64,000 bases of DNA. Source: Betaproteobacteria bacterium (lineage in GTDB: Bacteria > Pseudomonadota > Gammaproteobacteria > Burkholderiales > SG8-41). The notes under the pieces were generated by a model, which saw nothing but the letters and a program-made list of their open reading frames with translations, made no database searches and was not told the origin of the DNA. Shown here piece by piece: positions 1 to 64,000 of the stretch; within the stretch, counting starts at the first letter, position 1; each line of letters opens with the position of its first letter. The position numbers and the translations under genes are program-made. The stretch is taken from positions 62,001 through 126,000 of the forward strand of contig OMIN01000114.1 in the NCBI GenBank assembly GCA_900299145.1. Direction: 5' to 3'.

Positions 1-1287
1 GCGGGTCCCATGCTGCGCGGCAACTGGCATGGCGAACATCTCGGTTCCGGCACTGATTCGTGGAAATACTGGGCCGAACTGCGCGCGGGCAATATCACCG
101 AGCGCGACTGGCAGGAAGTCGAAGAAGGTATCGCGCGTTCGTACGGACATTGCATGGTGATGGGCACGGCCTCGACCATGACGTCCATTAGCGAAACGCT
201 GGGCCTTACGCTGCCGGGCGCGGCATCAATCCCCGCGGCGGACGCCAACCACCCGCGCATGGCCACTGCCAGCGGCAAACGCATTGTGGAGATGGTGTGG
301 GAGGACTGGAAACCCTCGGACTTCCTCACCGCGCAATCGTTTGATAACGCCATTATCGCCACACACGCGCTGTCGGGTTCCACCAATGCGCTGATTCATT
401 TGCTGGCGATGGCGGGGCGTGCGGGCATTAATCTGAAACTCGACCGTTTTGACGAACTGGCGCAGCGTGTGCCGGTGCTTGCCAACATCCGCCCGGCGGG
501 CGACAAGTATTTGATGGAGGATTTCTATTACGCTGGCGGCTTGCGTGCGATGCTCGCCAACCTGAAAGACCTGCTAAACCTCAACTGCAAAACGGTGAGC
601 GGCAAAACGCTGGGTGAAAATATCGAAGGCTGCAAGGTCTATAACGACGACGTGATCCGCCCGCGCTCCAACCCGGTGTCGCAAACCGGCGGTCTGGCGG
701 TGCTGCGCGGCAACCTGGCGCCCGACGGCGCGGTAATCAAGCCCACTGCCGCCGAAGCACATTTGCACAAACATACGGGGCCTGCTGTCGTGTTCAAGGA
801 TTACAACGAGATGAACGCGCGCATAGACGACGAGAATCTCAAGGTCGATGAAAACTCCGTGCTGGTGCTGCAAAACGGCGGCCCGCTGGGCGGCCCCGGC
901 ATGCCGGAGTGGGGGCAGTTGCCGATCCCGAAAAAGCTCCTGAAAAAAGGCGTGCGCGACATGGTGCGCATCTCTGATGCGCGGATGAGCGGCACCTCCT
1001 ACGGCACCTGCGTGCTGCATGTGTCCCCGGAGTCGTACGTCGGCGGCCCGTTGGCACTGGTGCGCGAAGGTGATTTGATCGAACTCGACGTTGCCGCGCG
1101 TAAGCTCGAGTTAAAAGTCAGCGATGCCGAACTCGCAAAACGCCGCGCCGAATGGAAGCCCGCGCCGAAGAAATTCGGCCGTGGTTACGGCGCGTTGTTC
1201 TCACAGCATGTGACGCAGGCAGACAAGGGCTGTGATTTCGATTTCCTGCATCAGACCGAGGATACGGAGGATCCGGAGATACATTGA
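1..1287 (+). CDS. IlvD/Edd-family dehydratase, 5' end outside window
   Basis: This is the C-terminal three quarters of an IlvD/Edd-family [Fe-S] dehydratase; the frame is open from the first base, so the start lies outside the window. The family removes water from 2,3-dihydroxy acids or sugar acids. GHCMVMGTASTM near base 150 carries the cluster cysteine that is third in family members, and DARMSGTSYGTC near base 980 carries the probable catalytic serine. The wording (SWKYWAELRAGNIT, then SIPAADANHPRM) is closer to the sugar-acid (L-arabonate-type) branch than to biosynthetic IlvD. Full-length relatives have about 570 residues, so roughly 150 are missing. Substrate is not determined. Confidence 0.88.
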   Translation, partial: AGPMLRGNWHGEHLGSGTDSWKYWAELRAGNITERDWQEVEEGIARSYGHCMVMGTASTMTSISETLGLTLPGAASIPAADANHPRMATASGKRIVEMVWEDWKPSDFLTAQSFDNAIIATHALSGSTNALIHLLAMAGRAGINLKLDRFDELAQRVPVLANIRPAGDKYLMEDFYYAGGLRAMLANLKDLLNLNCKTVSGKTLGENIEGCKVYNDDVIRPRSNPVSQTGGLAVLRGNLAPDGAVIKPTAAEAHLHKHTGPAVVFKDYNEMNARIDDENLKVDENSVLVLQNGGPLGGPGMPEWGQLPIPKKLLKKGVRDMVRISDARMSGTSYGTCVLHVSPESYVGGPLALVREGDLIELDVAARKLELKVSDAELAKRRAEWKPAPKKFGRGYGALFSQHVTQADKGCDFDFLHQTEDTEDPEIH

Positions 1288-1314
1288 TCGAGTGGGGGGT
1301 CTTGAGAAATTCAC

Positions 1315-1336
1315 CTAAATGTCTGTTTTTAATGAA
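1315..1336 (-). repeat. AT-rich boundary element, copy 1
   Basis: On the minus strand this reads as an A-tract followed by CAG-ACAT-TTA. It lies between the convergent 3' ends of the dehydratase and the GST. See the finding on the 13-copy family. Confidence 0.5.
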
Positions 1337-1343
1337 TTTAAGG

Positions 1344-1991
1344 TTACCCATTACTTCTTGAAAATTCCTCCATCACCCGCTTCTCATGCGCTGCCAGCTT
1401 TTGCGCACTGGCGCGATGCTGCATGCGCTCAAGATGCGCATGGCAGTTTTTGAATTGCGACAGATCGAGTTTGAACGAAATCGCGCGCCGAAAGCACCAG
1501 AAGAAATACGCGTCCGGCGCGGTAAAGTGATCAAAAAACCATTCGCGGCCTTGGAGCAGGTTTTCAACAACGGCGAAATCCTCGAACAGAAGTTTGTTGC
1601 CGACTTTTTTCACGTTCTCGGCTGAGCCGGGCAAATCGCAATAATTTTCCGGCCGCGCGTTGGGCGTCAGGTGTGGGTGTATGCCGGAGCCGAAAAACGA
1701 CATCAGCGAAATCGCCTTGATTTCCTGCATCGGGTCTTGCGGCAATAGCCTAGCCGCCGGATAGCGTCGTGCGATCCACACTTGTATGGCCAGATTTTCG
1801 GTGAGCGCCTCGCCGTCGATGATCAGCACCGGCACCTTGTGTTTGGGATTCAATTTCAGAAATTCGGGCGAACGCAATTGCCCGCTGCGCGAGTTGAGGT
1901 TCATTACCTCGAAATCCGCGCCGGCCTCGGTGAGCGTAATAAAGGGCACGGTGGCGCACGTTTGCGGGGCGTAGCAGAGGGTGAGGTTCAT
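1344..1991 (-). CDS. Glutathione S-transferase family protein
   Basis: A cytosolic-type GST-like protein of 215 residues. The N-terminal thioredoxin-like domain shows CYAPQTCA near the start, LNPKHKVPVL with the cis-proline around residue 52, and LTENLAI where GSTs usually have the Glu-Ser glutathione contact. An all-helical C-terminal domain follows. An upstream in-frame ATG at 2042 would add 17 residues unlike any GST, so the ATG at 1991, immediately before NLTLCYAPQ, is preferred. It is convergent with the dehydratase. Substrate unknown. Confidence 0.82.
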   Translation of the reverse strand: MNLTLCYAPQTCATVPFITLTEAGADFEVMNLNSRSGQLRSPEFLKLNPKHKVPVLIIDGEALTENLAIQVWIARRYPAARLLPQDPMQEIKAISLMSFFGSGIHPHLTPNARPENYCDLPGSAENVKKVGNKLLFEDFAVVENLLQGREWFFDHFTAPDAYFFWCFRRAISFKLDLSQFKNCHAHLERMQHRASAQKLAAHEKRVMEEFSRSNG

Positions 1992-2047
1992 GGTGGCGGC
2001 TTGTCTGGCAATGGTTTGTGAGGGGGCACACGTTTGACACACTGCCC

Positions 2048-2075
2048 TGTCATTCCCGCTTTCGCGGGAATGACA
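2048..2075. repeat. REP-like palindrome, family B
   Basis: A perfect 12-bp stem, TGTCATTCCCGC, with loop TTTC and its complement. It sits in the divergent spacer between the GST and the receptor gene. Related hairpins occur near 9303, 12401, 12454 and 31307. Confidence 0.8.
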
Positions 2076-2131
2076 GAGTGGGTATTGCCGGATGCTATGC
2101 CAACTTCACGGGTTCAAGCTATAGTCGCATC

Positions 2132-3109
2132 ATGAAACGACTGACATGTTGTCTTACCCTGGTTACGCCATTAGCCGCTGTAGGTGACGCTGGCGCGGCG
2201 GCGGCCGCTGAAAACTTCCCCACCCGCCCCATCCGCCTCATCGTTCCTGCCGGTGCAGGAGGCGTGACCGACATTCTCGCGCGCTACATCGCGCCCAAGC
2301 TGGGCGACGCGCTTAACCAGCAGGTGGTGATCGACAACCGGCCCGGCGCTAGTGGCATTGTCGGTTCGCTGATTGTCGCCAAGGCCGCGCCCGACGGGCA
2401 TACGCTGCTAATGGTGTTTCCATCGCATGTGACCAACCCGAGTTTGTTTCCCGATGTGCCGTACGACACAGTGTCGGCGTTTGCGCCGATTACGCTGGTG
2501 AGTGCGGTGTCTCCGGTGTTGATTGTCACTGCGCAGTCGCCGGCGCGCACGCTGGCGGAGTTGATTGCGCTCGGCAAATCGAAACCGGGATTGATTAATC
2601 ATGGTTCCACCGGCATCGGCAGCATGGGCGCGCTGGGTGCCGTGTTGCTGGGCAATATGGCGGGCTTCAAATTCACGCAGGTGGTGTACAAGGGAGGGCC
2701 GCAGGCTTTGACTGCTTTGTTGTCGGGCGAGATTGAGTTTTATCTGGTCGGTTCGGTGAGCACGGCAGTGCAGCAGGTCAAGGCGGGCCGCGTGCGTGCG
2801 CTGGGTGTGGGCGCGAAACAGCGTAACGCGCAACTGCCGGATGTGCCACCGATTGCCGACCTGTTGCCTGGTTATGAGGCACGCGGCTGGAACGGCATCC
2901 TTGCACCGGCGGGCACGCCGCGCGCGATTGTCGAGCGGCTCAATCAGGTGCTGGTGAAAATTGTGCGTTCCCCAGAAATGGCGCCTGCACTGGTGGGCGA
3001 AGGCGCAACGGCAGTGGGCAACACCCCCGCCGAGTTCGACGCGGTGATTCGCGCAGACATCGCCAAGTGGGCGAAGATCATCAAGGACAGCAACAGTCGC
3101 CCGCAATAA
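2132..3109 (+). CDS. Bug/TctC-type tripartite tricarboxylate transporter receptor
   Basis: A periplasmic solute receptor of 325 residues for the tripartite tricarboxylate transporter class. It has an export signal (MKRLTCCLTL to about residue 28). The mature start is NFPTRPIRLIVPAG, followed by GGVTDILAR and DNRPGASG, which line the ligand pocket in this family. The frame is open back to 2018 through the REP palindrome, but the ATG at 2132 places the signal peptide at the N-terminus. A hydrolase follows after 24 bp, which suggests co-transcription and a carboxylic ligand; the ligand cannot be named. Confidence 0.87.
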   Translation: MKRLTCCLTLVTPLAAVGDAGAAAAAENFPTRPIRLIVPAGAGGVTDILARYIAPKLGDALNQQVVIDNRPGASGIVGSLIVAKAAPDGHTLLMVFPSHVTNPSLFPDVPYDTVSAFAPITLVSAVSPVLIVTAQSPARTLAELIALGKSKPGLINHGSTGIGSMGALGAVLLGNMAGFKFTQVVYKGGPQALTALLSGEIEFYLVGSVSTAVQQVKAGRVRALGVGAKQRNAQLPDVPPIADLLPGYEARGWNGILAPAGTPRAIVERLNQVLVKIVRSPEMAPALVGEGATAVGNTPAEFDAVIRADIAKWAKIIKDSNSRPQ

Positions 3110-3120
3110 CGCTTAAAAAT

Positions 3121-3143
3121 ATCAATTAAAACAATGAGTTATA
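3121..3143 (+). repeat. AT-rich boundary element, copy 2
   Basis: Reads CAATTAAAACAATGAGTTA with core CAA-TGAG-TTA. The ATG of the next gene lies inside the element. Confidence 0.55.
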
Positions 3144-3931
3144 TTGACATCTCCAACGGCAAGCTGTTCTACGAAATCGACGACTACACCGATCCGTGGA
3201 CGACACCACAAACCGTACTGCTGATTCACGGCTTCACTGAAAGCACGCCGGCGTGGCGCGGGTGGGTGCCGCATCTGGCGCGCCGCTATCGCGTGATTCG
3301 ATTTGATCAGCAGGGCTTCGGGCAATCGAGCGCGGTGCCGCATGTCGATGCGTTCAGCACGCAAAATTTTGTCGAACACGCAGCGAAGATCATCACTGAA
3401 CTCGGTGGCGGCAGTGCGCATGTGATGGGCGCAAAAAGCGGTGGGCTGGTTGCGATAGAACTCGCGCGGCTGAAACCCGCGCTGGTGAAATCCATTACGC
3501 TGGCCTCGGTGCCCCTGGCGCCGCCGCAGCCGGGCGGCTGGCTGCAGCACATGGAAACGCACGGCGTCAAAAGCTGGGCGCGCGAGACCATGCCGCCGCG
3601 CCTGGGTACGCGCATGCCGAAAGAAGGCTTCGAGTGGTGGGTGAACTTGATGGGCGCGACACGCATTGAAACCGCGCGCGCGTACATGCGATGGGTGAGC
3701 AGCATCGATGTCGGCCAAACGCTGGGTCAGGTGAAATGCCCGGCGCTGGTGCTGACTACAGAGACGCCGCGCCGGGGCTACAGCCGCAGCGACATTGATA
3801 TCTATCGCGAGAAATTGCCGCAGGCGCAAATCGTTGCGTTGCCGGTGGATGGCTATCATGTGGGCGCGACCGATCTCGATGAGTGCGCGCGTATTGCGCT
3901 GGCGTTTCTCGCGCGTCACTCAGACGGGTAA
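3134..3931 (+). CDS. Alpha/beta hydrolase
   Basis: An alpha/beta-hydrolase-fold protein of 265 residues with no signal peptide. The oxyanion region is LLIHGFTES. The nucleophile elbow reads GAKSGG, so the serine is present but the first glycine of GxSxG is alanine. The catalytic histidine is likely in DGYHVGA near residue 246. It resembles the hydrolase at 58885-59679, which has the same length and domain wording. No good Shine-Dalgarno is seen, because an AT-rich element occupies the leader. The receptor upstream suggests it cleaves an imported ester or a C-C bonded acid; this is inference. Confidence 0.82.
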   Translation: MSYIDISNGKLFYEIDDYTDPWTTPQTVLLIHGFTESTPAWRGWVPHLARRYRVIRFDQQGFGQSSAVPHVDAFSTQNFVEHAAKIITELGGGSAHVMGAKSGGLVAIELARLKPALVKSITLASVPLAPPQPGGWLQHMETHGVKSWARETMPPRLGTRMPKEGFEWWVNLMGATRIETARAYMRWVSSIDVGQTLGQVKCPALVLTTETPRRGYSRSDIDIYREKLPQAQIVALPVDGYHVGATDLDECARIALAFLARHSDG

Positions 3932-3991
3932 TGTTAAAGTGCGCTATTGAACGACGAACATCAACGAACAAACCACTCAGGGAGTCATAGC

Positions 3992-4771
3992 ATGTCAGGA
4001 AAAGTCGCCATCATCACCGGATCAGGCTCTGGCATCGGTGCCGCAAGCGCGCTGCAGCTCGCCAGCCACGGCTGGAACATTGTCATCAACTACGCGAACC
4101 GCGCTGACAGTGCAAAGGCAGTTGCCAAGGCGTGCGAGGAGCAAGGCGGCGGCGCCTTGCTGTGCAAGGCCAACGTTTCCGAGGATGCCGATTGCCAGCG
4201 CATGGCCGCCGAGGCAATGGCGAAATGGGGCCGCATCGACGCGCTGGTCAATTCCGCAGGCACCACCAAGTTTGCTGATCACGCCGATTTGAATGCGCTG
4301 TCCGGCGAAGATTTTTTGCATGTTTACCGCGTCAATGTGGTGGGGCCTTGGCAAATGACGCGCGCCGTGGTGCCGCATATGAAGGCGGGCGGCAGCGGCG
4401 CCATCGTCAATATCTCCTCGGGCGCGGCGTTGCGCGGTACCGGCAGTTCGGTGGCCTATGCCACTTCCAAAGCAGCGCTCAACGCGATGAGCCTGTCGTT
4501 CGCGCGCAACCTCGGCCCCGAGATTCGCACCAACGTCGTCTGCCCGGCGATGGTGACCGGCCGCTGGTGGCGTGAACATCTGGGTGAAGAAAAATTTGAG
4601 GCTCAGTTCACCAACTTCGCCAATTCCACGCCGTTGAAGCGCCGCGTCACGCCCGAGGACATCGCTTCGGCGGTGGTGTGGTTGATTGAAGGCGCGAATG
4701 CGGTGACCGGGCAGGTGATACTGGTGGATGCGGGGGCCGCGATTGGTGCGCCGCCGCCCAAGAAGAAGTAG
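3992..4771 (+). CDS. Short-chain dehydrogenase/reductase
   Basis: A classical SDR of 259 residues. The NAD(P) loop TGSGSGIG is near residue 9, the active-site serine is in NISSG, and the YxxxK pair is in AYATSKAAL. The C-terminus ends in a PPPKKK tail. The start at 3992 has CAGGGAG about 7 bases upstream and puts the Rossmann strand at the N-terminus; an upstream ATG at 3947 would add 15 polar residues. It follows the hydrolase and probably oxidises or reduces a hydroxy/keto acid of the same route. Substrate unknown. Confidence 0.88.
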   Translation: MSGKVAIITGSGSGIGAASALQLASHGWNIVINYANRADSAKAVAKACEEQGGGALLCKANVSEDADCQRMAAEAMAKWGRIDALVNSAGTTKFADHADLNALSGEDFLHVYRVNVVGPWQMTRAVVPHMKAGGSGAIVNISSGAALRGTGSSVAYATSKAALNAMSLSFARNLGPEIRTNVVCPAMVTGRWWREHLGEEKFEAQFTNFANSTPLKRRVTPEDIASAVVWLIEGANAVTGQVILVDAGAAIGAPPPKKK

Positions 4772-4797
4772 CGGCAGCCGGCAGGAAAGCAGCCGGG

Positions 4798-6411
4798 CTA
4801 CCGAAACACAAACTCCCGATAGCCCCCGTCGGCGACTTCCTTCGTCTTGACGCGGTAATGTTTGGCGTTGCCGTTGTAGCCCAGCACGCGGCGCGTGGTG
4901 TGGCCGTCGATATTGCGGTTGACGCCGTTTTGCCAGGAATCGACGTGCCACGACAGCAGCCGTTGTGCGGCCTTGACCACGGTTTCGGTCCATTCCACCA
5001 CCAGTTCGGGCCGGGTTTCCACGCGCGTGTAGTTGTGGGCGCGCATGAAGCGCAGCAGCCCCGTCTGCCATTCGACGCTGTGCTCGACTGCGCGCGGAAT
5101 ATTGCCGCGCGCCGTATGTGGGCCCAGCACCATCAAAAGATTCGGAAAGCCTTCGGCCAGCTGGCCGAGGTAGGTGCGCGGCCCGTCGGCCCACACTTCT
5201 TTTAACCGTCTACCGCCGGGGCCGCGGATATCGATGCGGTCGAAGGCGCCGGTTACGCCATCGTATCCAGTGGCGTAGACCAGAAAATCGAAGGCGTGAT
5301 CCTGCCCCCCATAGCGGATGCCCTCGGGTGTGATGCATTCGATGGGGGTTTCGTTCACATCGATCAGCGTGACCGTGTCGCGGTTATAGGCTTCAAAGTA
5401 GCCGCTTTCCAGCGGCAGGCGGCGCGTGCCGAAGCCGTGATCTTTCGGGATGAGTTTTTCCGCGACCTGCGGGTTTTTCACGCGTTGGCGTATCTTGTTG
5501 GCGACGAATGCGCTGATGGCGGCGTTGGCATTGGCGTCGACCGAGATGTCGCTGAAATTGCCCATCCAGATGCCAAAGCCCGGCTCGGCGTATTTTTTCT
5601 CCCAGAAGGCTACACGCTCTTCGGGTGATACGTCGAAGGTCTTGCGCGGATCGGGCTCGTGGATGAACCAGCCCGGTGTCTCGCCGCAACGCGCGTAGAT
5701 TTCCGTATAGCGGGTCTTGATTTCTTCCATTTCCGCCTTGGAAATCTTGCTGTTGTGCAGCGGGCAGGCCCAGTTGGGCCGGCGCTGAAACACGGTGACC
5801 TGCGCGGCCTGCTTGGCGATTTCGGGTATCGCCTGAATCGCTGTTGCGCCGGTGCCGATGACCGCGACGCGCTTGCCGGTGAAATCCACCGGCGTGTGCG
5901 GCCAACGGCCGGTGTGATACGCCGGGCCGCGAAAGGTTTCCACGCCGGGGATGCGCGGCAGCGTGGGCGTCGACAAAATGCCGATGGCGGTGAACAGGAA
6001 ACGCGCGCGCGCGGTGGCGCCGTTTTCCAGTGTCACCGTCCATTCATTGGCGCTGTCGTTCCAGTGCGCGGTGGTGACACGGGAATTGAATTGTATGTCG
6101 CGCCGCAGATCAAATTTTTTGGCAACGAGATTCAGATACTCCAGCGTATCCGGCTGCGGCGAAAAATGCTCCTTCCAGTCCCACTCCTTTAATAGTTCTT
6201 CGGAGAAGGAATAGCCGTAAGTCCAGCTTTCCGAATCAAAGCGCGCACCAGGATAGCGATTCCAGTACCAGGTGCCGCCAAGATCGCCGCCGGTTTCATA
6301 CACCCGCGCTTTCATGCCCATCTCTCGCAGACGGTGGAGCTGATGCAGGCCGGAAATGCCTGCGCCGATGATGATGGCGTCGTACGTTGCAACGGCTTGA
6401 GTCGTATCCAT
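4798..6411 (-). CDS. Flavin-containing Baeyer-Villiger-type monooxygenase
   Basis: A class B flavoprotein monooxygenase of 537 residues. The FAD-binding loop is IIIGAGISG near residue 14, and the NADPH-binding loop is VIGTGATAI near residue 186. The fingerprint FRGPAYHTGRWPH around residue 165 matches the Baeyer-Villiger pattern FxGxxxHxxxW. GGTWYWNRYPGARFD near residue 45 is also typical of cyclohexanone-monooxygenase-like enzymes. The expected reaction is O2- and NADPH-dependent insertion of oxygen next to a ketone, giving an ester or lactone. The ketone is not identifiable. Confidence 0.9.
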   Translation of the reverse strand: MDTTQAVATYDAIIIGAGISGLHQLHRLREMGMKARVYETGGDLGGTWYWNRYPGARFDSESWTYGYSFSEELLKEWDWKEHFSPQPDTLEYLNLVAKKFDLRRDIQFNSRVTTAHWNDSANEWTVTLENGATARARFLFTAIGILSTPTLPRIPGVETFRGPAYHTGRWPHTPVDFTGKRVAVIGTGATAIQAIPEIAKQAAQVTVFQRRPNWACPLHNSKISKAEMEEIKTRYTEIYARCGETPGWFIHEPDPRKTFDVSPEERVAFWEKKYAEPGFGIWMGNFSDISVDANANAAISAFVANKIRQRVKNPQVAEKLIPKDHGFGTRRLPLESGYFEAYNRDTVTLIDVNETPIECITPEGIRYGGQDHAFDFLVYATGYDGVTGAFDRIDIRGPGGRRLKEVWADGPRTYLGQLAEGFPNLLMVLGPHTARGNIPRAVEHSVEWQTGLLRFMRAHNYTRVETRPELVVEWTETVVKAAQRLLSWHVDSWQNGVNRNIDGHTTRRVLGYNGNAKHYRVKTKEVADGGYREFVFR

Positions 6412-6475
6412 GATGTGTCGTGTTCGAGTGTGATCAGCGCCGCAACTATTCTACGCGGTGGGTGCGTCGTACCGC

Positions 6476-7444
6476 TCACTCATTCCGGATGTTGGCCACC
6501 TTGGCCGCCTTTGCCCACTGATCGCACTCGTTTCTGAGAAACGCGGCGAATTGCTCCGGCGAGCTGGCAACACCCTCGGTGCTGTCGAGTGCGAGGCGTG
6601 AGGCTACGTCGGGCCGCTGGATGGCCTTTACCGCTTCGCGATTCAGCCGTTCGATAATGGGCCTGGGCACGCCACGCGGCGCGAGCAGGCCGTGCCATTG
6701 CGTGACAGTAAAGCCCGGCACGCCGGCCTCGTTCATGGTCGGCAGTTCGGGCGCGGCCTTCATGCGCGTGGGGCTGGCCACCGCCAGCGCGCGCAGCTTT
6801 TGTGCGCGTATCTGACTGAACAGCGACCCACCACTCAGGAAACTGATCTGCACCTGGCCTGACAGCAAATCGGACAAGGCCGCACCCACGCCCTTGTACG
6901 GCACGTGTGTCATCTGCGTGCCGGTCAGACTGGCGAGCAGCGCCGTGGCGAGGTGGCCGAGCGAGGCGTTGCCGGTGGAGGCGTAACTCAGTTTCGCGGG
7001 GTTGGCTTTTGCATGGGCGATCAGTTCCTTGACGGATTTCACCGGCAGCGACGGATGCACGGTAAGTATGTAGGGACTTTGCGCCAGCTGTGAGATGGCG
7101 TCGAAATCGCGATACAAGTCATAGCGTGTTTTGTTGACCACGCCATACACCACCAGGCTCGCCGACAGCATCATCACGGTGTAACCATCGGGTTGCGCCA
7201 GCGCGGTGATCTCGGCGGCGATGCTGCCGCTGGCGCCCGCGCGGTTATCCACCACCACGCCCTGGCCCAGTGATTCGGTCATCGCGGTGGCCGCAAGCCG
7301 TGACACGAAATCCAGCCCGCCGCCCGCGCCGGACGAAACCGTCATGCGGATGGGTTTGGTGGGATAGGTGGCAGACTGCGCAACTGCATTGGTCGCGGCG
7401 ATCATCGCGAAGGCTGTCGTCGCGAAAACTGGCGTGGTTCTCAT
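6476..7444 (-). CDS. Bug/TctC-type receptor
   Basis: A 322-residue solute receptor with an N-terminal signal ending at NAVAQS. Mature sequence begins TYPTKPIRM, and the pocket region reads SSGAGGGLDFVSR, with VSS replacing the commoner VPF. DNRAGASG follows near residue 70. CGGAG lies about 10 bases before the ATG. It is the next gene downstream of nothing on its strand and diverges from the RidA-like gene at 7605. The 65-bp gap to the monooxygenase downstream on the same strand allows co-transcription. Confidence 0.87.
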   Translation of the reverse strand: MRTTPVFATTAFAMIAATNAVAQSATYPTKPIRMTVSSGAGGGLDFVSRLAATAMTESLGQGVVVDNRAGASGSIAAEITALAQPDGYTVMMLSASLVVYGVVNKTRYDLYRDFDAISQLAQSPYILTVHPSLPVKSVKELIAHAKANPAKLSYASTGNASLGHLATALLASLTGTQMTHVPYKGVGAALSDLLSGQVQISFLSGGSLFSQIRAQKLRALAVASPTRMKAAPELPTMNEAGVPGFTVTQWHGLLAPRGVPRPIIERLNREAVKAIQRPDVASRLALDSTEGVASSPEQFAAFLRNECDQWAKAAKVANIRNE

Positions 7445-7514
7445 ACAGTAAACTCCGGGGCAAATGAGGCGCGCATTGATAGGTCACGGAATGGCGCGGC
7501 ATGCGATATTGTAA

Positions 7515-7537
7515 CGTAACTATCTGTTTTAATTGAA
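7515..7537 (-). repeat. AT-rich boundary element, copy 3
   Basis: On the minus strand the core is CAG-ATAG-TTA behind an A-rich stretch. It sits in the divergent spacer between the receptor at 7444 and the gene at 7605. Confidence 0.55.
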
Positions 7538-7604
7538 TAATTTTTTATAGCATGGTAGTGGCAGTGCGATCGCTGGATGCCGCTTCATGTACCCAGGAGG
7601 AAGA

Positions 7605-8372
7605 ATGTCCGCCGTACCAACATTCGCCGCAGGCCACTACCGTTTCATCAAAGCCGTGTTCCAGTACTCCGGTGGTGTAGCCGCCGAGCCGGGCTACGAA
7701 CTCGAACGCGCAAGATTTCTTAAGCCGTTGCCGCTCGCTGATGCCTTTGCCGCAGTCGAATCCCATCTAAAAAAACTCGGCTGCCCTGTCGCAGCATTCG
7801 CCGCCTGCGAACTGCGGTCACCGGGGCAATTCAGCGAACAGGGTTTTATTGATTTCAACAAAGCCTACGTCACCACGCTGGAACGCTGGGGCATTTATAC
7901 TGGCGGAGCAGAGCCGGTGAATCCGGTGGCGCGCACCAATGTGTGCCCGATGTATGACGCGCCGCGCGAGCCGGTGATGTCGGCGTTTTCTTACACCGTT
8001 CCCACCACCTCCGCGCGCGGTACCTTCGTACTAGCCGGCGGTGGCGAAGCGCGCGCGAGCGGCGGTACGTATCGTGAGCGCATCGTGCGGCTTAATGACA
8101 CGTCACCCGAAGGCCTGCGGGAAAAAGTGCTGTTCGTGGCCGCCGAAATGGAGCGCCGCCTTGGTTTGCTGGGCTTCGGCTGGCAAGATGCCGTTTTCAC
8201 GCAAGCCTATACCGTGCAAAATATCGGCCATCTCATTGGTGACGCGTTGGCGGCGAGGGGCGCCTTTGGAAGCTATGCGCAAGGGCTGACCTGGCACTAC
8301 GCGCGGCCGCCGGTGATCGATCTGGAGTTTGAAATGGACGTGCGCGCCACGGCACGGGAAATCTTTTTGTAA
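7605..8372 (+). CDS. RidA/YjgF-like uncharacterised protein
   Basis: A soluble protein of 255 residues. The C-terminal half (SPEGLREKVLFVAAEMERRL, then WQDAVFTQAYTVQNIGHLI) resembles RidA/YjgF proteins, which often deaminate reactive enamines or imines. The N-terminal half (FNKAYVTTLERWGIY, RTNVCPMYDAP) is not a family I can name. The length suggests two RidA-like halves. The start follows a strong AGGAGG; an ATG 18 bases upstream lies before that site and is rejected. It is 21 bp ahead of an MBL hydrolase and likely in one operon. Function is a guess from fold. Confidence 0.5.
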   Translation: MSAVPTFAAGHYRFIKAVFQYSGGVAAEPGYELERARFLKPLPLADAFAAVESHLKKLGCPVAAFAACELRSPGQFSEQGFIDFNKAYVTTLERWGIYTGGAEPVNPVARTNVCPMYDAPREPVMSAFSYTVPTTSARGTFVLAGGGEARASGGTYRERIVRLNDTSPEGLREKVLFVAAEMERRLGLLGFGWQDAVFTQAYTVQNIGHLIGDALAARGAFGSYAQGLTWHYARPPVIDLEFEMDVRATAREIFL

Positions 8373-8393
8373 GTCAACCCACGGGGAAGAAGC

Positions 8394-9221
8394 ATGAAGC
8401 AAATCACCAAAAACGTTTACGTCGAAACCTGCATTCGCGGCTGCAACCACGGCTTTGTCACCACCAGCGATGGCATCGTGCTGATCGACACACCGCACAA
8501 GCCCAGCGACGCGGTCAAGCTCAAGGCCGAGATCGCCAAGCACGGCCAATTGCGATACATCATCAACACCGAGCCGCATGGCGACCACTGGACGGGCAAT
8601 GCGTATTTTGACGTGCCGGTGATCGCGCACGAGGGGGTGCGCAAGCGCATCCTCGAAACCGACATGGCCGCGCACGTGGCGCGCGTATCCGGCTTTGGCC
8701 CCGAGGAACCCGCGTTGATGAAGGGCTACAAACCCAACGCGCCCATCATCACTTTCAAGAATGGCATGACGCTCCACGTCGGCAACCACACCTTTCAGAT
8801 GATCCACATGCCCGGCCACACCATGTATCAGGCGGCCATCTGCATCAAGGAAGAAGGCGTGGTGTTCACCAGCGACAACATATTCCACAAGGTGCAGACC
8901 TGGCTGCAGGAAGCCAACCCCGATCTGTGGCTGATGACGCTGGAGTCACTTAAAAAACTGCCTGAGGAAATTTTCGTGCCGGGCCATGGCGATCTTTGCG
9001 GCAAAGCCTATCTGGCCGAGCAGGGCGCCTTCATCGAGGAATGGAAAGATTACGTCAAGAAGGGCATCGAGCGCGGCATGACCAAGGACGAAGCCATCGC
9101 CAATCTCACCGCCATGACCGACCGCTACCCGATGGACGTGGGCCAGGACGGCATGTCACCGATGGTGATGAAAATGAACGTGGCAAATCTTTATGACTAC
9201 TTTACGGGGGCGAAGGGGTGA
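8394..9221 (+). CDS. Metallo-beta-lactamase-fold hydrolase with altered metal motif
   Basis: An MBL-fold protein of 275 residues without a signal peptide. The HxHxDH motif reads NTEPHGDHWTGN near residue 60, so the first metal histidine is glutamate. The other ligands look present: HMPGHTMYQ, FTSDN and FVPGHGD. The C-terminal 60 residues are helical. It may use one or two metals with a modified first site. The RidA-like gene lies 21 bp upstream with no terminator between, suggesting a shared pathway. Substrate unknown. Confidence 0.82.
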   Translation: MKQITKNVYVETCIRGCNHGFVTTSDGIVLIDTPHKPSDAVKLKAEIAKHGQLRYIINTEPHGDHWTGNAYFDVPVIAHEGVRKRILETDMAAHVARVSGFGPEEPALMKGYKPNAPIITFKNGMTLHVGNHTFQMIHMPGHTMYQAAICIKEEGVVFTSDNIFHKVQTWLQEANPDLWLMTLESLKKLPEEIFVPGHGDLCGKAYLAEQGAFIEEWKDYVKKGIERGMTKDEAIANLTAMTDRYPMDVGQDGMSPMVMKMNVANLYDYFTGAKG

Positions 9222-9302
9222 ACATCGCCACCGCGCTTGTAGTGCCAGCTTAAGTATCGGTGCTTTTTCAGTTTGCCGAGTAAGGGATAAACCGCCACTG
9301 TC

Positions 9303-9322
9303 GTTCCCGCGAAGGCGGGAAC
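9303..9322. repeat. REP-like palindrome, family B
   Basis: GTTCCCGC, loop GAAG, GCGGGAAC, flanked by GTC and CCAT as in the other copies. It lies between the MBL gene and the frameshifted receptor gene. Confidence 0.75.
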
Positions 9323-9411
9323 CCATAACACAGGTGGCATCGTAATCACCCTTGCCTCCTTCCTACCCTCCCCGCAGATGGGAGAGGGGGATGCCCGTAT
9401 CAGGAGATCGT

Positions 9412-10385
9412 ATGAAGATCATGCCGGAAAGTGTACTGCGAGCCTTATTGCCGATGCTCCTTGCCGCTTGGCCCGCCGTCCTACACGCCCAGCAATCCTT
9501 CCCCTTGAAGCCTGTTCGATTTGTTACGGGCGCCACGCCGGGCACCACGCCTGACATCCTAGCGCGGCTGATCGGTGCAAAAATGAGCGAGGCATGGGGC
9601 CAAAACCCGTGGTGATAGATAGCCGCCCCGGCGCCGGCGGCATCTTGGCCGCGACCATGGTGGCAAAATCTGCGCCCGACGGCTACACCCTGCTCATTGT
9701 ATCGCCAGCGTTTCCGATACGCGCAGCGTTGATCCCGAATTTGCCATACGACACCTTGAAGGATTTTGCCACGCTGGGCGAAATCGGCTTTTCCAACCTG
9801 GTGCTGGTGGTAGCGCCACAACTCAAAGCCAAAACGGTGAAGGACTTTATCGTCTATGCAAATGCTAATCCCGGCAAGGTGTTCATGGGTTCTGCTGGCA
9901 CCGGCTCCGCCACGCATCTGAGCGGCGAACGCTTCCGCGCCCTTGCCGGCATCAAGGTACAACACGTGGCATTCAAGGGGCAATCAGAATTTCAGATCGA
10001 AATTGCCGCCGGGCGCATTCACTTTGGCAGCACCTCCTTGACTGCTGCACTGGGCTTGATCAAGGACGGCAAATTGCAGGCTTTGGCGCTCGCGCAGCGC
10101 ACGCAGTTGCTGCCTGATGTACCGTCCTTTGCGGAGTCCCTGCCCAATTGGAGCCGCGACGGCACACAAGGGTTGGTCGCGCCCGCTGGCATACCGATCG
10201 CCATACGCCAGCTCATAAACAAAGAACTCGGGCGCGCGTTGGCGTTTCCGGACGTTAAGCAGCGTCTCGAATCGGTAAGCTTCAACATCACATTCAGCAC
10301 GCCGGAACAGCACGAAAAAAATCTGCGCAACGATATCGCTACGTTCAGCAAAGTAGTCAAGGACGCGGGATTGCGGCCAAACTAG
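9412..10385 (+). pseudogene. Bug/TctC-type receptor gene split by a frameshift
   Basis: Two overlapping frames encode one receptor. The first (9412-9615) gives a signal peptide ending VLHAQQ, FPLKPVRF, then EAWGQ and a stop. The second continues with VVIDSRPGAGG from about 9609 and runs to a normal C-terminus at 10385. The break falls in an A4 run at 9602-9605. Adding one A restores EAWGQKPVVIDSRPG, as expected for the family. CAGGAG precedes the ATG. It may be genuine decay or a homopolymer error. If intact it would have about 324 residues. Confidence 0.8.
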
Positions 10386-10456
10386 ACAAACGTCGACGAA
10401 TAGCGTGTGGCCCATCGATCTTCGGACTTGTGACCTCTCGTGTCATGCGTTGTTTC

Positions 10457-10566
10457 TCACGCCTGCGTCTTGAGTATCTCGAGCGAGCGTTTGGCGGCGG
10501 GGGAAAGATAGGCATTTTTGCGATAGATGATCGCCAAATTGCGGGCAAGATCGTGGGCAGGGCGTG
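10457..10566 (-). pseudogene. 3' remnant of a LysR-type regulator
   Basis: A short minus-strand frame reads HDLARNLAIIYRKNAYLSP and ends in EILKTQA before a TGA. This matches the extreme C-terminus of LysR-family effector domains. No start, HTH or effector core is present upstream; the RAYT unit begins about 50 bp away. The rest was probably lost when the transposase unit arrived. It is too short for certainty. Confidence 0.5.
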
Positions 10567-10620
10567 TTCGGGCATGAATGAGGAAAAACATTAAAAGCAA
10601 ATTCTTACACCATAGCAAGC

Positions 10621-10653
10621 GCGGTGGGCAAAGCGCAGCGTGCCCACGTGGCC
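10621..10653 (-). repeat. REP hairpin at one edge of the RAYT unit, family A
   Basis: Contains GTGGGCA, a 10-base loop and TGCCCAC. The whole 33 bases recur in inverted orientation at 11211-11243 with few differences. Confidence 0.8.
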
Positions 10654-10654
10654 A

Positions 10655-11190
10655 TCATAGGCGCTCACCTCGTTCGGGAACATTGGCATCCAATTCGTAA
10701 CCCCAATCCTTTGGCAACCACCCGTGCGACATATACACGTGGAACGACGAGTACCACCATTCGTGAACAACCTTGGCAGGCCCATGTTTAACGGGGTTGT
10801 AATGGATGTAATCCACGTGCTGCTGTAAATCGGCAGCGTCACAAATCTGGTATTCCCAAAAGCGTCTTTGCAAAATGCCTTTTCCCGTTTTGCGGCTTTG
10901 CATTGAGAAACGGTTGAAGCAGGAAGTCCGCTCGAAAACAACCGCTTGATTACGCTCCAACGCAGGCTAAAATCGGCATCGCCCCCTGGCATTTTCCAAA
11001 TAACGTGTACATGATCCGGCTGCACGTAATACGCCAGCGTATGGAAGGGATGGCGGGCGCGGGCGGTATCAATGGCACACCACAACCGTTCGTATTCATC
11101 CACCAGCAGCTGGCTATTACGGTTTGCCAAATTCGCCGTAAAGAAAAAAGTGGCGTCCTCCACGTGGCTGCGTCTGTAGCGAGACATCAA
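10655..11190 (-). pseudogene. REP-associated tyrosine transposase (RAYT), frameshifted
   Basis: A Y1 (HUH) transposase of the REP-associated type. The first frame, from the ATG at 11190, has FFFTANLANR and the HUH motif PDHVHVIWKMP, then DADFSLRW and KAAKREK. The second frame continues GILQRRFWEYQI, DLQQHVDYIHYNPVKHG with the nucleophile tyrosine, and the C-terminus WLPKDWGYE. The shift is in a T/A4 run at 10880-10883 and one added A on the coding strand repairs it, giving about 178 residues. Inverted REP hairpins lie on both sides, as is typical. Either a decaying transposase or an assembly error. Confidence 0.85.
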
Positions 11191-11210
11191 GTATAGGTAT
11201 CATGTGCGTG

Positions 11211-11243
11211 TGGCCGCGTGGGCACGCTGCGCTTTGCCCACCC
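11211..11243 (+). repeat. REP hairpin at the other edge of the RAYT unit, family A
   Basis: Inverted copy of 10621-10653, with stem GTGGGCA/TGCCCAC. It ends 17 bases before the ATG of the MetE-like gene and forms its leader. Confidence 0.8.
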
Positions 11244-11260
11244 TACGAAAATTTCTGGCT

Positions 11261-12304
11261 ATGAAACCTCTACCACTCATCCCAACTACCGTAGTAGGCA
11301 GCTACCCCCAACCCGACTGGCTGGTAGACCGCGCGTTACTTTCCAAAGGCGTGCCGCGTGTCAATCTGCACGAACTGTGGCGCATACCAGCTGAACATTT
11401 GCAGGAAGCGCAGGACGACGCTACGCGTCTGGCGATACACGACATGGAGCGCGCCGGCATCGACATCATCACCGATGGCGAGTGCCGCCGTGAAAGTTAC
11501 TCGAACTATTTTGTCGCCACGCTTGACGGAGTGGATCTGGATCGTCCCGCGGTCATCACCAACACGGTGGGCCGCAAGACCGAAGTGCCGCGCGTGTTTG
11601 CGCCGATCCGCCGCCGCAACGCCGTGACGGTGCGTGATTTGCAATTCCTGCGCGCGAACACAGACCGCAAAATCAAAATCACGCTGCCCGGCCCGTTCAC
11701 CATGACGCAACAAGCAGGGGGCGATTTCTACAAGGACCAGGAAGAAATGGCCATGGCGTTTGCCGAGGCCGTCAACGTGGAAGCACTGGATTTGCAGGCC
11801 GCTGGCGCGGATGTGATTCAGATCGACGAGCCGTGGCTGCGCAATGACCCGCAGGCTGCGCGGCGCTTTGCCGTGAAGGCGATCAATCGCGCGCTGCAAG
11901 GGGTGACGGTGACGACGGTGGTGCATCTCTGCTTTGGTTATGCGGCGGTGGTGCCGGGGCAAAAACCCACGGGGTATTCGTTTCTCACGGAGTTGGCCGA
12001 TTGCTCTGTGCAGCAGATTTCCATCGAATGCGCGCAACCCGCGCTGGAGCTAGGCATGTTGAAGGATTTGTCGAACAAGACGATTTTGCTTGGTGTGATT
12101 GATTTGGGCAGCCCACGCGTTGAAAGCGCGCAGGAGATTGCCGGGCGTATCCGCAATGGCTTAAAGCACGTGGCCGCCGAGCGCCTGATCGCCGCGCCCG
12201 ATTGCGGCATGAAATATTTGCCGCGAGAGGTGGCATTTGGGAAGTTGAAGGCGATGGCGGAGGGGGCGGCTATTGTGAGGGCGGAGTTGATGGGTAGCGC
12301 TTGA
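11261..12304 (+). CDS. MetE C-terminal-domain-like methyltransferase
   Basis: A stand-alone protein of 347 residues resembling the catalytic C-terminal domain of cobalamin-independent methionine synthase. It begins with PTTVVGSYPQPDWL. The zinc ligands appear conserved: VVHLCFG gives His and Cys, ISIECAQP gives Glu, and PDCGMKY gives the distal Cys. The N-terminal half of true MetE is absent, so it probably transfers methyl or alkyl groups to a small thiol in another pathway. An ATG at 11204 would run through the REP hairpin and is rejected. No clear Shine-Dalgarno is visible, perhaps because of the REP insertion. Confidence 0.85.
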   Translation: MKPLPLIPTTVVGSYPQPDWLVDRALLSKGVPRVNLHELWRIPAEHLQEAQDDATRLAIHDMERAGIDIITDGECRRESYSNYFVATLDGVDLDRPAVITNTVGRKTEVPRVFAPIRRRNAVTVRDLQFLRANTDRKIKITLPGPFTMTQQAGGDFYKDQEEMAMAFAEAVNVEALDLQAAGADVIQIDEPWLRNDPQAARRFAVKAINRALQGVTVTTVVHLCFGYAAVVPGQKPTGYSFLTELADCSVQQISIECAQPALELGMLKDLSNKTILLGVIDLGSPRVESAQEIAGRIRNGLKHVAAERLIAAPDCGMKYLPREVAFGKLKAMAEGAAIVRAELMGSA

Positions 12305-12397
12305 TGAGTGATCTATTCGCAGATCGTGATTCCGCAGAGATTTCTGTAGGTAAACTGCGCGCAGCATCAGCTCGCCATAGAATGCAACATTAACTTT

Positions 12398-12477
12398 GTC
12401 ATTCCCGCGAAAGCGGGAATCCATACGGTGATTGCGGTGCTACTTTGTTATGGGTTCCCGCCTGCGCGGGAACGACA
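12398..12477. repeat. Pair of inverted REP-like palindromes, family B
   Basis: Two hairpins face each other: ATTCCCGC/GCGGGAAT at 12401-12420 and GTTCCCGC/GCGGGAAC at 12454-12473. The outer flanks (GTC on the left, GAC on the right) are in opposite orientation, like a BIME pair. They fill much of the 240-bp gap between the MetE-like and receptor genes. Confidence 0.8.
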
Positions 12478-12544
12478 GGTTTGGTTATTCACCGGTTCGA
12501 TAACCTGACAAAATCTAGCGCAAACCCGGCTCTTGGAGGAGCAA

Positions 12545-13540
12545 ATGACATTCATCCGTTTCACATGCGCATTGCGCTTGCCTTGCATCGGAGCTACATT
12601 GTTACTCAGCAGTGCTGCCCAAGTTCACGCACAAAACGCTCAGGGCTATCCCACCAAACCCATCCGCTTGGTCATCCCCTATTCCACCGGCTCCACCACC
12701 GACGTGCTCGGCCGTCTATACGCGCAAAAACTCGGTGACGCGCTGGGCCAGACGGTCATCGCCGACAACCGGGCGGGCGCGGGCGGCAATATTGCAGGTG
12801 AACTGGTGGCGCGCGCGGCGCCGGATGGTTACACATTGACGCTTTCCACCAGCGCGGTGCATGCCACCAACCCGGCGCTTTATGCAAAGCTCTCGTTCGA
12901 CACGATCAAGGATTTCACGCATATCACGTTGCTGACATCGGCGCCGAATATGCTGGTGGTGAACCCCAAGATTCCGGCGCGCAACATCACAGAACTGATT
13001 GCGTATGCAAAAGCCAACCCGGGCAAACTGACTTATATTTCCAATGGGTCAGGCACGTCGCCGCACATGGCGGGCGAATTGTTGAAGTCGGTAGCCGGCA
13101 TCAACATTACCCATGTGCCTTACAAGAATATTTCGCAGGGCTTTACCGATCTGGTCGGCGGGCAGGTGTTTGCGAGCTTTTATCATGTGCCGGTGATTTA
13201 CCCGTACGTGAAGGAAGGCCGGCTGCGCGCGCTGGGGGTCGCCACGCGCACGCGCAGCGCGCTGGCGCCGGAAGTGCCGCCGATTGCTGACACCATACCC
13301 GGCTTTGAAATCAAGCCATGGTGGGGGCTGAGCGGTCCGGCGGGCATGCCGGTCGCGATCGTGGACAAGCTCTACACCACGACGGCCGCAGTGCTGAAAG
13401 ACGCCGATACGCGGCAGCGTTTTACCGCCATTGGTCTGGACATTGGCCAGATGACGGTGAAGGAGTTTAACGACTACACGGTGACCGAATTGGCAAAATG
13501 GTCGAAGCTGGTGAAAGACTCCGGCGCGAAGGTGGACTGA
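12545..13540 (+). CDS. Bug/TctC-type receptor
   Basis: A 331-residue receptor with a signal peptide of about 30 residues ending AQVHAQ, then GYPTKPIRLVIPYSTGSTTDV. The loop uses STGSTTDV where most relatives have a double glycine. DNRAGAGG and the C-terminal WSKLVKDSG are standard. TTGGAGGAG lies just before the ATG at 12545. Its TGA overlaps the ATG of the following GST by one base, so the two are probably translationally coupled. Confidence 0.88.
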   Translation: MTFIRFTCALRLPCIGATLLLSSAAQVHAQNAQGYPTKPIRLVIPYSTGSTTDVLGRLYAQKLGDALGQTVIADNRAGAGGNIAGELVARAAPDGYTLTLSTSAVHATNPALYAKLSFDTIKDFTHITLLTSAPNMLVVNPKIPARNITELIAYAKANPGKLTYISNGSGTSPHMAGELLKSVAGINITHVPYKNISQGFTDLVGGQVFASFYHVPVIYPYVKEGRLRALGVATRTRSALAPEVPPIADTIPGFEIKPWWGLSGPAGMPVAIVDKLYTTTAAVLKDADTRQRFTAIGLDIGQMTVKEFNDYTVTELAKWSKLVKDSGAKVD

Positions 13541-14187
13541 TGTCGACGGATGAACGTATTCTGTGGGGCGTGGGCACTTCGCGCACGATGCGCGCGCTGT
13601 GGATTTTGGCCGAACTGGATTTGCCGTATGAACACCGGCGTATTACCTCCCGCTCCGGCGAAACGCTGACGCCTGACTACACGCGGTTGAATCCCAGTCA
13701 AAAAATCCCGGCGCTGCAGGAAGGCGATTTCGTGCTGACCGAAAGCGCAGCGATCGTGAATTACCTCGCGGGCAAACATGGCGCAGCGAAAAATCTGTGT
13801 CCGCCCGCCGAGCCCCGCTTGCGCGCGCGCTATGACCAGTGGTGTTTTTTCTGCATGATGGAGCTGGATGCCAACACGCTCTACGTGATTCGCAAACACG
13901 AAGACTTGTATGCGCTGTACGGCGAGGCCCCGGCGGCGCTGAAGGCGGCGCGGGAGGGCTTTTTGCGGCAGGCCGTGGCGGCGGTGGCGCGGCTAAAAGA
14001 TACCGCGGCCAGCGGCCCTTTTGTGTTGGGCGAGCGGTTCAGCGGCGCGGATATTCTGTTCACCACGTGCCTCACTGGCGCGATCCGGCGCAATATCGAG
14101 TTGCCGCGCGAGCTGCACGCCTATCTCAGGCACACGACCTCGCGGGCGGCGTACCAGCGCGCGCTGTCCGCCAATCAGTGCCCGTAA
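13540..14187 (+). CDS. Glutathione S-transferase family protein
   Basis: A GST-like protein of 215 residues. N-terminal thioredoxin-like domain with VGTSRTMRALW, LNPSQKIPAL (cis-proline) and the Glu-Ser contact in LTESAAIVNYL; helical C-terminal domain with GERFSGADI. Its ATG overlaps the receptor's stop (TGATG), which decides the start over an ATG at 13498. The tight coupling to an uptake receptor hints at isomerisation or thiol addition to an imported compound. Substrate unknown. Confidence 0.85.
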   Translation: MSTDERILWGVGTSRTMRALWILAELDLPYEHRRITSRSGETLTPDYTRLNPSQKIPALQEGDFVLTESAAIVNYLAGKHGAAKNLCPPAEPRLRARYDQWCFFCMMELDANTLYVIRKHEDLYALYGEAPAALKAAREGFLRQAVAAVARLKDTAASGPFVLGERFSGADILFTTCLTGAIRRNIELPRELHAYLRHTTSRAAYQRALSANQCP

Positions 14188-14190
14188 ATA

Positions 14191-14212
14191 TTCAATAAAA
14201 ACAAATACTTAC
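14191..14212 (+). repeat. AT-rich boundary element, copy 4
   Basis: Closest copy to the consensus: CAATAAAAACAAATACTTA. It begins 4 bases after the GST stop codon, between convergent 3' ends. Confidence 0.6.
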
Positions 14213-14223
14213 GGTTAATCCCG

Positions 14224-14712
14224 TTATTTCGCGGCGGCGGGTTTTTTATCCGGATGATCCGCGCTCATGATCGCACGGAAGGTCAGCACCGGAATCGACG
14301 AGCGGTGCAGAACGCGACTGGCTTCACTGCCGAGCAGCAGCGCGGCCAAGCCCTTGCGGTAACGCGCGGTCATCACGATGAGGTCGCAGCCGCGCGCATT
14401 GGCGGTGTCGACAATCGCATCGTACGGGTGATTGCCCTTGGCCACCAGTGTTTCGCACGGCACGCCCGCGGCATCGGCAGTCTTCTGCACGAAGGCGAGA
14501 AAGCTCGCCGCCTGATCGCGCGCCTGCTTGTCCATTTGCTCTTCCATGCCGGGCGGTACCATGCCCTCGGAAGCCATCATCATCTGGTAATCCTGCAGCA
14601 CGTGCATGCCGGTGACTTTTGCACCACAGAGTTTCGCCAGCTCGATTCCGCGCTCTATGGCGCCTTGTGAATGAGCGGATCCATCGGTAGGCATCAAGAT
14701 GTGTTTAAACAT
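14224..14712 (-). CDS. Universal stress protein family (UspA)
   Basis: A single-domain Usp protein of 162 residues. It starts KHILMPTDGSAHS and ends with LLLGSEASRVLHRSSIPVL, the nucleotide-binding tail of the family. The usual GxxG before it is changed: MTARYRKGLAAL has alanine-arginine where ATP-binding members have a glycine, so nucleotide binding may be weakened. GGAGG lies before the ATG. It stands alone, convergent with the GST, in front of a 318-bp spacer. Confidence 0.87.
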   Translation of the reverse strand: MFKHILMPTDGSAHSQGAIERGIELAKLCGAKVTGMHVLQDYQMMMASEGMVPPGMEEQMDKQARDQAASFLAFVQKTADAAGVPCETLVAKGNHPYDAIVDTANARGCDLIVMTARYRKGLAALLLGSEASRVLHRSSIPVLTFRAIMSADHPDKKPAAAK

Positions 14713-15030
14713 AGACCTTCCTCCAAGTCATGATTCAACAATCTGAGTGACACGCCAACTGGACTACCTTACCAGCATTCCAGCCGCTTGGCACGCTTTC
14801 CTTGTCCGGCGGCGGGCAGCGCGCCGTGCCGTGGCCGAAATGCCGGCTTCCCCCCTGTTAAGTGCGCAAAGCAGGTGCGCTAAGCGCCGTAAGTTCGGCT
14901 CCTATGCCACCCACGGTTGATTTTTCGCGGCGGCGGGGCCAACATTTCCGCCGGGGTGGGATTTCATGTAAACCGGGTAGGGCCGTTGGCCTCGGAAGGG
15001 CCCCGGCAACATTTCACGCAAGGATCGCGC
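14713..15030. other. Spacer without recognisable gene
   Basis: 318 bp between the divergent Usp and receptor genes. An open frame enters from 14917 but the upstream 38 codons do not resemble a signal peptide. I see no clear promoter, hairpin or repeat in it. Confidence 0.5.
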
Positions 15031-16002
15031 ATGCAATACTGGCAATGCCTCGCTGTAACCGTGCTTTCGATAGGCGTGCTGGCCGCAGGCAGCTCGCAGG
15101 CACAGAATTTTCCCGCCCGTCCGATACGCCTGGTGGTGCCGTCGCCCGCGGGTGGCAGCCCTGACCTTATCGCGCGGGCGCTGGCGCGCGAGCTGGAACC
15201 ACTGCTCGGCCAGAGCGTGATTGTCGACAATCGGGGCGGCGCCAACGGCATCATCGCAGCAGGCATAGTCGCGGGCGCGGCGGCCGACGGCTATACGATA
15301 TTGCACACGCCGCCGGCGTTTTTGCTCAACAGTCTTCTCTATAAAAAGCTGACTTATGACGTGCGGCGTGATTTCGCGCCGGTCACCTGTGTTGCGGCGG
15401 GCGTGGGCTTTTTGCTGCTGGTGAACGCGTCGACACCCGTAAAAAGCGTGAAGGATTTGATTGCGCTGGCGAAACAAAAATCGCTGACTTACGGCGCGCC
15501 GCCGGTGGGCGGCACGACAACACTTGCGGCGGATCTTTTCAACTTGCGCGCGGGCGTGCAGATACGGCATATCTCGTATCGCGGCGGCAACGACGCCGTG
15601 AACGCGGTGATCGCGGGCGAAGTTGACGTGACCTTTTCACCGCCGACCGGCTCCGCCGTGCATGTGCAGTCGGGGCGTTTGCGCGCACTGGGTTTTACCG
15701 GTTCCAAACGGTATTCGCGCATGCCCGACGTGCCGCTGATTTCCGAAGCCGGCGTGCCGGATTACGTGGTCGATTTCACCTGGAACGCGTGGTACGCCCC
15801 CGCCAGGACACCGTCCGCGATCGCCAGCCGCCTGCAAGGTGCGGTAGCCACGGCGCTCAAATCGCCGAAGCTCATGGACTTTCTGGATGTTTCCGCGTTC
15901 TATCCGGTGGGCAGCACGCCAGAGGAATTTCGCGCGTTCACTGATGCCGAGCTCAAGCGCTATGCGCAACACTTGCGCGAGGCCAAGGTGCCGATGCAGT
16001 AA
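15031..16002 (+). CDS. Bug/TctC-type receptor
   Basis: A 323-residue receptor. Signal peptide MQYWQCLAVTVLSIGVLA ends at SSQAQ; the mature part begins NFPARPIRLVVPSPAGGSPDLIAR, and DNRGGANG follows. AAGGA lies about 8 bases before the ATG at 15031, and the earlier ATG at 14917 would bury the signal. It is monocistronic as far as can be seen: an exported MBL gene follows after 186 bp. Confidence 0.87.
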   Translation: MQYWQCLAVTVLSIGVLAAGSSQAQNFPARPIRLVVPSPAGGSPDLIARALARELEPLLGQSVIVDNRGGANGIIAAGIVAGAAADGYTILHTPPAFLLNSLLYKKLTYDVRRDFAPVTCVAAGVGFLLLVNASTPVKSVKDLIALAKQKSLTYGAPPVGGTTTLAADLFNLRAGVQIRHISYRGGNDAVNAVIAGEVDVTFSPPTGSAVHVQSGRLRALGFTGSKRYSRMPDVPLISEAGVPDYVVDFTWNAWYAPARTPSAIASRLQGAVATALKSPKLMDFLDVSAFYPVGSTPEEFRAFTDAELKRYAQHLREAKVPMQ

Positions 16003-16188
16003 CTGGCGTGCAATGGCGTTATTCCACTGGCCTGAACATCGCGGCAACGCGGGCGGCCGATACTCTGGTAGAGTGCCGCCCGGCGGCCCGCGGTTATTGC
16101 AGACCGCGAAACCATGTCCTGGCGTTTCCGGCCCGTCCGCCGGTTGCGGCGGCTAGCGAACCCGAACCATTCATCACTGGAGGAAGTC

Positions 16189-17016
16189 ATGTACCGAAAT
16201 CTCTGTTTATTGTTGACCGGTTTGTGCGCCAACGTTTTCATGTGCCTTCCGGCGCTGGCACAGACGAAGCCTGAAATTTCCCTTACGCGTTTCGCCGACT
16301 GTGGCACGCCGCAGGCGCCCACCGAAGTAAACCAGCGCTTTTCTGATATCTACGCGTATGGCGGTCTCAAGATACAGTTTACGTTTAGCTGCTACCTCAT
16401 CAAGCATGGGGATCGCTATTTGCTATGGGACACGGGCCATTCCCTGCGCGCGCCACTGGTCGCGCCCAAGACCAGTCTCGTGGATCAACTGGCGCAGTTG
16501 GGTTTGAAGCCCGAACAAATTCAGTTTGTCGGCATCAGTCATTACCATGCCGATCACACCGGGCAGGTGGATTCTTTTCCGCAAGCTACTTTGCTGATCG
16601 GAAAGGGCGACTGGGACGCAGTCGCCAGCCCCAAGCCGGCGCCCGGTGTGAATGCCGCGCCATTTGCGCACTGGGTGAGCGGCGGCGGCAAGGTTGAGCC
16701 GCTGCCGGCGGACAAAGACGTATTCGGCGACGGCAGCGTAATGATACTCGGCACGCCTGGGCATACGCCGGGCCACCGCAGCCTGATGGTCAGGCTCAAC
16801 GACATGGGCAATGTGCTCATCAGCGGCGACCTCATCCATTTCCGCGAGAACTACGAAACCAGCGGCGTACCGTGGTTCAACGTCAGCCGTTCCGACACGC
16901 TGGCGTCGATCGACCGCTTCAAAAAAATGGCGGCGCACCACAAGGCCACGGTCATCATCCAGCACGACGCGCGCGACGTGAGCAAATTGCCGGCATTCCC
17001 GGCAAGCGCGAAATAA
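16189..17016 (+). CDS. Exported metallo-beta-lactamase-fold hydrolase, lactonase-like
   Basis: An MBL-fold protein of 275 residues with a signal peptide ending LPALAQ. The metal motif is complete: SHYHADHTG near residue 120, HTPGHRSL, LISGDLIHF, and IQHDARD near the C-terminus. The arrangement resembles N-acyl-homoserine-lactone lactonases of the AttM/AiiA type, but substrate cannot be read from sequence. The start is decided by GGAGGAAG before the ATG. It lies upstream of a Tat-exported dehydrogenase subunit, so a periplasmic sugar or lactone role is possible. Confidence 0.83.
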   Translation: MYRNLCLLLTGLCANVFMCLPALAQTKPEISLTRFADCGTPQAPTEVNQRFSDIYAYGGLKIQFTFSCYLIKHGDRYLLWDTGHSLRAPLVAPKTSLVDQLAQLGLKPEQIQFVGISHYHADHTGQVDSFPQATLLIGKGDWDAVASPKPAPGVNAAPFAHWVSGGGKVEPLPADKDVFGDGSVMILGTPGHTPGHRSLMVRLNDMGNVLISGDLIHFRENYETSGVPWFNVSRSDTLASIDRFKKMAAHHKATVIIQHDARDVSKLPAFPASAK

Positions 17017-17058
17017 TTGCTGCATCTGATTCGCACTTCATCAGGGGAGAAAGCCGCC

Positions 17059-17727
17059 ATGACTGACAACAATAATCCCGGCAGGCGCAAGGCGCTCAAA
17101 GGGGTGGCCGCCGTGGGCACGTTTGGCACGATTAGCACGATTGGCGCCATGGGTGCATCAGCCTCGCTGCCCGCCGCCGCGCAAGGTACGCCTGCGCGTA
17201 CCACGCCAAGGGTGTTAAGCGCCACTGAAACCGCAACGCTGGAAGCCATTTGCGCGCGGCTGATTCCGGGCGACGCGGAATCACCGGGGGCGAGGGAAGC
17301 ACGCGCCGCGGAATACATTGATCGTTCGCTGGCGGATTTTTTAGCCGGTTCGCGCAAGGCGTATGCGGCGGGGCTGGCCGCGGTGGAGGCCTATGCCAAG
17401 TCAGCCAAGGGTGCGGCGTTTACAGCGCTTGCACCAGCCGATCAGGATGAACTGCTTTCCGCCATGGAAAAAAATGCCGCGAAGGGGTTCACGCCCAATT
17501 CGGCGGCGTTTTTCAACCTGGTGCGCAACCACACGATTCAGGGAACGTTCTGCGATCCGGCGTACGGTGGCAATGCCAGTTTCGTGGGTTGGGACATGAT
17601 TGGCTACCCTGGCTTGCGCATGGCGGTGGCGCCGGAGGAGCAGCGCATGAGCGTGAAGCCCAAGCCCTCGCGCGCATCGGCTTATGTCGATGCGAATTTC
17701 TCAAAGGGGAGCAACCATGGCCACTAA
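17059..17727 (+). CDS. Gluconate 2-dehydrogenase subunit 3-like protein, Tat-exported
   Basis: A small subunit of a membrane-associated GMC dehydrogenase, 222 residues. It has a twin-arginine signal (GRRKALKGVAAVG, then a long Ala/Gly stretch to about residue 40). The body has LEAICARLIPGD and NHTIQGTFCDPAYGGN with the conserved cysteine of the family. In related complexes it carries the flavoprotein through the Tat system. GGGGAGAAAG precedes the ATG. Its 3' end overlaps the GMC gene by 11 bases, so they form one operon. Confidence 0.85.
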   Translation: MTDNNNPGRRKALKGVAAVGTFGTISTIGAMGASASLPAAAQGTPARTTPRVLSATETATLEAICARLIPGDAESPGAREARAAEYIDRSLADFLAGSRKAYAAGLAAVEAYAKSAKGAAFTALAPADQDELLSAMEKNAAKGFTPNSAAFFNLVRNHTIQGTFCDPAYGGNASFVGWDMIGYPGLRMAVAPEEQRMSVKPKPSRASAYVDANFSKGSNHGH

Positions 17728-19429
17728 TCTTAAAAAGACCGACGTGGTGGTGGTGGGCCTGGGCGCGGTGGGCGGGGTAGCGGTGCTTCCGCTCGCACGC
17801 GCGGGCTGCGAGGTGATTGGTCTGGAGGCGGGCAGTTGGCTTAACTCAAAGCAGTTCGCAGCCGATGAATTGGCGAACAATTTTCGTGGTTGGCCGTATT
17901 CCGTGCAGAAAACCAATCGCGAGATTCCCACACATCGCCCCAATGCCAGTGCGCCGTACTCGCCGCGCGCGCCATTGCACCCGATGATGAACGCGGTGGG
18001 TGGCACGTCGCTGCACTATTGGGCGCAGAGCTGGCGGTTGAACCCCTGGGATTTCCATACCCGCAGTGCCACCATCAAGCGCTATGGCGCGGCGCGCATT
18101 CCCAAAGGCTGCACGGTGGAGGACTGGCCGTTCGGGCTGGAAGAACTCGAACCGTTTTACGACAAGGTTGAATACGAAGTAGGGGTGTCGGGCAAGGCGG
18201 GCAATATCAACGGCACTATCGATCCGGGGGGCAATATTTTCGAGGGCGCGCGCCGGCGTGAATATCCGATGCCGCCGTTGCGCGGCACGGAGTTCACCGA
18301 CCGTATGGGCGCGGTGGCGAAAAAGCTCGGCTGGGCGCCGTTTCCCGGCCCGGCGGCGATCAATTCGACGGTTTACGACGAGCGGCCCGGCTGCGTGTAT
18401 CACGGCTATTGCAACCGCGGCGGCTGTCATATCAATGCCAAGAACTCCACCACCGTCAGCACCATTCCGCGCGCGCAAAAGGCGGGCAAGTTCAGTGTGA
18501 TCGATCAGGCACATGTGACGCGTGTGGTCGTGGATGAGCGTAGCGGTCGCGTAACGGGCGTGAATTATCTGAAAGGCGGGCAGGCATATTTCCAGCCGGC
18601 GGAGGTGGTGTTGCTCGCAGGCTATACCTATGAGAACGTGCGGCTGCTGCTGCTCTCCCAATCGAAAGCGTTTCCGAATGGGCTTGCCAACAACAACGGG
18701 CAAGTCGGGCGGCACTACATGACGCACAACACGGCTTCGACTCTGAGCGCGTTGTTTCCCTTCGACATCAACGCGTGGTATGGCATGCCGGCGCAAGGCG
18801 TGGCGGTCGACAATTACGCCGACGACAATTTCGATCACGCCAATCTCGATTTTATCGGCGGCGGCAACATGTGGGTGTATTCGGATCGGCGGCCCATCAT
18901 TGCGGCGAGCATGAGCACATTCGGCCGCGCGCCACAGTGGGGCGAGGGCTGGAAAAAATTCATCCGCCAGAACGCCGACCGCTGGAATCTCGCCTACATC
19001 CAGAAAAGTACGTTGCCGTACGACGACAACTATCTCGACCTCGACCCGGCGGTGAAAGACCCGTTGGGCGACCCGGTGTGCCGCATCACCGCCGACTTCA
19101 AGGACAACGACAAAAAGCTCGGTGCGTTCATGCAGGACCGCATGACGCAGTGGTTCATGGAGGCCGGGGCGATCACCGTCGAGCGCGGTCCGGCCGGCAC
19201 CATGGGGCCGTCCACGCACGCCTACGGCGGCACGCGCATGGGGGACGACAAATCGACCAACGTGGTAAATCGCTGGGGCTTCGCGCACGAAGTGCCGAAC
19301 CTTGGCGTGCTTGGCGCGTCGGTGATGGGTACCAGCGGCTCGCACAATCCCACGCTCACCGCGCAGGCGCTGGGGTGGCGCACGGCGGAGTATTTGACGA
19401 AGAACTGGAAGGTTATTTCCAATGCTTAA
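17717..19429 (+). CDS. GMC oxidoreductase, FAD subunit
   Basis: The flavin subunit of the dehydrogenase, 570 residues. The FAD fold starts VVVVGLGAVGG near residue 10, and GGTSLHYWAQSWR lies around residue 95. The C-terminal active-site segment reads GTSGSHNPTLTAQALGWRTAEYL, cut here as SGSHNPT with the His-Asn pair. It has no signal peptide, consistent with co-export with subunit 3. GGGGAGCAACC precedes its ATG. It probably oxidises a sugar acid or polyol and passes electrons to a cytochrome not encoded next to it. Confidence 0.87.
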   Translation: MATNLKKTDVVVVGLGAVGGVAVLPLARAGCEVIGLEAGSWLNSKQFAADELANNFRGWPYSVQKTNREIPTHRPNASAPYSPRAPLHPMMNAVGGTSLHYWAQSWRLNPWDFHTRSATIKRYGAARIPKGCTVEDWPFGLEELEPFYDKVEYEVGVSGKAGNINGTIDPGGNIFEGARRREYPMPPLRGTEFTDRMGAVAKKLGWAPFPGPAAINSTVYDERPGCVYHGYCNRGGCHINAKNSTTVSTIPRAQKAGKFSVIDQAHVTRVVVDERSGRVTGVNYLKGGQAYFQPAEVVLLAGYTYENVRLLLLSQSKAFPNGLANNNGQVGRHYMTHNTASTLSALFPFDINAWYGMPAQGVAVDNYADDNFDHANLDFIGGGNMWVYSDRRPIIAASMSTFGRAPQWGEGWKKFIRQNADRWNLAYIQKSTLPYDDNYLDLDPAVKDPLGDPVCRITADFKDNDKKLGAFMQDRMTQWFMEAGAITVERGPAGTMGPSTHAYGGTRMGDDKSTNVVNRWGFAHEVPNLGVLGASVMGTSGSHNPTLTAQALGWRTAEYLTKNWKVISNA

Positions 19430-19431
19430 AA

Positions 19432-19454
19432 TTCAATAAAATCAAATACTTATA
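19432..19454 (+). repeat. AT-rich boundary element, copy 5
   Basis: CAATAAAATCAAATACTTA followed by TAGAAA. It begins 3 bases after the GMC stop codon and lies between convergent genes. Confidence 0.6.
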
Positions 19455-19523
19455 GAAATCCATCCAGCGCATGGCTCGATGCCATTGCGTCATGAAAAAT
19501 TTGTTTGCTCGCGTAACGAACGC

Positions 19524-20312
19524 TCAGAACAACCCCTTAGTCCCGCCCCCATCCACCGCAATCGCCGCGCCCTGAATGTGGCTCGCAGCGGGCGACACCA
19601 GAAACACCGCCAGTGCCGCAACGTCTTCCGGCTGGCCAAGGCGGCGCACACCGGCTTTCTTTGCAGTTTCGTCGGCGATTTGTGCCACGGTTTTGCCTTC
19701 GGCCGCGGCCTGTTGTTTGACGAGGTCGGCGTTGCGGTCGGTTTCGGTGCGACCGGGGTGGATGGTGTTGACGTTGACGCCATCGCGAATGCCGTGGCTG
19801 GATAGCCCCTTGCTGAAGCTCGCCATCGCTGCATTAACCGAACTGCCGATAAGATTGGCGGGGTTGGGCGTGCGTGCCATGCCGCCGTCGATATTCACGA
19901 CCTTGCCCTGCGCCGCGCTCAACATCGGCCAGAAGAGGCGCGACAGGCGCACCGCGCCAAAGAATTTCAGCGCAAAGCCCTCCATCCACACTGCATCGGG
20001 CTGTTCGAGGAAATTGCCTGCCTTGGTTGCGCCCGCGTTGTTAACCAGAATGTCGCAGCGGCCATACGCCTTTTTCACCGCATCGAACACGGCCTGGCAG
20101 CCCTCTGTTGTGCCCAGGTCGGCGGCGACGATCAATGGTTTGGGCGCACCGGTGGCGGCAATCTCTGCCGCGGTTTTCTCAAGATTTGCCTGCGACTTGG
20201 CAGCCAGCACCGTTTGTGCGCCCTGCGCGGCAAACGCCAGGGCAATGGCACGGCCGATGCCGCGGCTGCCGCCGCTGATGACTGCAACTTTCCCGGATAG
20301 TTCGTTTGACAT
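19524..20312 (-). CDS. SDR-fold protein lacking the canonical catalytic residues
   Basis: An SDR-fold protein of 262 residues. The cofactor loop SGGSRGIG and NNAGATKAG are normal. The active site is not: the serine region reads VNIDGGMART, and the YxxxK position reads IGSSVNAAM, with Gly for Tyr and Asn for Lys. The C-terminal strand VDGGGTKGLF is intact. Such proteins may bind NAD(P) and a ligand without classical dehydrogenase chemistry, or use other residues. GAGGAAAT precedes the ATG. It stands alone between convergent and divergent neighbours. Confidence 0.85.
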   Translation of the reverse strand: MSNELSGKVAVISGGSRGIGRAIALAFAAQGAQTVLAAKSQANLEKTAAEIAATGAPKPLIVAADLGTTEGCQAVFDAVKKAYGRCDILVNNAGATKAGNFLEQPDAVWMEGFALKFFGAVRLSRLFWPMLSAAQGKVVNIDGGMARTPNPANLIGSSVNAAMASFSKGLSSHGIRDGVNVNTIHPGRTETDRNADLVKQQAAAEGKTVAQIADETAKKAGVRRLGQPEDVAALAVFLVSPAASHIQGAAIAVDGGGTKGLF

Positions 20313-20518
20313 GAAGATTTCCTCTTTTATGGGTTTGCAGCGGTTTGTAATGCAGGGATGTCAAGCATATTGCAACCGCAGTCGATTGTGCAATGGCATC
20401 ACACCGGCGGTGCAAGGGCTGCGTGCCGGGAAAACCATGCCGATGATTATCGGCCCGGCGAGCGTGTTGGCAACCGTTACAATAGCGACCCAATGCAAAT
20501 CTTACTGGCAGAACCGAA

Positions 20519-21139
20519 TTGATTTCCGCGACCGAAGCCCTGCAGCGCCTGCGCGACGGCAACCAGCGTTTTGTTGATGAGATACGCAGTCACAAGGCGT
20601 TGACCGAATCGCGCCGCCGCGAGGTCGCCGGCGCGCAAACACCGTTCGCGATTATTTTGGGTTGTTCCGATTCACGCGTGCCTGCCGAGATTGTGTTCGA
20701 TCAAGGACTGGGCGATTTGTTTGTGATACGTGTTGCGGGCAACATCGTTGCGCCTTCACAGGTGGGCAGCGTGGAATTTTGTGCGGCGCGTTTTGGTACG
20801 CGGCTGGTGGTGGTGCTGGGCCACTCGCAGTGTGGCGCGGTTGAAGCTACGCTCGAAGAATTGCGGCGGCCTTCGTCTGAGCAATCGCACAACATCGCTG
20901 CCATTGTCGACCGCATTCGCCCGTCAGTGCAGAGCCTGCTGGATACGCCGCTTGCAAACGACAACCATGCGCTGTTGCATCACGCCATGCGCAGCAATGT
21001 GCGCGTGTCGGCCAACCACCTGCGCCATGGATCCGTCGTGCTGGAACAGTTGATCCAAAACGACGGACTGCTGGTGATCGGCGCCGAGTATTCGCTGGAG
21101 ACTGGAGTGGTGGATTTTTTTGACGGACTGCCGGAGTAA
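20519..21139 (+). CDS. Beta-class carbonic anhydrase
   Basis: A beta-carbonic anhydrase of 206 residues that interconverts CO2 and bicarbonate. Zinc ligands are in LGCSDSRVPAE (Cys and the Asp-Arg dyad) and GHSQCGAV (His and Cys). The start appears to be TTG at 20519: no in-frame ATG or GTG precedes it, and an ATG at 20493 is out of frame and stops at the same place. The Shine-Dalgarno is weak, which suggests modest expression. Cytosolic; no signal peptide. Confidence 0.9.
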   Translation: MISATEALQRLRDGNQRFVDEIRSHKALTESRRREVAGAQTPFAIILGCSDSRVPAEIVFDQGLGDLFVIRVAGNIVAPSQVGSVEFCAARFGTRLVVVLGHSQCGAVEATLEELRRPSSEQSHNIAAIVDRIRPSVQSLLDTPLANDNHALLHHAMRSNVRVSANHLRHGSVVLEQLIQNDGLLVIGAEYSLETGVVDFFDGLPE

Positions 21140-21168
21140 CGCGGCACGGCACCCCGCGTTGGATGTCG

Positions 21169-22233
21169 TTAAAACGTCGCCAACCCATTGAACGGCGACG
21201 CTGTCCCACCCTGTATTTGATAAATGTGCAGAGTGAACATGAATTCCCACCGCTTCAACCGCGCCGCTTCCAACGCGGCGTCTTCGAGATAAACATTGTC
21301 GGCAATCGGCAGGCCCATGTTGACCTGTGTCAGTTGATGAATGGGCCGGTTGATGCCCTTGACGCCGGACGGTTGCACGTCGTTGACGGCATCGCTGCCG
21401 AGCAACGATACATCCCGCGCGCGCAGCCAAGGTAGCACGGAAGCGTGGAGGCCTGCACCGGAGAGGCCATACGCCCACGCCCCCTAGGCCGAGCGCTTGG
21501 CCCAGCGGCCGGTGCGTATGAGCAGTGCGTCGCCGGGGCCTATGCGGATGCCGGCAAATTTTTCCCACGCTTCGAGGTCTTCCACGTAGATGGGCGTGCT
21601 GGGCTCCAACCACTTGACGTTTTTCAGGAGCGGCATGTCGACGAGTATTGCGCGCGTGATGTAGCCGGGGCCCATGCGGTCGGCGGCAGATTCCTTGCAG
21701 CCGGCGGCGGTCAAAGTAAACGGAAATCCGTTGTAGCTCACCGCCGGCTCGCCGGGTTTGCGGCCGATGGGGCCCTGGTAATGGCACAGTGCATCGAGGT
21801 GCGAATTCAACCCGTCGTGGATGGAGAGTTGAATAATATCGAGCGCGCCACGCACCGCGCCAGTTTCCGGATCGATGCGAGCCATGCGGTGCACGTTCTC
21901 GCCAAAGCCGCCGGTGTCCGAGCCGACCCGCTTAAACGGGTTGATCGACAGCGTGACAGTCTTGCCTTCTTTCACCAGCGTGAGTGCCTGCCGGGTCTTT
22001 TCCGGTGTGATGAGATTCAGTAGTCCGCGTTGATCATCCTTGCCCCAGCGGCCCCAGTTCGACAGGTCTTTTTCCCACTTTTTGAGGGTGTCGATGGTCA
22101 CCAGCCGATTGGGTTCCTGCGTTGAAGGATGCGGAATGAAGTTAATGGACTGCGCGAATACACTCGAAACAACGAATGGCGTAGCAAACAGCATGCAACG
22201 AATGAATGCGCGCATACGATTTGACTTCAACAT
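21169..22233 (-). pseudogene. Exported cyclase/kynurenine-formamidase-like protein, interrupted by TAG
   Basis: A cyclase-family (PF04199-like) metal hydrolase. The signal peptide ends SSVFAQ. The metal motif is HDGLNSHLDALCH near residue 137. The reading frame runs to GRWAKRSA at codon 249, then hits TAG at 21484-21486, then continues in the same frame with GAWAYGLSGAGLHASVLPW and VSLLGSDAVNDV to 21169. No frameshift is needed. Without the stop the product would be about 353 residues, normal for the family. Probably a recent nonsense mutation; a truncated product would lose the last 104 residues. Confidence 0.85.
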
Positions 22234-22275
22234 GGCGGCCTCTTCAGTGTTGATATAACTATATGATTTTATGTA

Positions 22276-23262
22276 TTATTTTCGGAACGACCTATCCAGC
22301 CCGCACAGCAAGGCATAGCAAACGTCGATCACCGGCGTGGGCACGTTGAGTTCCCGGCCAAACGCTTGGGTCTGGCCCAGTAGTCCATCGACTTCCAGCG
22401 ATTTGCCGGCGAGCGCGTCCTGCGCAGTCGAGGGGCGCATGCCGGGGCGGCCGCGCGCGCGTGAGACGATGTCTTCAGCGTTGATTTCCTTCGTGAGATC
22501 AAAGCCCAACCGTGCCGCCACCGCGACGGTTTCATTGATGATGCCTACCGCCAGCCGGGCCAGTCCTTCGTCGCTGGCGATCTGCGCCGTATCGAGACGT
22601 GTTAACGCGCCCAGTGTGTTGTTGGGCGCATTGCCGACGGCCTTGCGAAACAGTCCGCTGCGAATGTCGTTGGTGGCTTTGGTATCAATGCCCGAATCGC
22701 CCACGAGTTTCGCCACTTGCGCGAGCCGTGTGCTCGAAGAATTGTCAGGCTCGCCAAACACCCAGCGGTTTTGCACGGTATGTTTGATAATGCCCGGCGC
22801 GATGATGGCGTTGGGCGAGTAGGATACCGCGCCAATGACGCGCTCTGGGCGGATGTGCTTCCACAAACCACCGTCAGGGTCGAGCAGGGGCAGCGTGCCT
22901 TGTTTGCCGCGGTCACCACTCATGCCGTAATTGAACCACCACGGAATGCCGTTCAACAGCACCACCACCGTGCCATCGGGTTTTACCAGTTTGCCGATGG
23001 CCTCGGCGGCCGCGGGCAACATCTGTGCCTTCAGCCCCGTGAACACAATGTCCTGCGGCGGCAGCGACACGGGATCATCGGTGGCCGCGGCGGGCCTGCC
23101 GCCGATTTCCTTGCCGCCGGTTTGCAGGGTTAAGCCGCGCTCGCGAATGCCGGCCAGCATCGGGCCGCGCCCCACCAGCGACACTTCGCACTGCTTCGCG
23201 GCGATCAAATGTGCCGCAAGATGCCCGCCCAGCGCGCCGGCGCCGAAAACACAAACTTTCAT
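22276..23262 (-). CDS. Ketopantoate reductase-like (ApbA/PanE family) dehydrogenase
   Basis: An NAD(P)-dependent 2-ketoacid reductase-like protein of 328 residues. FGAGALGG at residues 6-13 is the cofactor loop, GLKAQML near 90 and NNTLGALTRLD with the catalytic-lysine region replaced in part follow. The C-terminal helical domain contains RPGMRPSTAQD. ApbA family members include PanE of pantothenate synthesis, but many paralogues act on catabolic 2-keto acids. AAGGAATT precedes the ATG. It sits 42 bp upstream of the broken cyclase gene on the same strand, so they may share a transcript. Confidence 0.83.
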   Translation of the reverse strand: MKVCVFGAGALGGHLAAHLIAAKQCEVSLVGRGPMLAGIRERGLTLQTGGKEIGGRPAAATDDPVSLPPQDIVFTGLKAQMLPAAAEAIGKLVKPDGTVVVLLNGIPWWFNYGMSGDRGKQGTLPLLDPDGGLWKHIRPERVIGAVSYSPNAIIAPGIIKHTVQNRWVFGEPDNSSSTRLAQVAKLVGDSGIDTKATNDIRSGLFRKAVGNAPNNTLGALTRLDTAQIASDEGLARLAVGIINETVAVAARLGFDLTKEINAEDIVSRARGRPGMRPSTAQDALAGKSLEVDGLLGQTQAFGRELNVPTPVIDVCYALLCGLDRSFRK

Positions 23263-23353
23263 GTTGAATTCCTTGCCTTGGTGATTGCAATGATTGACAG
23301 GCGATTTTATCGCATTGCTTGCGCGGCACTCCTGCCGTGGCTAAGCTCGCTGC

Positions 23354-24112
23354 ATGAAGCTGGCTGCGATTGCGAACAACACTGCGCGTGGCGTGCAGGT
23401 ATTGATTGTGCTGCTCATGGCCTGCGCGGCCGGCTTCGCGCGCTCGCAGACGCCGTTGCTGGTAGTCGAAACCACGCTGTCTGCCGGCCAATACGCTGCG
23501 TTTGCATTGGCGAAAGACAGCGCCAGTTTTTCACCCGATAGCGCCGAGAACAAAGACCTGCTCGACAAGGGCTTTGGCTTTCCGGTGAGTGTGCGGCGCG
23601 TGCTTGATGCTCACGTGCTGGCGCTGGCGCCCTCGGCGAAACTGCTGGTGCCGGCACCATTCGGTTGGCGGGCTTTTGACGATGGCAAGCGCGTGCGCTT
23701 GTTCACGCCCGCTGCCCGGGTGGGCATCGTTATCAACGCCACTCCGCTGGAAGGCTTTGAATCGTGGGACGAGACCCGCGAAGCAGTGTGGAAGCACGCG
23801 CGCGAGACCGCTGCAGCGCGCGCGAAAAAAGACCCGCGTTATCAGGCGCGCCTCATCCGGCTGGCGGATGGCGCGTTTGGCATGCGAGAAGCCAATATTT
23901 ACGACGGCGAGGATGATCCCTATTCGTCGGTGACACTATTCCGCCAGCACCCCGCCGACCCGCAAACCGCAATCCGTGTGAACCTGTTCGCGCCGGTGGC
24001 CGATTTTGAGCGCTATCTGGCGCTGGCCGCGCTGGTATTGCGGGACATGCAGGGTGCTTTTATGGCGCAGGGGCTGGACATGAATGTAGAGCGGATTCCT
24101 GTTCGGCCATAA
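23354..24112 (+). CDS. Exported protein of unknown function
   Basis: I do not recognise this family. It has 252 residues with a signal peptide (LIVLLMACAAGFARS). The body has no obvious catalytic motif. It has a helical stretch from about residue 145 (WDETREAVWKHARE) and a C-terminal LALAALVLRDMQGAF. It diverges from the ketopantoate-reductase-like gene with a 91-bp spacer and is followed by an AT-rich element 3 bases after its stop. Probably periplasmic. Confidence 0.7.
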   Translation: MKLAAIANNTARGVQVLIVLLMACAAGFARSQTPLLVVETTLSAGQYAAFALAKDSASFSPDSAENKDLLDKGFGFPVSVRRVLDAHVLALAPSAKLLVPAPFGWRAFDDGKRVRLFTPAARVGIVINATPLEGFESWDETREAVWKHARETAAARAKKDPRYQARLIRLADGAFGMREANIYDGEDDPYSSVTLFRQHPADPQTAIRVNLFAPVADFERYLALAALVLRDMQGAFMAQGLDMNVERIPVRP

Positions 24113-24115
24113 AAT

Positions 24116-24138
24116 GTCAATAAAAACAAATAGTTATA
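24116..24138 (+). repeat. AT-rich boundary element, copy 6
   Basis: CAATAAAAACAAATAGTTA then TAGAAT. It follows the preceding stop codon by 3 bases. Confidence 0.6.
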
Positions 24139-24382
24139 GAATTTCTTGGTAGCAACAGTCCTCCGCCGTCATTCTCGCTGCCCACGTATCCGATTTGGCC
24201 GCGAGTCAATTTCACCCAAGGGGGACAAGATACCGATGGAACCCGCCTTGCCAGCATTGGGCTCCCGGCGATTGACCCGTGGCACGCAATGAAATCGAAC
24301 GCATGACCACTTGTCCGGTTCCGTGCAAAAATCCCGAAAGTCATAAATTTGCGGCATTGCGAACGCGCAAAAAGGGTATGCG

Positions 24383-25465
24383 ATGAAGCAGGAAATCCGC
24401 TTTTGCACCAGCGCCGACGGTACGCGCATCGCCTACGCCCTGTCGGGTAAAGGGCCGCCGCTGGTGTTGGCCGCGAACTGGGTGACACACCTGGAGTACC
24501 AGTGGCTCAATCTGTCGTGGCGCGCATTGCTTGAGACGTTGTCGAAGCACTACACGGTGCTTCGTTACGACACACGCGGTTGCGGATTGTCGGACTGGAA
24601 CGTTGCGGACATTTCTCTTGACGGTTGGATCCACGATTTTGAGGCGGTGATTTCAGCCGCTGGCTTTGAGCGTTTTCCGATACTGGGCGTGTGTCAGGGC
24701 GGCGCCATTGCCGTTGAGTACGCGGTGCGGCATCCGGATCAGGTGACGAAGTTGTTTCTGCATGCCACGTTTGCGCGAGGCCGCTTAAAGCGCGCCGCCA
24801 CGCCGCGCGAGGTGGAACTCGTCAAGCTGCGCTACGAAGTGGCGCGCGCGGGCTGGGCGAACGAATCACACGCGTTTTTGCGTGCCTTTGCGGCGATGTG
24901 GCAGCCCGGCGGCAACGCCGAGCATCAGCGCTCATGGTGCGAACTGCAACGGGCATCCTGCACCGCCGAAACCGCCGTGCGCCACTTTCAACTGGCAGAC
25001 GATATGGACGTGCGCGACGCTGCGGCGCGCGTACGCTGCCCGACACTGGTCATCCATGCCGAGCAGGATCAAGTCGTGCCCGTCGAAGAAGGACGCCTGT
25101 GCGCCGGCCTGATACCCAATGCGCGCTACGTGCAACTGGAAAGTGAAAACCATCTGCTGCTGGAGAACGAACCCGCGTGGGCAAGATTTCTGGATGAACT
25201 GGCCGCGTTCATTCCCGCCACACCGCCTGCCCGCAAGCAGAAGCCCTTCTCGGACTTGAGTGCCCGCGAGGCCGACGTGCTGGAATTGCTGGCGCGCGGG
25301 CGTGATAACGCGCAAATTGCCGCGAGTCTTGACCTGTCGGAAAAAACCGTGCGCAACTACATCACGCGCGTATTCGACAAATTGGGTGTTGAAAACCGTG
25401 CACAAGCCATTGTGCTGGCGCGGGATGCGGGGTTTGGGGTGACGGGCGCCACTCTGGTGAAATGA
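24383..25465 (+). CDS. Alpha/beta hydrolase fused to a LuxR-type HTH, cysteine at the nucleophile position
   Basis: A fusion of 360 residues. Residues 1-275 are an alpha/beta-hydrolase domain: RYDTRGCGLSD, the nucleophile elbow LGVCQGGAIA with Cys104 instead of serine, and a histidine in ESENHLLL. Residues 292-350 are a LuxR/GerE HTH: LSAREADVLELLARG, IAASLDLSEKTVRNYI. It has no receiver domain, so the hydrolase domain is the likely sensor. The stop codon overlaps the start of the next, homologous gene (ATGA). The Shine-Dalgarno is weak. Ligand unknown. Confidence 0.85.
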   Translation: MKQEIRFCTSADGTRIAYALSGKGPPLVLAANWVTHLEYQWLNLSWRALLETLSKHYTVLRYDTRGCGLSDWNVADISLDGWIHDFEAVISAAGFERFPILGVCQGGAIAVEYAVRHPDQVTKLFLHATFARGRLKRAATPREVELVKLRYEVARAGWANESHAFLRAFAAMWQPGGNAEHQRSWCELQRASCTAETAVRHFQLADDMDVRDAAARVRCPTLVIHAEQDQVVPVEEGRLCAGLIPNARYVQLESENHLLLENEPAWARFLDELAAFIPATPPARKQKPFSDLSAREADVLELLARGRDNAQIAASLDLSEKTVRNYITRVFDKLGVENRAQAIVLARDAGFGVTGATLVK

Positions 25466-26580
25466 CTGCACAGGGTCAGCAAATTCGCTTCTGTACCACG
25501 CACGATGGCGTACGGCTCGCATACGCTACAACAGGCACGGGGGCGCCACTGGTGCGAACGGCCAACTGGCTGAGCAATCTCGAACACGAATGGGCGAATC
25601 CAATCCGCCGGCCGACGCTGGAGGCGCTTTCGCGGCATTTTTCGCTTTTGCGATACGACCAGCGTGGATGCGGTCTCTCTGACAGGGCCGTCAAGAAAAT
25701 TTCGTTCGAGGCGTGGCTGGATGACCTTGATACGGTAGTTAACGCCGCTGGTTTGCGCCGATTTTCGTTGTATGGCGCCTCGCAAGGATGTGCGATCTCG
25801 ATTGCCTACGCAGCGCGCCATCCTGAAAAGATCAGTCATCTTATTCTTTATGGCGGTTATGCATTAGGCAAACTCCGACGCGACCTTTCGAACCGGGAAA
25901 TTGAAGAAGCGCTGATGCTTCAAAAGATTATCGAACTCGGTTGGGGCAAGGAAAGTCCTGAGTTCAGGCAGGTGTTTACCACACAGTTTGTGCCGCAGGC
26001 CTCCGCGGACCAGCAGCGCGCCTTTGACGAATTTCAGCGCATGTCAACTTCGGCCGAGAACGTGGTGCGCATCGTTCGTGAATTTGACGAAATAGACGTG
26101 CGCGATCTCGCACGCAAGATTCGCTGCCCAACGCTGGTCTTGCATGCGCGCCACGATGGGCGGGTGCCGTTCGATGAAGGACTGAAGATGGCGGCGCTTA
26201 TTCCGGGTGCGCGCTTTGTAACTTTGGAAAGCCACAATCATCTGCTGCTTGCGTCGGACCCGGCGTTTCCGATGTTTGTTGATGAAGTGGTGCGTTTTCC
26301 GCATGAGCACACGCCCATAGCCGTCAATCCTGCTTCTGAAAATTCCCTGACAAATCTAACGGCCAGGGAACAGACTGTGGTGGAGTTGATTGCGCAAGGG
26401 CACGAGAATACTCGCATCGCCCAGACGCTCGGACTCAGCGAGAAAACCATTCGCAACTATGTCAGCAGCATCATGGATAAGCTCCAAATGACCGGGCGAT
26501 CACAACTCATTGTTTTTGCGAGAGAATCTGGCTACGGCTATGCGGCGGCGCAGACTGTTCGCCGGGACGCCAGTCCCTAG
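25462..26580 (+). CDS. Alpha/beta hydrolase fused to a LuxR-type HTH, serine nucleophile
   Basis: A tandem paralogue of the preceding gene, 372 residues. The hydrolase domain has RYDQRGCGLSD and LYGASQGCAIS with Ser107, so the catalytic elbow is conventional. The histidine is in ESHNHLLL. The LuxR HTH is at about 298-355 (LTAREQTVVELIAQG, TLGLSEKTIRNYV). The start ATG overlaps the previous TGA, so the two are co-translated. One may bind and the other cleave the same signal; this is inference. Confidence 0.86.
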   Translation: MTAQGQQIRFCTTHDGVRLAYATTGTGAPLVRTANWLSNLEHEWANPIRRPTLEALSRHFSLLRYDQRGCGLSDRAVKKISFEAWLDDLDTVVNAAGLRRFSLYGASQGCAISIAYAARHPEKISHLILYGGYALGKLRRDLSNREIEEALMLQKIIELGWGKESPEFRQVFTTQFVPQASADQQRAFDEFQRMSTSAENVVRIVREFDEIDVRDLARKIRCPTLVLHARHDGRVPFDEGLKMAALIPGARFVTLESHNHLLLASDPAFPMFVDEVVRFPHEHTPIAVNPASENSLTNLTAREQTVVELIAQGHENTRIAQTLGLSEKTIRNYVSSIMDKLQMTGRSQLIVFARESGYGYAAAQTVRRDASP

Positions 26581-26672
26581 TTTTGCCTCTTTGGCAGTGC
26601 AAATGTTGTACGCGCTGGGACAGCCGCCTCTTGTTGGCTGGTTCGCGGGAGCCTGATACTGAACACACTGAT

Positions 26673-26692
26673 ACCGCACATGGTTGTGCGGT
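26673..26692. promoter_or_regulatory. Hairpin or operator-like palindrome
   Basis: ACCGCACA, loop TGGT, TGTGCGGT: a perfect 8-bp inverted repeat 31 bases before the methyltransferase ATG. There is no U-run, so a terminator is unlikely. It may be an operator for the upstream LuxR-type proteins or a leader hairpin. Confidence 0.35.
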
Positions 26693-26722
26693 CGGGGCGC
26701 GAGGAAATCAGGGGGAATCGCC

Positions 26723-27529
26723 ATGCCAGACATCTATGCCACCATCCATCAGCAACCACGCGATGTCGTGGAAACCTTGGCGCGCGCAATGGAAGCCCGC
26801 GCCGCTTCGCCGCAACAACGGGCGATGCTCGAAAAATACCTGTCCGATGTTGTTTTTCCAGACAAGGCGCGAGTACTGGAAATCGGCTGTGGCGCCGGAC
26901 CAATCGCCGAGGTTCTGGCGAGCTGGCCGGGTGTCACGTCGGTCACGGGCATTGACCCCTCGCCCGTGATGATCGAGAAGGCGCGGGAACTGCGCGGGCA
27001 CATCAAGAACCTGTCATTCCGGGAAGGCGATGGTAGGGCGTTGCCGTTTGGGGATGGCGAGTTCGACGTGGTTGTGATCCATACGGTGCTGTGCCATGTG
27101 CCGCAGCCGGAGCGTGTTTTGACCGAAGCATTTCGTGTATTGCGCCCGGCGGGCCAGCTTGCCGTGTTCGACGGCGACTATGAGACGATTTCGGTCAGCA
27201 TTCATCAGCATGACCCGCTGCACGCCTGCGGCGAGCACGTCAAGGCGTCTTTCGTCAACGACGTGTGGCTGGCACGCAAGTTGCGCGCGATGATCGCTGC
27301 AAGTGGCTTTCAGGAAGCTGGATTCGCCAGCCATGGCTATTCCGAGACCACGGAGCCAACTTACATGCTAACCATAGTGGATCGCGGCGCGGATGGTCTC
27401 GTGAAGGATGGCGTGATCGGCAATGAACTCGCCGAGGCGCTGAAGGCCGAGGCCAGACGGCGGGTTTCGCAGGGCCGGTTCTTTGGCCATATTGGTTTTA
27501 CCAGTTTGATTGCGTGCAAGCCAGGTTGA
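26723..27529 (+). CDS. SAM-dependent methyltransferase
   Basis: A class I methyltransferase of 268 residues. The SAM loop is LEIGCGAGPIAEVL near residue 55, the acidic contact is GIDPSPVMIEKA, and motif III-like DVVVIHTVLCHVPQPERVL follows. The C-terminal 110 residues probably form the acceptor site. GGGGGAAT precedes the ATG; an earlier in-frame start lacks this. It lies 143 bp after the second hydrolase-LuxR gene and may be its target. Acceptor unknown. Confidence 0.85.
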   Translation: MPDIYATIHQQPRDVVETLARAMEARAASPQQRAMLEKYLSDVVFPDKARVLEIGCGAGPIAEVLASWPGVTSVTGIDPSPVMIEKARELRGHIKNLSFREGDGRALPFGDGEFDVVVIHTVLCHVPQPERVLTEAFRVLRPAGQLAVFDGDYETISVSIHQHDPLHACGEHVKASFVNDVWLARKLRAMIAASGFQEAGFASHGYSETTEPTYMLTIVDRGADGLVKDGVIGNELAEALKAEARRRVSQGRFFGHIGFTSLIACKPG

Positions 27530-27580
27530 CAACCAGTCGCTGGTATTCCTGAAAGTCATATTTGCATAGAAGGAGACAAA

Positions 27581-28399
27581 GTGAACCCCAAAACGTTTAA
27601 GGAACTTGAGCGCGCCGGGTGGGTGGCCAAGGCTTGTGCTTACGACGATTGGTTTGCCACCATCACAGACCAGGCGATCAAACCCATTCTCGACAGTTTC
27701 GGTGATTTGGCGCAAAGGCGGCTGCTTGATGTAGCGACCGGTACCGGCCACATCGCCGGGGCCGCTGCTGCTCGCGGCGCGGATAGCCAGGGGATTGATT
27801 TTGCCGCCGCGATGGTGGAAAGGGCACAGAGCCTCCATCCGGGTATCGCTTTTCGTGATGGCGATGCCGAACAACTGCCCTATGCGGACGCGAATTTCGA
27901 TGCGGTGACCTGTGGTTTCGGATTACTTCATATGGCCCATCCTGAGCAGGCCATCAGGGAGGCAGGCCGTGTGCTGAAGCATGGCGGCCGATACACGTTT
28001 ACCGTCTGGTGCAGTCCTGAGCAGGGCGGGCAATTTTTCGGGCTGGTTTCAGCAGCAGTTCAAAAACATGGCACGTTGAACGTGCCCCTGCCGCCTGCGC
28101 CGCCCATGTTCCGGTTCGCCGATCCCGCCGAGTGTGGGCGCGTATTGACCGAAGCAGGGTTTGCTGATTCTTCGCTGACGGTTTTGCCGCTCACCTGGCG
28201 AACGCCTCGTGCCGAGGATGCCTTGGAATTGATCTACAAGAGCGCGGTGCGTATGCCAATGCTGCTGGCGGCGCAATCCTCCGAGGCGCGCGAAGCGATT
28301 CATCGTTTGATCCTCGAAGAAGGTGAAAAACTCCGGATTGGCAGCGACATAGAATTCAAATTTCCAGCTGCCATGGTGACTGCGCGGAAGGTACGCTAG
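27581..28399 (+). CDS. SAM-dependent methyltransferase
   Basis: A class I methyltransferase of 272 residues starting with GTG after AAGGAGACAAA. The SAM loop is LLDVATGTGHIAGAA near residue 49, with QGIDFAAAMVERA and FDAVTCGFGLLHM following. It belongs to the UbiE-like branch rather than being close to its neighbour at 26723. The 51-bp gap suggests one transcription unit. Acceptor unknown. Confidence 0.85.
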   Translation: MNPKTFKELERAGWVAKACAYDDWFATITDQAIKPILDSFGDLAQRRLLDVATGTGHIAGAAAARGADSQGIDFAAAMVERAQSLHPGIAFRDGDAEQLPYADANFDAVTCGFGLLHMAHPEQAIREAGRVLKHGGRYTFTVWCSPEQGGQFFGLVSAAVQKHGTLNVPLPPAPPMFRFADPAECGRVLTEAGFADSSLTVLPLTWRTPRAEDALELIYKSAVRMPMLLAAQSSEAREAIHRLILEEGEKLRIGSDIEFKFPAAMVTARKVR

Positions 28400-28854
28400 C
28401 GCGTGACGCGATACATTGTTGACGTTGACGGCCGGCACTCCGGCATCGACGCAAGACAAGATCGGTTTTGCAAATGCTTTCGACGTTGCTCGCGATCTGC
28501 TTGATGCATTGGCTGGCGCTAATCACTCCGGGAGCAAAGGGTTTATGCAAGGCAACAAGGGCTTCTCTGCCGCATCGCGGGCGCGGTGGTCGGAGCATTC
28601 GCCGAACGGCTGATTGTGTCGGTCGCTGGCGACATGCTCGCCTATTGGTAGATGTAATCAGCGGGAATACGGAAATATTGCGAGCGCGGGGTGGGCCATG
28701 TATTGAATAAGCGCGAACGCGGCACTGACCCCGTCCCGAGGCCTACGAACGTTGACCCGTCGCCGAGAGGCGATTCTCGCCGACGCCGGCTCAACCACGA
28801 CTGGCGGTTCACTAACGCCAGCCTAACCCCGACCGGCAATGCACTTACGCCGGC
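28400..28854. other. Decayed spacer
   Basis: A 455-bp stretch without an intact gene. It contains a likely LysE-type remnant (28474-28640) and, at about 28775-28870, three degenerate repeats resembling ACGCCGGCCTAACCCC. Base use here looks random in all frames. Confidence 0.5.
28474..28640 (+). pseudogene. Possible LysE/RhtB-type exporter remnant
   Basis: One frame reads LSTLLAICLMHWLALITPGA, the first membrane helix and PG motif typical of LysE-family exporters. After a shift, another frame reads IAGAVVGAFAERLIVSVAG, a second hydrophobic segment. No continuous gene remains. The match is short and rests on my recollection of the family. Confidence 0.35.
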
Positions 28855-29613
28855 CTAACCCCTGCCGGCGTAGGGCATCTTAGTCGCCATCACCATGAGG
28901 TGATAAATGTTCACTTCCGGCGGCTGGTTTGCCATAAACAGCACCGAGCGCGCGACGTCTTCGCAAGTGATCATCGGCTCGGGGGCGACCGTGCCGTTGG
29001 CCTGCTTCACGCCTTTCGCCATGCGCGAGGCAAGGGTGGACATGGCGTTACCCACGTCCACTTGGCAGCAGGCGATGTCGTATTTGCGGCCATCCAGAGC
29101 GATGGTGCGGGTCAGGCCCGATACGCCGTGCTTGGTGGCGGTGTAGGGCGCGGAATCGGGGCGCGGCACGTGCGCAGAGATCGAGCCGTTGTTGATAATG
29201 CGCCCACCGCGCGGCGTCTGATCCTTCATGATTTTGTAGGCTTCCTGCGAGCACAGGAACATGCCGTTAAGGTTTGCATCGACCACGGATTTCCACTTTT
29301 CCCATGCCAGGTCCTCGAACAAAATACCCGGCGCGTTGCCGCCCGCGTTGTTGAACAGCACGTCGACGCGGCCGAATGCGGCCATGACTTTGCTGAACAG
29401 ATTCTTCACTGCCGCGGGGTCGCCCACATCAGTGGGCACGCCGATCATGCGCGAGCTGTCGACACCTGCTTCCTTGATGGTTTCGTCAAGCGGCTCGGCG
29501 CGGCGGCCGCTGATCGCCACGCGATAGCCGTCCTTGACGAACGCAAGCGCGCAGGCCTTGCCGATACCGGTGCCGCCGCCAGTGATTACCGCAACTTTAT
29601 CGTGGGATGCCAT
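28855..29613 (-). CDS. Short-chain dehydrogenase/reductase
   Basis: A classical SDR of 252 residues. TGGGTGIG near residue 11, NNAGGNAPG near 90, serine in NNGSISAH, and YTATK near 158 make a complete active site. A long insertion-like segment ([17 protein letters not shown]) precedes the C-terminus. GGAGATAG is before the ATG. It begins 25 bp after the UGSC selenoprotein gene on the same strand, so it probably belongs to that operon. It differs from the two SDR-fold proteins in this window that lack YxxxK. Confidence 0.88.
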
Positions 29614-29638
29614 ATTCTATCTCCTTGATTTAATTCAA

Positions 29639-30169
29639 CTATTCTTTAAGCTGTCTGGCAGCCTGATCTGCAAAGGTGAGCGTCAGCGCGCGCATATCGT
29701 CCGCCGACAGATTGCTCACCGGGTGCGGCATTTCAACATAAGCGTGGCCTTCCATGCCCTTGCTTTTGAACTGGAACACGGCGGCATTGCGAAACGCGCT
29801 GGTGATGATGGTGGTCGCCGGGATGCCGCGCTTTTCGAATTCGATGGTGTCGTGCACACTGCACAACGTGCAGGACCCTCACCCGCCCAGCGCGGCAATG
29901 GCGACGTCCACCTCCTTCGCCATGTCATCGATCAGCGCATCGGTGGCGGGCTTGGAGTAATGCTCCTTGCGTTTGATCACCACGCGCGCCACGCCGTATT
30001 TTTCCCGCAATGCCTGACCCAGCGTTTCGAGAATCAGTGTGCCCTGTTCCTTGGTGTTGTCGAGGAGACCCACCACCTTGCCCGCGAGATCGGCGGGGCG
30101 GGGCGCGAGCGGCACGCGTGCGCGGCCCGTGCCGGCGGTGGGGTCGATGAAACCGAGTTCTTCGGACAT
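29639..30169 (-). CDS. UGSC-family selenoprotein (in-frame TGA read as selenocysteine)
   Basis: Read through a TGA at 29879-29881, this gene encodes 176 residues. The TGA is codon 97 and falls in AALGG-U-GSCTLC, the U/C-G-S-C motif that defines the UGSC (seleno)protein family. Sequence is collinear on both sides: GKVVGLLDNTK and VVIKRKEHYSKP before, HDTIEFEKRGIPATTI and HPVSNLSADDMRA after. A second cysteine (Cys103) is three residues past Cys100. The start at 30169 has AGGAAAAC upstream. A hairpin that could serve as SECIS follows the TGA. It lies between a conserved unknown gene and an SDR, with 25-bp gaps. Biochemical role unknown; probably redox or nucleophilic. Confidence 0.85.
29850..29866 (-). 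promoter_or_regulatory. Candidate bacterial SECIS hairpin
   Basis: Starting 13 bases after the TGA, TTGTGCA pairs with TGCACGA (one G-U pair) around the loop GTG. The loop begins 20 bases past the TGA, close to the spacing in E. coli fdhF. A competing hairpin, CTGCAC/GTGCAG with loop GTT, lies at 29859-29873. Folding has not been computed. Confidence 0.5.
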
Positions 30170-30194
30170 GATGTTTTCCTGAAGCAAGTCTAAA

Positions 30195-31211
30195 TCATAC
30201 AGTGTAAGTGCCGTGAACGGCACGGCTGCCGCCGCCCCAGCCGTGGCAGATGGCGGTGAGCGGCCCCCAGCCCCCGGCGACGATGAGATGAAGATCGCGC
30301 GCATCCTTGATCACCGGCACGAAGCGCTCGTCGTCTTCGGGGTCGATATTCAGCGCGCGCGCCCGTTCCGGCCGCCAGTTGCCGCCACCCTTGAGATCGC
30401 GCACGCGGCGCCCCGCGTGTTTGATGAGCCACGCGTGCACGTCGGCACGGTGCATGCCGGCTTTCGCGCAGATCGTGGCATGTTCCGGCCCCATCGCCAC
30501 GACCATATCGGAGCGCACGTGCTGGTTCCACGAGCACATCGCGCTCATCGAATCAGCCAGGCCCGTGAGCAGGCGTTCCGGCGTTAGACTCGCATCGTCA
30601 TAGCAAAGGCGCGGGCTTTCCACCATGGCGCAGGTGATGGTGTTTTCATCGGACGCGTGGCCGCGTGCGGCGGCAATCGTTTCCCACGGGCTGCGTTCGG
30701 TGTTTTCGGTGAGGCACGCGGTGTAGCGCAGCGGCGTGGAAAACACCGTGGCCGAGGCCACACCCGGAATGCCGCCGCCGAGATTGAGTAGCATCAACCG
30801 TATCGCGCGGCCGATGGTGGCGTTGGCGCGAAAGCCGGGGCCGAAGCAGCCGTTGCCGCCGTGGATGCCGATTTTTTGGGCGTAAGGGCCGTTGACGATC
30901 ATCAGCGGCGCTACGCCGTGCATGGTGCCCTGCACGCCATTGAGATTGAATTCCTCGCGCAGCATGAGCGTGATGCCGCCGAGCACCACGGGCAGGTATT
31001 CCAGCTTGCAACCCGCCATTACCGCGTGAATCGCGACCGTGCGCACGGTGGCCGGCTCCATCGCGGGCGGAATGTTGCCGATGAATTCATCCGGCGCGCG
31101 CGTGGTGCCGGTGAGCATGCGGGCCACGCGTGCCTCGGTGGGCGTGACCACCGGCAGGCCGTCGGACCAAGCCTTTTCGAGGAAGAACTCGAATTCGTCT
31201 ACGGCGGGCAT
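30195..31211 (-). CDS. Conserved protein of unknown family linked to the UGSC selenoprotein (copy 1)
   Basis: A protein of 338 residues with no signal peptide. I recognise the sequence type (DGLPVVTPTEARVARML, VMAGCKLEYLPVV, NGCFGPGFRANATIGRA, AICHGWGGGS) but not a named function. Conserved Cys are at about 68 and 122 and near the C-terminus. It is a close paralogue of 31363-32406. It is 25 bp upstream of the selenoprotein gene. Its ATG follows an AT-rich element without a clear Shine-Dalgarno. It may be a partner or companion enzyme of the selenoprotein. Confidence 0.78.
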   Translation of the reverse strand: MPAVDEFEFFLEKAWSDGLPVVTPTEARVARMLTGTTRAPDEFIGNIPPAMEPATVRTVAIHAVMAGCKLEYLPVVLGGITLMLREEFNLNGVQGTMHGVAPLMIVNGPYAQKIGIHGGNGCFGPGFRANATIGRAIRLMLLNLGGGIPGVASATVFSTPLRYTACLTENTERSPWETIAAARGHASDENTITCAMVESPRLCYDDASLTPERLLTGLADSMSAMCSWNQHVRSDMVVAMGPEHATICAKAGMHRADVHAWLIKHAGRRVRDLKGGGNWRPERARALNIDPEDDERFVPVIKDARDLHLIVAGGWGPLTAICHGWGGGSRAVHGTYTV

Positions 31212-31220
31212 TTAAAATTA

Positions 31221-31242
31221 TTTAATAAAAACAAATAGTTAC
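31221..31242 (+). repeat. AT-rich boundary element, copy 7
   Basis: TAATAAAAACAAATAGTTA. Read on the minus strand it lies directly upstream of the ATG at 31211. Confidence 0.55.
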
Positions 31243-31306
31243 GTATCCAGAGATGCGCAATCTCGCGCACACACCTTTTCTATGCCAAGCACGCAACACC
31301 TAAACC

Positions 31307-31334
31307 TGTCATTCCCGCGAAAACGGGAATGACA
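31307..31334. repeat. REP-like palindrome, family B
   Basis: TGTCATTCCCG, loop CGAAAA, CGGGAATGACA: a perfect 11-bp stem between the two paralogous genes. Confidence 0.8.
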
Positions 31335-31362
31335 AGGATAGTGAGTCGTGCTCTCGTCGAGT

Positions 31363-32406
31363 TCACGGCAAATCATACGTCCCATGCACCGCCTTACTCC
31401 CCCCACTCCACCCATGACAAATCGCCGTGCAAGGCCCCCAGCCGCCGGCGACGATCAACTGCAAATCCTCCGCTGTCTTGATCGCGGGAATAAAGCAGTC
31501 ATCGTTGTCCGGATCGAGCTGCGCAGATGGCGCATAAGGCGCCATCGCCCGCACGCGTTCCGGCCGGAAATTGCCGCCGCCCTTCAGATCACGCACACGC
31601 CGCCCCGCGTGCGCGACCAGCCACGCATGCACATCCGCGCGGCTCATGCCGGCCCTGGCGCAAATCGCCGCATGCTGCGGCCCCATCGCCACAACCATAT
31701 CCGAGCGGGCGTGCATGTTCCACGAGCCCATCGCGACCATCGAATCAGCAATGCCGGTCAGCAGCCGCACCGGTTCATCGCTCACGTCGTCGAATGACTG
31801 GCGCGGGCTTTCCACCATGGCGCACGTGATGACGTTGTCGGTGGGCGCGTAGCCTTTCGACAAGGCCAGCGATTCCCAGGGCGATTTTTCGAGGTTCTCG
31901 GTAATGCACGCGGTGTAGCGCAGCGGCGTGGCAAAAATAGTCGCCGAAGCCACGCCCGCCATGCCACCGCCGAGATTCAGCATCATCAGCCGGATCGCGC
32001 GGCCAATCGACGCATTGGCGCGAAAGCCGGGGCCAAAGCAGCCGTTGCCGCCGTTAAGCCCGATGCTCTGCGCGTAAGGGCCGCTCACGATCATCAACGG
32101 CGCAGCGCCATGCATGGTGCCTTGCACGCCGTTCATGTTGAATTCCTCGCGCAGCATCAGCTGCAACGCGCCCAGCACCACTGGCAGATATTCCGGCTTG
32201 CAGCCTGCCATCAGCGCATGGATCGCCACCGTGCGCACGGTCGCGGGTTCCATCATCGGCGGAATGTGGCCGATCAGCTCATCCGGGTCGCGCGTTGTGC
32301 CCGCGAGCATGCGTGCGACGCGTGCCTCGGTGGGCGTGACAACGGGCAGGCCGTCGGACCACGGTTTCTCGAGGAAGAATTCGAATTCGTCTACTGAATC
32401 GGCCAT
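31363..32406 (-). CDS. Conserved protein of unknown family (copy 2)
   Basis: A 347-residue paralogue of 30195-31211, sharing DGLPVVTPTEARVARML, GGNGCFGPGFRAN, CAMVESPR and the GGWGPCTAICHGW tail. It has about ten extra residues before the C-terminal domain (APYAPSAQLDP). Its ATG overlaps the stop of the HTH gene upstream (TGATG), so the two are coupled. Duplication followed by insertion of a REP and an AT-rich element in the spacer explains the arrangement. Function unknown. Confidence 0.78.
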   Translation of the reverse strand: MADSVDEFEFFLEKPWSDGLPVVTPTEARVARMLAGTTRDPDELIGHIPPMMEPATVRTVAIHALMAGCKPEYLPVVLGALQLMLREEFNMNGVQGTMHGAAPLMIVSGPYAQSIGLNGGNGCFGPGFRANASIGRAIRLMMLNLGGGMAGVASATIFATPLRYTACITENLEKSPWESLALSKGYAPTDNVITCAMVESPRQSFDDVSDEPVRLLTGIADSMVAMGSWNMHARSDMVVAMGPQHAAICARAGMSRADVHAWLVAHAGRRVRDLKGGGNFRPERVRAMAPYAPSAQLDPDNDDCFIPAIKTAEDLQLIVAGGWGPCTAICHGWSGGSKAVHGTYDLP

Positions 32407-32702
32407 CAGCGTCCTGCTTGCGCATGTAATTTCAAGCCCAACGCCCCCACCACCTTGAGGATCGTGTCAAAACCCGGACTGCGTTCACCGGACAGAGCTT
32501 TGTAAAGACTTTCGCGCGATAGTCCGGCGTCCTTCGCAACTTGTGACATGCCTTTGGCGCGTGCAATATCACCAAGCGCCTTGGCGATAAACGCCGCATC
32601 GCCGTTCGCTTCTTCGATGCAGGCTTCGAGATAGGCCGCCATTTCCTTCGGGGTTCTCAAATGCTCCGCCACATCGTAGCGGGTGGTGGTGGTTTTACGC
32701 AT
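32406..32702 (-). CDS. HTH antitoxin-like protein (HI1420/HigA type)
   Basis: A DNA-binding protein of 98 residues. The N-terminal part, LRTPKEMAAYLEACIEEA, and the HTH, MSQVAKDAGLSRESLYKALS, match the antidote proteins encoded after HI1419-type toxins. The C-terminus VGALGLKLHAQ is typical. A truncated toxin frame ends 3 bases upstream. Its stop overlaps the next gene's ATG, which is unusual for an antitoxin and suggests it may now regulate the downstream operon. Confidence 0.8.
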   Translation of the reverse strand: MRKTTTTRYDVAEHLRTPKEMAAYLEACIEEANGDAAFIAKALGDIARAKGMSQVAKDAGLSRESLYKALSGERSPGFDTILKVVGALGLKLHAQAGR

Positions 32703-32705
32703 GGG

Positions 32706-32879
32706 TTAGTCCGATAGTTTTTGTGCAAGACGTAACGCAGCTTTAATGTCTGTGGTTTGCGTGCTTTTGTCGCCGCCGGCAAGCAGAATAATCAATTTGC
32801 GCCCGCGCTTTCTAAAATACAGTTTATCCACCAACGTGTCCTGCATTTTTCCTGATTCACACACAGTTGCAATCGGCAT
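32706..32879 (-). pseudogene. Truncated HI1419-type toxin
   Basis: The frame ends with KLYFRKRGRKLIILLAGGDK, then QTTDIKAALRLAQKL, matching the C-terminal half of RelE-like HI1419 toxins, which have about 100 residues. Upstream of about 32850 the sequence no longer matches, so the N-terminal half is absent. An ATG at 32879 or 32846 could still produce a 57- or 46-residue fragment. It lies directly before the antitoxin gene in the usual toxin-antitoxin order. Confidence 0.6.
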
Positions 32880-32951
32880 TGGGTGAGGTCGGCCGATTGC
32901 CCGGCAGGAGAAATCTGCTCACAGAAAATTGCTCTGAGTGATTTCTAATAA

Positions 32952-32973
32952 TTCAATAAAAACAGATACTTAC
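32952..32973 (+). repeat. AT-rich boundary element, copy 8
   Basis: CAATAAAAACAGATACTTA, located just past the 3' end of the amidohydrolase gene. Confidence 0.58.
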
Positions 32974-32990
32974 CCATTGATGCCTAAAGT

Positions 32991-33893
32991 TCACGCAGCA
33001 ACCAACTCCGGCCAATACAGCCGCGTGGGGTTATCTACCAGAATTTTCTTACGCATCGCCTCGTCGTCGCAAAACTTCGCGAACAAATCGACCAGTTCGC
33101 CGTCGTTCGGCATGTAGGTCGCGTTCGGGTGCGGAAAATCCGTGCCCCACAACAGTTGATCCGGCGCGGCGGCGATCAACTCGCGCACAAACGGCTCGGC
33201 GTCGTGAAACGGTTTGCCGGTGGACGAAATGCGTTCCGGCCCGCTGATTTTGGTCCACGCCAGCGGGTTTTTCATCAGATCGAGCATTTGCTGAAACGCC
33301 GCCTGCTTGACGCCATGTTTGGCTTCGGGGCGGCCCATGTGATCGATGATGAACGGCACTTTGAGGCCGTCGAGAAACGCGCGGTATTGCGTGACTTCGT
33401 GCGCATCCATGTGCAACTGGATGTGCCAGCCGAACGGCGTGATGCGCGCGATCACTGCGTCCACCGCCTTCATGTCCGGTGCGCCGCCCAGATGCGCGAC
33501 AAAGTTGATGCGTGCCCCGCGCACGCCGCCCGCGTGCAGCCGCTCCAGTTCCTTGTCGCTGACGTCCGGCTTGACCATGGCGACGCCGCGTTGCGTGCCG
33601 TTCGAATGCGCAATGGCATCCAGCAGGGCGCTGTTGTCGGTGCCGTGGCAACTGGCCTGCACAATAATGGCGCGGGTGAAGCCTAGGTGCTTATGCAGTG
33701 CGGCCAGCCGCTCGCGCCCGGCGTCTTCTGGTGTGTAGCTGCGATTGGCGGCGTACGGGAACTTTGCCGCCGGGCCGAACACGTGGCAATGGCCGTCGCA
33801 GGCATTGGGCGGCGGTACGTACCTGGGTTTAACAGGATTCGGGTCGGGCGGCAGTATGCTGCGCGGCGTGCCGGGGGTGTTGGCGGTGCTCAT
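32991..33893 (-). CDS. Amidohydrolase_2 family hydrolase, pyrone-dicarboxylate-hydrolase-like
   Basis: A TIM-barrel metal hydrolase of 300 residues. CDGHCHVFGP near residue 33, HMDAHEV, IDHMGRPEAKHG and WGTDFPHPN are the metal and proton-relay positions of the LigI-like (2-pyrone-4,6-dicarboxylate hydrolase) group. The reaction is likely opening of a cyclic ester or lactone. It is preceded on the same strand by a receptor gene 33 bp away, consistent with uptake followed by hydrolysis. No signal peptide. Confidence 0.87.
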   Translation of the reverse strand: MSTANTPGTPRSILPPDPNPVKPRYVPPPNACDGHCHVFGPAAKFPYAANRSYTPEDAGRERLAALHKHLGFTRAIIVQASCHGTDNSALLDAIAHSNGTQRGVAMVKPDVSDKELERLHAGGVRGARINFVAHLGGAPDMKAVDAVIARITPFGWHIQLHMDAHEVTQYRAFLDGLKVPFIIDHMGRPEAKHGVKQAAFQQMLDLMKNPLAWTKISGPERISSTGKPFHDAEPFVRELIAAAPDQLLWGTDFPHPNATYMPNDGELVDLFAKFCDDEAMRKKILVDNPTRLYWPELVAA

Positions 33894-33926
33894 CGTATTT
33901 CACTCATTGCGTTCATTGTTTTGCGT

Positions 33927-34886
33927 TCACAGTCGGGGTATCTTCGTTTTGTCGATCAACGCGTTCCACTTGGCGATTTCGCTGGTGACAAAAACGCGCA
34001 TGCCTTCCGGCGTGTTGAGATTTTGCTCAATGCCCAGATCGGTAAAGCGTTGCTTGACCGCGGGCGCGTTGACGGCGGCATGCACTTCTTTGTTCAACCG
34101 GTCGACGATGGCGCGTGGCGTTTTGGCTGGCGCGCCGATGCCGTTCCACGAAATCACGTCATAGCCGGGCAGGCCCGATTCGTCGAGCGTGGGCACGCCG
34201 GGCAACGGTGCGAAGCGGGTTTTGGAAGTCACCGCCACCACGCGCAGCGCACCCGCGCGTATTTGCCCCAGCACTGGCGGCAAGAACTCGAACGCCACCT
34301 GTACGTCGCCGCCGCGCAGTGCGGCGATCAGCGCGCCGGTATTGTTGAACGGCACATGCGTGTGGTTAAGTCCCGCCATCGATTTGAACAATTCCGCCGC
34401 CAAGTGCTGCGCCGTGCCGAGGGCGATGGTGGCGGAATTGAATTTGCCGCTCGAACGCGCCAGGGCGATGAGCTCTTTGGTGGTTTTTACCGGCGATTCC
34501 GGCGCCACCAGAACGCCCGCGCTGAACGAGGCGATGGTAGTGACCATGGCGTAATCCTTGAGCGTGTCGTAAGGCAGCGCCTTGAACATCGCCATGCTCA
34601 CCGCGTTGGCGTTGTTGAGCAGCATCAGCGTGTAACCGTCTGCTTCGGCGCGCGCCACCATTTCCGCGGCCACCACGCCGCCCGCGCTGGGACGGTTATC
34701 AACAATGAATTGCTGCCCCATGGCCTCGCCCATTTTTTGTGAAACGGTGCGCGCGGTGAGATCGCCCACGCCGCCCGGGCCGAAAGGCACCACCAGACGG
34801 ATGGGCTTGGTGGGATAGGCCTGCGCGGCGGCTGCAAGCGGACAGAGCGCGAGGAGTGCACAACAACCGATGGCTGGAAATTTCAT
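33927..34886 (-). CDS. Bug/TctC-type receptor
   Basis: A 319-residue receptor. The signal peptide ends LAAAAQ and the mature start is AYPTKPIRLVVPFGPGGVGDLTAR; DNRPSAGG follows. An ATG seven codons upstream (34907) would give an unneeded polar extension. Same-strand linkage to the LigI-like hydrolase suggests a cyclic di- or tricarboxylate ligand. It diverges from a cupin gene across an 81-bp spacer. Confidence 0.87.
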   Translation of the reverse strand: MKFPAIGCCALLALCPLAAAAQAYPTKPIRLVVPFGPGGVGDLTARTVSQKMGEAMGQQFIVDNRPSAGGVVAAEMVARAEADGYTLMLLNNANAVSMAMFKALPYDTLKDYAMVTTIASFSAGVLVAPESPVKTTKELIALARSSGKFNSATIALGTAQHLAAELFKSMAGLNHTHVPFNNTGALIAALRGGDVQVAFEFLPPVLGQIRAGALRVVAVTSKTRFAPLPGVPTLDESGLPGYDVISWNGIGAPAKTPRAIVDRLNKEVHAAVNAPAVKQRFTDLGIEQNLNTPEGMRVFVTSEIAKWNALIDKTKIPRL

Positions 34887-34967
34887 GAAGGCTCCGCCGG
34901 CAGGCATAGTGCCGGGTGGCGGCGATTATAATGCCGCTGCAAACGCGAACCCATCATGGAGATGCTC

Positions 34968-35528
34968 ATGGCGCCACCGATCAAACCTGTCCGCCGCGTG
35001 GTTACCGGCAATGATGCCAACGGCGAATCGTACGTGCTGTACGACAGCGCCGCGCCCAACGTCAACCCCGGCGCGATACGCCCCGGCACGTGCATGACTG
35101 ACGTGTGGGTGTATCCGTCCTGCCCGGTGGAACTGGCCGGCACGCGCGATGACGGCCGGCTTAAATTCAATTTCGAGCCGCCGCACGCGGGCGGGCATCT
35201 GCGTGTGGTGCAAAGCCCGCCCAAACCGCCGGGCTACGACCCGGCGCAAGACCCCACGGCGATTCCCATCGGCGAGCCGCGCCAGCGCGATGGCGGCTGC
35301 TGGGACAAGGGTGGTGCGAACGCGTTTTCGTCGCCGTACCACAAGTCGGAAACCGTCGATTACGGCATCGTGCTTGAAGGCGAACGCGTGCTGATCCTGG
35401 ATGATGGGCTGCATGTGATGAAACCAGGTGACGTGGTGGTGCAGCTTGGCAACTGGCACGGCTGGTGCAATCCGAACGAGGGCAGTTTGATGGCGTTCGT
35501 GATGATGGGCGCAAAGTACGAAGGTTAG
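34968..35528 (+). CDS. Cupin-domain protein
   Basis: A cupin-fold protein of 186 residues. The barrel is at about 115-180: YHKSETVDYGIVLEGE and MKPGDVVVQLGNWHGW give metal-ligand histidines and the turn. The N-terminal part (PVRRVVTGNDANG) is shared with the incomplete gene at 63853. GGAG six bases before the ATG at 34968 supports this start over one at 34956. Possible dioxygenase or isomerase of a small acid. It is 19 bp upstream of a second cupin. Confidence 0.83.
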   Translation: MAPPIKPVRRVVTGNDANGESYVLYDSAAPNVNPGAIRPGTCMTDVWVYPSCPVELAGTRDDGRLKFNFEPPHAGGHLRVVQSPPKPPGYDPAQDPTAIPIGEPRQRDGGCWDKGGANAFSSPYHKSETVDYGIVLEGERVLILDDGLHVMKPGDVVVQLGNWHGWCNPNEGSLMAFVMMGAKYEG

Positions 35529-35547
35529 ACAAACTGAGGCTGAAAAA

Positions 35548-36105
35548 ATGACCGCACAACTCAAACAAGTCCGCCGCCTCATCACCGTAGACGACGGCCC
35601 CGGCATCCACGCCAAATCGAAATGCATTGCCGATGGCCCATCACCCGATGTGCGCACCGATCCGGCAAGGCCGGGGTTTTCATCGACGCGCATCTGGGTA
35701 ACGGATCGCACACCCGCGCGCATCGAAGGCATCACCGATACGCTTCACATGCCGCACACACTGGAGCCGCCGCCCGGGGGTTCGGTATGCCGCGTGGTGA
35801 CGTTTCCGCCGGACGCCAGCTACAAAGTCGGCGCAAGCGAAGTGCAGGCGTATTTCGCAGCGATGGGGTCACCGGCCGCGTCCACATATTCGCCCACTGC
35901 GCGCCACCCCTACATGCAAAAAACCCGCACGCTGGATTTTTGCCTGATTCTCGATGGCGAAATCACATTAGTGCTCGATAAACAGGAAGTTAGCCTCAGG
36001 GCGGGTGACACCGTGGTGCAGCGCGGCACGAATCACGCGTGGAGCAACCGGTCGAACAAGCCGTGCACCATTGCCTTCTCGTCGCATGATGGAATTCGCA
36101 GCTGA
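35548..36105 (+). CDS. Cupin-domain protein
   Basis: A second, diverged cupin of 185 residues. The barrel shows MQKTRTLDFCLILDGEI and LRAGDTVVQRGTNHAW; the first histidine of the usual HxH motif is replaced, so metal binding may differ. The N-terminal part begins VRRLITVDDGPGIHA, a variant of the family start. The 19-bp gap to the previous cupin suggests coupled expression, perhaps a heteromeric enzyme. Confidence 0.82.
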   Translation: MTAQLKQVRRLITVDDGPGIHAKSKCIADGPSPDVRTDPARPGFSSTRIWVTDRTPARIEGITDTLHMPHTLEPPPGGSVCRVVTFPPDASYKVGASEVQAYFAAMGSPAASTYSPTARHPYMQKTRTLDFCLILDGEITLVLDKQEVSLRAGDTVVQRGTNHAWSNRSNKPCTIAFSSHDGIRS

Positions 36106-36175
36106 CGGTTTTGAGCTATATTCCATCGGTGTAATGCTTTGCAAACTGACTTCACAGACTTCATAGGGGATGGCC

Positions 36176-36889
36176 ATGAAAGACGATGGAATCAACCGGC
36201 GTGACTTTCTGAAAGGTGCTGTTGCGGGTGGCGCGGTGGCCACGACGGCGGCGGTGGGCATGACGCCGCAAGCAGCGCAGGCGCAGCAAAAGCCGGCAGC
36301 AGCCCCGGCGAGCCCCGGCTATTCATACCTCAATCTCGAGGAGGCCGCGTTTGTCGAGGCGATGGTCGATCACATGATTCCCGCCGATCAGTATTCCCCC
36401 AAGGGCACCGATCTCGGCATCAATATTTACATCGATCGTGCGCTGGCCGGCGGCTGGGGCAAGGGCGACCGTTTGTACATGCAGGGCCCGTGGAAAGTCG
36501 GCCACCCGAATCAGGGCTACCAGTTGCCGCTAAAGCCCGCCGATTTGTACCGCGCGGGGATTGCCGCCACCAACGCGTATTGCAAAAAGACTTATGGCAA
36601 GACGTTTGATCAACTGCCGGCCGCGCAAAAGCAGGAAGTGCTGGTGGGCCTGCAGGGCAACAAAATCAAATTCGACAGCGGGCTGCCGACAAATACTTTT
36701 TTCGGCACGATGTACCAAACCGTCATGGAAGGCATGTTTGCCGACCCGATCTACGGTGGTAACCGCAACAAGGCCGTCTGGAAAATGATCGGCTTTCCCG
36801 GCGTGGTGGCCGTGCACGCGCAAAACATTGAGAAATTCCGCGATAAACGTTATGTAGTCGAGCCGCTCGGTATTGCTGATCTGAGCTAG
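36176..36889 (+). CDS. Gluconate 2-dehydrogenase subunit 3-like protein, Tat-exported
   Basis: A small Tat-borne subunit of 237 residues. INRRDFLKGAVAGG is a strong twin-arginine motif. The body has EAMVDHMIPADQYSPKGTD and GMFADPIYGGNRN. GGGGATGGCC places the start at 36176 rather than 36170. First gene of a four-gene dehydrogenase operon (subunit 3, GMC, cytochrome c, second GMC); 9 bp separate it from the GMC gene. Confidence 0.87.
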   Translation: MKDDGINRRDFLKGAVAGGAVATTAAVGMTPQAAQAQQKPAAAPASPGYSYLNLEEAAFVEAMVDHMIPADQYSPKGTDLGINIYIDRALAGGWGKGDRLYMQGPWKVGHPNQGYQLPLKPADLYRAGIAATNAYCKKTYGKTFDQLPAAQKQEVLVGLQGNKIKFDSGLPTNTFFGTMYQTVMEGMFADPIYGGNRNKAVWKMIGFPGVVAVHAQNIEKFRDKRYVVEPLGIADLS

Positions 36890-36898
36890 GCGGCCGCC

Positions 36899-38671
36899 AT
36901 GGTTACCAAACTCAAGGAAGTCGATGCGGTCATCGTGGGTCTTGGCTGGACCGGCGGCATACTCGCCAAGGAGTTGACGCAGGCGGGGTTGAAAGTGGTG
37001 GCGCTGGAGCGCGGCGTGCACCGCAACACCGCCGAGGATTACGCCCTACCCGGCGTGCGTGACGAGCTGCGCTTCGTGCATCGCCATGATCTGATGCAAA
37101 ACCCCGCGCGCGATACCATTACCGTGCGCAACAACGTCAAGCAGGAAGCGTTGCCGATGCGGCGGCTGGGCTCGTTTCTGCCCGGTGACGGTGTCGGCGG
37201 TTCCGGCGTGCATTGGAGCGGCCACACCTGGCGCTGGACGGACAATGAGTTCAAGGTGCGTTCGATGTATGAGGCGCGCTACGGCAAGAACTTCATTCCC
37301 GAAGACATGACGATTCAGGATTGGGGCATCACCTATGCCGAGCTGGAGCCGTACTACGACAAGTTTGAATACGTGGCCGCGGTGTCGGGCAAGGCGGGCA
37401 ACATCAAGGGCGTGATTCAGCCGGGTGGGAATCCGTTTGAAGCGCCGCGCGCCCGCGAATACGCGTTGCCGCCGCTGACCGACATTCAGTCCAGCAAAAT
37501 GTTCTCGGAAGCCGCGCGGAACATGGGGTATCACCCGTTTCCACGGCCCAGCGCCAATGCTTCGCGTGCTTACACCAATCCCGACGGCTCCAAGTTCGGC
37601 GCATGCCAGTATTGCGGCTTTTGTCAGCGCTTCGGCTGCGAAGCCAATGCCAAGGGCAGCGCGCATATCACGGTGATTCCCATTGCCATGGCCAGCCCGA
37701 ATTTCGAGTTGCGCGCAAACTCGTGGGTGACACAGGTGCTGAAAGACCCTGCCGGCAAAAAAGTCACCGGCGTGCGCTACACCAATCTCATGAACGGCGA
37801 GGAATATGAACAGCCGGCGGGCATAGTGCTGCTCACCGCCTACGCCATCAACAATGTGCATCTGATGCTACTGTCGGGCATCGGAGAGCCGTACGATCCG
37901 GTAAGTCAAAAAGGCGTCATCGGCAAGAATTATTGCTATCAAACCGGCGTGGGTGCGAATCTGTTTTTTGATGACCACAATTTCAATCCGTTCATGTCGG
38001 CTGGGGGGTCGAATCACACCATCGACGACTTCAACGCCAACTGGGACTTTGACCGCGGGCCCCACGGTTTTGTTGGCGGCTTTACCATCGGCGCAGGCTT
38101 CAATACGTCATTGCCTATCGGCAACCGGCCGGTGCCCAGCGGCACGCCCGCATGGGGAACTGCGTGGAAAGCGGCGCAGGCGAAGTCGTATCAAACCGCA
38201 ATGAATATTGGCTCCAGCGGCAGCGTGATGGCCAACCGCTACAACTATTTTGATCTTGATCCGACGTACAAAAATGCCTTCGGCCAGCCGCTGATGCGCA
38301 TGACTTTCGACTACAAGGCGAACGAACACAAGATGGGCGAGCTTGCCGCGAAGCTCGTCAACGATATCGCCAAGGCAATGAACCCGACGTCGTTCAACCG
38401 CGCCAGTTCGCGCCAGAGCTGGACGGTGGTGCCCTATCAAAGCACGCACAACACCGGCGGCACCATCATGGGCGTCAACCCGAAAGTCAGTGCGCTGAAC
38501 AAGTATTTGCAGAACTGGGATTATCACAACTTGTTCGTGGTGGGCGCGAATGTGTTCCCGCACAACGGCTCGTATAACCCGACAGGCCCGGTGGGCGCGC
38601 TGGCGTACTGGACGGCGGACGCTATAAAAAATCGTTACATGAAAAACCCTGGACCCCTGGTTCAAGCGTAG
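36899..38671 (+). CDS. GMC oxidoreductase, FAD subunit (first of two)
   Basis: A flavoprotein of 590 residues. AVIVGLGWTGGILAKEL near residue 10 is the FAD loop. CQYCGFCQRFGCEANAKG near 238 is a cysteine-rich segment of the 3Fe-4S-binding type seen in fructose/gluconate dehydrogenase large subunits. The C-terminal active-site part reads VFPHNGSYNPTGPVGALAYW. No signal peptide, so export with subunit 3 is likely. It probably oxidises a polyol or sugar acid. Confidence 0.88.
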   Translation: MVTKLKEVDAVIVGLGWTGGILAKELTQAGLKVVALERGVHRNTAEDYALPGVRDELRFVHRHDLMQNPARDTITVRNNVKQEALPMRRLGSFLPGDGVGGSGVHWSGHTWRWTDNEFKVRSMYEARYGKNFIPEDMTIQDWGITYAELEPYYDKFEYVAAVSGKAGNIKGVIQPGGNPFEAPRAREYALPPLTDIQSSKMFSEAARNMGYHPFPRPSANASRAYTNPDGSKFGACQYCGFCQRFGCEANAKGSAHITVIPIAMASPNFELRANSWVTQVLKDPAGKKVTGVRYTNLMNGEEYEQPAGIVLLTAYAINNVHLMLLSGIGEPYDPVSQKGVIGKNYCYQTGVGANLFFDDHNFNPFMSAGGSNHTIDDFNANWDFDRGPHGFVGGFTIGAGFNTSLPIGNRPVPSGTPAWGTAWKAAQAKSYQTAMNIGSSGSVMANRYNYFDLDPTYKNAFGQPLMRMTFDYKANEHKMGELAAKLVNDIAKAMNPTSFNRASSRQSWTVVPYQSTHNTGGTIMGVNPKVSALNKYLQNWDYHNLFVVGANVFPHNGSYNPTGPVGALAYWTADAIKNRYMKNPGPLVQA

Positions 38672-38684
38672 AGAGACAGCAAAT

Positions 38685-39056
38685 ATGAAACTTCTGATTC
38701 AAGCTTTGATGGCAGCCGCGCTGATCAACGCGGGCGCTGCGTTCGCGCAGGATGCGACCCGAGGCCAAAAACTGTTCGACGAATGCGCGGCCTGTCACTC
38801 GCCCGACCGCACGGCGAAAGATACCGTGGGCCCATCGCTGCATGGCGTGGTAGGCCGCAAGGCGGGCGAGGGCGCGGATTTCCGTTACTCGCCCGCGATG
38901 AAACGCAGCGGCATCACGTGGAGCGCGGATACACTGAGTAACTTTATTGCCGACCCGCAAAAGCTGGTGCCCGGCAACCGCATGCCGTACTCCGGGCTGC
39001 CGGACGCCAAGGATCGCGCCGATCTCATCGCGTATTTGCAGGCGAATATGAAGTGA
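38685..39056 (+). CDS. Class I c-type cytochrome
   Basis: A periplasmic cytochrome c of 123 residues. The signal peptide ends AGAAFAQ. The haem site is CAACH near residue 34, and the axial methionine is in NRMPYSGLPDA. It is a short single-haem form of the cytochrome c552/ScyA-like group. Its place between two GMC genes makes it the likely electron acceptor of both. Confidence 0.92.
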   Translation: MKLLIQALMAAALINAGAAFAQDATRGQKLFDECAACHSPDRTAKDTVGPSLHGVVGRKAGEGADFRYSPAMKRSGITWSADTLSNFIADPQKLVPGNRMPYSGLPDAKDRADLIAYLQANMK

Positions 39057-39059
39057 TAT

Positions 39060-39082
39060 TGTAACTGTTTGTTTTAATTAAT
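39060..39082 (-). repeat. AT-rich boundary element, copy 9
   Basis: Minus-strand core CAA-ACAG-TTA behind an A-tract. It begins 4 bases after the cytochrome stop and lies 39 bp before the next ATG, inside an operon. Confidence 0.55.
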
Positions 39083-39120
39083 ATTTTTGTGATGCGTGGT
39101 ATTCAGGGATCGGGCAAAAA

Positions 39121-40887
39121 ATGGCAACCAAACTGAAAGAAGTCGATGTGGTGCTGGTGGGCATGGGCTGGACGGGCGGAATCCTCGCCAAGGAGTTAAG
39201 CGAAGCCGGGCTGAAGGTCGTCGGCCTCGAACGCGGCGCAATGCGCACCACGGCGGAGGATTTTTCCGTGCCGCGTATTCGCGATGATCTGCGCTTTGCT
39301 TCGCGCAATGATTTGATGCAGGACCCGGCCAAGGACACGCTCACCATCCGCAACAACCCGAAACAGGACGCGTTGCCGATGCGCAGGCTGGGGTCGTTCC
39401 TGCCGGGGCAGGGCGTGGGCGGCGCAGGCTCGCACTGGAACGGCGTCACCTGGCGCTGGAACGACAACGAATTCAAGATTCGCTCGCTATACGAGGAGCG
39501 TTACGGCAAGAACTACATCCCCGCCGACATGACAGCGCAGGACTGGGGCATCACTTACGCTGAACTGGAACCGTACTACGAAAAATTCGAGCGCACAGCG
39601 GCAGTGTCGGGCAAGGCTGGCAATATCAAGGGCAATATCCAGAAAGGCGGTAACCGCTTCGAGGCGCCGCGTGCCAACGAGTATGCGCTGCCGCCGCTAA
39701 AGGCCACGCAGGCCGGGCTGATGTTTGCCGAGGCCGCCGAGAAAGCCGGCTACAACCCGTTTCCGCGCCCGGTGGCGAATGCTTCGCAGGCCTACACCAA
39801 CCCGGATGGCGCGCGCTTTGGCGCCTGCCAGTACTGCGGCTTCTGCGAGCGCTTCGGTTGCGAATCGAACGCCAAGGGCAGCCCGCATTTCACGGTGATT
39901 CCTATTGCCATGCGCAATCCGAATTTCGAGTTGCGCACAAACATGTGGGTGACGAAAGTGCTGAGGGATTCCTCCGGCAAGAAAGTCACCGGCGTCACGT
40001 ACATCAATACGTTAAACGGCGAGGAGTTCGAGCAGCCCGCGGGCATGGTGGTGCTTACCGCGTACGCCATCAACAATGTACACCTGATGTTGCTGTCGGG
40101 CATCGGCGAGCCGTATAACCCCGATACCCAAAAAGGTCTCGTCGGCAAAAATTATTGCTATCAAACCGGTGCGGGCGCGACATTGTTTTTCGACAACCAC
40201 TATTTCAACCCGTTCATGTCCACCGGCGGTTCGAATTTTGGCATCGACGATTTTCACGCTAACTTCGACTTTGACCGTTCCAAGTACGGCTATGTCGGTG
40301 GCGCCACTGTTGGCGGCGGCATGACCAACGGCCGGCCGATCAGCTATCGCCCGGTGCCCAGCGGCACGCCGCAGTGGGGCACGGCGTGGAAGGCTGCCAC
40401 TTCAAAGTGGTACAACCAGGCGATGAGTATCGGTTCAAGCGGCAGCGTGATGGCCAACCGCTACAACTATTATGATCTTGATCCGACCTACAAGAATGCT
40501 TTTGGCCAGCCGTTGATGCGCATGACCTTCGATTACAAGGAAAACGAGCACAAGATGGGCAAGCACATCGCGCAGGTCATCAACGATCTGGCGAAGTCGC
40601 TGAACCCGACGTCGTTCAATCCGGCGAGCGTGCGCATGAGCTGGACGGTGGTGCCGTATCAAAGCACGCACAACACCGGCGGCACCATCATGGGCACCAG
40701 CCCCGGCAACAGCGTGGTGAACAAATATCTGCAAAGCTGGGATTGCCACAACCTGTTCGTGATGGGCGCGAACGTGTTCCCGCACAACGCTGCGTACAAC
40801 CCGACCGGGCCGGTGGGCGCGCTGGCGTACTGGGCGGCGGACGCGATTAAAAATCGTTACATCAAGAATCCGGGGATGCTGGTGTAG
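39121..40887 (+). CDS. GMC oxidoreductase, FAD subunit (second of two)
   Basis: A close paralogue of the GMC protein at 36899, 588 residues. It shares VLVGMGWTGGILAKEL, CQYCGFCERFGCESNAKG and VFPHNAAYNPTGPVGALAY. The clearest change is HNGSYNPT to HNAAYNPT near the active site, which may shift substrate preference. No subunit 3 gene of its own follows, so the two large subunits may share one export subunit and cytochrome. TTG of the next receptor gene begins 2 bp later. Confidence 0.87.
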   Translation: MATKLKEVDVVLVGMGWTGGILAKELSEAGLKVVGLERGAMRTTAEDFSVPRIRDDLRFASRNDLMQDPAKDTLTIRNNPKQDALPMRRLGSFLPGQGVGGAGSHWNGVTWRWNDNEFKIRSLYEERYGKNYIPADMTAQDWGITYAELEPYYEKFERTAAVSGKAGNIKGNIQKGGNRFEAPRANEYALPPLKATQAGLMFAEAAEKAGYNPFPRPVANASQAYTNPDGARFGACQYCGFCERFGCESNAKGSPHFTVIPIAMRNPNFELRTNMWVTKVLRDSSGKKVTGVTYINTLNGEEFEQPAGMVVLTAYAINNVHLMLLSGIGEPYNPDTQKGLVGKNYCYQTGAGATLFFDNHYFNPFMSTGGSNFGIDDFHANFDFDRSKYGYVGGATVGGGMTNGRPISYRPVPSGTPQWGTAWKAATSKWYNQAMSIGSSGSVMANRYNYYDLDPTYKNAFGQPLMRMTFDYKENEHKMGKHIAQVINDLAKSLNPTSFNPASVRMSWTVVPYQSTHNTGGTIMGTSPGNSVVNKYLQSWDCHNLFVMGANVFPHNAAYNPTGPVGALAYWAADAIKNRYIKNPGMLV

Positions 40888-40889
40888 CG

Positions 40890-41846
40890 TTGCTGCGAAT
40901 TATCTTCCTGTGCGTCGCTGCGCTTGCTGTTGCGGCGCACGCGCAAACCTACCCCATCAAGCCGATTCGCATACTCGTTCCCGTGCCGGCGGGGGGCACT
41001 GCGGATATCTTCGCGCGCATGCTGGCGCCCGCGATGTCGAATCAACTCGGCCAGCAACTGGTAATCGACAATCGCGGCGGCGCAGGCGGGCTGATTGGCA
41101 CCGAACTCGCGGCCAAAGCGCCGCCCGACGGCTACACGCTGATGATGTGCAGCCAGGGGCCGATTACCATCGTGCCGCATTTGCAAAAAAACGTGCCATA
41201 CGACGCGCTGCGCGATTTCACGGCGGTGAGCCTAATTTCCGCCGGGCCTTATCTGCTAACGACGCAACCCAACGCGCCATTCAAAACCATCAAGGAATTG
41301 ATCGCGGCAGCGAAAGCCGAGCCGGGCCGGATCAGTTACGCTTCCGCCGGCAGCGGCGCGCCCAATCATCTGGCGAGCGAGCAGTTCAAGGCCATGGCTG
41401 GCGTGAATCTTCAGCATGTGCCGTACAAAGGCGCGCCGCAGGCCGTAACCGATTTGCTTGGCGGCCACGTGCGGCTTTACTTCGGCTCGATTCCTCCGCT
41501 GGTGGCGCACATCAAGGCCGGGCGGCTGCGCGCGCTGGGCGTATCGAGCGCGAAGCGCACGCACCAGGTACCTGACTTGCCGACGATCAGTGAGGGGGGC
41601 GTGCCGGGCTTTGAGTTTTATTCGTGGTTCGGCATGCTTGCCCCTGCGAGAACGCCCAGACCTTATCTGCAACGCGTGCACGAGGTGTTGATGAAGGCCA
41701 TGCGCGCGCCGGAAACCACGAGCCAGTTCGAGGCGCAAGGTGCGGATCCAGTGGGCAACAGCCCGGAGGAATTTGCAGCCTTTATCAAGCGTGAATACGA
41801 CACCAATGCGCGCTTGGTGAAGACGGCCGGCTTGCGTGTCGAATAG
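40890..41846 (+). CDS. Bug/TctC-type receptor
   Basis: A 318-residue receptor, apparently starting with TTG 2 bp after the second GMC stop. The short signal ends AVAAHAQ and is followed by TYPIKPIRILVPVPAGGTADIFAR and DNRGGAGG. Close linkage to the GMC operon suggests its ligand is a substrate or product of that dehydrogenase. A second receptor gene follows after 3 bp. Confidence 0.86.
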   Translation: MLRIIFLCVAALAVAAHAQTYPIKPIRILVPVPAGGTADIFARMLAPAMSNQLGQQLVIDNRGGAGGLIGTELAAKAPPDGYTLMMCSQGPITIVPHLQKNVPYDALRDFTAVSLISAGPYLLTTQPNAPFKTIKELIAAAKAEPGRISYASAGSGAPNHLASEQFKAMAGVNLQHVPYKGAPQAVTDLLGGHVRLYFGSIPPLVAHIKAGRLRALGVSSAKRTHQVPDLPTISEGGVPGFEFYSWFGMLAPARTPRPYLQRVHEVLMKAMRAPETTSQFEAQGADPVGNSPEEFAAFIKREYDTNARLVKTAGLRVE

Positions 41847-41849
41847 ACG

Positions 41850-42836
41850 ATGACGAGTGAAGCGCGCGGCGGGCGCTGTAATTGTAAGCATTTGTTTTTA
41901 TGGGTATTCTTGTGGTATTCGCTGTCGCTGTGCCAGGCGGCGGAGTATCCGATCAGACCCATCCGCATCATCGCCGCCGTCGCGCCCGGTTCCGGTCCGG
42001 ACATTATTTCGCGGCTGATCGGCGGCAAGCTCACGGAAGCGTGGAAGCAGCAGGTCATTGTCGACAACCGGCCCGGCGCGGGTGGCAACCTCGGCGCGGA
42101 AATCGCCGCGCGCGCCGCTCCTGACGGCTACACGCTGTTGATGATTACTGCCAGTCAGCCGATCGCGGCGACACTGTTTCCAAACCTCAATTACGATTTG
42201 CTGCGAGACTTCGCCCCGGTGGGGCTGCTTGCTTATACGCCCTACGTGGTACTGGTAAACAACAGCGTCGCTGCCACGTCGGTAAAGGAACTCTTTGCAT
42301 TGGCGAAAGCGAAGCCCGGCGCACTGCGTTATGGTTCCGGCGGCAGCGGCTCGCCGCCGCATCTGGCCGCTGAAATGCTGCGCAGCCAGCACGGCATCGA
42401 CATGCTGCACGTGCCGTATAAGAGCATTGCGCCCGCGCTGACAGAGCTTGCGGCTGGGCAAATTCACGTGGTGATCGCGGTGGTGTCCGCCGCGCTGCCT
42501 TTGACCGCCACCGGCAAGGCGCGTGCGCTGGCGGTGACCAGCGCAAAACGCACTTCGCTCGCGCCCGACTTGCCCGCACTCGCTGAAACCCTGCCCGGTT
42601 ACGAACTCACCGGCTGGTATGGACTTGCCGTGCCGGCAGGCACGCCGCGTGACATTATCACCCGCATCAACGTGGCAGGTGTGCAGGCTGTGAAAAGTGC
42701 GGCGGTTCAGGAACGCCTCACCGCGCTCGGCGCTGAAGCACGCACCGGCACGCCAGCGGAATTTGGTGCGCACCTGCGTGCGGAGATTCAGCGGCTGGGA
42801 AAAGCGGTGCGGGAGTCGGGGGCGCGGGCGGAGTGA
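41850..42836 (+). CDS. Bug/TctC-type receptor
   Basis: A 328-residue receptor if the ATG at 41850 is used. Its signal (KHLFLWVFLWYSLSLCQA) is partly encoded by an AT-rich boundary element. A TTG at 41895 inside that region is an alternative start. The mature start is AEYPIRPIRIIAAVAPGSGPDIISR, with DNRPGAGG. Two adjacent receptors in one operon suggest duplication with ligand divergence. Confidence 0.83.
   Translation: MTSEARGGRCNCKHLFLWVFLWYSLSLCQAAEYPIRPIRIIAAVAPGSGPDIISRLIGGKLTEAWKQQVIVDNRPGAGGNLGAEIAARAAPDGYTLLMITASQPIAATLFPNLNYDLLRDFAPVGLLAYTPYVVLVNNSVAATSVKELFALAKAKPGALRYGSGGSGSPPHLAAEMLRSQHGIDMLHVPYKSIAPALTELAAGQIHVVIAVVSAALPLTATGKARALAVTSAKRTSLAPDLPALAETLPGYELTGWYGLAVPAGTPRDIITRINVAGVQAVKSAAVQERLTALGAEARTGTPAEFGAHLRAEIQRLGKAVRESGARAE
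41883..41905 (-). repeat. AT-rich boundary element, copy 10
   Basis: Minus-strand core CAA-ATGC-TTA. It lies within the signal-peptide codons of the receptor at 41850. Confidence 0.5.
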
Positions 42837-42851
42837 GCCGGTGGTATCGAA

Positions 42852-43715
42852 TTACGGTTGGACGGCTTGGGCCATTTGCAGATAAATGGCCTTGATCGAG
42901 TCTTCGTAGGTGCGGGCTGCGGCAGGAGCGCCGAAAATCAATTCCCATCCTGATGACTCCAGCGGATCCCACCAACCGAGTTCGTTCAGATGATCGGCGG
43001 GCACGCCGAAATCTAGCTGACCGACGGGCTTCCCAATACCATCGGACGCCGGCAGCGATGATTTCCAGAGTTGGGACTTGACGGATACCGCGCCATCGTT
43101 GGGTGTCGTGAAAAACAGTGCTGAAAGCTGTGCCAGCGGTGGAACCATTTTTCCTGCTTCTTCCGATGCCGCATAGGCGCGATAGACAACGGCGTTGTTC
43201 CCTTCGCTTAGTTTGGCACGCGCATTGAATTTTTCACAAGACTCCGTGGTCAAGTCCCGAATGCCAGTCAGATCAAATATTGGTTTCAGCAATTTGATTG
43301 CGCCGGGGTCGCCAGCCGCTACAGCGTCGGCGACGGGTGACCCCAGATGCGGTGTACCTATCGTCGTCAGCGAAGCCACCTTGTCTGCCATGCCCGGAAT
43401 ATCGACGATCATATGGCGCGCGTCGAGACCGCCCATGCTGTGCGCAATGATATCGACTTTTACCGCACCGGCGATCTTGCGCACCTGCTCCGCCAGTTGT
43501 TGCGAACGTTTTTCCACGCTGCCGGCGAAATCCACTTCGGTCAGATGCACTTCATAGCCATTCTTTTCCAAATAGCTTTTGATGCCTTTGAAGTAGTTGT
43601 AACGGTCGCCGAAGTTGATTCCCAAATTGCCCAGAAATTGGGTAGCCTTGAAAATGGGTGCGTCAAAGCGTGCTATACCATGAGCCAGAATGATGGGGCG
43701 TCTAGCCTGGGCCAT
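42852..43715 (-). CDS. Triacylglycerol lipase/esterase-like alpha/beta hydrolase
   Basis: A lipase-like protein of 287 residues. IILAHGIARFD near residue 8 is the oxyanion loop. IAHSMGGLDARHM near 97 is the GxSxG elbow in the Pseudomonas-lipase form. NDGAVSV and PADHLNELGW near the C-terminus carry the Asp and His. GGAGACTCC sits just before the ATG at 43715; an ATG 7 codons upstream lacks this. There is no signal peptide, so it may be cytosolic. A small unknown gene precedes it by 24 bp. Confidence 0.85.
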   Translation of the reverse strand: MAQARRPIILAHGIARFDAPIFKATQFLGNLGINFGDRYNYFKGIKSYLEKNGYEVHLTEVDFAGSVEKRSQQLAEQVRKIAGAVKVDIIAHSMGGLDARHMIVDIPGMADKVASLTTIGTPHLGSPVADAVAAGDPGAIKLLKPIFDLTGIRDLTTESCEKFNARAKLSEGNNAVVYRAYAASEEAGKMVPPLAQLSALFFTTPNDGAVSVKSQLWKSSLPASDGIGKPVGQLDFGVPADHLNELGWWDPLESSGWELIFGAPAAARTYEDSIKAIYLQMAQAVQP

Positions 43716-43739
43716 ATGGAGTCTCCACAAAGACAATCG

Positions 43740-43964
43740 TCATTTCTTCTTCGGCCAATCGTCTTCATCGACAATGATGTTAATGACGCGCGTGCGCTTG
43801 GGGCCGGCGTATTGCTCCATTTTCACCAGCACCGGGTAAAGCTCCGTGAGTTTGGCGCGGGCATCGGCTTCTTTCTCGAACTTGAGCAGTTCGCCGTTGG
43901 CGCCTTTCACGTCGTGCCACACGCGGGCGTCGTTGTCATCGTCCTGAACCTGCAGTTTGAACAT
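43740..43964 (-). CDS. Small conserved-looking protein of unknown function
   Basis: A 74-residue acidic protein, MFKLQVQDDDNDARVWHDVK at the start and IIVDEDDWPKKK at the end. No motif is recognised and no membrane segment is seen. A GAGCG lies before the ATG. It is directly upstream of the lipase on the same strand, so it may be co-expressed. Codon use looks like its neighbours. Confidence 0.6.
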   Translation of the reverse strand: MFKLQVQDDDNDARVWHDVKGANGELLKFEKEADARAKLTELYPVLVKMEQYAGPKRTRVINIIVDEDDWPKKK

Positions 43965-43995
43965 GGTTAGCGCTCCGTAGTGTTTGCGCGCACGC

Positions 43996-44976
43996 TTACT
44001 CAGCCTTGGCGCCGGTGGCCTTGGCCACGCGCGCCCATTTGTCGAGTTCGGCTTTGAGGAATTTGGCGAATTCCGCCGGCCCGCCGGCCACGGTTTCGAA
44101 ACCGAGTGCCGAGATTTTTTCCTGCACGTCGGGAAGCTTGAGCGCGCGTGCGGCTTCGGTGTTGAGCTTATTGATAATGTCGCGCGGCGTTTTCGCTGGC
44201 ACCATCATGCCGTTCCATGCCGCCGCGTCGAAATCCGGCACGCCGGCTTCGACCATGGTCGGCAGGTCCGGTACCGCGTTGGAGCGCTTCAACGTGGTGA
44301 CTGCCAGCCCGCGCAATCGCCCGGCCTTGATCTGCGGCACCGACGCGGGGCTGACCACGAACATGAATTGCGCCTGATTGCCGAGGAGGCCGGTTACTGC
44401 CTGCCCCACGGTTTTATACGGCACGTGCACGACGTTGATGCCGGCTTTAAGGCGCAAGAATTCGGTGATGATGTGCGCGGGCGAGCCATTGCCGCCGGAG
44501 GTGTAATTGATTTCACCGGGCCGCGCGCGCGTGAGTGCGAGCAGTTCATCCACCGACTTCACCGGCAGCGACGGATGCACACTGAGGATGAACGTGATCA
44601 CGCCGAGCAGACTGACCGGCGCAAAATCGCGCTCCATGTGATAGCTGGTTTTGAAATAGTTTGGGCTGATGGTATGCGTGCCGGTGGCGAGCAGCAGCGT
44701 ATAGCCGTCGGGTGTGGCGCGCGATACCAGCTCCGCGGACATCATGCCGCCGCCCCCGCCGCGCTCTTCCACCACGATCTGCTGGCCCCACGCCTCGGTA
44801 AACTTCTGGCCGAGGATGCGCGCCATGGCGTCCGGCCCGCCGCCGGTGACCCAGCGGATGGGCTTGTTCGGAAAATTAGCCGCCGTGCCACCCTGTGCGT
44901 GAGCCGTCATCGTGCACGCCAGCACGAGGCATCCAATAAGTATTTGTTTTAATTCAAGTTTTTTGAAAGGCTTCAT
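43996..44976 (-). CDS. Bug/TctC-type receptor with shortened ligand loop
   Basis: A 326-residue receptor. The signal peptide (LELKQILIGCLVLACTMTA) is partly encoded by an AT-rich element. Mature start NFPNKPIRWVTGGGPDAMAR lacks about four residues usually found between the VTP strand and GGG. EERGGGGG replaces the usual DNRPGAGG. Either ligand contacts differ or this is an in-frame deletion. Convergent and divergent neighbours leave it alone. Confidence 0.83.
   Translation of the reverse strand: MKPFKKLELKQILIGCLVLACTMTAHAQGGTAANFPNKPIRWVTGGGPDAMARILGQKFTEAWGQQIVVEERGGGGGMMSAELVSRATPDGYTLLLATGTHTISPNYFKTSYHMERDFAPVSLLGVITFILSVHPSLPVKSVDELLALTRARPGEINYTSGGNGSPAHIITEFLRLKAGINVVHVPYKTVGQAVTGLLGNQAQFMFVVSPASVPQIKAGRLRGLAVTTLKRSNAVPDLPTMVEAGVPDFDAAAWNGMMVPAKTPRDIINKLNTEAARALKLPDVQEKISALGFETVAGGPAEFAKFLKAELDKWARVAKATGAKAE
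44935..44957 (-). repeat. AT-rich boundary element, copy 11
   Basis: Minus-strand core CAA-ATAC-TTA. It is inside the 5' coding part of the receptor at 44976 and encodes LKQIL. Confidence 0.5.
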
Positions 44977-45088
44977 GGTAATGGGCGAATCTGCGAGGCC
45001 TGTCTATACTGCACGCCAATTTTTGAAATCACAAGATCGGCGGCATTTGCTGGTGCAAGCTGCCGGTCAACCCTCAAGAGCCCATTTA

Positions 45089-46120
45089 GTGAATCCCATC
45101 CTTCCAAGGCATGCGCCGCCGCCAGGTGCACATGCGTCGTCGTCAAGCGCGTGGCTGGCGCCAATCCGGTGGTTGTCGTGGTTGTTACTGCTGTGCGTGG
45201 CGCCCCCCACGCTGGCACAAAGCTATCCCGTGAAGCCCGTGCGTTATATCGTGCCGTTCCCCGCAGCGGCTTCGCCCGACATCATCGCGCGCCTGCTCAC
45301 GGAACGCTTGGGCCGCATCTGGGGGCAGCAGGTCGTTGTGGACAACCGTTCCGGCGCGGGTGGCACGTTGGGTGCTGCGTTTGCCGCCAAGGCGCCAGCG
45401 GATGGCTACACGCTTTTCCAGTGCAATATCGCCTCCAGCGCGATTGCGGAATCGCTTTACGCCAAGGTGCCGTATAACTCCGCGCGCGACTTCGCCGCCA
45501 TTTCGCGCATCGGCACCACGCCGAACGTGCTGGTCGTGCATCCCGCGTTGCCGGTGCGCACCGTCGGCGCGTTCATCGAGTATGCGCGGGCTAACCCCGG
45601 CAAGCTGAGCTACGGCACGTCGGCCGCCGGCACGTCGTCACAATTGTCGATGGAACTGTTGAAACTCAACGCAAAAATCAACGTCGTGCACGTGGCATAC
45701 AAGGGCGCACCGCAAGCGCTAACCGACACTGTTGGCGGACAGATTCCCGCCAGCGTGCAAACCGCGCCGGCGGTGATCCCGACCATCCAGAGCGGCCGCG
45801 TGCGGGCGCTGGCAGTGACCAGCGCAAAACGCATCACGCAAATGCCCGATGTGCCGACATTGAACGAAACCGCGCTGCCAGGCTTCGAGGCGCAATCGTG
45901 GTACGGCCTGTGCTCGTCCGTGGGCACGCCCGCGCCAATACTCGACAAGGTGAATGTTGATCTCACCACGGTGCTGCGCATGCCTGAAATTCAGCAGCGC
46001 TTCGGCGACCTCGTGGTTGATCCCGCGCCGACCAGCCGCGAGGAGTTCGCTCAGTTCATCCGCACGGAAACCGCGCGCTGGGCGAGAGTCATCAGGGAAG
46101 CGGGCATCCCGCAGCAATAG
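45089..46120 (+). CDS. Bug/TctC-type receptor
   Basis: A receptor of about 343 residues. The start is uncertain: frame is open to 44912, but the ATGs at 44975 and 44981 would put about 60 residues before the hydrophobic signal (WLSWLLLLCVAPPTLAQ). GTG at 45089 gives a shorter N-region and is chosen. Mature start SYPVKPVRYIVPFPAAASPDIIAR has Ala-Ala-Ala where Gly-Gly is normal; DNRSGAGG follows. It heads the sugar-acid-like operon at 46174. Confidence 0.8.
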   Translation: MNPILPRHAPPPGAHASSSSAWLAPIRWLSWLLLLCVAPPTLAQSYPVKPVRYIVPFPAAASPDIIARLLTERLGRIWGQQVVVDNRSGAGGTLGAAFAAKAPADGYTLFQCNIASSAIAESLYAKVPYNSARDFAAISRIGTTPNVLVVHPALPVRTVGAFIEYARANPGKLSYGTSAAGTSSQLSMELLKLNAKINVVHVAYKGAPQALTDTVGGQIPASVQTAPAVIPTIQSGRVRALAVTSAKRITQMPDVPTLNETALPGFEAQSWYGLCSSVGTPAPILDKVNVDLTTVLRMPEIQQRFGDLVVDPAPTSREEFAQFIRTETARWARVIREAGIPQQ

Positions 46121-46173
46121 TGCTAATGCCACATCGCGCTGTGCAGTACCGATAATCCGCACGGAGAGTGCCA

Positions 46174-47280
46174 ATGAAAATCACCGATCTCAGCATCACA
46201 CTGTTTACGTGGGACAACATTCCCCAAACCAGTTACGGCGAGCACAAGCGCTTCGGGGGCTCCAGTCAACTTGGCCTGCTGGCAATTTCCACGGACGAGG
46301 GCATTACCGGTCACGCGTTTCTCGGCAGTTCACGGCAGGCGGCAGATATCGACGCGCCGGCGCTGATTCGTTATCTCAAGCCGGTGGTGATGGGGCAGGA
46401 CGCACTCGACCGTGAGCGCATCAATCAGGTATTGTGGAAGCGCGCCCGCAACACCACCACGCGCGCGGTGGGCGCCATTGATGTGGCATTGTGGGACATC
46501 GCTGGTAAAGCAGCGAATATGCCGATCCACAAACTGCTGGGTTCGTTTCGCGACCGTGCGCCGGCCTATGCCAGTTCGCAGGTGCTGCCGAGTGCCGCCG
46601 CCTATGCCGAGCAGGCCGCGCACTACAAGGCGTTGAACTGGCCCGCCTATAAAATCCATCCGCCGCAGGCATGGCGCGAAGACATCAAGGTCGCTGAGGC
46701 CGTGCGCAACGCGGTGGGTGCGGATTACACGCTGATGTGCGACCCCGGCTGGTGTTACAACTATGAAGAAGCACTGCGCGTGGGCTTCGCGCTCGATGAC
46801 TTGAATTACTACTGGTATGAAGACCCGCTTGCCGATCAGGATCTCTACAACTATGTGAAGCTCAAGCAGAAACTGCGCACGCCGATCATGGCCACCGAAT
46901 ATCCCCAGGCGGGGCTGGATTCGTATGCACAGTGGATCATCCAGAGCGCCACGGATTTTTTGCGTGGCGACGTGGCGATCAAAGGCGGCATCACCACCCT
47001 GATCAAAACCGCGCATTTGGCCGAGGCGTTTCATCTGAATTACGAAATTCACCACGGCGGCAATTCGCTCAACAACGTCGCCAATTTGCATGTGATGATG
47101 GCGATAGCCAACGCGCAGTACTTTGAAGTGTTCCTGCCGGACGAGGCGCAAAAATACGGCTTGGTGAAAGATATCGAGGTGGATGCCACCGGCCACGTGC
47201 ACGCGCCCACCGAGCCGGGGTTGGGTGCGGAAATTGATTTTGAGTTGATCAAGCGCAAGACGGTGGCGTTGCTGCGGTAG
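46174..47280 (+). CDS. Mandelate-racemase/enolase-superfamily protein
   Basis: An enolase-superfamily enzyme of 368 residues. The barrel carries YKIHPP (Lys), MCDPGWCYN (Asp), WYEDPLADQD (Glu) and ATEYPQAG (Glu) as metal and base positions, and IHHGGNSLNN carries the histidine of MR-type proteins. The expected reaction is abstraction of the proton next to a carboxylate, giving racemisation or dehydration of a sugar acid. GGAGAGTGCC precedes the ATG; GTG two codons earlier is rejected. First enzyme gene after a receptor. Confidence 0.85.
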   Translation: MKITDLSITLFTWDNIPQTSYGEHKRFGGSSQLGLLAISTDEGITGHAFLGSSRQAADIDAPALIRYLKPVVMGQDALDRERINQVLWKRARNTTTRAVGAIDVALWDIAGKAANMPIHKLLGSFRDRAPAYASSQVLPSAAAYAEQAAHYKALNWPAYKIHPPQAWREDIKVAEAVRNAVGADYTLMCDPGWCYNYEEALRVGFALDDLNYYWYEDPLADQDLYNYVKLKQKLRTPIMATEYPQAGLDSYAQWIIQSATDFLRGDVAIKGGITTLIKTAHLAEAFHLNYEIHHGGNSLNNVANLHVMMAIANAQYFEVFLPDEAQKYGLVKDIEVDATGHVHAPTEPGLGAEIDFELIKRKTVALLR

Positions 47281-47340
47281 CGGTTTCGCAGGCTATTTAT
47301 TTTCCGAGATTTTCCGAGAGTGAGCGGGAGGATTTGATTC

Positions 47341-48396
47341 ATGTATGTCTACATCGGCAGCTTTACAACCACAAAGCGCAAGGCACGCGGCAAGGGCATC
47401 AGCGTTCACCACGTCGATGATGCGAGCGGTGCATGGTCGCTGGTCGAAACCTTCGAGACCATCCCCAACCCCGGCTATGTTGCGCTCGATCGTAAACAGC
47501 GTTTTCTCTTTGCCTCGCACGGCGACGGGGACTCGGTGAGTGCCTACGCCATCGACCCTCAAACGCACAAACTCCAATTTCTCAATCAACAGCCCAGCCA
47601 CGGCGACAACGGCCCGCATTTGATGGTCGACCCCAGCGATCAGTATGTCATCTGCGCAAATGGTCCCGGCATCGTGGTGTTGCCGATCAACAAGGATGGC
47701 TCGCTCTCGCCTGCTACCGATGCCGTGGTACCGCCAGGCAAGGAAGGGCCTTACAAACGAGAGCAAGGGCTGGGCGCGCATCCGCATCAGGTGTTGTTCG
47801 ACCCCAGCGGACGCTTTCTGATTTCGCCGGACAAGGGTGTCGATGCCACTCACATTTATCGGCTCGATCTGGGCAGCGGCAAACTCGTGCCGAACGATCC
47901 GCCGTCCGTGAAATCGCGTTACGGCGCGGGGCCGCGGCATCTGGCATTTCATCCGTCGCGGCCCTTTGCGTATCAGATCAACGAACTTGATTCGACGGTG
48001 ACGACGTATCAGTGGGATGGCGTGCGTGGTACGTTGACACCCGTGCATATCATTCCGACTACGCCGGCCACATTCGTGGGCGATAACACGGGGGCGGAAA
48101 TCGCTGTCGCGCCATCAGGTCTGTTTGTTTACGTGTCGAATCGCGGGCATGACAGTATCGCGACGTTTGCGGTAAACGTTACGGATGCCACGCTCACGCC
48201 CATTGGCTGGGAGCCGACGCAAGGCAAAAAGCCGCGCTTTTTCACGCTCGATCCTGGCGGCAAAATGTTGTACGTGGCGAACGAAGACAGCGATACCATC
48301 GTGGCGTTCAGGCTGGATGCGAAGAGCGGGTTGCCCGTACCCACGGGGTTGATTGTTCACACGGGTTCGCCGTCGTGCATTGCATTTTCGGACTAA
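47341..48396 (+). CDS. 6-phosphogluconolactonase-like beta-propeller lactonase
   Basis: A seven-bladed beta-propeller lactonase of 351 residues. Repeated propeller segments with GPHLMVDPSDQY, GAGPRHLAFHPS and FVYVSNRGHDSI, and the usual NPGYVALDRKQRFL blade near the start. It hydrolyses a sugar lactone to the acid in its best-known relatives. GGGAGG precedes the ATG. Lies 60 bp after one MR-family gene and before an SDR and a second one, consistent with lactone-to-acid catabolism. Confidence 0.87.
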   Translation: MYVYIGSFTTTKRKARGKGISVHHVDDASGAWSLVETFETIPNPGYVALDRKQRFLFASHGDGDSVSAYAIDPQTHKLQFLNQQPSHGDNGPHLMVDPSDQYVICANGPGIVVLPINKDGSLSPATDAVVPPGKEGPYKREQGLGAHPHQVLFDPSGRFLISPDKGVDATHIYRLDLGSGKLVPNDPPSVKSRYGAGPRHLAFHPSRPFAYQINELDSTVTTYQWDGVRGTLTPVHIIPTTPATFVGDNTGAEIAVAPSGLFVYVSNRGHDSIATFAVNVTDATLTPIGWEPTQGKKPRFFTLDPGGKMLYVANEDSDTIVAFRLDAKSGLPVPTGLIVHTGSPSCIAFSD

Positions 48397-48401
48397 AAAT
48401 A

Positions 48402-48424
48402 GTTAATTAAAACAAATACTTATA
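48402..48424 (+). repeat. AT-rich boundary element, copy 12
   Basis: TAATTAAAACAAATACTTA followed by TAGAAAGG, which also forms the Shine-Dalgarno of the gene at 48436. It follows the lactonase stop by 5 bases. Confidence 0.6.
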
Positions 48425-48435
48425 GAAAGGCTGTC

Positions 48436-49227
48436 ATGGATCTTGAACTGAAAAACAAAGTGGCCATCGTCGGCGGCGCAAGCAAGGGACTGGGCCGCGC
48501 GTGCGCAGAAGTGCTGGCCGAAGAAGGCATGAAAGTGGTCATGTGCAGCCGCACGCAAGCTGATCTGGATCAGGCCGCCGCCGCGATACGTGCCAAGACG
48601 CAGGCCGAGATCATGACCTTCGCCGGTGATCTGGAGAAAAACGCGGTAATACAAAAGCTGGTGGCGAGCGCCGCCGAAAAATTCGGCCGTATCGACGTGC
48701 TGGTCAGCAACTCCGGCGGGCCGCCGCTCGCGAAATCGTTCGATGCCACCGAGGAGCAATGGTCGGTGGCGGTGGAACGTTCGCTGTTTTTCTTTGCGCG
48801 TATGGCGCGCGAGGTGCTGCCGCATATGCGCAAGCAAAAAAGCGGTCGCATACTGAACATCCTCGCCAGCACGGTGTATCAGCCGATACCGAATCTGGCG
48901 CTCTCCGGCGCCACGCGCATGGGCGTGGTGGCGTGGGCGAAAAGCCTCGCCGATGAAGTGGGGCGTGACGGCATACTGGTGAACAATATCGCGCCGGGTT
49001 CATTGCTGAGTGAACGCATGTTGGGCAACGTCACCGCGCGGGCGAAGGAACTGGGCATATCGCTGGAGAAAATGCTCGAGGAGCGTGCCAAGGAAACTGC
49101 GGTGGGCCGTATTGGCGAGCCGCGCGAACTGGCGAATTTGGTGGCGTTTCTCGCGTCGGGAAAATCGAGTTACATCACCGGAACGACGATACGCGTGGAT
49201 GGCGGGCTGGTGCGGTCGGTTTTGTAA
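48436..49227 (+). CDS. SDR-fold protein with altered YxxxK
   Basis: An SDR-fold protein of 263 residues. The cofactor loop is GGASKGLG and NSGGPPL replaces NNAG. The serine is present (NILASTVY), but the catalytic Tyr/Lys positions read ALSGATRMG, with Leu for Tyr and Thr for Lys. The C-terminal IRVDGGLVRSVL is normal. The same substitution pattern may define a subfamily using another base. GAAAGG precedes the ATG. Next gene starts 9 bp after its stop. Confidence 0.83.
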   Translation: MDLELKNKVAIVGGASKGLGRACAEVLAEEGMKVVMCSRTQADLDQAAAAIRAKTQAEIMTFAGDLEKNAVIQKLVASAAEKFGRIDVLVSNSGGPPLAKSFDATEEQWSVAVERSLFFFARMAREVLPHMRKQKSGRILNILASTVYQPIPNLALSGATRMGVVAWAKSLADEVGRDGILVNNIAPGSLLSERMLGNVTARAKELGISLEKMLEERAKETAVGRIGEPRELANLVAFLASGKSSYITGTTIRVDGGLVRSVL

Positions 49228-49236
49228 GGAGCAAGC

Positions 49237-50466
49237 ATGAAAATTACCAATCTCGAAACTTTCGTCGTCGATGGCGGGTGGCGTGCGTGGACCTATGTCA
49301 AAGTTGAAACCGACGCCGGGCTGACCGGCTGGGGCGAATGCTCCGATTACCGAGTCACCAACGCCGTCGAAGGCATGGTGCGCGATCTCACGCCGTTGCT
49401 GATCGGCAAAGACCCGTGCGCCTACGAGATGCGCTTCATGGACATGATGCGCATCACGCGCTCCAGCCCCGGCGGTATTACCGCACGCGGGATCGCGGGC
49501 ATCGAATGCGCGCTGGTGGATATTGCCGCGCAGGCACGTAATATTTCGGTAGTGGAATTGCTCGGCGGGCCGACGCGCGACAAGGTGCGGCTGTATTGGT
49601 CGCACTGTGGCACCACACGTGTGCGCCATCATGACATGGTGGGCGCGCCGCCGATCAACAGTTGGGCGGACGTTTACGCACTGGGCAAGGAAGTGGTCGA
49701 GCGCGGTTTCACAGCGCTAAAAACCAATATCGTCATGCCGGGGCAGAACGGCACGTGGATGAGTGGTTTTGGCGGCTTCGGTTTGCAAATGGGGCCGAAC
49801 GACGAATGGGCGCCCAACGCATTGATCGATCACCTGGTCACTCACATCGGGACGTTGCGCGATGCGGTTGGGCCGGATTTCGACATTAATCTCGATCTCA
49901 ACTGGCACTTCAAGCCGGAAGCCTGCGCGCGTATCGCCAGGGCGCTGGAGCCGTTTAACCTGCATTGGCTGGAAATCGACACCCACGATGCCGAGGGCTT
50001 GTTGCAGGTAAAGCAATCGACCAGCACGCGCATTTGCACCGGCGAAACATTAATTCACATGAAGGAATACCTGCCGTTTTTCCAGAAACACGCGGCGGAC
50101 ATGTTCATGATCGACGTGCCGTGGAACGGCATCGTGCAGGGCAAAAAGGTCGGTGATCTCGCCGCGACGTTTGGTCACAACATCGGGCCGCACAATCACT
50201 ACAGCCATCTGTCGACGCACATGAGCGCCGCGCTGTGCGCAACCCTGCACAATGTGCGCATCATGGAAATCGACATTGACGACGTGCCGTGGAAGGACGA
50301 GCTGGTGACGCACGCGCCGGAAATCGTCGACGGCCACATGATCATTCCAAAGCGGCCCGGCTGGGGCACGGCCATCGTGGAAAAAGTCGCACGCGCTCAT
50401 GCGTGGGACGCCAGCAAGGCCGCGCATGCCAAGCAACTGGCGCAGCCGAAACATTTGCGGGGGTAG
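49237..50466 (+). CDS. Mandelate-racemase/enolase-superfamily protein
   Basis: A second MR-type enolase-superfamily enzyme, 409 residues. LKTNIVMPG (base Lys), INLDLNWHF (Asp), WLEIDTHDA (Glu), CTGETLIH (Glu) and IGPHNHYSHLSTH (His) mark the site. An insertion with GTWMSGFGGFGLQMG after the lysine is characteristic and distinguishes it from the protein at 46174. GGAGC precedes the ATG. The last gene of the operon; probably a sugar-acid dehydratase. Confidence 0.86.
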   Translation: MKITNLETFVVDGGWRAWTYVKVETDAGLTGWGECSDYRVTNAVEGMVRDLTPLLIGKDPCAYEMRFMDMMRITRSSPGGITARGIAGIECALVDIAAQARNISVVELLGGPTRDKVRLYWSHCGTTRVRHHDMVGAPPINSWADVYALGKEVVERGFTALKTNIVMPGQNGTWMSGFGGFGLQMGPNDEWAPNALIDHLVTHIGTLRDAVGPDFDINLDLNWHFKPEACARIARALEPFNLHWLEIDTHDAEGLLQVKQSTSTRICTGETLIHMKEYLPFFQKHAADMFMIDVPWNGIVQGKKVGDLAATFGHNIGPHNHYSHLSTHMSAALCATLHNVRIMEIDIDDVPWKDELVTHAPEIVDGHMIIPKRPGWGTAIVEKVARAHAWDASKAAHAKQLAQPKHLRG

Positions 50467-50503
50467 CGGGATGGCGGCTGCGGCGTAGTGCCTCAGTCAG
50501 GAG

Positions 50504-51907
50504 TTACTTCACCGCGTCGCGTTTGTACGACAGCAGTTCAGAGCGTTCCTTCTTGTGCACAATGCCCTTGAAGTTGGTTTCTTCGTATTCGTAGGCTACA
50601 AAATAGCCGGTCACAGGGCTGAACCAGATGCGATAAGTGGAGTTGCCCTGGCCGCTGGCGCCATCCTTTTTCATTGTGCTTTTGTATTTGGACGTGCCTT
50701 CCAGCCGTAACGTATCGAAAACGCCCGCCGGCACGAGCACCTGTTCCTGCCGCACAACCTTGAAATTGAAATTGTGTTCGGCGGTAAGGCGTTCTGTGTC
50801 GACCACGCCTACTGCCGACCACGCCTTTCCAACTTGTAAGGGGAAATCGTATTGCGGGTGCTTGGGCTTCCAGGTCAGGACGACCTTGCCTTCGCGGGTG
50901 CGGCGCAGCAATCCCAGCGATCGGTCGGCGACATAGCCGCCGAAGCGCGTTTCATCGGCGGTAATGGCGGTAACCCGGCGCGTGAATTTCTCCGTGACCG
51001 AGCCGCTCAGCAGGTCGATTTGCTGGTATTCCCACATATCGCCCACTTTCAGCTGCGGCACCGGGATGCTGTCAATTTTTCCTATGGAGGCAATCGATGC
51101 CAGGTTTGCAACCACTGCTGGCGTGGGGGGGAGCGGCACAAAAACAAAATCGCCTTCCAACGACGTGCTTTCCCACGGGATCTGCTTGCCGCCGGAATCC
51201 TTGCGCACCGAAGCGCGTACGTTCTTGAACACATACTCAATTTTAGTGCCCGGTTTTTGCAGCGATTGCAACAGGTGCTGCGTGTAAAGACCGTTCTGCC
51301 CGTCGCCGTCGCTTGCCACCGAACCAGGAGCGGTGGCGAATGCAATCAGCGTGCCCACCGGCGCATCCATCTGTGCCAGGCCCGCGCCGCCAGAACGGAA
51401 ACTGCGGGCAAACGGGTTGTTGCGGCAGGCGTCGAGGATCACAATGTTGAGGCGGTTATTCGCGGCCTCCATTTTGTCGAGCACCTGCCCGGCGTCGACG
51501 CTGTTGTAGGCGACTTCGTCCTCGCGCTGAATTTGCGCGTCGACCGGAATCAGGAAGTTGCGGCCTTTTACCTGCATGCCGTGGCCGGCGTAATAAAACA
51601 AGCCCACACCGCCATTCTTGAGCGCGTCGCCGAAATCACGCATGGCAAGCTGCATGTCTTTCTGTCCGGCGTTTTCGCGTACGGTGACTTTGAAGCCGGA
51701 GGCGGTCAGCGCCTTGGCAATGGCGCGGGCATCGTTCACCGGGTTGGGCAGTGGTGAATCCTTGTATTGGCCGTTGCCGATGACTAACGCGATGCTCTGT
51801 TCGCCGGATGCGGCCGCCGGCTTTGTCTGCGCGGCAGTGGGCACGGCCAGCAAAGCGTAAATGGCCGCGCAAACTACGATCAGAATCCGTGGAATCAATT
51901 GGGTCAT
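50504..51907 (-). CDS. Exported caspase-like (peptidase C14) protein
   Basis: A caspase/metacaspase-fold protein of 467 residues with an N-terminal signal ending VPTAAQ. The fold starts SIALVIGNGQYKDSPL. The catalytic histidine is in FYYAGHGMQV and the cysteine in ILDACRNNPFARS. Residues from about 270 form a separate, beta-rich domain with no named relative that I recognise. The start at 51907 follows AGGAGG. Cleavage targets unknown; location is periplasmic or outer surface. Confidence 0.87.
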   Translation of the reverse strand: MTQLIPRILIVVCAAIYALLAVPTAAQTKPAAASGEQSIALVIGNGQYKDSPLPNPVNDARAIAKALTASGFKVTVRENAGQKDMQLAMRDFGDALKNGGVGLFYYAGHGMQVKGRNFLIPVDAQIQREDEVAYNSVDAGQVLDKMEAANNRLNIVILDACRNNPFARSFRSGGAGLAQMDAPVGTLIAFATAPGSVASDGDGQNGLYTQHLLQSLQKPGTKIEYVFKNVRASVRKDSGGKQIPWESTSLEGDFVFVPLPPTPAVVANLASIASIGKIDSIPVPQLKVGDMWEYQQIDLLSGSVTEKFTRRVTAITADETRFGGYVADRSLGLLRRTREGKVVLTWKPKHPQYDFPLQVGKAWSAVGVVDTERLTAEHNFNFKVVRQEQVLVPAGVFDTLRLEGTSKYKSTMKKDGASGQGNSTYRIWFSPVTGYFVAYEYEETNFKGIVHKKERSELLSYKRDAVK

Positions 51908-52109
51908 GGGGCCTCCTGCTGCTGTGCGCCGTCGCTGGAATGGATTCCGGCGGGGCAAGCTTGACAGTATCATTCAGCGTCACGATACGCAAAGCCGCTT
52001 GACGGCAGCGCGCCACTGAAGGAAGCTTTCGTGCTCGCGCCTTTGGCTTTCACTGATTTCGGCTACCGGAAACGCCTTATTGCGAAAATTGCCGCCAAGG
52101 AGACACAAC

Positions 52110-53006
52110 ATGGATCGTAAAGACAGATTGCAGGCCAGTGATTTTCACCCTGAAGTATTGAGATTGTTTGACGGCTTCGTACATGGTACGAAGACCCGCC
52201 GTGAGTTTCTCGATGGTGCAGCCAAATTTGCAGTTGGCGGGTTCACCGCTGCCGCCATGCTGGAGGCACTGCAGCCGAATTTCGCATGGGCGCAGCAGGT
52301 GAAGCCCGATGATCTACGCATTCGCACCGAGCGGCTGAACTATGACTCGCCCAATGGCCACGGCAAGATGCAGGGGCTGCTGGCGCGCCCCGCAAAGGTT
52401 TCCGGCAAGTTGCCGGGCGTGGTGGTGATCCACGAAAACCGCGGGTTGAATCCTTATATCGAAGACGTCGCGCGCCGCCTGGCGTTGCTCAATTTTGTGG
52501 CGTTTGCGCCGGATGCGCTGTTTCCCGTTGGCGGCTATCCCGGCGATGAGGACAAGGGACGTGACCTCTTCGCCAAGCAGGACACCAAAAAGCGTATCGA
52601 AGATTTGTCGACGGCGGTGTCGGTGTTGAAGTCGCTGCCGGAATTCGCGGGCAAATGGGGTAGTGTCGGGTTTTGTTTTGGTGGCGGCATTGTCAATCTG
52701 TTTGCGACGCGCTTTCCCGACATGGCAGCGGGTGTCGCTTATTACGGTGTGCAGCCGGCGGCGAGTGACGTGCCTAAAATCAGCGCGGCGATCATGATTC
52801 ACAATGCCTCGGATGATCCGCGCATCAACGACGGCTGGCCGCCCTATGAAGCAGCGTTGAAGGCCAACAACAAGCGCTACGAATATTTCAGCTATCCCAA
52901 AACGCAGCACGGTTTTCACAACGACACCACGCCGCGGTTTGACGAAGCGGCAGCGAAGCTGTCATGGCAGCGCACAGTGGATTTCTTCAACAAAAACCTG
53001 CGTTAG
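52110..53006 (+). CDS. Dienelactone-hydrolase family protein with Tat-like leader
   Basis: A dienelactone-hydrolase-fold protein of 298 residues. An N-terminal TRREFLDGAAKFAVGGF segment looks like a Tat leader, preceded by about 25 residues. The nucleophile is cysteine in GSVGFCFGGGIVN, the histidine is in KTQHGFHND, and the Asp is probably in NASDDPRI. It probably hydrolyses a lactone outside the cytoplasm. AAGGAGAC precedes the ATG. First gene of a four-gene operon. Confidence 0.86.
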   Translation: MDRKDRLQASDFHPEVLRLFDGFVHGTKTRREFLDGAAKFAVGGFTAAAMLEALQPNFAWAQQVKPDDLRIRTERLNYDSPNGHGKMQGLLARPAKVSGKLPGVVVIHENRGLNPYIEDVARRLALLNFVAFAPDALFPVGGYPGDEDKGRDLFAKQDTKKRIEDLSTAVSVLKSLPEFAGKWGSVGFCFGGGIVNLFATRFPDMAAGVAYYGVQPAASDVPKISAAIMIHNASDDPRINDGWPPYEAALKANNKRYEYFSYPKTQHGFHNDTTPRFDEAAAKLSWQRTVDFFNKNLR

Positions 53007-53021
53007 AAGGCGATCACCATC

Positions 53022-53885
53022 ATGAACGTCATACCCACCAGCCCGGCTTTGGGCGCGGAAATTACCGGCATCGATCTGTCGAAAGAGGTTTCCACTGCAG
53101 ATCGTGAATTCATAGTCAACGCCTACACCAAACATCTGGTGCTGCTATTCCGCGGCCAGAAGCTGAGCTTTGACGATTTGTTGCGGCTGCGTGAATTGTT
53201 CGGGCCGCCGGGGCAGGCCGCGAATCAGTTATTGGGCCTGGGCCGCAAAGCCTATCTGCCGAAGGATGCACCGGACGACATCACCATCATTTCCAACATC
53301 ACGGACGCCACGGGCAAGCCGATTGGCGCGCTGGGTGATGGCGAGGCGTTCTGGCACACCGACAGCTCTTTCACGGAAACGCCCATCTCGGCGAGTCTGC
53401 TGCACGCCATCGAGGTCACCGAGACCGGTGGTGAAACCGGCTTTCTCGATATGTATAAAGCCTACGAAGACATGCCGCCGGCGCTGGCGGCAAGAATCAA
53501 TGGGCGCTATGCCAATCACTCCAAGGTGCACAACTCCGCCGGTATGAAGCGCCCGGAGTTTGCAGATGTGACGGACCCCTCAAAAGCGCCGGGCGTCAGG
53601 CACCCGCTGGTGCGGACGCACCCGGTGACCAAGCGCAAATGCCTGTACCTGGGACGCCGCCAGAATTCCTACATCTTCGATCTGTCCGTGCCGGAAAGCG
53701 AAAAGCTGCTCGACGAAGTGTGGGCGCACACCCTGCAGGACAAGTACACCTGGCATCACAAGTGGAAGGTCGGCGATTTGCTCGTGTGGGACAACCGCTG
53801 CACCATGCATCACCGTAATGCGTTCTCGCCGAACGCACGGCGGTTGATGCATAAATCGACGACGGCGGGGGAGCCTGTCGTTTAG
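53022..53885 (+). CDS. TauD/TfdA-family 2-oxoglutarate-dependent dioxygenase
   Basis: An Fe(II)/2-oxoglutarate dioxygenase of 287 residues. The metal triad is AFWHTDSSF (HxD, near 110) and TMHHRNAF (distal His near 265). The C-terminal arginine region is SPNARRLMHKS. Oxidises a C-H bond of a small acid while decarboxylating 2-oxoglutarate. It is 15 bp after the dienelactone-hydrolase gene. Confidence 0.87.
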   Translation: MNVIPTSPALGAEITGIDLSKEVSTADREFIVNAYTKHLVLLFRGQKLSFDDLLRLRELFGPPGQAANQLLGLGRKAYLPKDAPDDITIISNITDATGKPIGALGDGEAFWHTDSSFTETPISASLLHAIEVTETGGETGFLDMYKAYEDMPPALAARINGRYANHSKVHNSAGMKRPEFADVTDPSKAPGVRHPLVRTHPVTKRKCLYLGRRQNSYIFDLSVPESEKLLDEVWAHTLQDKYTWHHKWKVGDLLVWDNRCTMHHRNAFSPNARRLMHKSTTAGEPVV

Positions 53886-53917
53886 CAGGTCGGGAGCTGC
53901 GACCCAAGGATAAGAAC

Positions 53918-54664
53918 ATGGCGATATCGGCAAAAACTCCAGTCAAGCGCGTGGGCGTCATCATGCCGCCGCCGAACCCAACGGTGGAGCCGGAATTTTC
54001 GGCGGCACTGCCCAAGGGCATCTTCATGTATGCATCGCGCTTTCCGGTGCAACAGGGCGACCTCGCGCAGCGCAACGAAGGCTACCGCGCCTCCTATGCC
54101 TATTGCGTCAAGGGCTACCACCCCATGCCGCTGGATGCCATCCTGATTTCCTGCACCGGCTCATCGTATCTGTTGGGCAAGGAGGGTGATCGCGACATCA
54201 GCCGCAAGATGGCGGAGTTGACGGGTGTGCCCACCATTACGTCGAGTTTTGCCATACAGGAAGCGCTCAGCGCGCTGGGTGTAAAAGCGTTGACGCTGAT
54301 CTCGCCTTATCCCGCCTGGCTGACAAAGCAGTCAGCCGATTACTGGGGCGGCTCCGGCTTCCGGCTCGATGATGTTGTGCAGTTTGGGGACGGTTCGCAC
54401 AACGCCGCGTATGAACTGGATGACGAATTTGTTGCGGCCAATCTGCGTAAACTCGGCAAGCCCAAGCCGGACGCCGCCATTCTGATGACGGGCACGGGCA
54501 TGCCGACCATCGGCGCCATCAGCGAGGTGCGTCGTGAGTTTTCCGTGCCGGTACTGTCCTCCAACCTGTGCGGGATTTGGTGGTTGTTGCGCGAGACGGG
54601 GCACAAGGTGGGTTCGGCTGAATTCAACGAAGCGGCGCAACCGCTGCTGGCTTTGCTGAAGTAG
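53918..54664 (+). CDS. Asp/Glu racemase-superfamily protein, maleate-isomerase/AMDase-like
   Basis: A protein of 248 residues in the aspartate/glutamate racemase fold. The first cysteine is in LISCTGSSYL near residue 78. The second cysteine of two-base enzymes is missing; the position reads ILMTGTGMPTIG. So it is more like single-cysteine decarboxylases or a one-sided isomerase. PNPTVEPEF near residue 20 is typical. Its TAG overlaps the next gene's GTG. Confidence 0.82.
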   Translation: MAISAKTPVKRVGVIMPPPNPTVEPEFSAALPKGIFMYASRFPVQQGDLAQRNEGYRASYAYCVKGYHPMPLDAILISCTGSSYLLGKEGDRDISRKMAELTGVPTITSSFAIQEALSALGVKALTLISPYPAWLTKQSADYWGGSGFRLDDVVQFGDGSHNAAYELDDEFVAANLRKLGKPKPDAAILMTGTGMPTIGAISEVRREFSVPVLSSNLCGIWWLLRETGHKVGSAEFNEAAQPLLALLK

Positions 54665-55653
54665 TGGCAAGCAACCTGATCCATCCGCGCGCGATACGAT
54701 GGGTGGCCAGTCTTGCCGCCGCGTTGGCGGTGGGGAACACGCCAGTGTGCGCCCAGACTTATCCCGAGAGGGCGGTGCGATTGATTGTTCCGTTTTCGCC
54801 CGGTGGTACAGGCGATGTGCTGGCACGACTGGTGTCGGAGGAACTCTACAAGGCCTGGGGCAAGCCGGCGGTTGTCATCAACCGGGAAGGTGCGGATACG
54901 ATCTTGGGTGTGGACATGGCCGCAAAGTCGAGCCCGGATGGCCACACGCTGCTGATCGGGCCGACGGCCATGGCCATCAATGCCGGGCTTGGCCGTCAAG
55001 TGCCTTACGACATCCGCAAGGATCTCGAACCCGTCACCCTCGCCCTGATGCAACCGCTCGCACTGGTGGCTTCGCCAGCCGGCCCGATCACATCGCTGGC
55101 TGACCTGATCAGGACGGCAAAGTCCGACCCCAACAAATTGCGCTATGGGTCGCTGGGCACAGGCGGCATTCCGAACATGTCCATGGAGCTGCTCAAGGTG
55201 AGCGCAGGCATCAACCTCATACAGGTGCCTTACAAAGGCTCGCCCGCCGCCATCATCGACCTGATGAGCGGACAGATCGATTTGCTGTTTTCCGGCGTGA
55301 CGAGTGTGGCGCAACACATCAAGAGCGGCAGGCTGCGCGGCATTGCCATCACCAGCAAGGCGAGGACGCCGCTCCTGCCCGACATGCCGACAATTGCCGA
55401 ATCCGGATTTCCAAATTACCAGACGACAAGCTGGTATGGCGTGCTGGTCAAGAGCGGCACGCCGCCCATGGTCGTCAACAGGCTGGGCAGTGAATTGAGA
55501 CGCATACTGGCACTGCTGACACTACGGCAAAAAATGGCCGATCAGGGGGGCGAGGTGGCTTCCAGCACGCCGGAGCAGTTTGGGATGTTCCTCAACGAGG
55601 AAATCAGGAAATGGGCTGCGGTGACGAAGGCTCAACGGATCAGCGTGCAATAG
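54664..55653 (+). CDS. Bug/TctC-type receptor
   Basis: A 329-residue receptor starting with GTG inside the preceding stop codon (TAGTG), so translation is coupled. The signal ends GNTPVCAQ and TYPERAVRLIVPFSPGGTGDVLAR follows; the usual DNRPG is INREGADT, a marked change in the pocket. Last gene of the dienelactone hydrolase/TauD/racemase operon; its ligand is probably that operon's substrate. Confidence 0.86.
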   Translation: MASNLIHPRAIRWVASLAAALAVGNTPVCAQTYPERAVRLIVPFSPGGTGDVLARLVSEELYKAWGKPAVVINREGADTILGVDMAAKSSPDGHTLLIGPTAMAINAGLGRQVPYDIRKDLEPVTLALMQPLALVASPAGPITSLADLIRTAKSDPNKLRYGSLGTGGIPNMSMELLKVSAGINLIQVPYKGSPAAIIDLMSGQIDLLFSGVTSVAQHIKSGRLRGIAITSKARTPLLPDMPTIAESGFPNYQTTSWYGVLVKSGTPPMVVNRLGSELRRILALLTLRQKMADQGGEVASSTPEQFGMFLNEEIRKWAAVTKAQRISVQ

Positions 55654-55870
55654 GGGGCTTCGCGAGGCCCGGTGTGTAGGGTGTGGAAGTTTGGATTTCG
55701 TCTGGCAGACATTTTCAGAATGGGTGCGTGGCGACGGACGGCTCCGCCCCTTTGCTGGCCTTGGCCTAGCTTGCCCGTGTAAGGCCGGTAAGAAATCAAA
55801 GCTGCCTTTTCGAGCGCTGGTTCACTGGCGAGTGCTCGTCCAAAGAAGTCATTGAGCGGTGGTGGGATTC

Positions 55871-56821
55871 CTAACCGGCGCGAGTGGGACGCGACGGTCG
55901 CGCGCGTCCCGGGTAAACATTGCGCCACGGCGCACTGGAAAAAGTGGCCTCCAGAAAATCCAGCATGGCGCTGACTCGCGGCAGACGATCGTGCCCCGGT
56001 GGATAAAGCGCGTGCAACGCGACCGCGTCGCGGCATTGATGGTCGGACAGCACCGGAATTAACAACCCCTGCTGCATCTCGTCGCTGATGGCCGCTTCGT
56101 TGATCCGTATCAGTCCGTGGCCCATGACGGCCAGACGGACAAGGCATTCAGCATTGTTGACCGTGATGTTCCCCTGCACATCGAAATGTTTTTTTCCGCT
56201 GGGCGTGTCAAACGGCCAACGTGAAAGGTTGGGAATGCCCGCCATGGTGATGCAGTTGTGTGTGGCAAGGTCTGCCGGTGTGCGTGGTATGCCGCGCCGG
56301 GACAGATAGGTCGGCGAGGCGCAAATCAGCCGGCCGATATCGCACAGCTTTTTTGCCACCAGCGCGGCATCCCGCAGCGGTCCTGTGCGGATAGCGATAT
56401 CACCGCCGTCCCGAAACAGGTCAACGGTGCGGTCATCAATGTTGAGTTCAACCTGGACTTCCGGGTAGCGTTGCGAGAAATGGGGCAACCTGGGCACCAG
56501 TTGCCGGGTGCCGAAGGCAACGCCGGCATGGAGGCGCAATTTCCCGCGCGGGCGCTCGCGCAAACGGCTGACTTCGCTCTCGGCATCGCCGATGGCATTG
56601 AGTATCTGGCGGCATCGCTCCAGATACAGCGTTCCCTCGACTGTCGGGGCGAGCTTGCGCGTGGTTCGATGAAGCAGACGCACACCAAGCCGGGCCTCCA
56701 ATCGCCCAATCAACTTGGAAAGCGCCGATGGCGTCAATTGCAATGCACGGGCAGCAGCGGTGAAACTGCCAAGGTCGGCCGAGCGCACGAAAGCATCCAT
56801 TTCCAAGTGGCTGGTAGTCAT
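55871..56821 (-). CDS. LysR-type transcriptional regulator
   Basis: A regulator of 316 residues. The winged HTH is LGSFTAAARALQLTPSALSK with LLHRTTRKLAPTVEGT after it. The effector domain begins about residue 90 and shows ITVNNAECLVRLAVMGHGL. The C-terminus has an Arg/Pro-rich tail. It is divergent from a receptor gene with a shared palindromic spacer, so it probably controls that gene and itself. Inducer is likely the receptor's ligand. Confidence 0.92.
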   Translation of the reverse strand: MTTSHLEMDAFVRSADLGSFTAAARALQLTPSALSKLIGRLEARLGVRLLHRTTRKLAPTVEGTLYLERCRQILNAIGDAESEVSRLRERPRGKLRLHAGVAFGTRQLVPRLPHFSQRYPEVQVELNIDDRTVDLFRDGGDIAIRTGPLRDAALVAKKLCDIGRLICASPTYLSRRGIPRTPADLATHNCITMAGIPNLSRWPFDTPSGKKHFDVQGNITVNNAECLVRLAVMGHGLIRINEAAISDEMQQGLLIPVLSDHQCRDAVALHALYPPGHDRLPRVSAMLDFLEATFSSAPWRNVYPGRARPSRPTRAG

Positions 56822-56833
56822 ATATGAATATTT

Positions 56834-56870
56834 TTCACAACAATCGATACAAAATACAGGATTGTGTGAA
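56834..56870. promoter_or_regulatory. Candidate LysR operator
   Basis: TTCACAACAATC and GATTGTGTGAA form an imperfect inverted repeat separated by 14 bases, in the spacer between the divergent LysR and receptor genes. Spacer and AT-richness are as expected for a LysR site; the half-sites have one extra base on the left. Confidence 0.5.
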
Positions 56871-56928
56871 TTATTGCCATGAATTAGATTACTTACCTAC
56901 CGCCAACGCCGAAATCCGGACCGCTGCC

Positions 56929-57918
56929 ATGAATGTCCCGCCGATGTCTGCCCTGCTTTCTGCCGCCTGCCTCGCGGGAACCCACCTATTCCTCCCGCAA
57001 GCGGCGGCCCAGACAGAACCTTTCCCGGCCAAGCCGGTGCGTGTGGTGGTCGGGTTGCCTGCCGGTGGCGGGGCAGATGTCATGGCGCGCATCATCGCAG
57101 CCAGTCTTGGCGATGGCTGGCACACACAGGTAATTGTCGAAAATCGCGTCGGCGCAGCGGGCATGATGGCCGCGGAAGCGGTGGCAAAGTCCAACCCGGA
57201 CGGCCATACTCTGCTTTTCGGTTCGGTGGGTACGCACGCCATACTACCCAATCTGTACCGTAATCTTTCCTACAATCCGGCGCGGGATTTTTCGGAGATT
57301 TCGCTGGCCGTCACGCTGCCCAATGTGTTTCTGGTCCACGTGCCGTTCCCGGCGAAAACCCTGAATGAGTTCATCGCCCATGCCCGCGCCCATCCGGGCA
57401 CCATAAAATACGCGTCGGCGGGCGTGGGCTCGACGCTACACCTGTCTATGGAAATGCTGCGTTCACGCGCCGGGATAACGCTGGTACACGTGCCGTACAA
57501 AGGGGGGGTGCAGGCATTTCCCGATCTGGCCAGCGGGCAAATCCAGGCGATGTTCGAGATACTCCCCACGGCATTGCCCAACATTCAGGCGGGCAAGGTA
57601 CGCGCGCTGGCGGTGACTACGGCCAAACGCAGCCTTCAACTCGCTGACGTTCCAACCATTGCCGAGGCGGGAATGCCAGGATTCGAAGTGACCACCTGGT
57701 ATGCCCTCTTTGCACCGGCAAAAACCGCGCCATCCACGGTCGCAAGAATCAGTGCCGACGTTGCCGGTGCAATAGCCGCTCCGCGGGTCCGGGAACGCAT
57801 TGCGCAACTGGGCGCCGAGGCTGCCTCGTCTTCGCCCGCGCAGCTTGCTGCATTTGTAAAGGCTGAGACGGCGAAATGGGCCAAGGTCATCACGGACGCC
57901 GGGATCGTTGCGGAATAA
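56929..57918 (+). CDS. Bug/TctC-type receptor under a divergent LysR
   Basis: A 329-residue receptor. The frame is open to 56824, but the first 35 codons are polar and overlap the operator, so the ATG at 56929 (signal SALLSAACLAGTHLFLPQ) is chosen; 56944 is an alternative. TEPFPAKPVRVVVGLPAGGGADVMAR has VGLP for VPF; ENRVGAAG follows. The divergent LysR gene makes it one of the few receptors here with a clear regulator. Confidence 0.87.
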   Translation: MNVPPMSALLSAACLAGTHLFLPQAAAQTEPFPAKPVRVVVGLPAGGGADVMARIIAASLGDGWHTQVIVENRVGAAGMMAAEAVAKSNPDGHTLLFGSVGTHAILPNLYRNLSYNPARDFSEISLAVTLPNVFLVHVPFPAKTLNEFIAHARAHPGTIKYASAGVGSTLHLSMEMLRSRAGITLVHVPYKGGVQAFPDLASGQIQAMFEILPTALPNIQAGKVRALAVTTAKRSLQLADVPTIAEAGMPGFEVTTWYALFAPAKTAPSTVARISADVAGAIAAPRVRERIAQLGAEAASSSPAQLAAFVKAETAKWAKVITDAGIVAE

Positions 57919-58195
57919 ACTGCGTTGCACCGAGACGGGCGCTCCAAAGCAGTGTAGTGTCTTGTCTTTTAGCTATATATTCGCAGTGGTAGATTAGTTC
58001 ACATTGGCCGTGCGGAAGGTTTCGAAGTGGAATTGCCAATCCTTCGTCAGCTACGCTGAAGCAATGACTAACCGCTATTTGCCGATAGGCGACGGTGTGC
58101 CCCACAACTCCAAGAGCGGGGCAATGGCCGACACGGGTTGTCGGATCGGGTCACGATTTCGGCATGTAAGGCAATTCTGGCTGCGGAGCACTTGC
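57919..58195. other. Spacer without recognisable gene
   Basis: A 277-bp convergent region between the receptor and the VOC-family gene. I see no hairpin followed by a T-run and no repeat. Confidence 0.4.
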
Positions 58196-58681
58196 TTACT
58201 TCTGACGCCGCCACGCCGCCTCGATAGCCGCAATGTCAATCTTCTTCATCGTCATCATCGCATCAAACGCCCGCTTGGCCGCAGCACCATCAGGCTCGCT
58301 GACCGCGGCCATCAGCACGCGTGGCGTGATTTGCCACGACAGGCCCCACTTGTCCTTGCACCAGCCGCACTCGCTTTCCTGACCGCCGTTGCCGACGATG
58401 GCGTTCCACAAGCGGTCTGTCTCGGCCTGATCGTCGGTGAGTATCTGGAACGAGAACGCCTCGCTGTGTTTGAACGCCGGCCCGCCATTGATGCCAAGGC
58501 AGGGGATGCCAGCCACGGTGAATTCGACGGTCAGGACGTTGCCCTGCTTGCCGTCAGGGTAGTCGCCGGGTGCGTGCATCACCGCCCCGACTGAACTGTC
58601 GGGAAAAGTTTCAGCATAAAACCGCGCGGCATCCAGCGCGGCGCCGTCGTACCACAGACAAACCACGTTCTTCCTGATCAT
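58196..58681 (-). CDS. VOC-superfamily (PhnB/YjdN-like) protein
   Basis: A 161-residue protein of the vicinal-oxygen-chelate fold, PhnB/3-demethylubiquinone-methyltransferase-like group. It shows CLWYDGAALDAARFY at the start, FPDSSVG, LGINGGPAFKHSEAFSF in the middle, and CGWCKDKWGLSWQI near the end. The family often lacks known activity. GGAGAACGATA precedes the ATG at 58681; a further-upstream ATG is not supported. It stands alone. Confidence 0.85.
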   Translation of the reverse strand: MIRKNVVCLWYDGAALDAARFYAETFPDSSVGAVMHAPGDYPDGKQGNVLTVEFTVAGIPCLGINGGPAFKHSEAFSFQILTDDQAETDRLWNAIVGNGGQESECGWCKDKWGLSWQITPRVLMAAVSEPDGAAAKRAFDAMMTMKKIDIAAIEAAWRRQK

Positions 58682-58781
58682 TATCGTTCTCCTGTAAGAC
58701 CACTCTTGATGTAGTCGAACGGGGGCGGGCGAAATCGACAACGGTCACTACGTTGTCGGCGGAATTGCATCGTTATTTAAA

Positions 58782-58805
58782 TTCTTTTAAAAACAATAGG
58801 TTATG
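58782..58805 (+). repeat. AT-rich boundary element, copy 13
   Basis: A divergent copy with core CAA-TAGG-TTA, between the VOC and hydrolase genes. Confidence 0.42.
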
Positions 58806-58884
58806 ATATTTCTCTTGTTTGGGGTCGACGTCACCCAATCAATCGGACCGGCGTAGTTCGCCAGACGTGCCCGCGCGCGCAGGA

Positions 58885-59679
58885 CTACTCCCCGCGCCTG
58901 AAAAACTCCAGCGTCATCGCCGCGCATTCGTCTGGCTTCGCGCCGCCGGCGTGCCAGCCGTCACCCTTGATGACGCGCAGTTCCGATTGTTTGATGGTCT
59001 TTTGCCAGCCGGCGGTTTCATCCACCTTGTGCAGCGGGCCGTTGTCACCGGTGACCACCAGCGTGGGGCACTGGATGCGCGGCACGTCCGCAGTGATATC
59101 CACGCCGGGCACCCAGCGCAGGTAGCTTTGCAACGTGGTCTTTGGCGTGCGCGCCATGAGTTCGGTCCACCAGGCAATCGCGTCCGGCGGCAGTGCCGTG
59201 CCAAAACGGCCGGGCATGGTTTCGCTGGCCCACGCCTGCACGCCGCGCGACTCGATGATCTCCAGCCAGGGCTTGCTGTTGGGGCCTTTGACGGGCGCTG
59301 TCATCAGCGCGAGCTTGCTGACGCGCTGCGGGTACTCGGCGGCGTACTTCATGGCGACGGTGCCGCCGCTCTTGCCACCCACCACGTGCGCTGACGCGAT
59401 CTTCAGATGGTCGAGCAGGCCGTTGATGTCGTCCAAGATCTGCCCGACGGACCAGGGGTGATTGGCCGCCATGGGTGTGGAGCGGCCGAAGCCGCGGGTG
59501 TCGTAGCGCAGCACGCGGTAGTGGCGCGACAGGTAAGGTACCCACGCCCGCCAGGCTTCGGTGGATTCGCCAAAACCGTGCATGAACAACACGGTCTTGG
59601 CCGGTTGCCATTGGTCGGTGAAGTCGTCGATGCGGTAGAAAATTGCAGTGCCGTCGGCGGCGGTGTAGAAGCCTTCCAT
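58885..59679 (-). CDS. Alpha/beta hydrolase
   Basis: A hydrolase of 264 residues that resembles the one at 3134. LFMHGFGEST is the oxyanion part; VVGGKSGGTVAM holds the nucleophile serine in a full GxSxG; KGDGWHAGG holds the histidine. GGAGAACACAGAAC sits before the ATG at 59679. Frame runs further upstream to 59832 but without a signal. The gene is divergent from the TPP enzyme. Substrate unknown. Confidence 0.84.
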   Translation of the reverse strand: MEGFYTAADGTAIFYRIDDFTDQWQPAKTVLFMHGFGESTEAWRAWVPYLSRHYRVLRYDTRGFGRSTPMAANHPWSVGQILDDINGLLDHLKIASAHVVGGKSGGTVAMKYAAEYPQRVSKLALMTAPVKGPNSKPWLEIIESRGVQAWASETMPGRFGTALPPDAIAWWTELMARTPKTTLQSYLRWVPGVDITADVPRIQCPTLVVTGDNGPLHKVDETAGWQKTIKQSELRVIKGDGWHAGGAKPDECAAMTLEFFRRGE

Positions 59680-59979
59680 GTTCTGTGTTCTCCTTGAATT
59701 TCTCTCTATGAGTTTGCAGTTGCCGCCCTGCATGGGGGCAATTCGGGCATGGCCATCATAATGTTTCCCCGGTTTGCAATGCGGCGATTTTCGTGCGCAA
59801 GCACTCGTCTGCATTGCCGCAGCGAGGCGCATCCGGATTGTGGCCCAGTGCTTGACTGGTGGCAGGCGACAGTGGATGCTCCACTCTCCCCGCGCGCCGA
59901 ACTTCGTCTCCGCGCGTCACCGTATCCGCAGCAACACCAATAACGTATTGAATTTATTGAAATAATCGAAAGGCGATTC
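59680..59979. other. Divergent spacer
   Basis: 300 bp between the hydrolase and TPP-enzyme genes. It must hold promoters for both. I see no clear -35/-10 pair and no palindrome; the last 40 bases are AT-rich. Confidence 0.4.
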
Positions 59980-61653
59980 ATGGACACCACCCCCAACAAA
60001 CCTGCTGGTATCACCGGTTCACGCGCGCTGGTCGATGCGCTGCTGCGCGAAGGCATCGATCACGTTTTCGGTATTCCCGGCACGCAGAATCTCGCGTTCC
60101 TGGATGTGCTGCGCGACACACCGCAGATACGCTTCATCCTCACGCGCCACGAGCAGGGTGCGGCGTTCATGGCGCTGGGGTTTGCGCGCGCGCGCAATGC
60201 GCCCGCAGTGGTGACCGCTACCGAAGGGCCGGGCGTCACCAATCTGGTCACCGCCATTGCCGCCGCCAACAAGGGCAACGTGCCGCTGATCAGCATCTGC
60301 GGTGTGCAGGAAAGCGACATGCGCGAGCGTGACGCCACGCAGGATCTTGACCAGATTCCGTTCATGAAGCCGATCACCAAATGGGCCTACAGCATTCCGT
60401 ACCCGGAGCGCATCCAGGAAATGGTGCGCAAGGCGTTTCGCGTGGCAATGACCGAGCCGCAAGGCCCGACGCATCTGGAAGCGCCGAATGAGGTGATGCT
60501 GCAACAGGTGAAGCCCGAACCGATTGCGCCCGCCGCGTATCGCGCGACGGTGCCGGCGGTGTGCGATCCGGATCAACTCGATGCTGCATGGGCGTTGATC
60601 AGCAAGGCCGAGCGGCCGATGTTCGTGGTGGGCCGCGGCGTGATGAAGGAAAAAGTCATTGGTGAAATGGAAAAGCTCGCCACGGCAACCGGCATTCCGG
60701 TGGCAGTACTGCAATATTCGCCGGATGGGTTTCCGTCGACGCATCCGTTGACACTGGGGCCGCTGGGCCGCAATGGTTTTTCCAGCGCCAACAAAAATGC
60801 GCCGAAGGCGGACGTGATCATTGCCGTCGGTTCACATTTCGACGTGTTTTCAACCATGTACAAATACGGCGTATTCAGCAAAGACGCCAAAATCATTCAT
60901 CACACCTCGGCGCCCGGCCAGATCGGCATTGTGTTCCCGGTGGAAATGGGCGTGGCCGGCTCGTCGGCCAGCTTCATCAAGGGCCTGCTGGAGCGCTCAG
61001 GAAAGTCCGCTGCTCGCAAGCCGTGGGTGGATGTCGCCAAGGCGCGCGCCGATTACGAAGCGGAGTTGAATGGGGTGCTGCGCTCCGAGACCGCGCCGAT
61101 CCAGTCGCAGTGGGTTGCACACTGTATCCGCAAGGTGCTGCCAAAAAATGGCGTGTGCGTGGTCGATGCCGGCAATGGCGGCAAACATGTTCGAAGCTAC
61201 TTCAAGAGCTACGAGCCGTTCACGTTCATGTGCATCGACGATTGGGCATCGGTCGGCGGCTCGTTCCCGATCGCGCTCGGCGCCAAACTGGCGTGCCCCG
61301 AGCGCCCGGTAATTTCCGCATCCGGTGATATGGGCATCATGTGCAACATCGGTGAACTGGAAACCGCCGTGCGCGAAAACATCCCGGTGGTGCACGTGAT
61401 TTTCAACGACGAGGGCCTCGGCAACGAACGCGCGTTCCAGAACGAACATTTCGGCGGGCGCTTTTTCGCGGTGGATTACAAGAACCCCAATTTCGGCGAC
61501 TTGGCAAAAGTCTTCGGCGCTTACGGCGAACGTGTCACCGAACCGGGCGAACTTGAAGGCGCGATCACGCGTGCGCTGGCGAGCGGCAAGCCGGCGCTGA
61601 TCGACGTGATGATCGATCAGAATACGCTGGCGCCGGTGGTGTTCAAGCAGTAA
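59980..61653 (+). CDS. Thiamine-diphosphate-dependent enzyme, acetolactate-synthase-like
   Basis: A ThDP enzyme of 557 residues with the three-domain layout of the acetolactate synthase/benzoylformate decarboxylase family. The activating glutamate is in TRHEQGAAFMALGFAR near residue 50. The ThDP/Mg motif is GDMGIM and NDEGLGNERAFQNEHFGG near residue 450-490. The usual second substrate loop differs from biosynthetic IlvB, so catabolic cleavage or ligation of a 2-keto acid is likely. A receptor gene follows after 48 bp. Confidence 0.87.
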   Translation: MDTTPNKPAGITGSRALVDALLREGIDHVFGIPGTQNLAFLDVLRDTPQIRFILTRHEQGAAFMALGFARARNAPAVVTATEGPGVTNLVTAIAAANKGNVPLISICGVQESDMRERDATQDLDQIPFMKPITKWAYSIPYPERIQEMVRKAFRVAMTEPQGPTHLEAPNEVMLQQVKPEPIAPAAYRATVPAVCDPDQLDAAWALISKAERPMFVVGRGVMKEKVIGEMEKLATATGIPVAVLQYSPDGFPSTHPLTLGPLGRNGFSSANKNAPKADVIIAVGSHFDVFSTMYKYGVFSKDAKIIHHTSAPGQIGIVFPVEMGVAGSSASFIKGLLERSGKSAARKPWVDVAKARADYEAELNGVLRSETAPIQSQWVAHCIRKVLPKNGVCVVDAGNGGKHVRSYFKSYEPFTFMCIDDWASVGGSFPIALGAKLACPERPVISASGDMGIMCNIGELETAVRENIPVVHVIFNDEGLGNERAFQNEHFGGRFFAVDYKNPNFGDLAKVFGAYGERVTEPGELEGAITRALASGKPALIDVMIDQNTLAPVVFKQ

Positions 61654-61701
61654 ACGGTACACGTCCCCGCCTGCTGGTGGGGGACAGGCGGGAGAGAAAC
61701 C

Positions 61702-62709
61702 TTGGGCCGAAGGGAGGAGGCCTTGCGCTATGGACAGTGTTTGTGTGCCGGGGTAATAGCCTATTGCTTTGCTCAGGCAGCGTGTGCCCAACTTGTCGCC
61801 CAGCCGGATTATCCGTCGAAGCCTTTGCGCTTTATCATCCCATTTGCCGCTGGCGGACCGGTCGACGTGCTGGGTCGCGGCATCGGGCAAAAATTCACGG
61901 CATCGATGGGCCAGCAGGTGTTGCTCGACAATCGCCCCGGCGCAAACACCATTCTTGCGCTCGATCTCGTCGCCAAGTCGCCGCCCGATGGCTATGTGAT
62001 CCTGCTCGCGTCCGGCGCCTTCACCACGCTTGCTTCGTTCAACAAGACTCTGCCGTTCGATCCGCTGCGCGATTTCACTCCCGTGACCATGAATGCGCGC
62101 ATACCGGGATTTTTGCTGGTGACGCATCCGTCGGTGCCGGCGCGGTCGGTGAAGGAATTGATCGCGGTGGCAAAAGCCAATCCCGACAAGTTGAATTATG
62201 GGTCGTCGGGCTACGGCGGCGTGCAGCATCTTGCGATGTCGCTGTTTGCCCTTAGCGCAGGCACGAAAATGACGCACATCGTCTACAAGGGCGCCGCGCC
62301 GCTGTCGGTGGATTTGGTCGCGGGACACGTGGAAACGGCGTTCATGGTGCCGGCCGGCGTGCTGGAATACGTTCGTGCGGGCCGCTTGCGAGCGCTAGGC
62401 TTCAGTGGGCTCAAGCGCTGGAACAAGCTGCCGGACGTGCCGACTATCGACGAAGCAGCGATCAAGCATTACGAGTACTACACGTGGTACGGCTTTTGGT
62501 ACCCGGCGGGCGTGCCCGCGGCTTACGTAACAAAGCTGCACGCGGAAACCGTGAAAGCCGTTGCCGCGCCCGACGTACTCAAGCGCTTCGACGATCTTGG
62601 CTTTGAGGGCATAGCCTCTGACAAACCCGCAGACTTCGCAAAGTTCGTGCAGGGCGACATGCTGGCCATGAAAAAACTCGCGGCACAAATCGGGTTTGTA
62701 CCGCAGTGA
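61702..62709 (+). CDS. Bug/TctC-type receptor
   Basis: A 335-residue receptor, apparently starting at TTG 61702 after GGGAGAGAAACC. The signal is CLCAGVIAYCFAQAACAQ; mature start DYPSKPLRFIIPFAAGGPVDVLGR and DNRPGANT follow. An in-frame ATG alternative near the N-terminus is not seen. Co-directional with the TPP enzyme, so it may import that enzyme's keto-acid substrate. Confidence 0.84.
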   Translation: MGRREEALRYGQCLCAGVIAYCFAQAACAQLVAQPDYPSKPLRFIIPFAAGGPVDVLGRGIGQKFTASMGQQVLLDNRPGANTILALDLVAKSPPDGYVILLASGAFTTLASFNKTLPFDPLRDFTPVTMNARIPGFLLVTHPSVPARSVKELIAVAKANPDKLNYGSSGYGGVQHLAMSLFALSAGTKMTHIVYKGAAPLSVDLVAGHVETAFMVPAGVLEYVRAGRLRALGFSGLKRWNKLPDVPTIDEAAIKHYEYYTWYGFWYPAGVPAAYVTKLHAETVKAVAAPDVLKRFDDLGFEGIASDKPADFAKFVQGDMLAMKKLAAQIGFVPQ

Positions 62710-62726
62710 ACTGCGGTAAAGGCGGT

Positions 62727-63722
62727 TTACTCCACCTTGATGTTTCCGTTCTTCACCACCTGCGTGTAGCGGGCGATTTCTTCCGCGATAAAGCGGTCGA
62801 ACTCCGCGGGCGAGTTGTGCCCGGGTTCATAAGCGTTAGCGCGCAACCTTTCCTGTACCTCCGGAATCTTCAGCGCACGTCCCGCCGCCTGGTTAAGCCG
62901 GTCGACGATGGCTTTGGGCGTGTTACGGGGCACCCATAGCCCGAACCAGGTGGTCGATGAATAGCCGGGCACCATTTCAGCGAGCGCCGGCAGATCGCCC
63001 ATCACGCTGGAACGCTTCTCGGTCGTGACCGCAATGCCGCGCAGCTTGCCGGCGTTGATGTGCGAGGCCATTACCAGCCCACCGCCAAAGTAAACTTGAA
63101 TATGCCCACCCAACAAATCGGTGATCGCTGGTGCATCGCCCTTGTACGGTGCGTGCACCAAGTCGAGCTTTGCCATCTGGCGAAAGAGTTCCGTCGCCAG
63201 ATGCGGCACGCTGCCGGTGCCTGATGAGCCAAACGTCAGCGCGCCGGGTTTGGCGCGCGCCACGTCGAGAAACTCCTTCAGATTGTTGGCTTTTACGGAG
63301 GGATGCACGGTTACCACGAAAGGCCCGCGCGCAAGCAAGGTCACGGCAGTGATGCCCTTGATTGGATCGTACGGCAGTTTGTAGAGTGCCGCGTTCGAAG
63401 CGTAGCTCGAAGCGCCGATCAGAATGGTGTAACCGTCGGGCGGTGCGCGCACCACGATCTCGTTGCCGATGGCGCCACCGGCGCCGGTGCGATTGTCGAT
63501 CACGAATTGCTGGCCGAATTCCTCCGCCAGCTTGGGCGCGAGAATACGCGCCATTACGTCGGTGCCGCCGCCGGGTGCGAAAGGTACGATGGCGCGCACG
63601 GCCTTGGTGGGCCAGGCGTTGCTTGATTGCGGCGGTCTGGCATCTTGCGCCAGTGCCCCGGAAGGCAGCATGGCAAGCGCCGCAGCCAGCGCCAGCACAG
63701 GCCGCTGTTGAATGACTTTCAC
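62727..63722 (-). CDS. Bug/TctC-type receptor
   Basis: A 331-residue receptor starting with GTG at 63722, 8 bases after GAGGAG; the earlier TTG at 63737 lies before that site and is rejected. The signal ends SGALAQ. AWPTKAVRAIVPFAPGGGTDVMAR and DNRTGAGG follow. It is convergent with the previous receptor and divergent from the cupin at 63853. Confidence 0.86.
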   Translation of the reverse strand: MKVIQQRPVLALAAALAMLPSGALAQDARPPQSSNAWPTKAVRAIVPFAPGGGTDVMARILAPKLAEEFGQQFVIDNRTGAGGAIGNEIVVRAPPDGYTILIGASSYASNAALYKLPYDPIKGITAVTLLARGPFVVTVHPSVKANNLKEFLDVARAKPGALTFGSSGTGSVPHLATELFRQMAKLDLVHAPYKGDAPAITDLLGGHIQVYFGGGLVMASHINAGKLRGIAVTTEKRSSVMGDLPALAEMVPGYSSTTWFGLWVPRNTPKAIVDRLNQAAGRALKIPEVQERLRANAYEPGHNSPAEFDRFIAEEIARYTQVVKNGNIKVE

Positions 63723-63852
63723 GACAAGACTCCTCAAAGTGGATTACTCCGCATGCTCGGCGGAAATGCGCGTGAAAGATACCACGCCTGCCCAATCGCC
63801 GGACACTGGGCGATAATGCGGAATTTAAACGACACACAACGAGGAGCATTTC

Positions 63853-64000
63853 ATGGTTCGACGCGTAGTCACCGGCCACGACGCCAACGGCAAGGCCGTG
63901 GTCATCTCAGACGATACGCCGCCGCTTACACTGACCAATCCCGCGCGGCCCGGTTATGTGTCCACAGACATCTGGCGTACCAATGCGACCCCAACCCCGG
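63853..64000 (+). CDS. Cupin-family protein, 3' end outside window
   Basis: The first 49 codons of a protein starting MVRRVVTGHDANGKAVVI after GAGGAG. The start matches the protein at 34968 (VRRVVTGNDANG), so it is a third member of that cupin family. It is divergent from a receptor, as is the copy at 34968. The cupin barrel itself lies beyond the window. Confidence 0.72.
   Translation, partial: MVRRVVTGHDANGKAVVISDDTPPLTLTNPARPGYVSTDIWRTNATPTP

Follow-up and report, generated by a model that had tools for sequence, protein, structure and literature searches.

A UGSC selenoprotein gene and its adjacent partner gene in a Burkholderiales genome: candidate parts of a thioredoxin-fed selenoreductase

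The window, by which we mean the whole stretch of 64,000 nucleotides analysed here, contains a gene of the UGSC family, and comparison with homologous genes strongly supports its function as a working selenoprotein gene, with an in-frame TGA read as selenocysteine (Sec). The gene is one of 19 in the genome, and their association with a gene for a conserved partner protein is nearly constant. As an explanation of the whole, including the decoding of Sec, we lean slightly towards a two-part, thioredoxin-fed selenoreductase of the PrdB/GrdB kind, in which UGSC would be the catalytic part and would act together with the partner. The features of the window that bear on this view are collected in Table 1.

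Table 1. Position and character of the features discussed in the text (numbering of the window).
Feature	Position	Strand	Remarks
UGSC selenoprotein gene, 176 aa with Sec97	29639..30169	(-)	Frame with TGA read as U; PF24696 and NF041046 matches
In-frame UGA, probably selenocysteine, codon 97	29879..29881	(-)	TGA at homologous site in 19/19 copies of this genome
SECIS-like hairpin	29849..29867	(-)	8-bp stem GUUGUGCA/UGCACGAC, loop GUG, 14-32 nt after the U of UGA
Partner protein, 338 aa	30195..31211	(-)	Homologue of the C-terminal domain in UGSC fusions; no Pfam/NCBIfam family
Second partner copy, 347 aa	31363..32406	(-)	78% identical to the first
SDR-family dehydrogenase, probable operon member	28855..29613	(-)	82% identical to the UGSC neighbour in L046
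Amidohydrolase (Amidohydro_2)	32991..33893	(-)	Resembles 4-sulfomuconolactone hydrolase, below that cut-off; syntenic in L046
TctC solute-binding protein	33927..34907	(-)	Syntenic in L046
Ketopantoate-reductase-like dehydrogenase	22276..23262	(-)	Pfam result is for the L046 homologue

The window is part of contig C114 of a genome of 5.51 Mb (158 contigs, 99.69% complete). The UGSC gene comprises 177 codons with a single in-frame TGA, codon 97 (29881-29879 on the minus strand), which lies in a U-G-S-C motif. Translation with TGA as U gives 176 residues, with U97 within ...VAIAALGGUGSCTLCSVHD..., and the stop codon is TAG. This agrees with an earlier note on this DNA, which had described one gene interrupted by a lone TGA, and the assignment to the UGSC family made there was borne out as well. 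The protein matched PF24696 over residues 8-175 (E 2.6e-51, 174.6 bits at a cut-off of 25) and scored 138.1 bits with NF041046 (cut-off 125). Judged by these matches, which are near full-length and above both cut-offs, it is an ordinary member of the family.

A search of the genome with PF24696 revealed 19 UGSC places. Every match contains a single TGA, no more and no fewer, and in all 19 copies this TGA is at the homologous codon. The motif at the Sec site is UGSC in 13 copies, UGTC in 2, UGAC in 2, UGGC in 1 and UGSS in 1. Since the protein matches both family profiles and each of the paralogues has one TGA, the TGA at codon 97 is not due to chance. The earlier note was right about the in-frame TGA of a selenoprotein and had missed 18 further TGA-bearing UGSC genes in the same genome. 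For other genomes, partner loci were collected by one short peptide pattern; all counts given below for loci elsewhere refer to the best 80 of 582 confirmed loci and are no census. A UGSC match is present nearby in 70 of these 80 loci. Counted on the best UGSC match for each, the Sec site holds U in 65 loci, C in 4 and G in the remaining one, so that 69 of 70 carry Cys or Sec, as the note had expected of homologues. In the UGSC-partner fusion homologue L085 (2017-3726) Gly stands in place of Sec or Cys (GEGGNPTAK), and this protein is perhaps inactive or re-purposed.

The genes for Sec incorporation, for which the note had suggested a search, were all found in the genome: selA (568.6 bits, cut-off 267.9), selB (442.7 bits, cut-off 242.25), selD (422.6 bits, cut-off 125) and tRNA-Sec (74.5 bits, cut-off 47; ARAGORN anticodon tca). 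SelD carries an in-frame TGA of its own (GGGUGCK). On contig C110 a UGSC fusion gene is followed, on the opposite strand, by selA and selB and then by tRNA-Sec. Between selB and tRNA-Sec, facing the UGSC fusion gene, is a thioredoxin-reductase-like (TrxB-like) gene whose product has a CADC motif (L038, 7648-12173).

A single in-frame stop could always be a sequencing error, and the TGA might likewise be the stop of a pseudogene or a codon reassigned to another amino acid. We regard these readings as practically negligible. They are contradicted by the TGA in every one of the paralogues, by U in most UGSC loci elsewhere (65/70, from the best 80 of 582), by the sel genes of the genome and by the 10 of the 19 UGSC genes that end with TGA: since TGA also serves as an ordinary stop, the genetic code as such is unchanged.

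Just 3′ of the UGA we found a SECIS-like hairpin, which in its general form has 8 bp, a loop GUN and a start 14 nt past the U of UGA; in the window it reads GUUGUGCA-GUG-UGCACGAC. Its spacing and the G at the start of the loop fit the bacterial SECIS consensus as given in PMC13188914. The hairpin was analysed in 88 Sec sequences, 19 from this genome and 69 from other genomes (the latter from the best 80 of 582 loci), with two rows removed (L085 and one L079 fragment) and the 4 Cys rows kept apart. On average 6.92 of the 8 stem positions pair; when synonymous codons were shuffled 500 times, the mean was 4.94 and no shuffle exceeded 5.31. The loop starts with GU in 78 of the 88 sequences. In a subset of 69 of the 88 sequences (65 distinct), 93.5% of cells pair versus 14.2-52.5% in slid structures, and 36 cells are altered on both sides versus 15.4 in shuffles, as expected for compensatory changes. 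At one position of the stem, 34 of the 65 distinct rows have a G-C pair and the other 31 a C-G pair. The pair count of this subset leans towards structure, since 11 rows with a shifted or weak stem (L033, L037-L043, L086, and the first copies of L117 and L079) were left out of it; 8 more were omitted for brevity.

In this register 8 of the 19 copies of this genome form just 2-5 pairs; in each of these 8, alternative hairpins were found whose loop has a G near its start. The four Cys homologues retain 5-7 of the 8 pairs. When the 66-nt stretch of the window was folded alone, its stability was not above that of shuffles (z 0.09). Both a SECIS element and the Sec machinery were found, as judged by sequence and covariation only, and the hairpin would direct SelB and tRNA-Sec to insert selenocysteine at UGA97.

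Related genomes were searched as well. Across the order, a UGSC match was present in 44 of 399 sampled genomes, 41 of them above the cut-off, with at most 8 candidates scored per genome. When all candidates were scored, four genomes of the same genus had 18, 18, 14 and 25 UGSC matches, three genomes from another family of the order had 26, 24 and 19, and one genome of the same family (G263) had 58. A selB above the cut-off is present in all eight of these genomes. Among the 58 matches in G263, 51 have one TGA without any other stop (at least one of these 51 is partial), 3 have a TGA plus another stop and 4 have none. In the best 30 of the 58, the TGA lies within the motif and the partner in the same stretch in 30/30 cases.

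A tree was built from 49 rows, the 19 copies of this genome and the best 30 of the 58 matches in G263. The copies of the two genomes interleave: the label changes 10 times, and well supported branches force 7 or more of these changes. Shuffled labels change more often (mean 15.3), so the labels of the tree are clustered to some degree, partly as a result of using the best 30 G263 rows. Because of this interleaving, the copies are to be seen as old subfamilies and not as duplicates between strains. We considered whether the 19 copies could stem from contamination or a mixture of strains and rejected this, as the paralogues are very divergent and interleaved with those of G263. According to PMC13188914, the largest bacterial sets are those of an Olavius symbiont, with 57 or more selenoprotein genes, and of a Methylomirabilota MAG, with 63, and about 50 selenoproteins from one family in one genome are within the range of these sets. 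A table in PMC5029168 has the values 26 and 33 for UGSC, which we interpret as organisms and sequences.

The gene for the partner protein and the SDR gene are on the same strand as the UGSC gene and flank it at the gaps of 25 bp that the earlier note had stated. Among the 19 UGSC copies of the genome, 9 are fused to the partner and 8 lie adjacent to it (17/19); the two others, on C76 and C89, are without an adjacent partner. Seen from the other side, a partner profile detected 20 genes (21 rows, one gene being split), of which 18 are with UGSC and two, on C145 and C78, are not. Outside this genome 10 of the 80 loci (best 80 of 582) are without UGSC, some of them at contig ends. These 80 loci span Rokubacteria, Chloroflexi, Nitrospinota, Alphaproteobacteria, Gammaproteobacteria and haloarchaea, among others. 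The two partner proteins of the window gave no NCBIfam match, 18 partner rows had no credible match in Pfam, and PDB sequence searches for UGSC, and with the partner profile, retrieved nothing credible. Conserved residues of the partner include Cys68 (in MAGC), Glu169 and Trp176.

The note had treated the partner as a conserved unknown neighbour in an operon. The adjacency holds; what had escaped it is the probable role of this protein as second half of the system, which follows from the 9 copies, among the 19, in which its homologue and UGSC are fused. The association of the two genes is observed directly, and from it we infer a physical complex, reading UGSC and partner as one enzyme. In PMC2398784 a UGSC/Unknown_1 fusion is described, which likewise has UGSC and a conserved unknown domain in one chain; in contrast, the two halves in the window are separate adjacent genes, and the partner is present in two copies. 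Unknown_1 of that paper is presumably the partner domain of the window.

Some further observations concern these loci. An HI1420-type antitoxin gene lies inside the cluster of the window (32406-32702); it shares 1 base with the beginning of the second partner gene. Two MAG records titled Bordetella parapertussis (L052, L098) carry UGSC/partner genes, and these labels look doubtful. On plasmid p2-T1 of Acidovorax sp. T1, a conjugative IncP plasmid, a Sec UGSC-partner fusion is located near insertion sequences (L166, 8640-11300); its deposited annotation as "hypothetical protein" ends at the UGA, and the partner end was apparently cut.

The core of the thioredoxin fold has the order beta-alpha-beta-alpha-beta-beta-alpha. 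AlphaFold modelled the UGSC protein of the window with a mean pLDDT of 93.9 and a pTM of 0.86, and a natural fusion from L112 with a pLDDT of 92.9 and a pTM of 0.91. In the UGSC model strands alternate with helices to form an open alpha/beta domain, and Sec97 is placed immediately ahead of a helix. Foldseek and VIA matches of the model are a mixture, often of flavodoxin, receiver and Rossmann-like chains, all with modest scores; none of the 50 rows listed for either search is a thioredoxin chain, which by itself proves nothing.

These data bear on another suggestion, by which UGSC would be a thiol oxidoreductase of a generic kind, folded like thioredoxin and active as an antioxidant or in disulfide exchange, with the partner merely as redox client. 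A fold of this kind was guessed in the 2008 GOS paper (PMC2398784), and the motif U-x-x-C is indeed like that of thioredoxins. Nevertheless, the predicted UGSC fold is not thioredoxin-like, contrary to this published guess: the confident model alternates strands and helices without the thioredoxin-type beta hairpin, and the mixed fold matches, with their frequent flavodoxin, receiver and Rossmann-like chains, also point elsewhere at modest scores. A generic housekeeping role is also a poorer fit than substrate specialisation to 19 divergent paralogues, many of them in gene clusters of their own. We therefore consider this suggestion quite unlikely.

The sequence comparison points to a different relationship. 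The genome contains a second kind of Sec enzyme, encoded by a PrdB/GrdB-like gene (L163, 1201-1962, minus strand) with an in-frame TGA of its own, read as U157 in UPNC. A profile of seven PrdB/GrdB-type sequences, the PrdB-like protein of this genome and six plasmid-borne PrdB or GrdB-like proteins, was aligned with the UGSC profile by hhalign (probability 84.3, P 7.3e-6), and this placed Sec on Sec and aligned the second Cys as well. The controls gave P 0.13 for the partner profile versus the same PrdB/GrdB set and P 0.61 for the UGSC profile versus SDR. With the single PrdB-like protein of this genome the UGSC profile gave P 0.032. The sole Pfam family listed for the window protein is PF24696, a match to the GrdB/PrdB family (PF07355) not being among its results, and PF07355 is also absent from the 20 Pfam families listed for 44 UGSC members at E up to 10. 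Because of the P value with one sequence and the absence of PF07355 from these lists, we grade the kinship of UGSC and PrdB, based on a weak similarity, as likely and not higher.

UGSC resembles PrdB of D-proline reductase and GrdB of glycine reductase in having a U-x-x-C ahead of a helix and in the alignment of the profiles. It differs from PrdB in that the first ~80 residues of the latter have no counterpart in the alignment, and the system differs from D-proline reductase in its partner, which is not PrdA by sequence: the partner profiles showed no similarity to 3 PrdA sequences (P 0.42 and 0.27). The second Cys of the U-x-x-C motif, Cys100, is replaced by Ser in one copy of this genome (L033) and in L071 and L086.

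UGSC might also activate or repair the partner enzyme, or bring a sulfur or selenium group to it, without any substrate turnover of its own. Close pairing and fusion would look identical in such a case, and one of the fold matches, 8s7v_H, belongs to the methyl-coenzyme M reductase activation complex (Z 11.1, rmsd 2.7, 126 aligned). This Z value is, however, tied with those of a de novo design and other unrelated folds, and the distant similarity to PrdB, centred on the Sec site, favours a catalytic subunit. An activator role therefore appears unlikely to us, yet it deserves more weight than the generic oxidoreductase.

A thioredoxin-fed reductase is the best-supported mechanism for UGSC. A search of 72,556 plasmid records with the window protein found UGSC in 15 at E 1e-5, and the neighbour genes were inspected in six of the 15. 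The plasmid of Arthrobacter sp. ERGS1:01 has the order trxB-trxA-partner-UGSC, and that of Roseovarius sp. THAF8 the order partner-UGSC-trxB. In Variovorax boronicumulans an FAD oxidoreductase with similarity to trxB precedes a UGSC protein of fusion length by two genes. All three have the Cys version of UGSC. In Paracoccus versutus, UGSC and a trxB-like gene are about 6 kb apart, and on the Acidovorax and Natrinema plasmids no trx relative was seen near UGSC. Relatives of trxA or trxB were present in none of the best 80 of 582 loci elsewhere (flanks of up to 4 kb) and not in the window. Among the UGSC loci of this genome, a trx relative occurs at the sel cluster (L038) only. PMC3519856 gives thioredoxin as the electron donor of glycine reductase, which would be in keeping with the trx genes found next to some UGSC copies.

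The gene context of the window was compared with that of related loci. L046, from an uncultured betaproteobacterium, shares the order TctC, amidohydrolase, partner, UGSC, SDR and ketopantoate-reductase-like gene, with identities of 67% for TctC, 74% for the amidohydrolase, 73 and 79% for the partner, 80% for UGSC, 82% for the SDR and 57% for the ketopantoate-reductase-like protein. The last gene is directly downstream of the SDR gene in L046, whereas in the window a block of plus strand genes intervenes. We noted in this block (23354-28710) two alpha/beta-hydrolase/LuxR-type regulators and two methyltransferase-like genes, named by reading of the sequence. The idea of an operon, put forward in the earlier note, gains from this conserved order at 57-82% identity, which is nevertheless seen in just one of the ten closest loci: in the other nine (among L045-L054) no relatives of the SDR, amidohydrolase or ketopantoate-reductase-like genes were found in the available stretch.

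Among the best 80 of 582 loci, MmgE/PrpD, CoA-transferase III, TPP enzymes, TauD and luciferase-like proteins are neighbours in 2-5 loci each, as assigned by Pfam on one representative per cluster. With neighbour families as varied as these, the UGSC system appears in many settings. TctC was rejected as a functional link. The genome (G000) shows a very large expansion of this family, with at least 150 matches from 707 candidates, and since TctC is so common its presence tells little.

From the distant homology and the trxB/trxA genes beside some copies we infer a cycle like that of PrdB. UGSC would provide the catalytic selenol subunit, and the partner encoded next door, fused to it in many paralogues, would be the other part of the enzyme. 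Sec97 would attack a substrate held by the partner and become oxidised, as in PrdB and GrdB. The oxidised Sec97 would be resolved by Cys100 as a selenenylsulfide, and the thioredoxin reductase/thioredoxin couple would then re-reduce UGSC. Each paralogous pair would probably serve a different catabolic operon; for the pair of the window, the substrate may be an intermediate shared with the amidohydrolase, the SDR and the ketopantoate-reductase-like dehydrogenase. On a broader view, the thioredoxin-fed selenoreductases made of UGSC and partner could form a class of their own. This class would be the sister of proline and glycine reductase, its substrate subunit being unrelated to theirs, and in certain Burkholderiales it would have radiated until each genome held dozens of catabolic clusters with such a pair. 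We offer this broader view tentatively, with less confidence than the two-part reductase itself and more than an activator role.

The UGSC family, its Sec and a fusion have been published before. In one ocean survey UGSC accounts for 8.2% of selenoprotein genes and is among the commonest families, and a 2026 review (PMC13188914) counts it among selenoproteins with largely uncharacterised functions. The scale of the copy number, the near-constant pairing and the link to PrdB were not found in the literature searched, most subscription papers lying outside it. What is unusual is the copy number (19 here, 51 TGA-bearing in G263) together with the near-constant partner. Now that its partner, a candidate electron donor and a probable relative in mechanism have been named, UGSC offers a concrete two-protein system for purification and testing. 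Selenoprotein-rich bacteria are pictured, in PMC13188914 and another paper, as mostly anaerobic members of other groups, and 19 or about 51 TGA-bearing copies per genome, as read from sequence, would run counter to this anaerobe-centred picture. If UGSC and its partner indeed form a separate, radiated class, certain Burkholderiales would be among the most selenoprotein-rich bacteria known.
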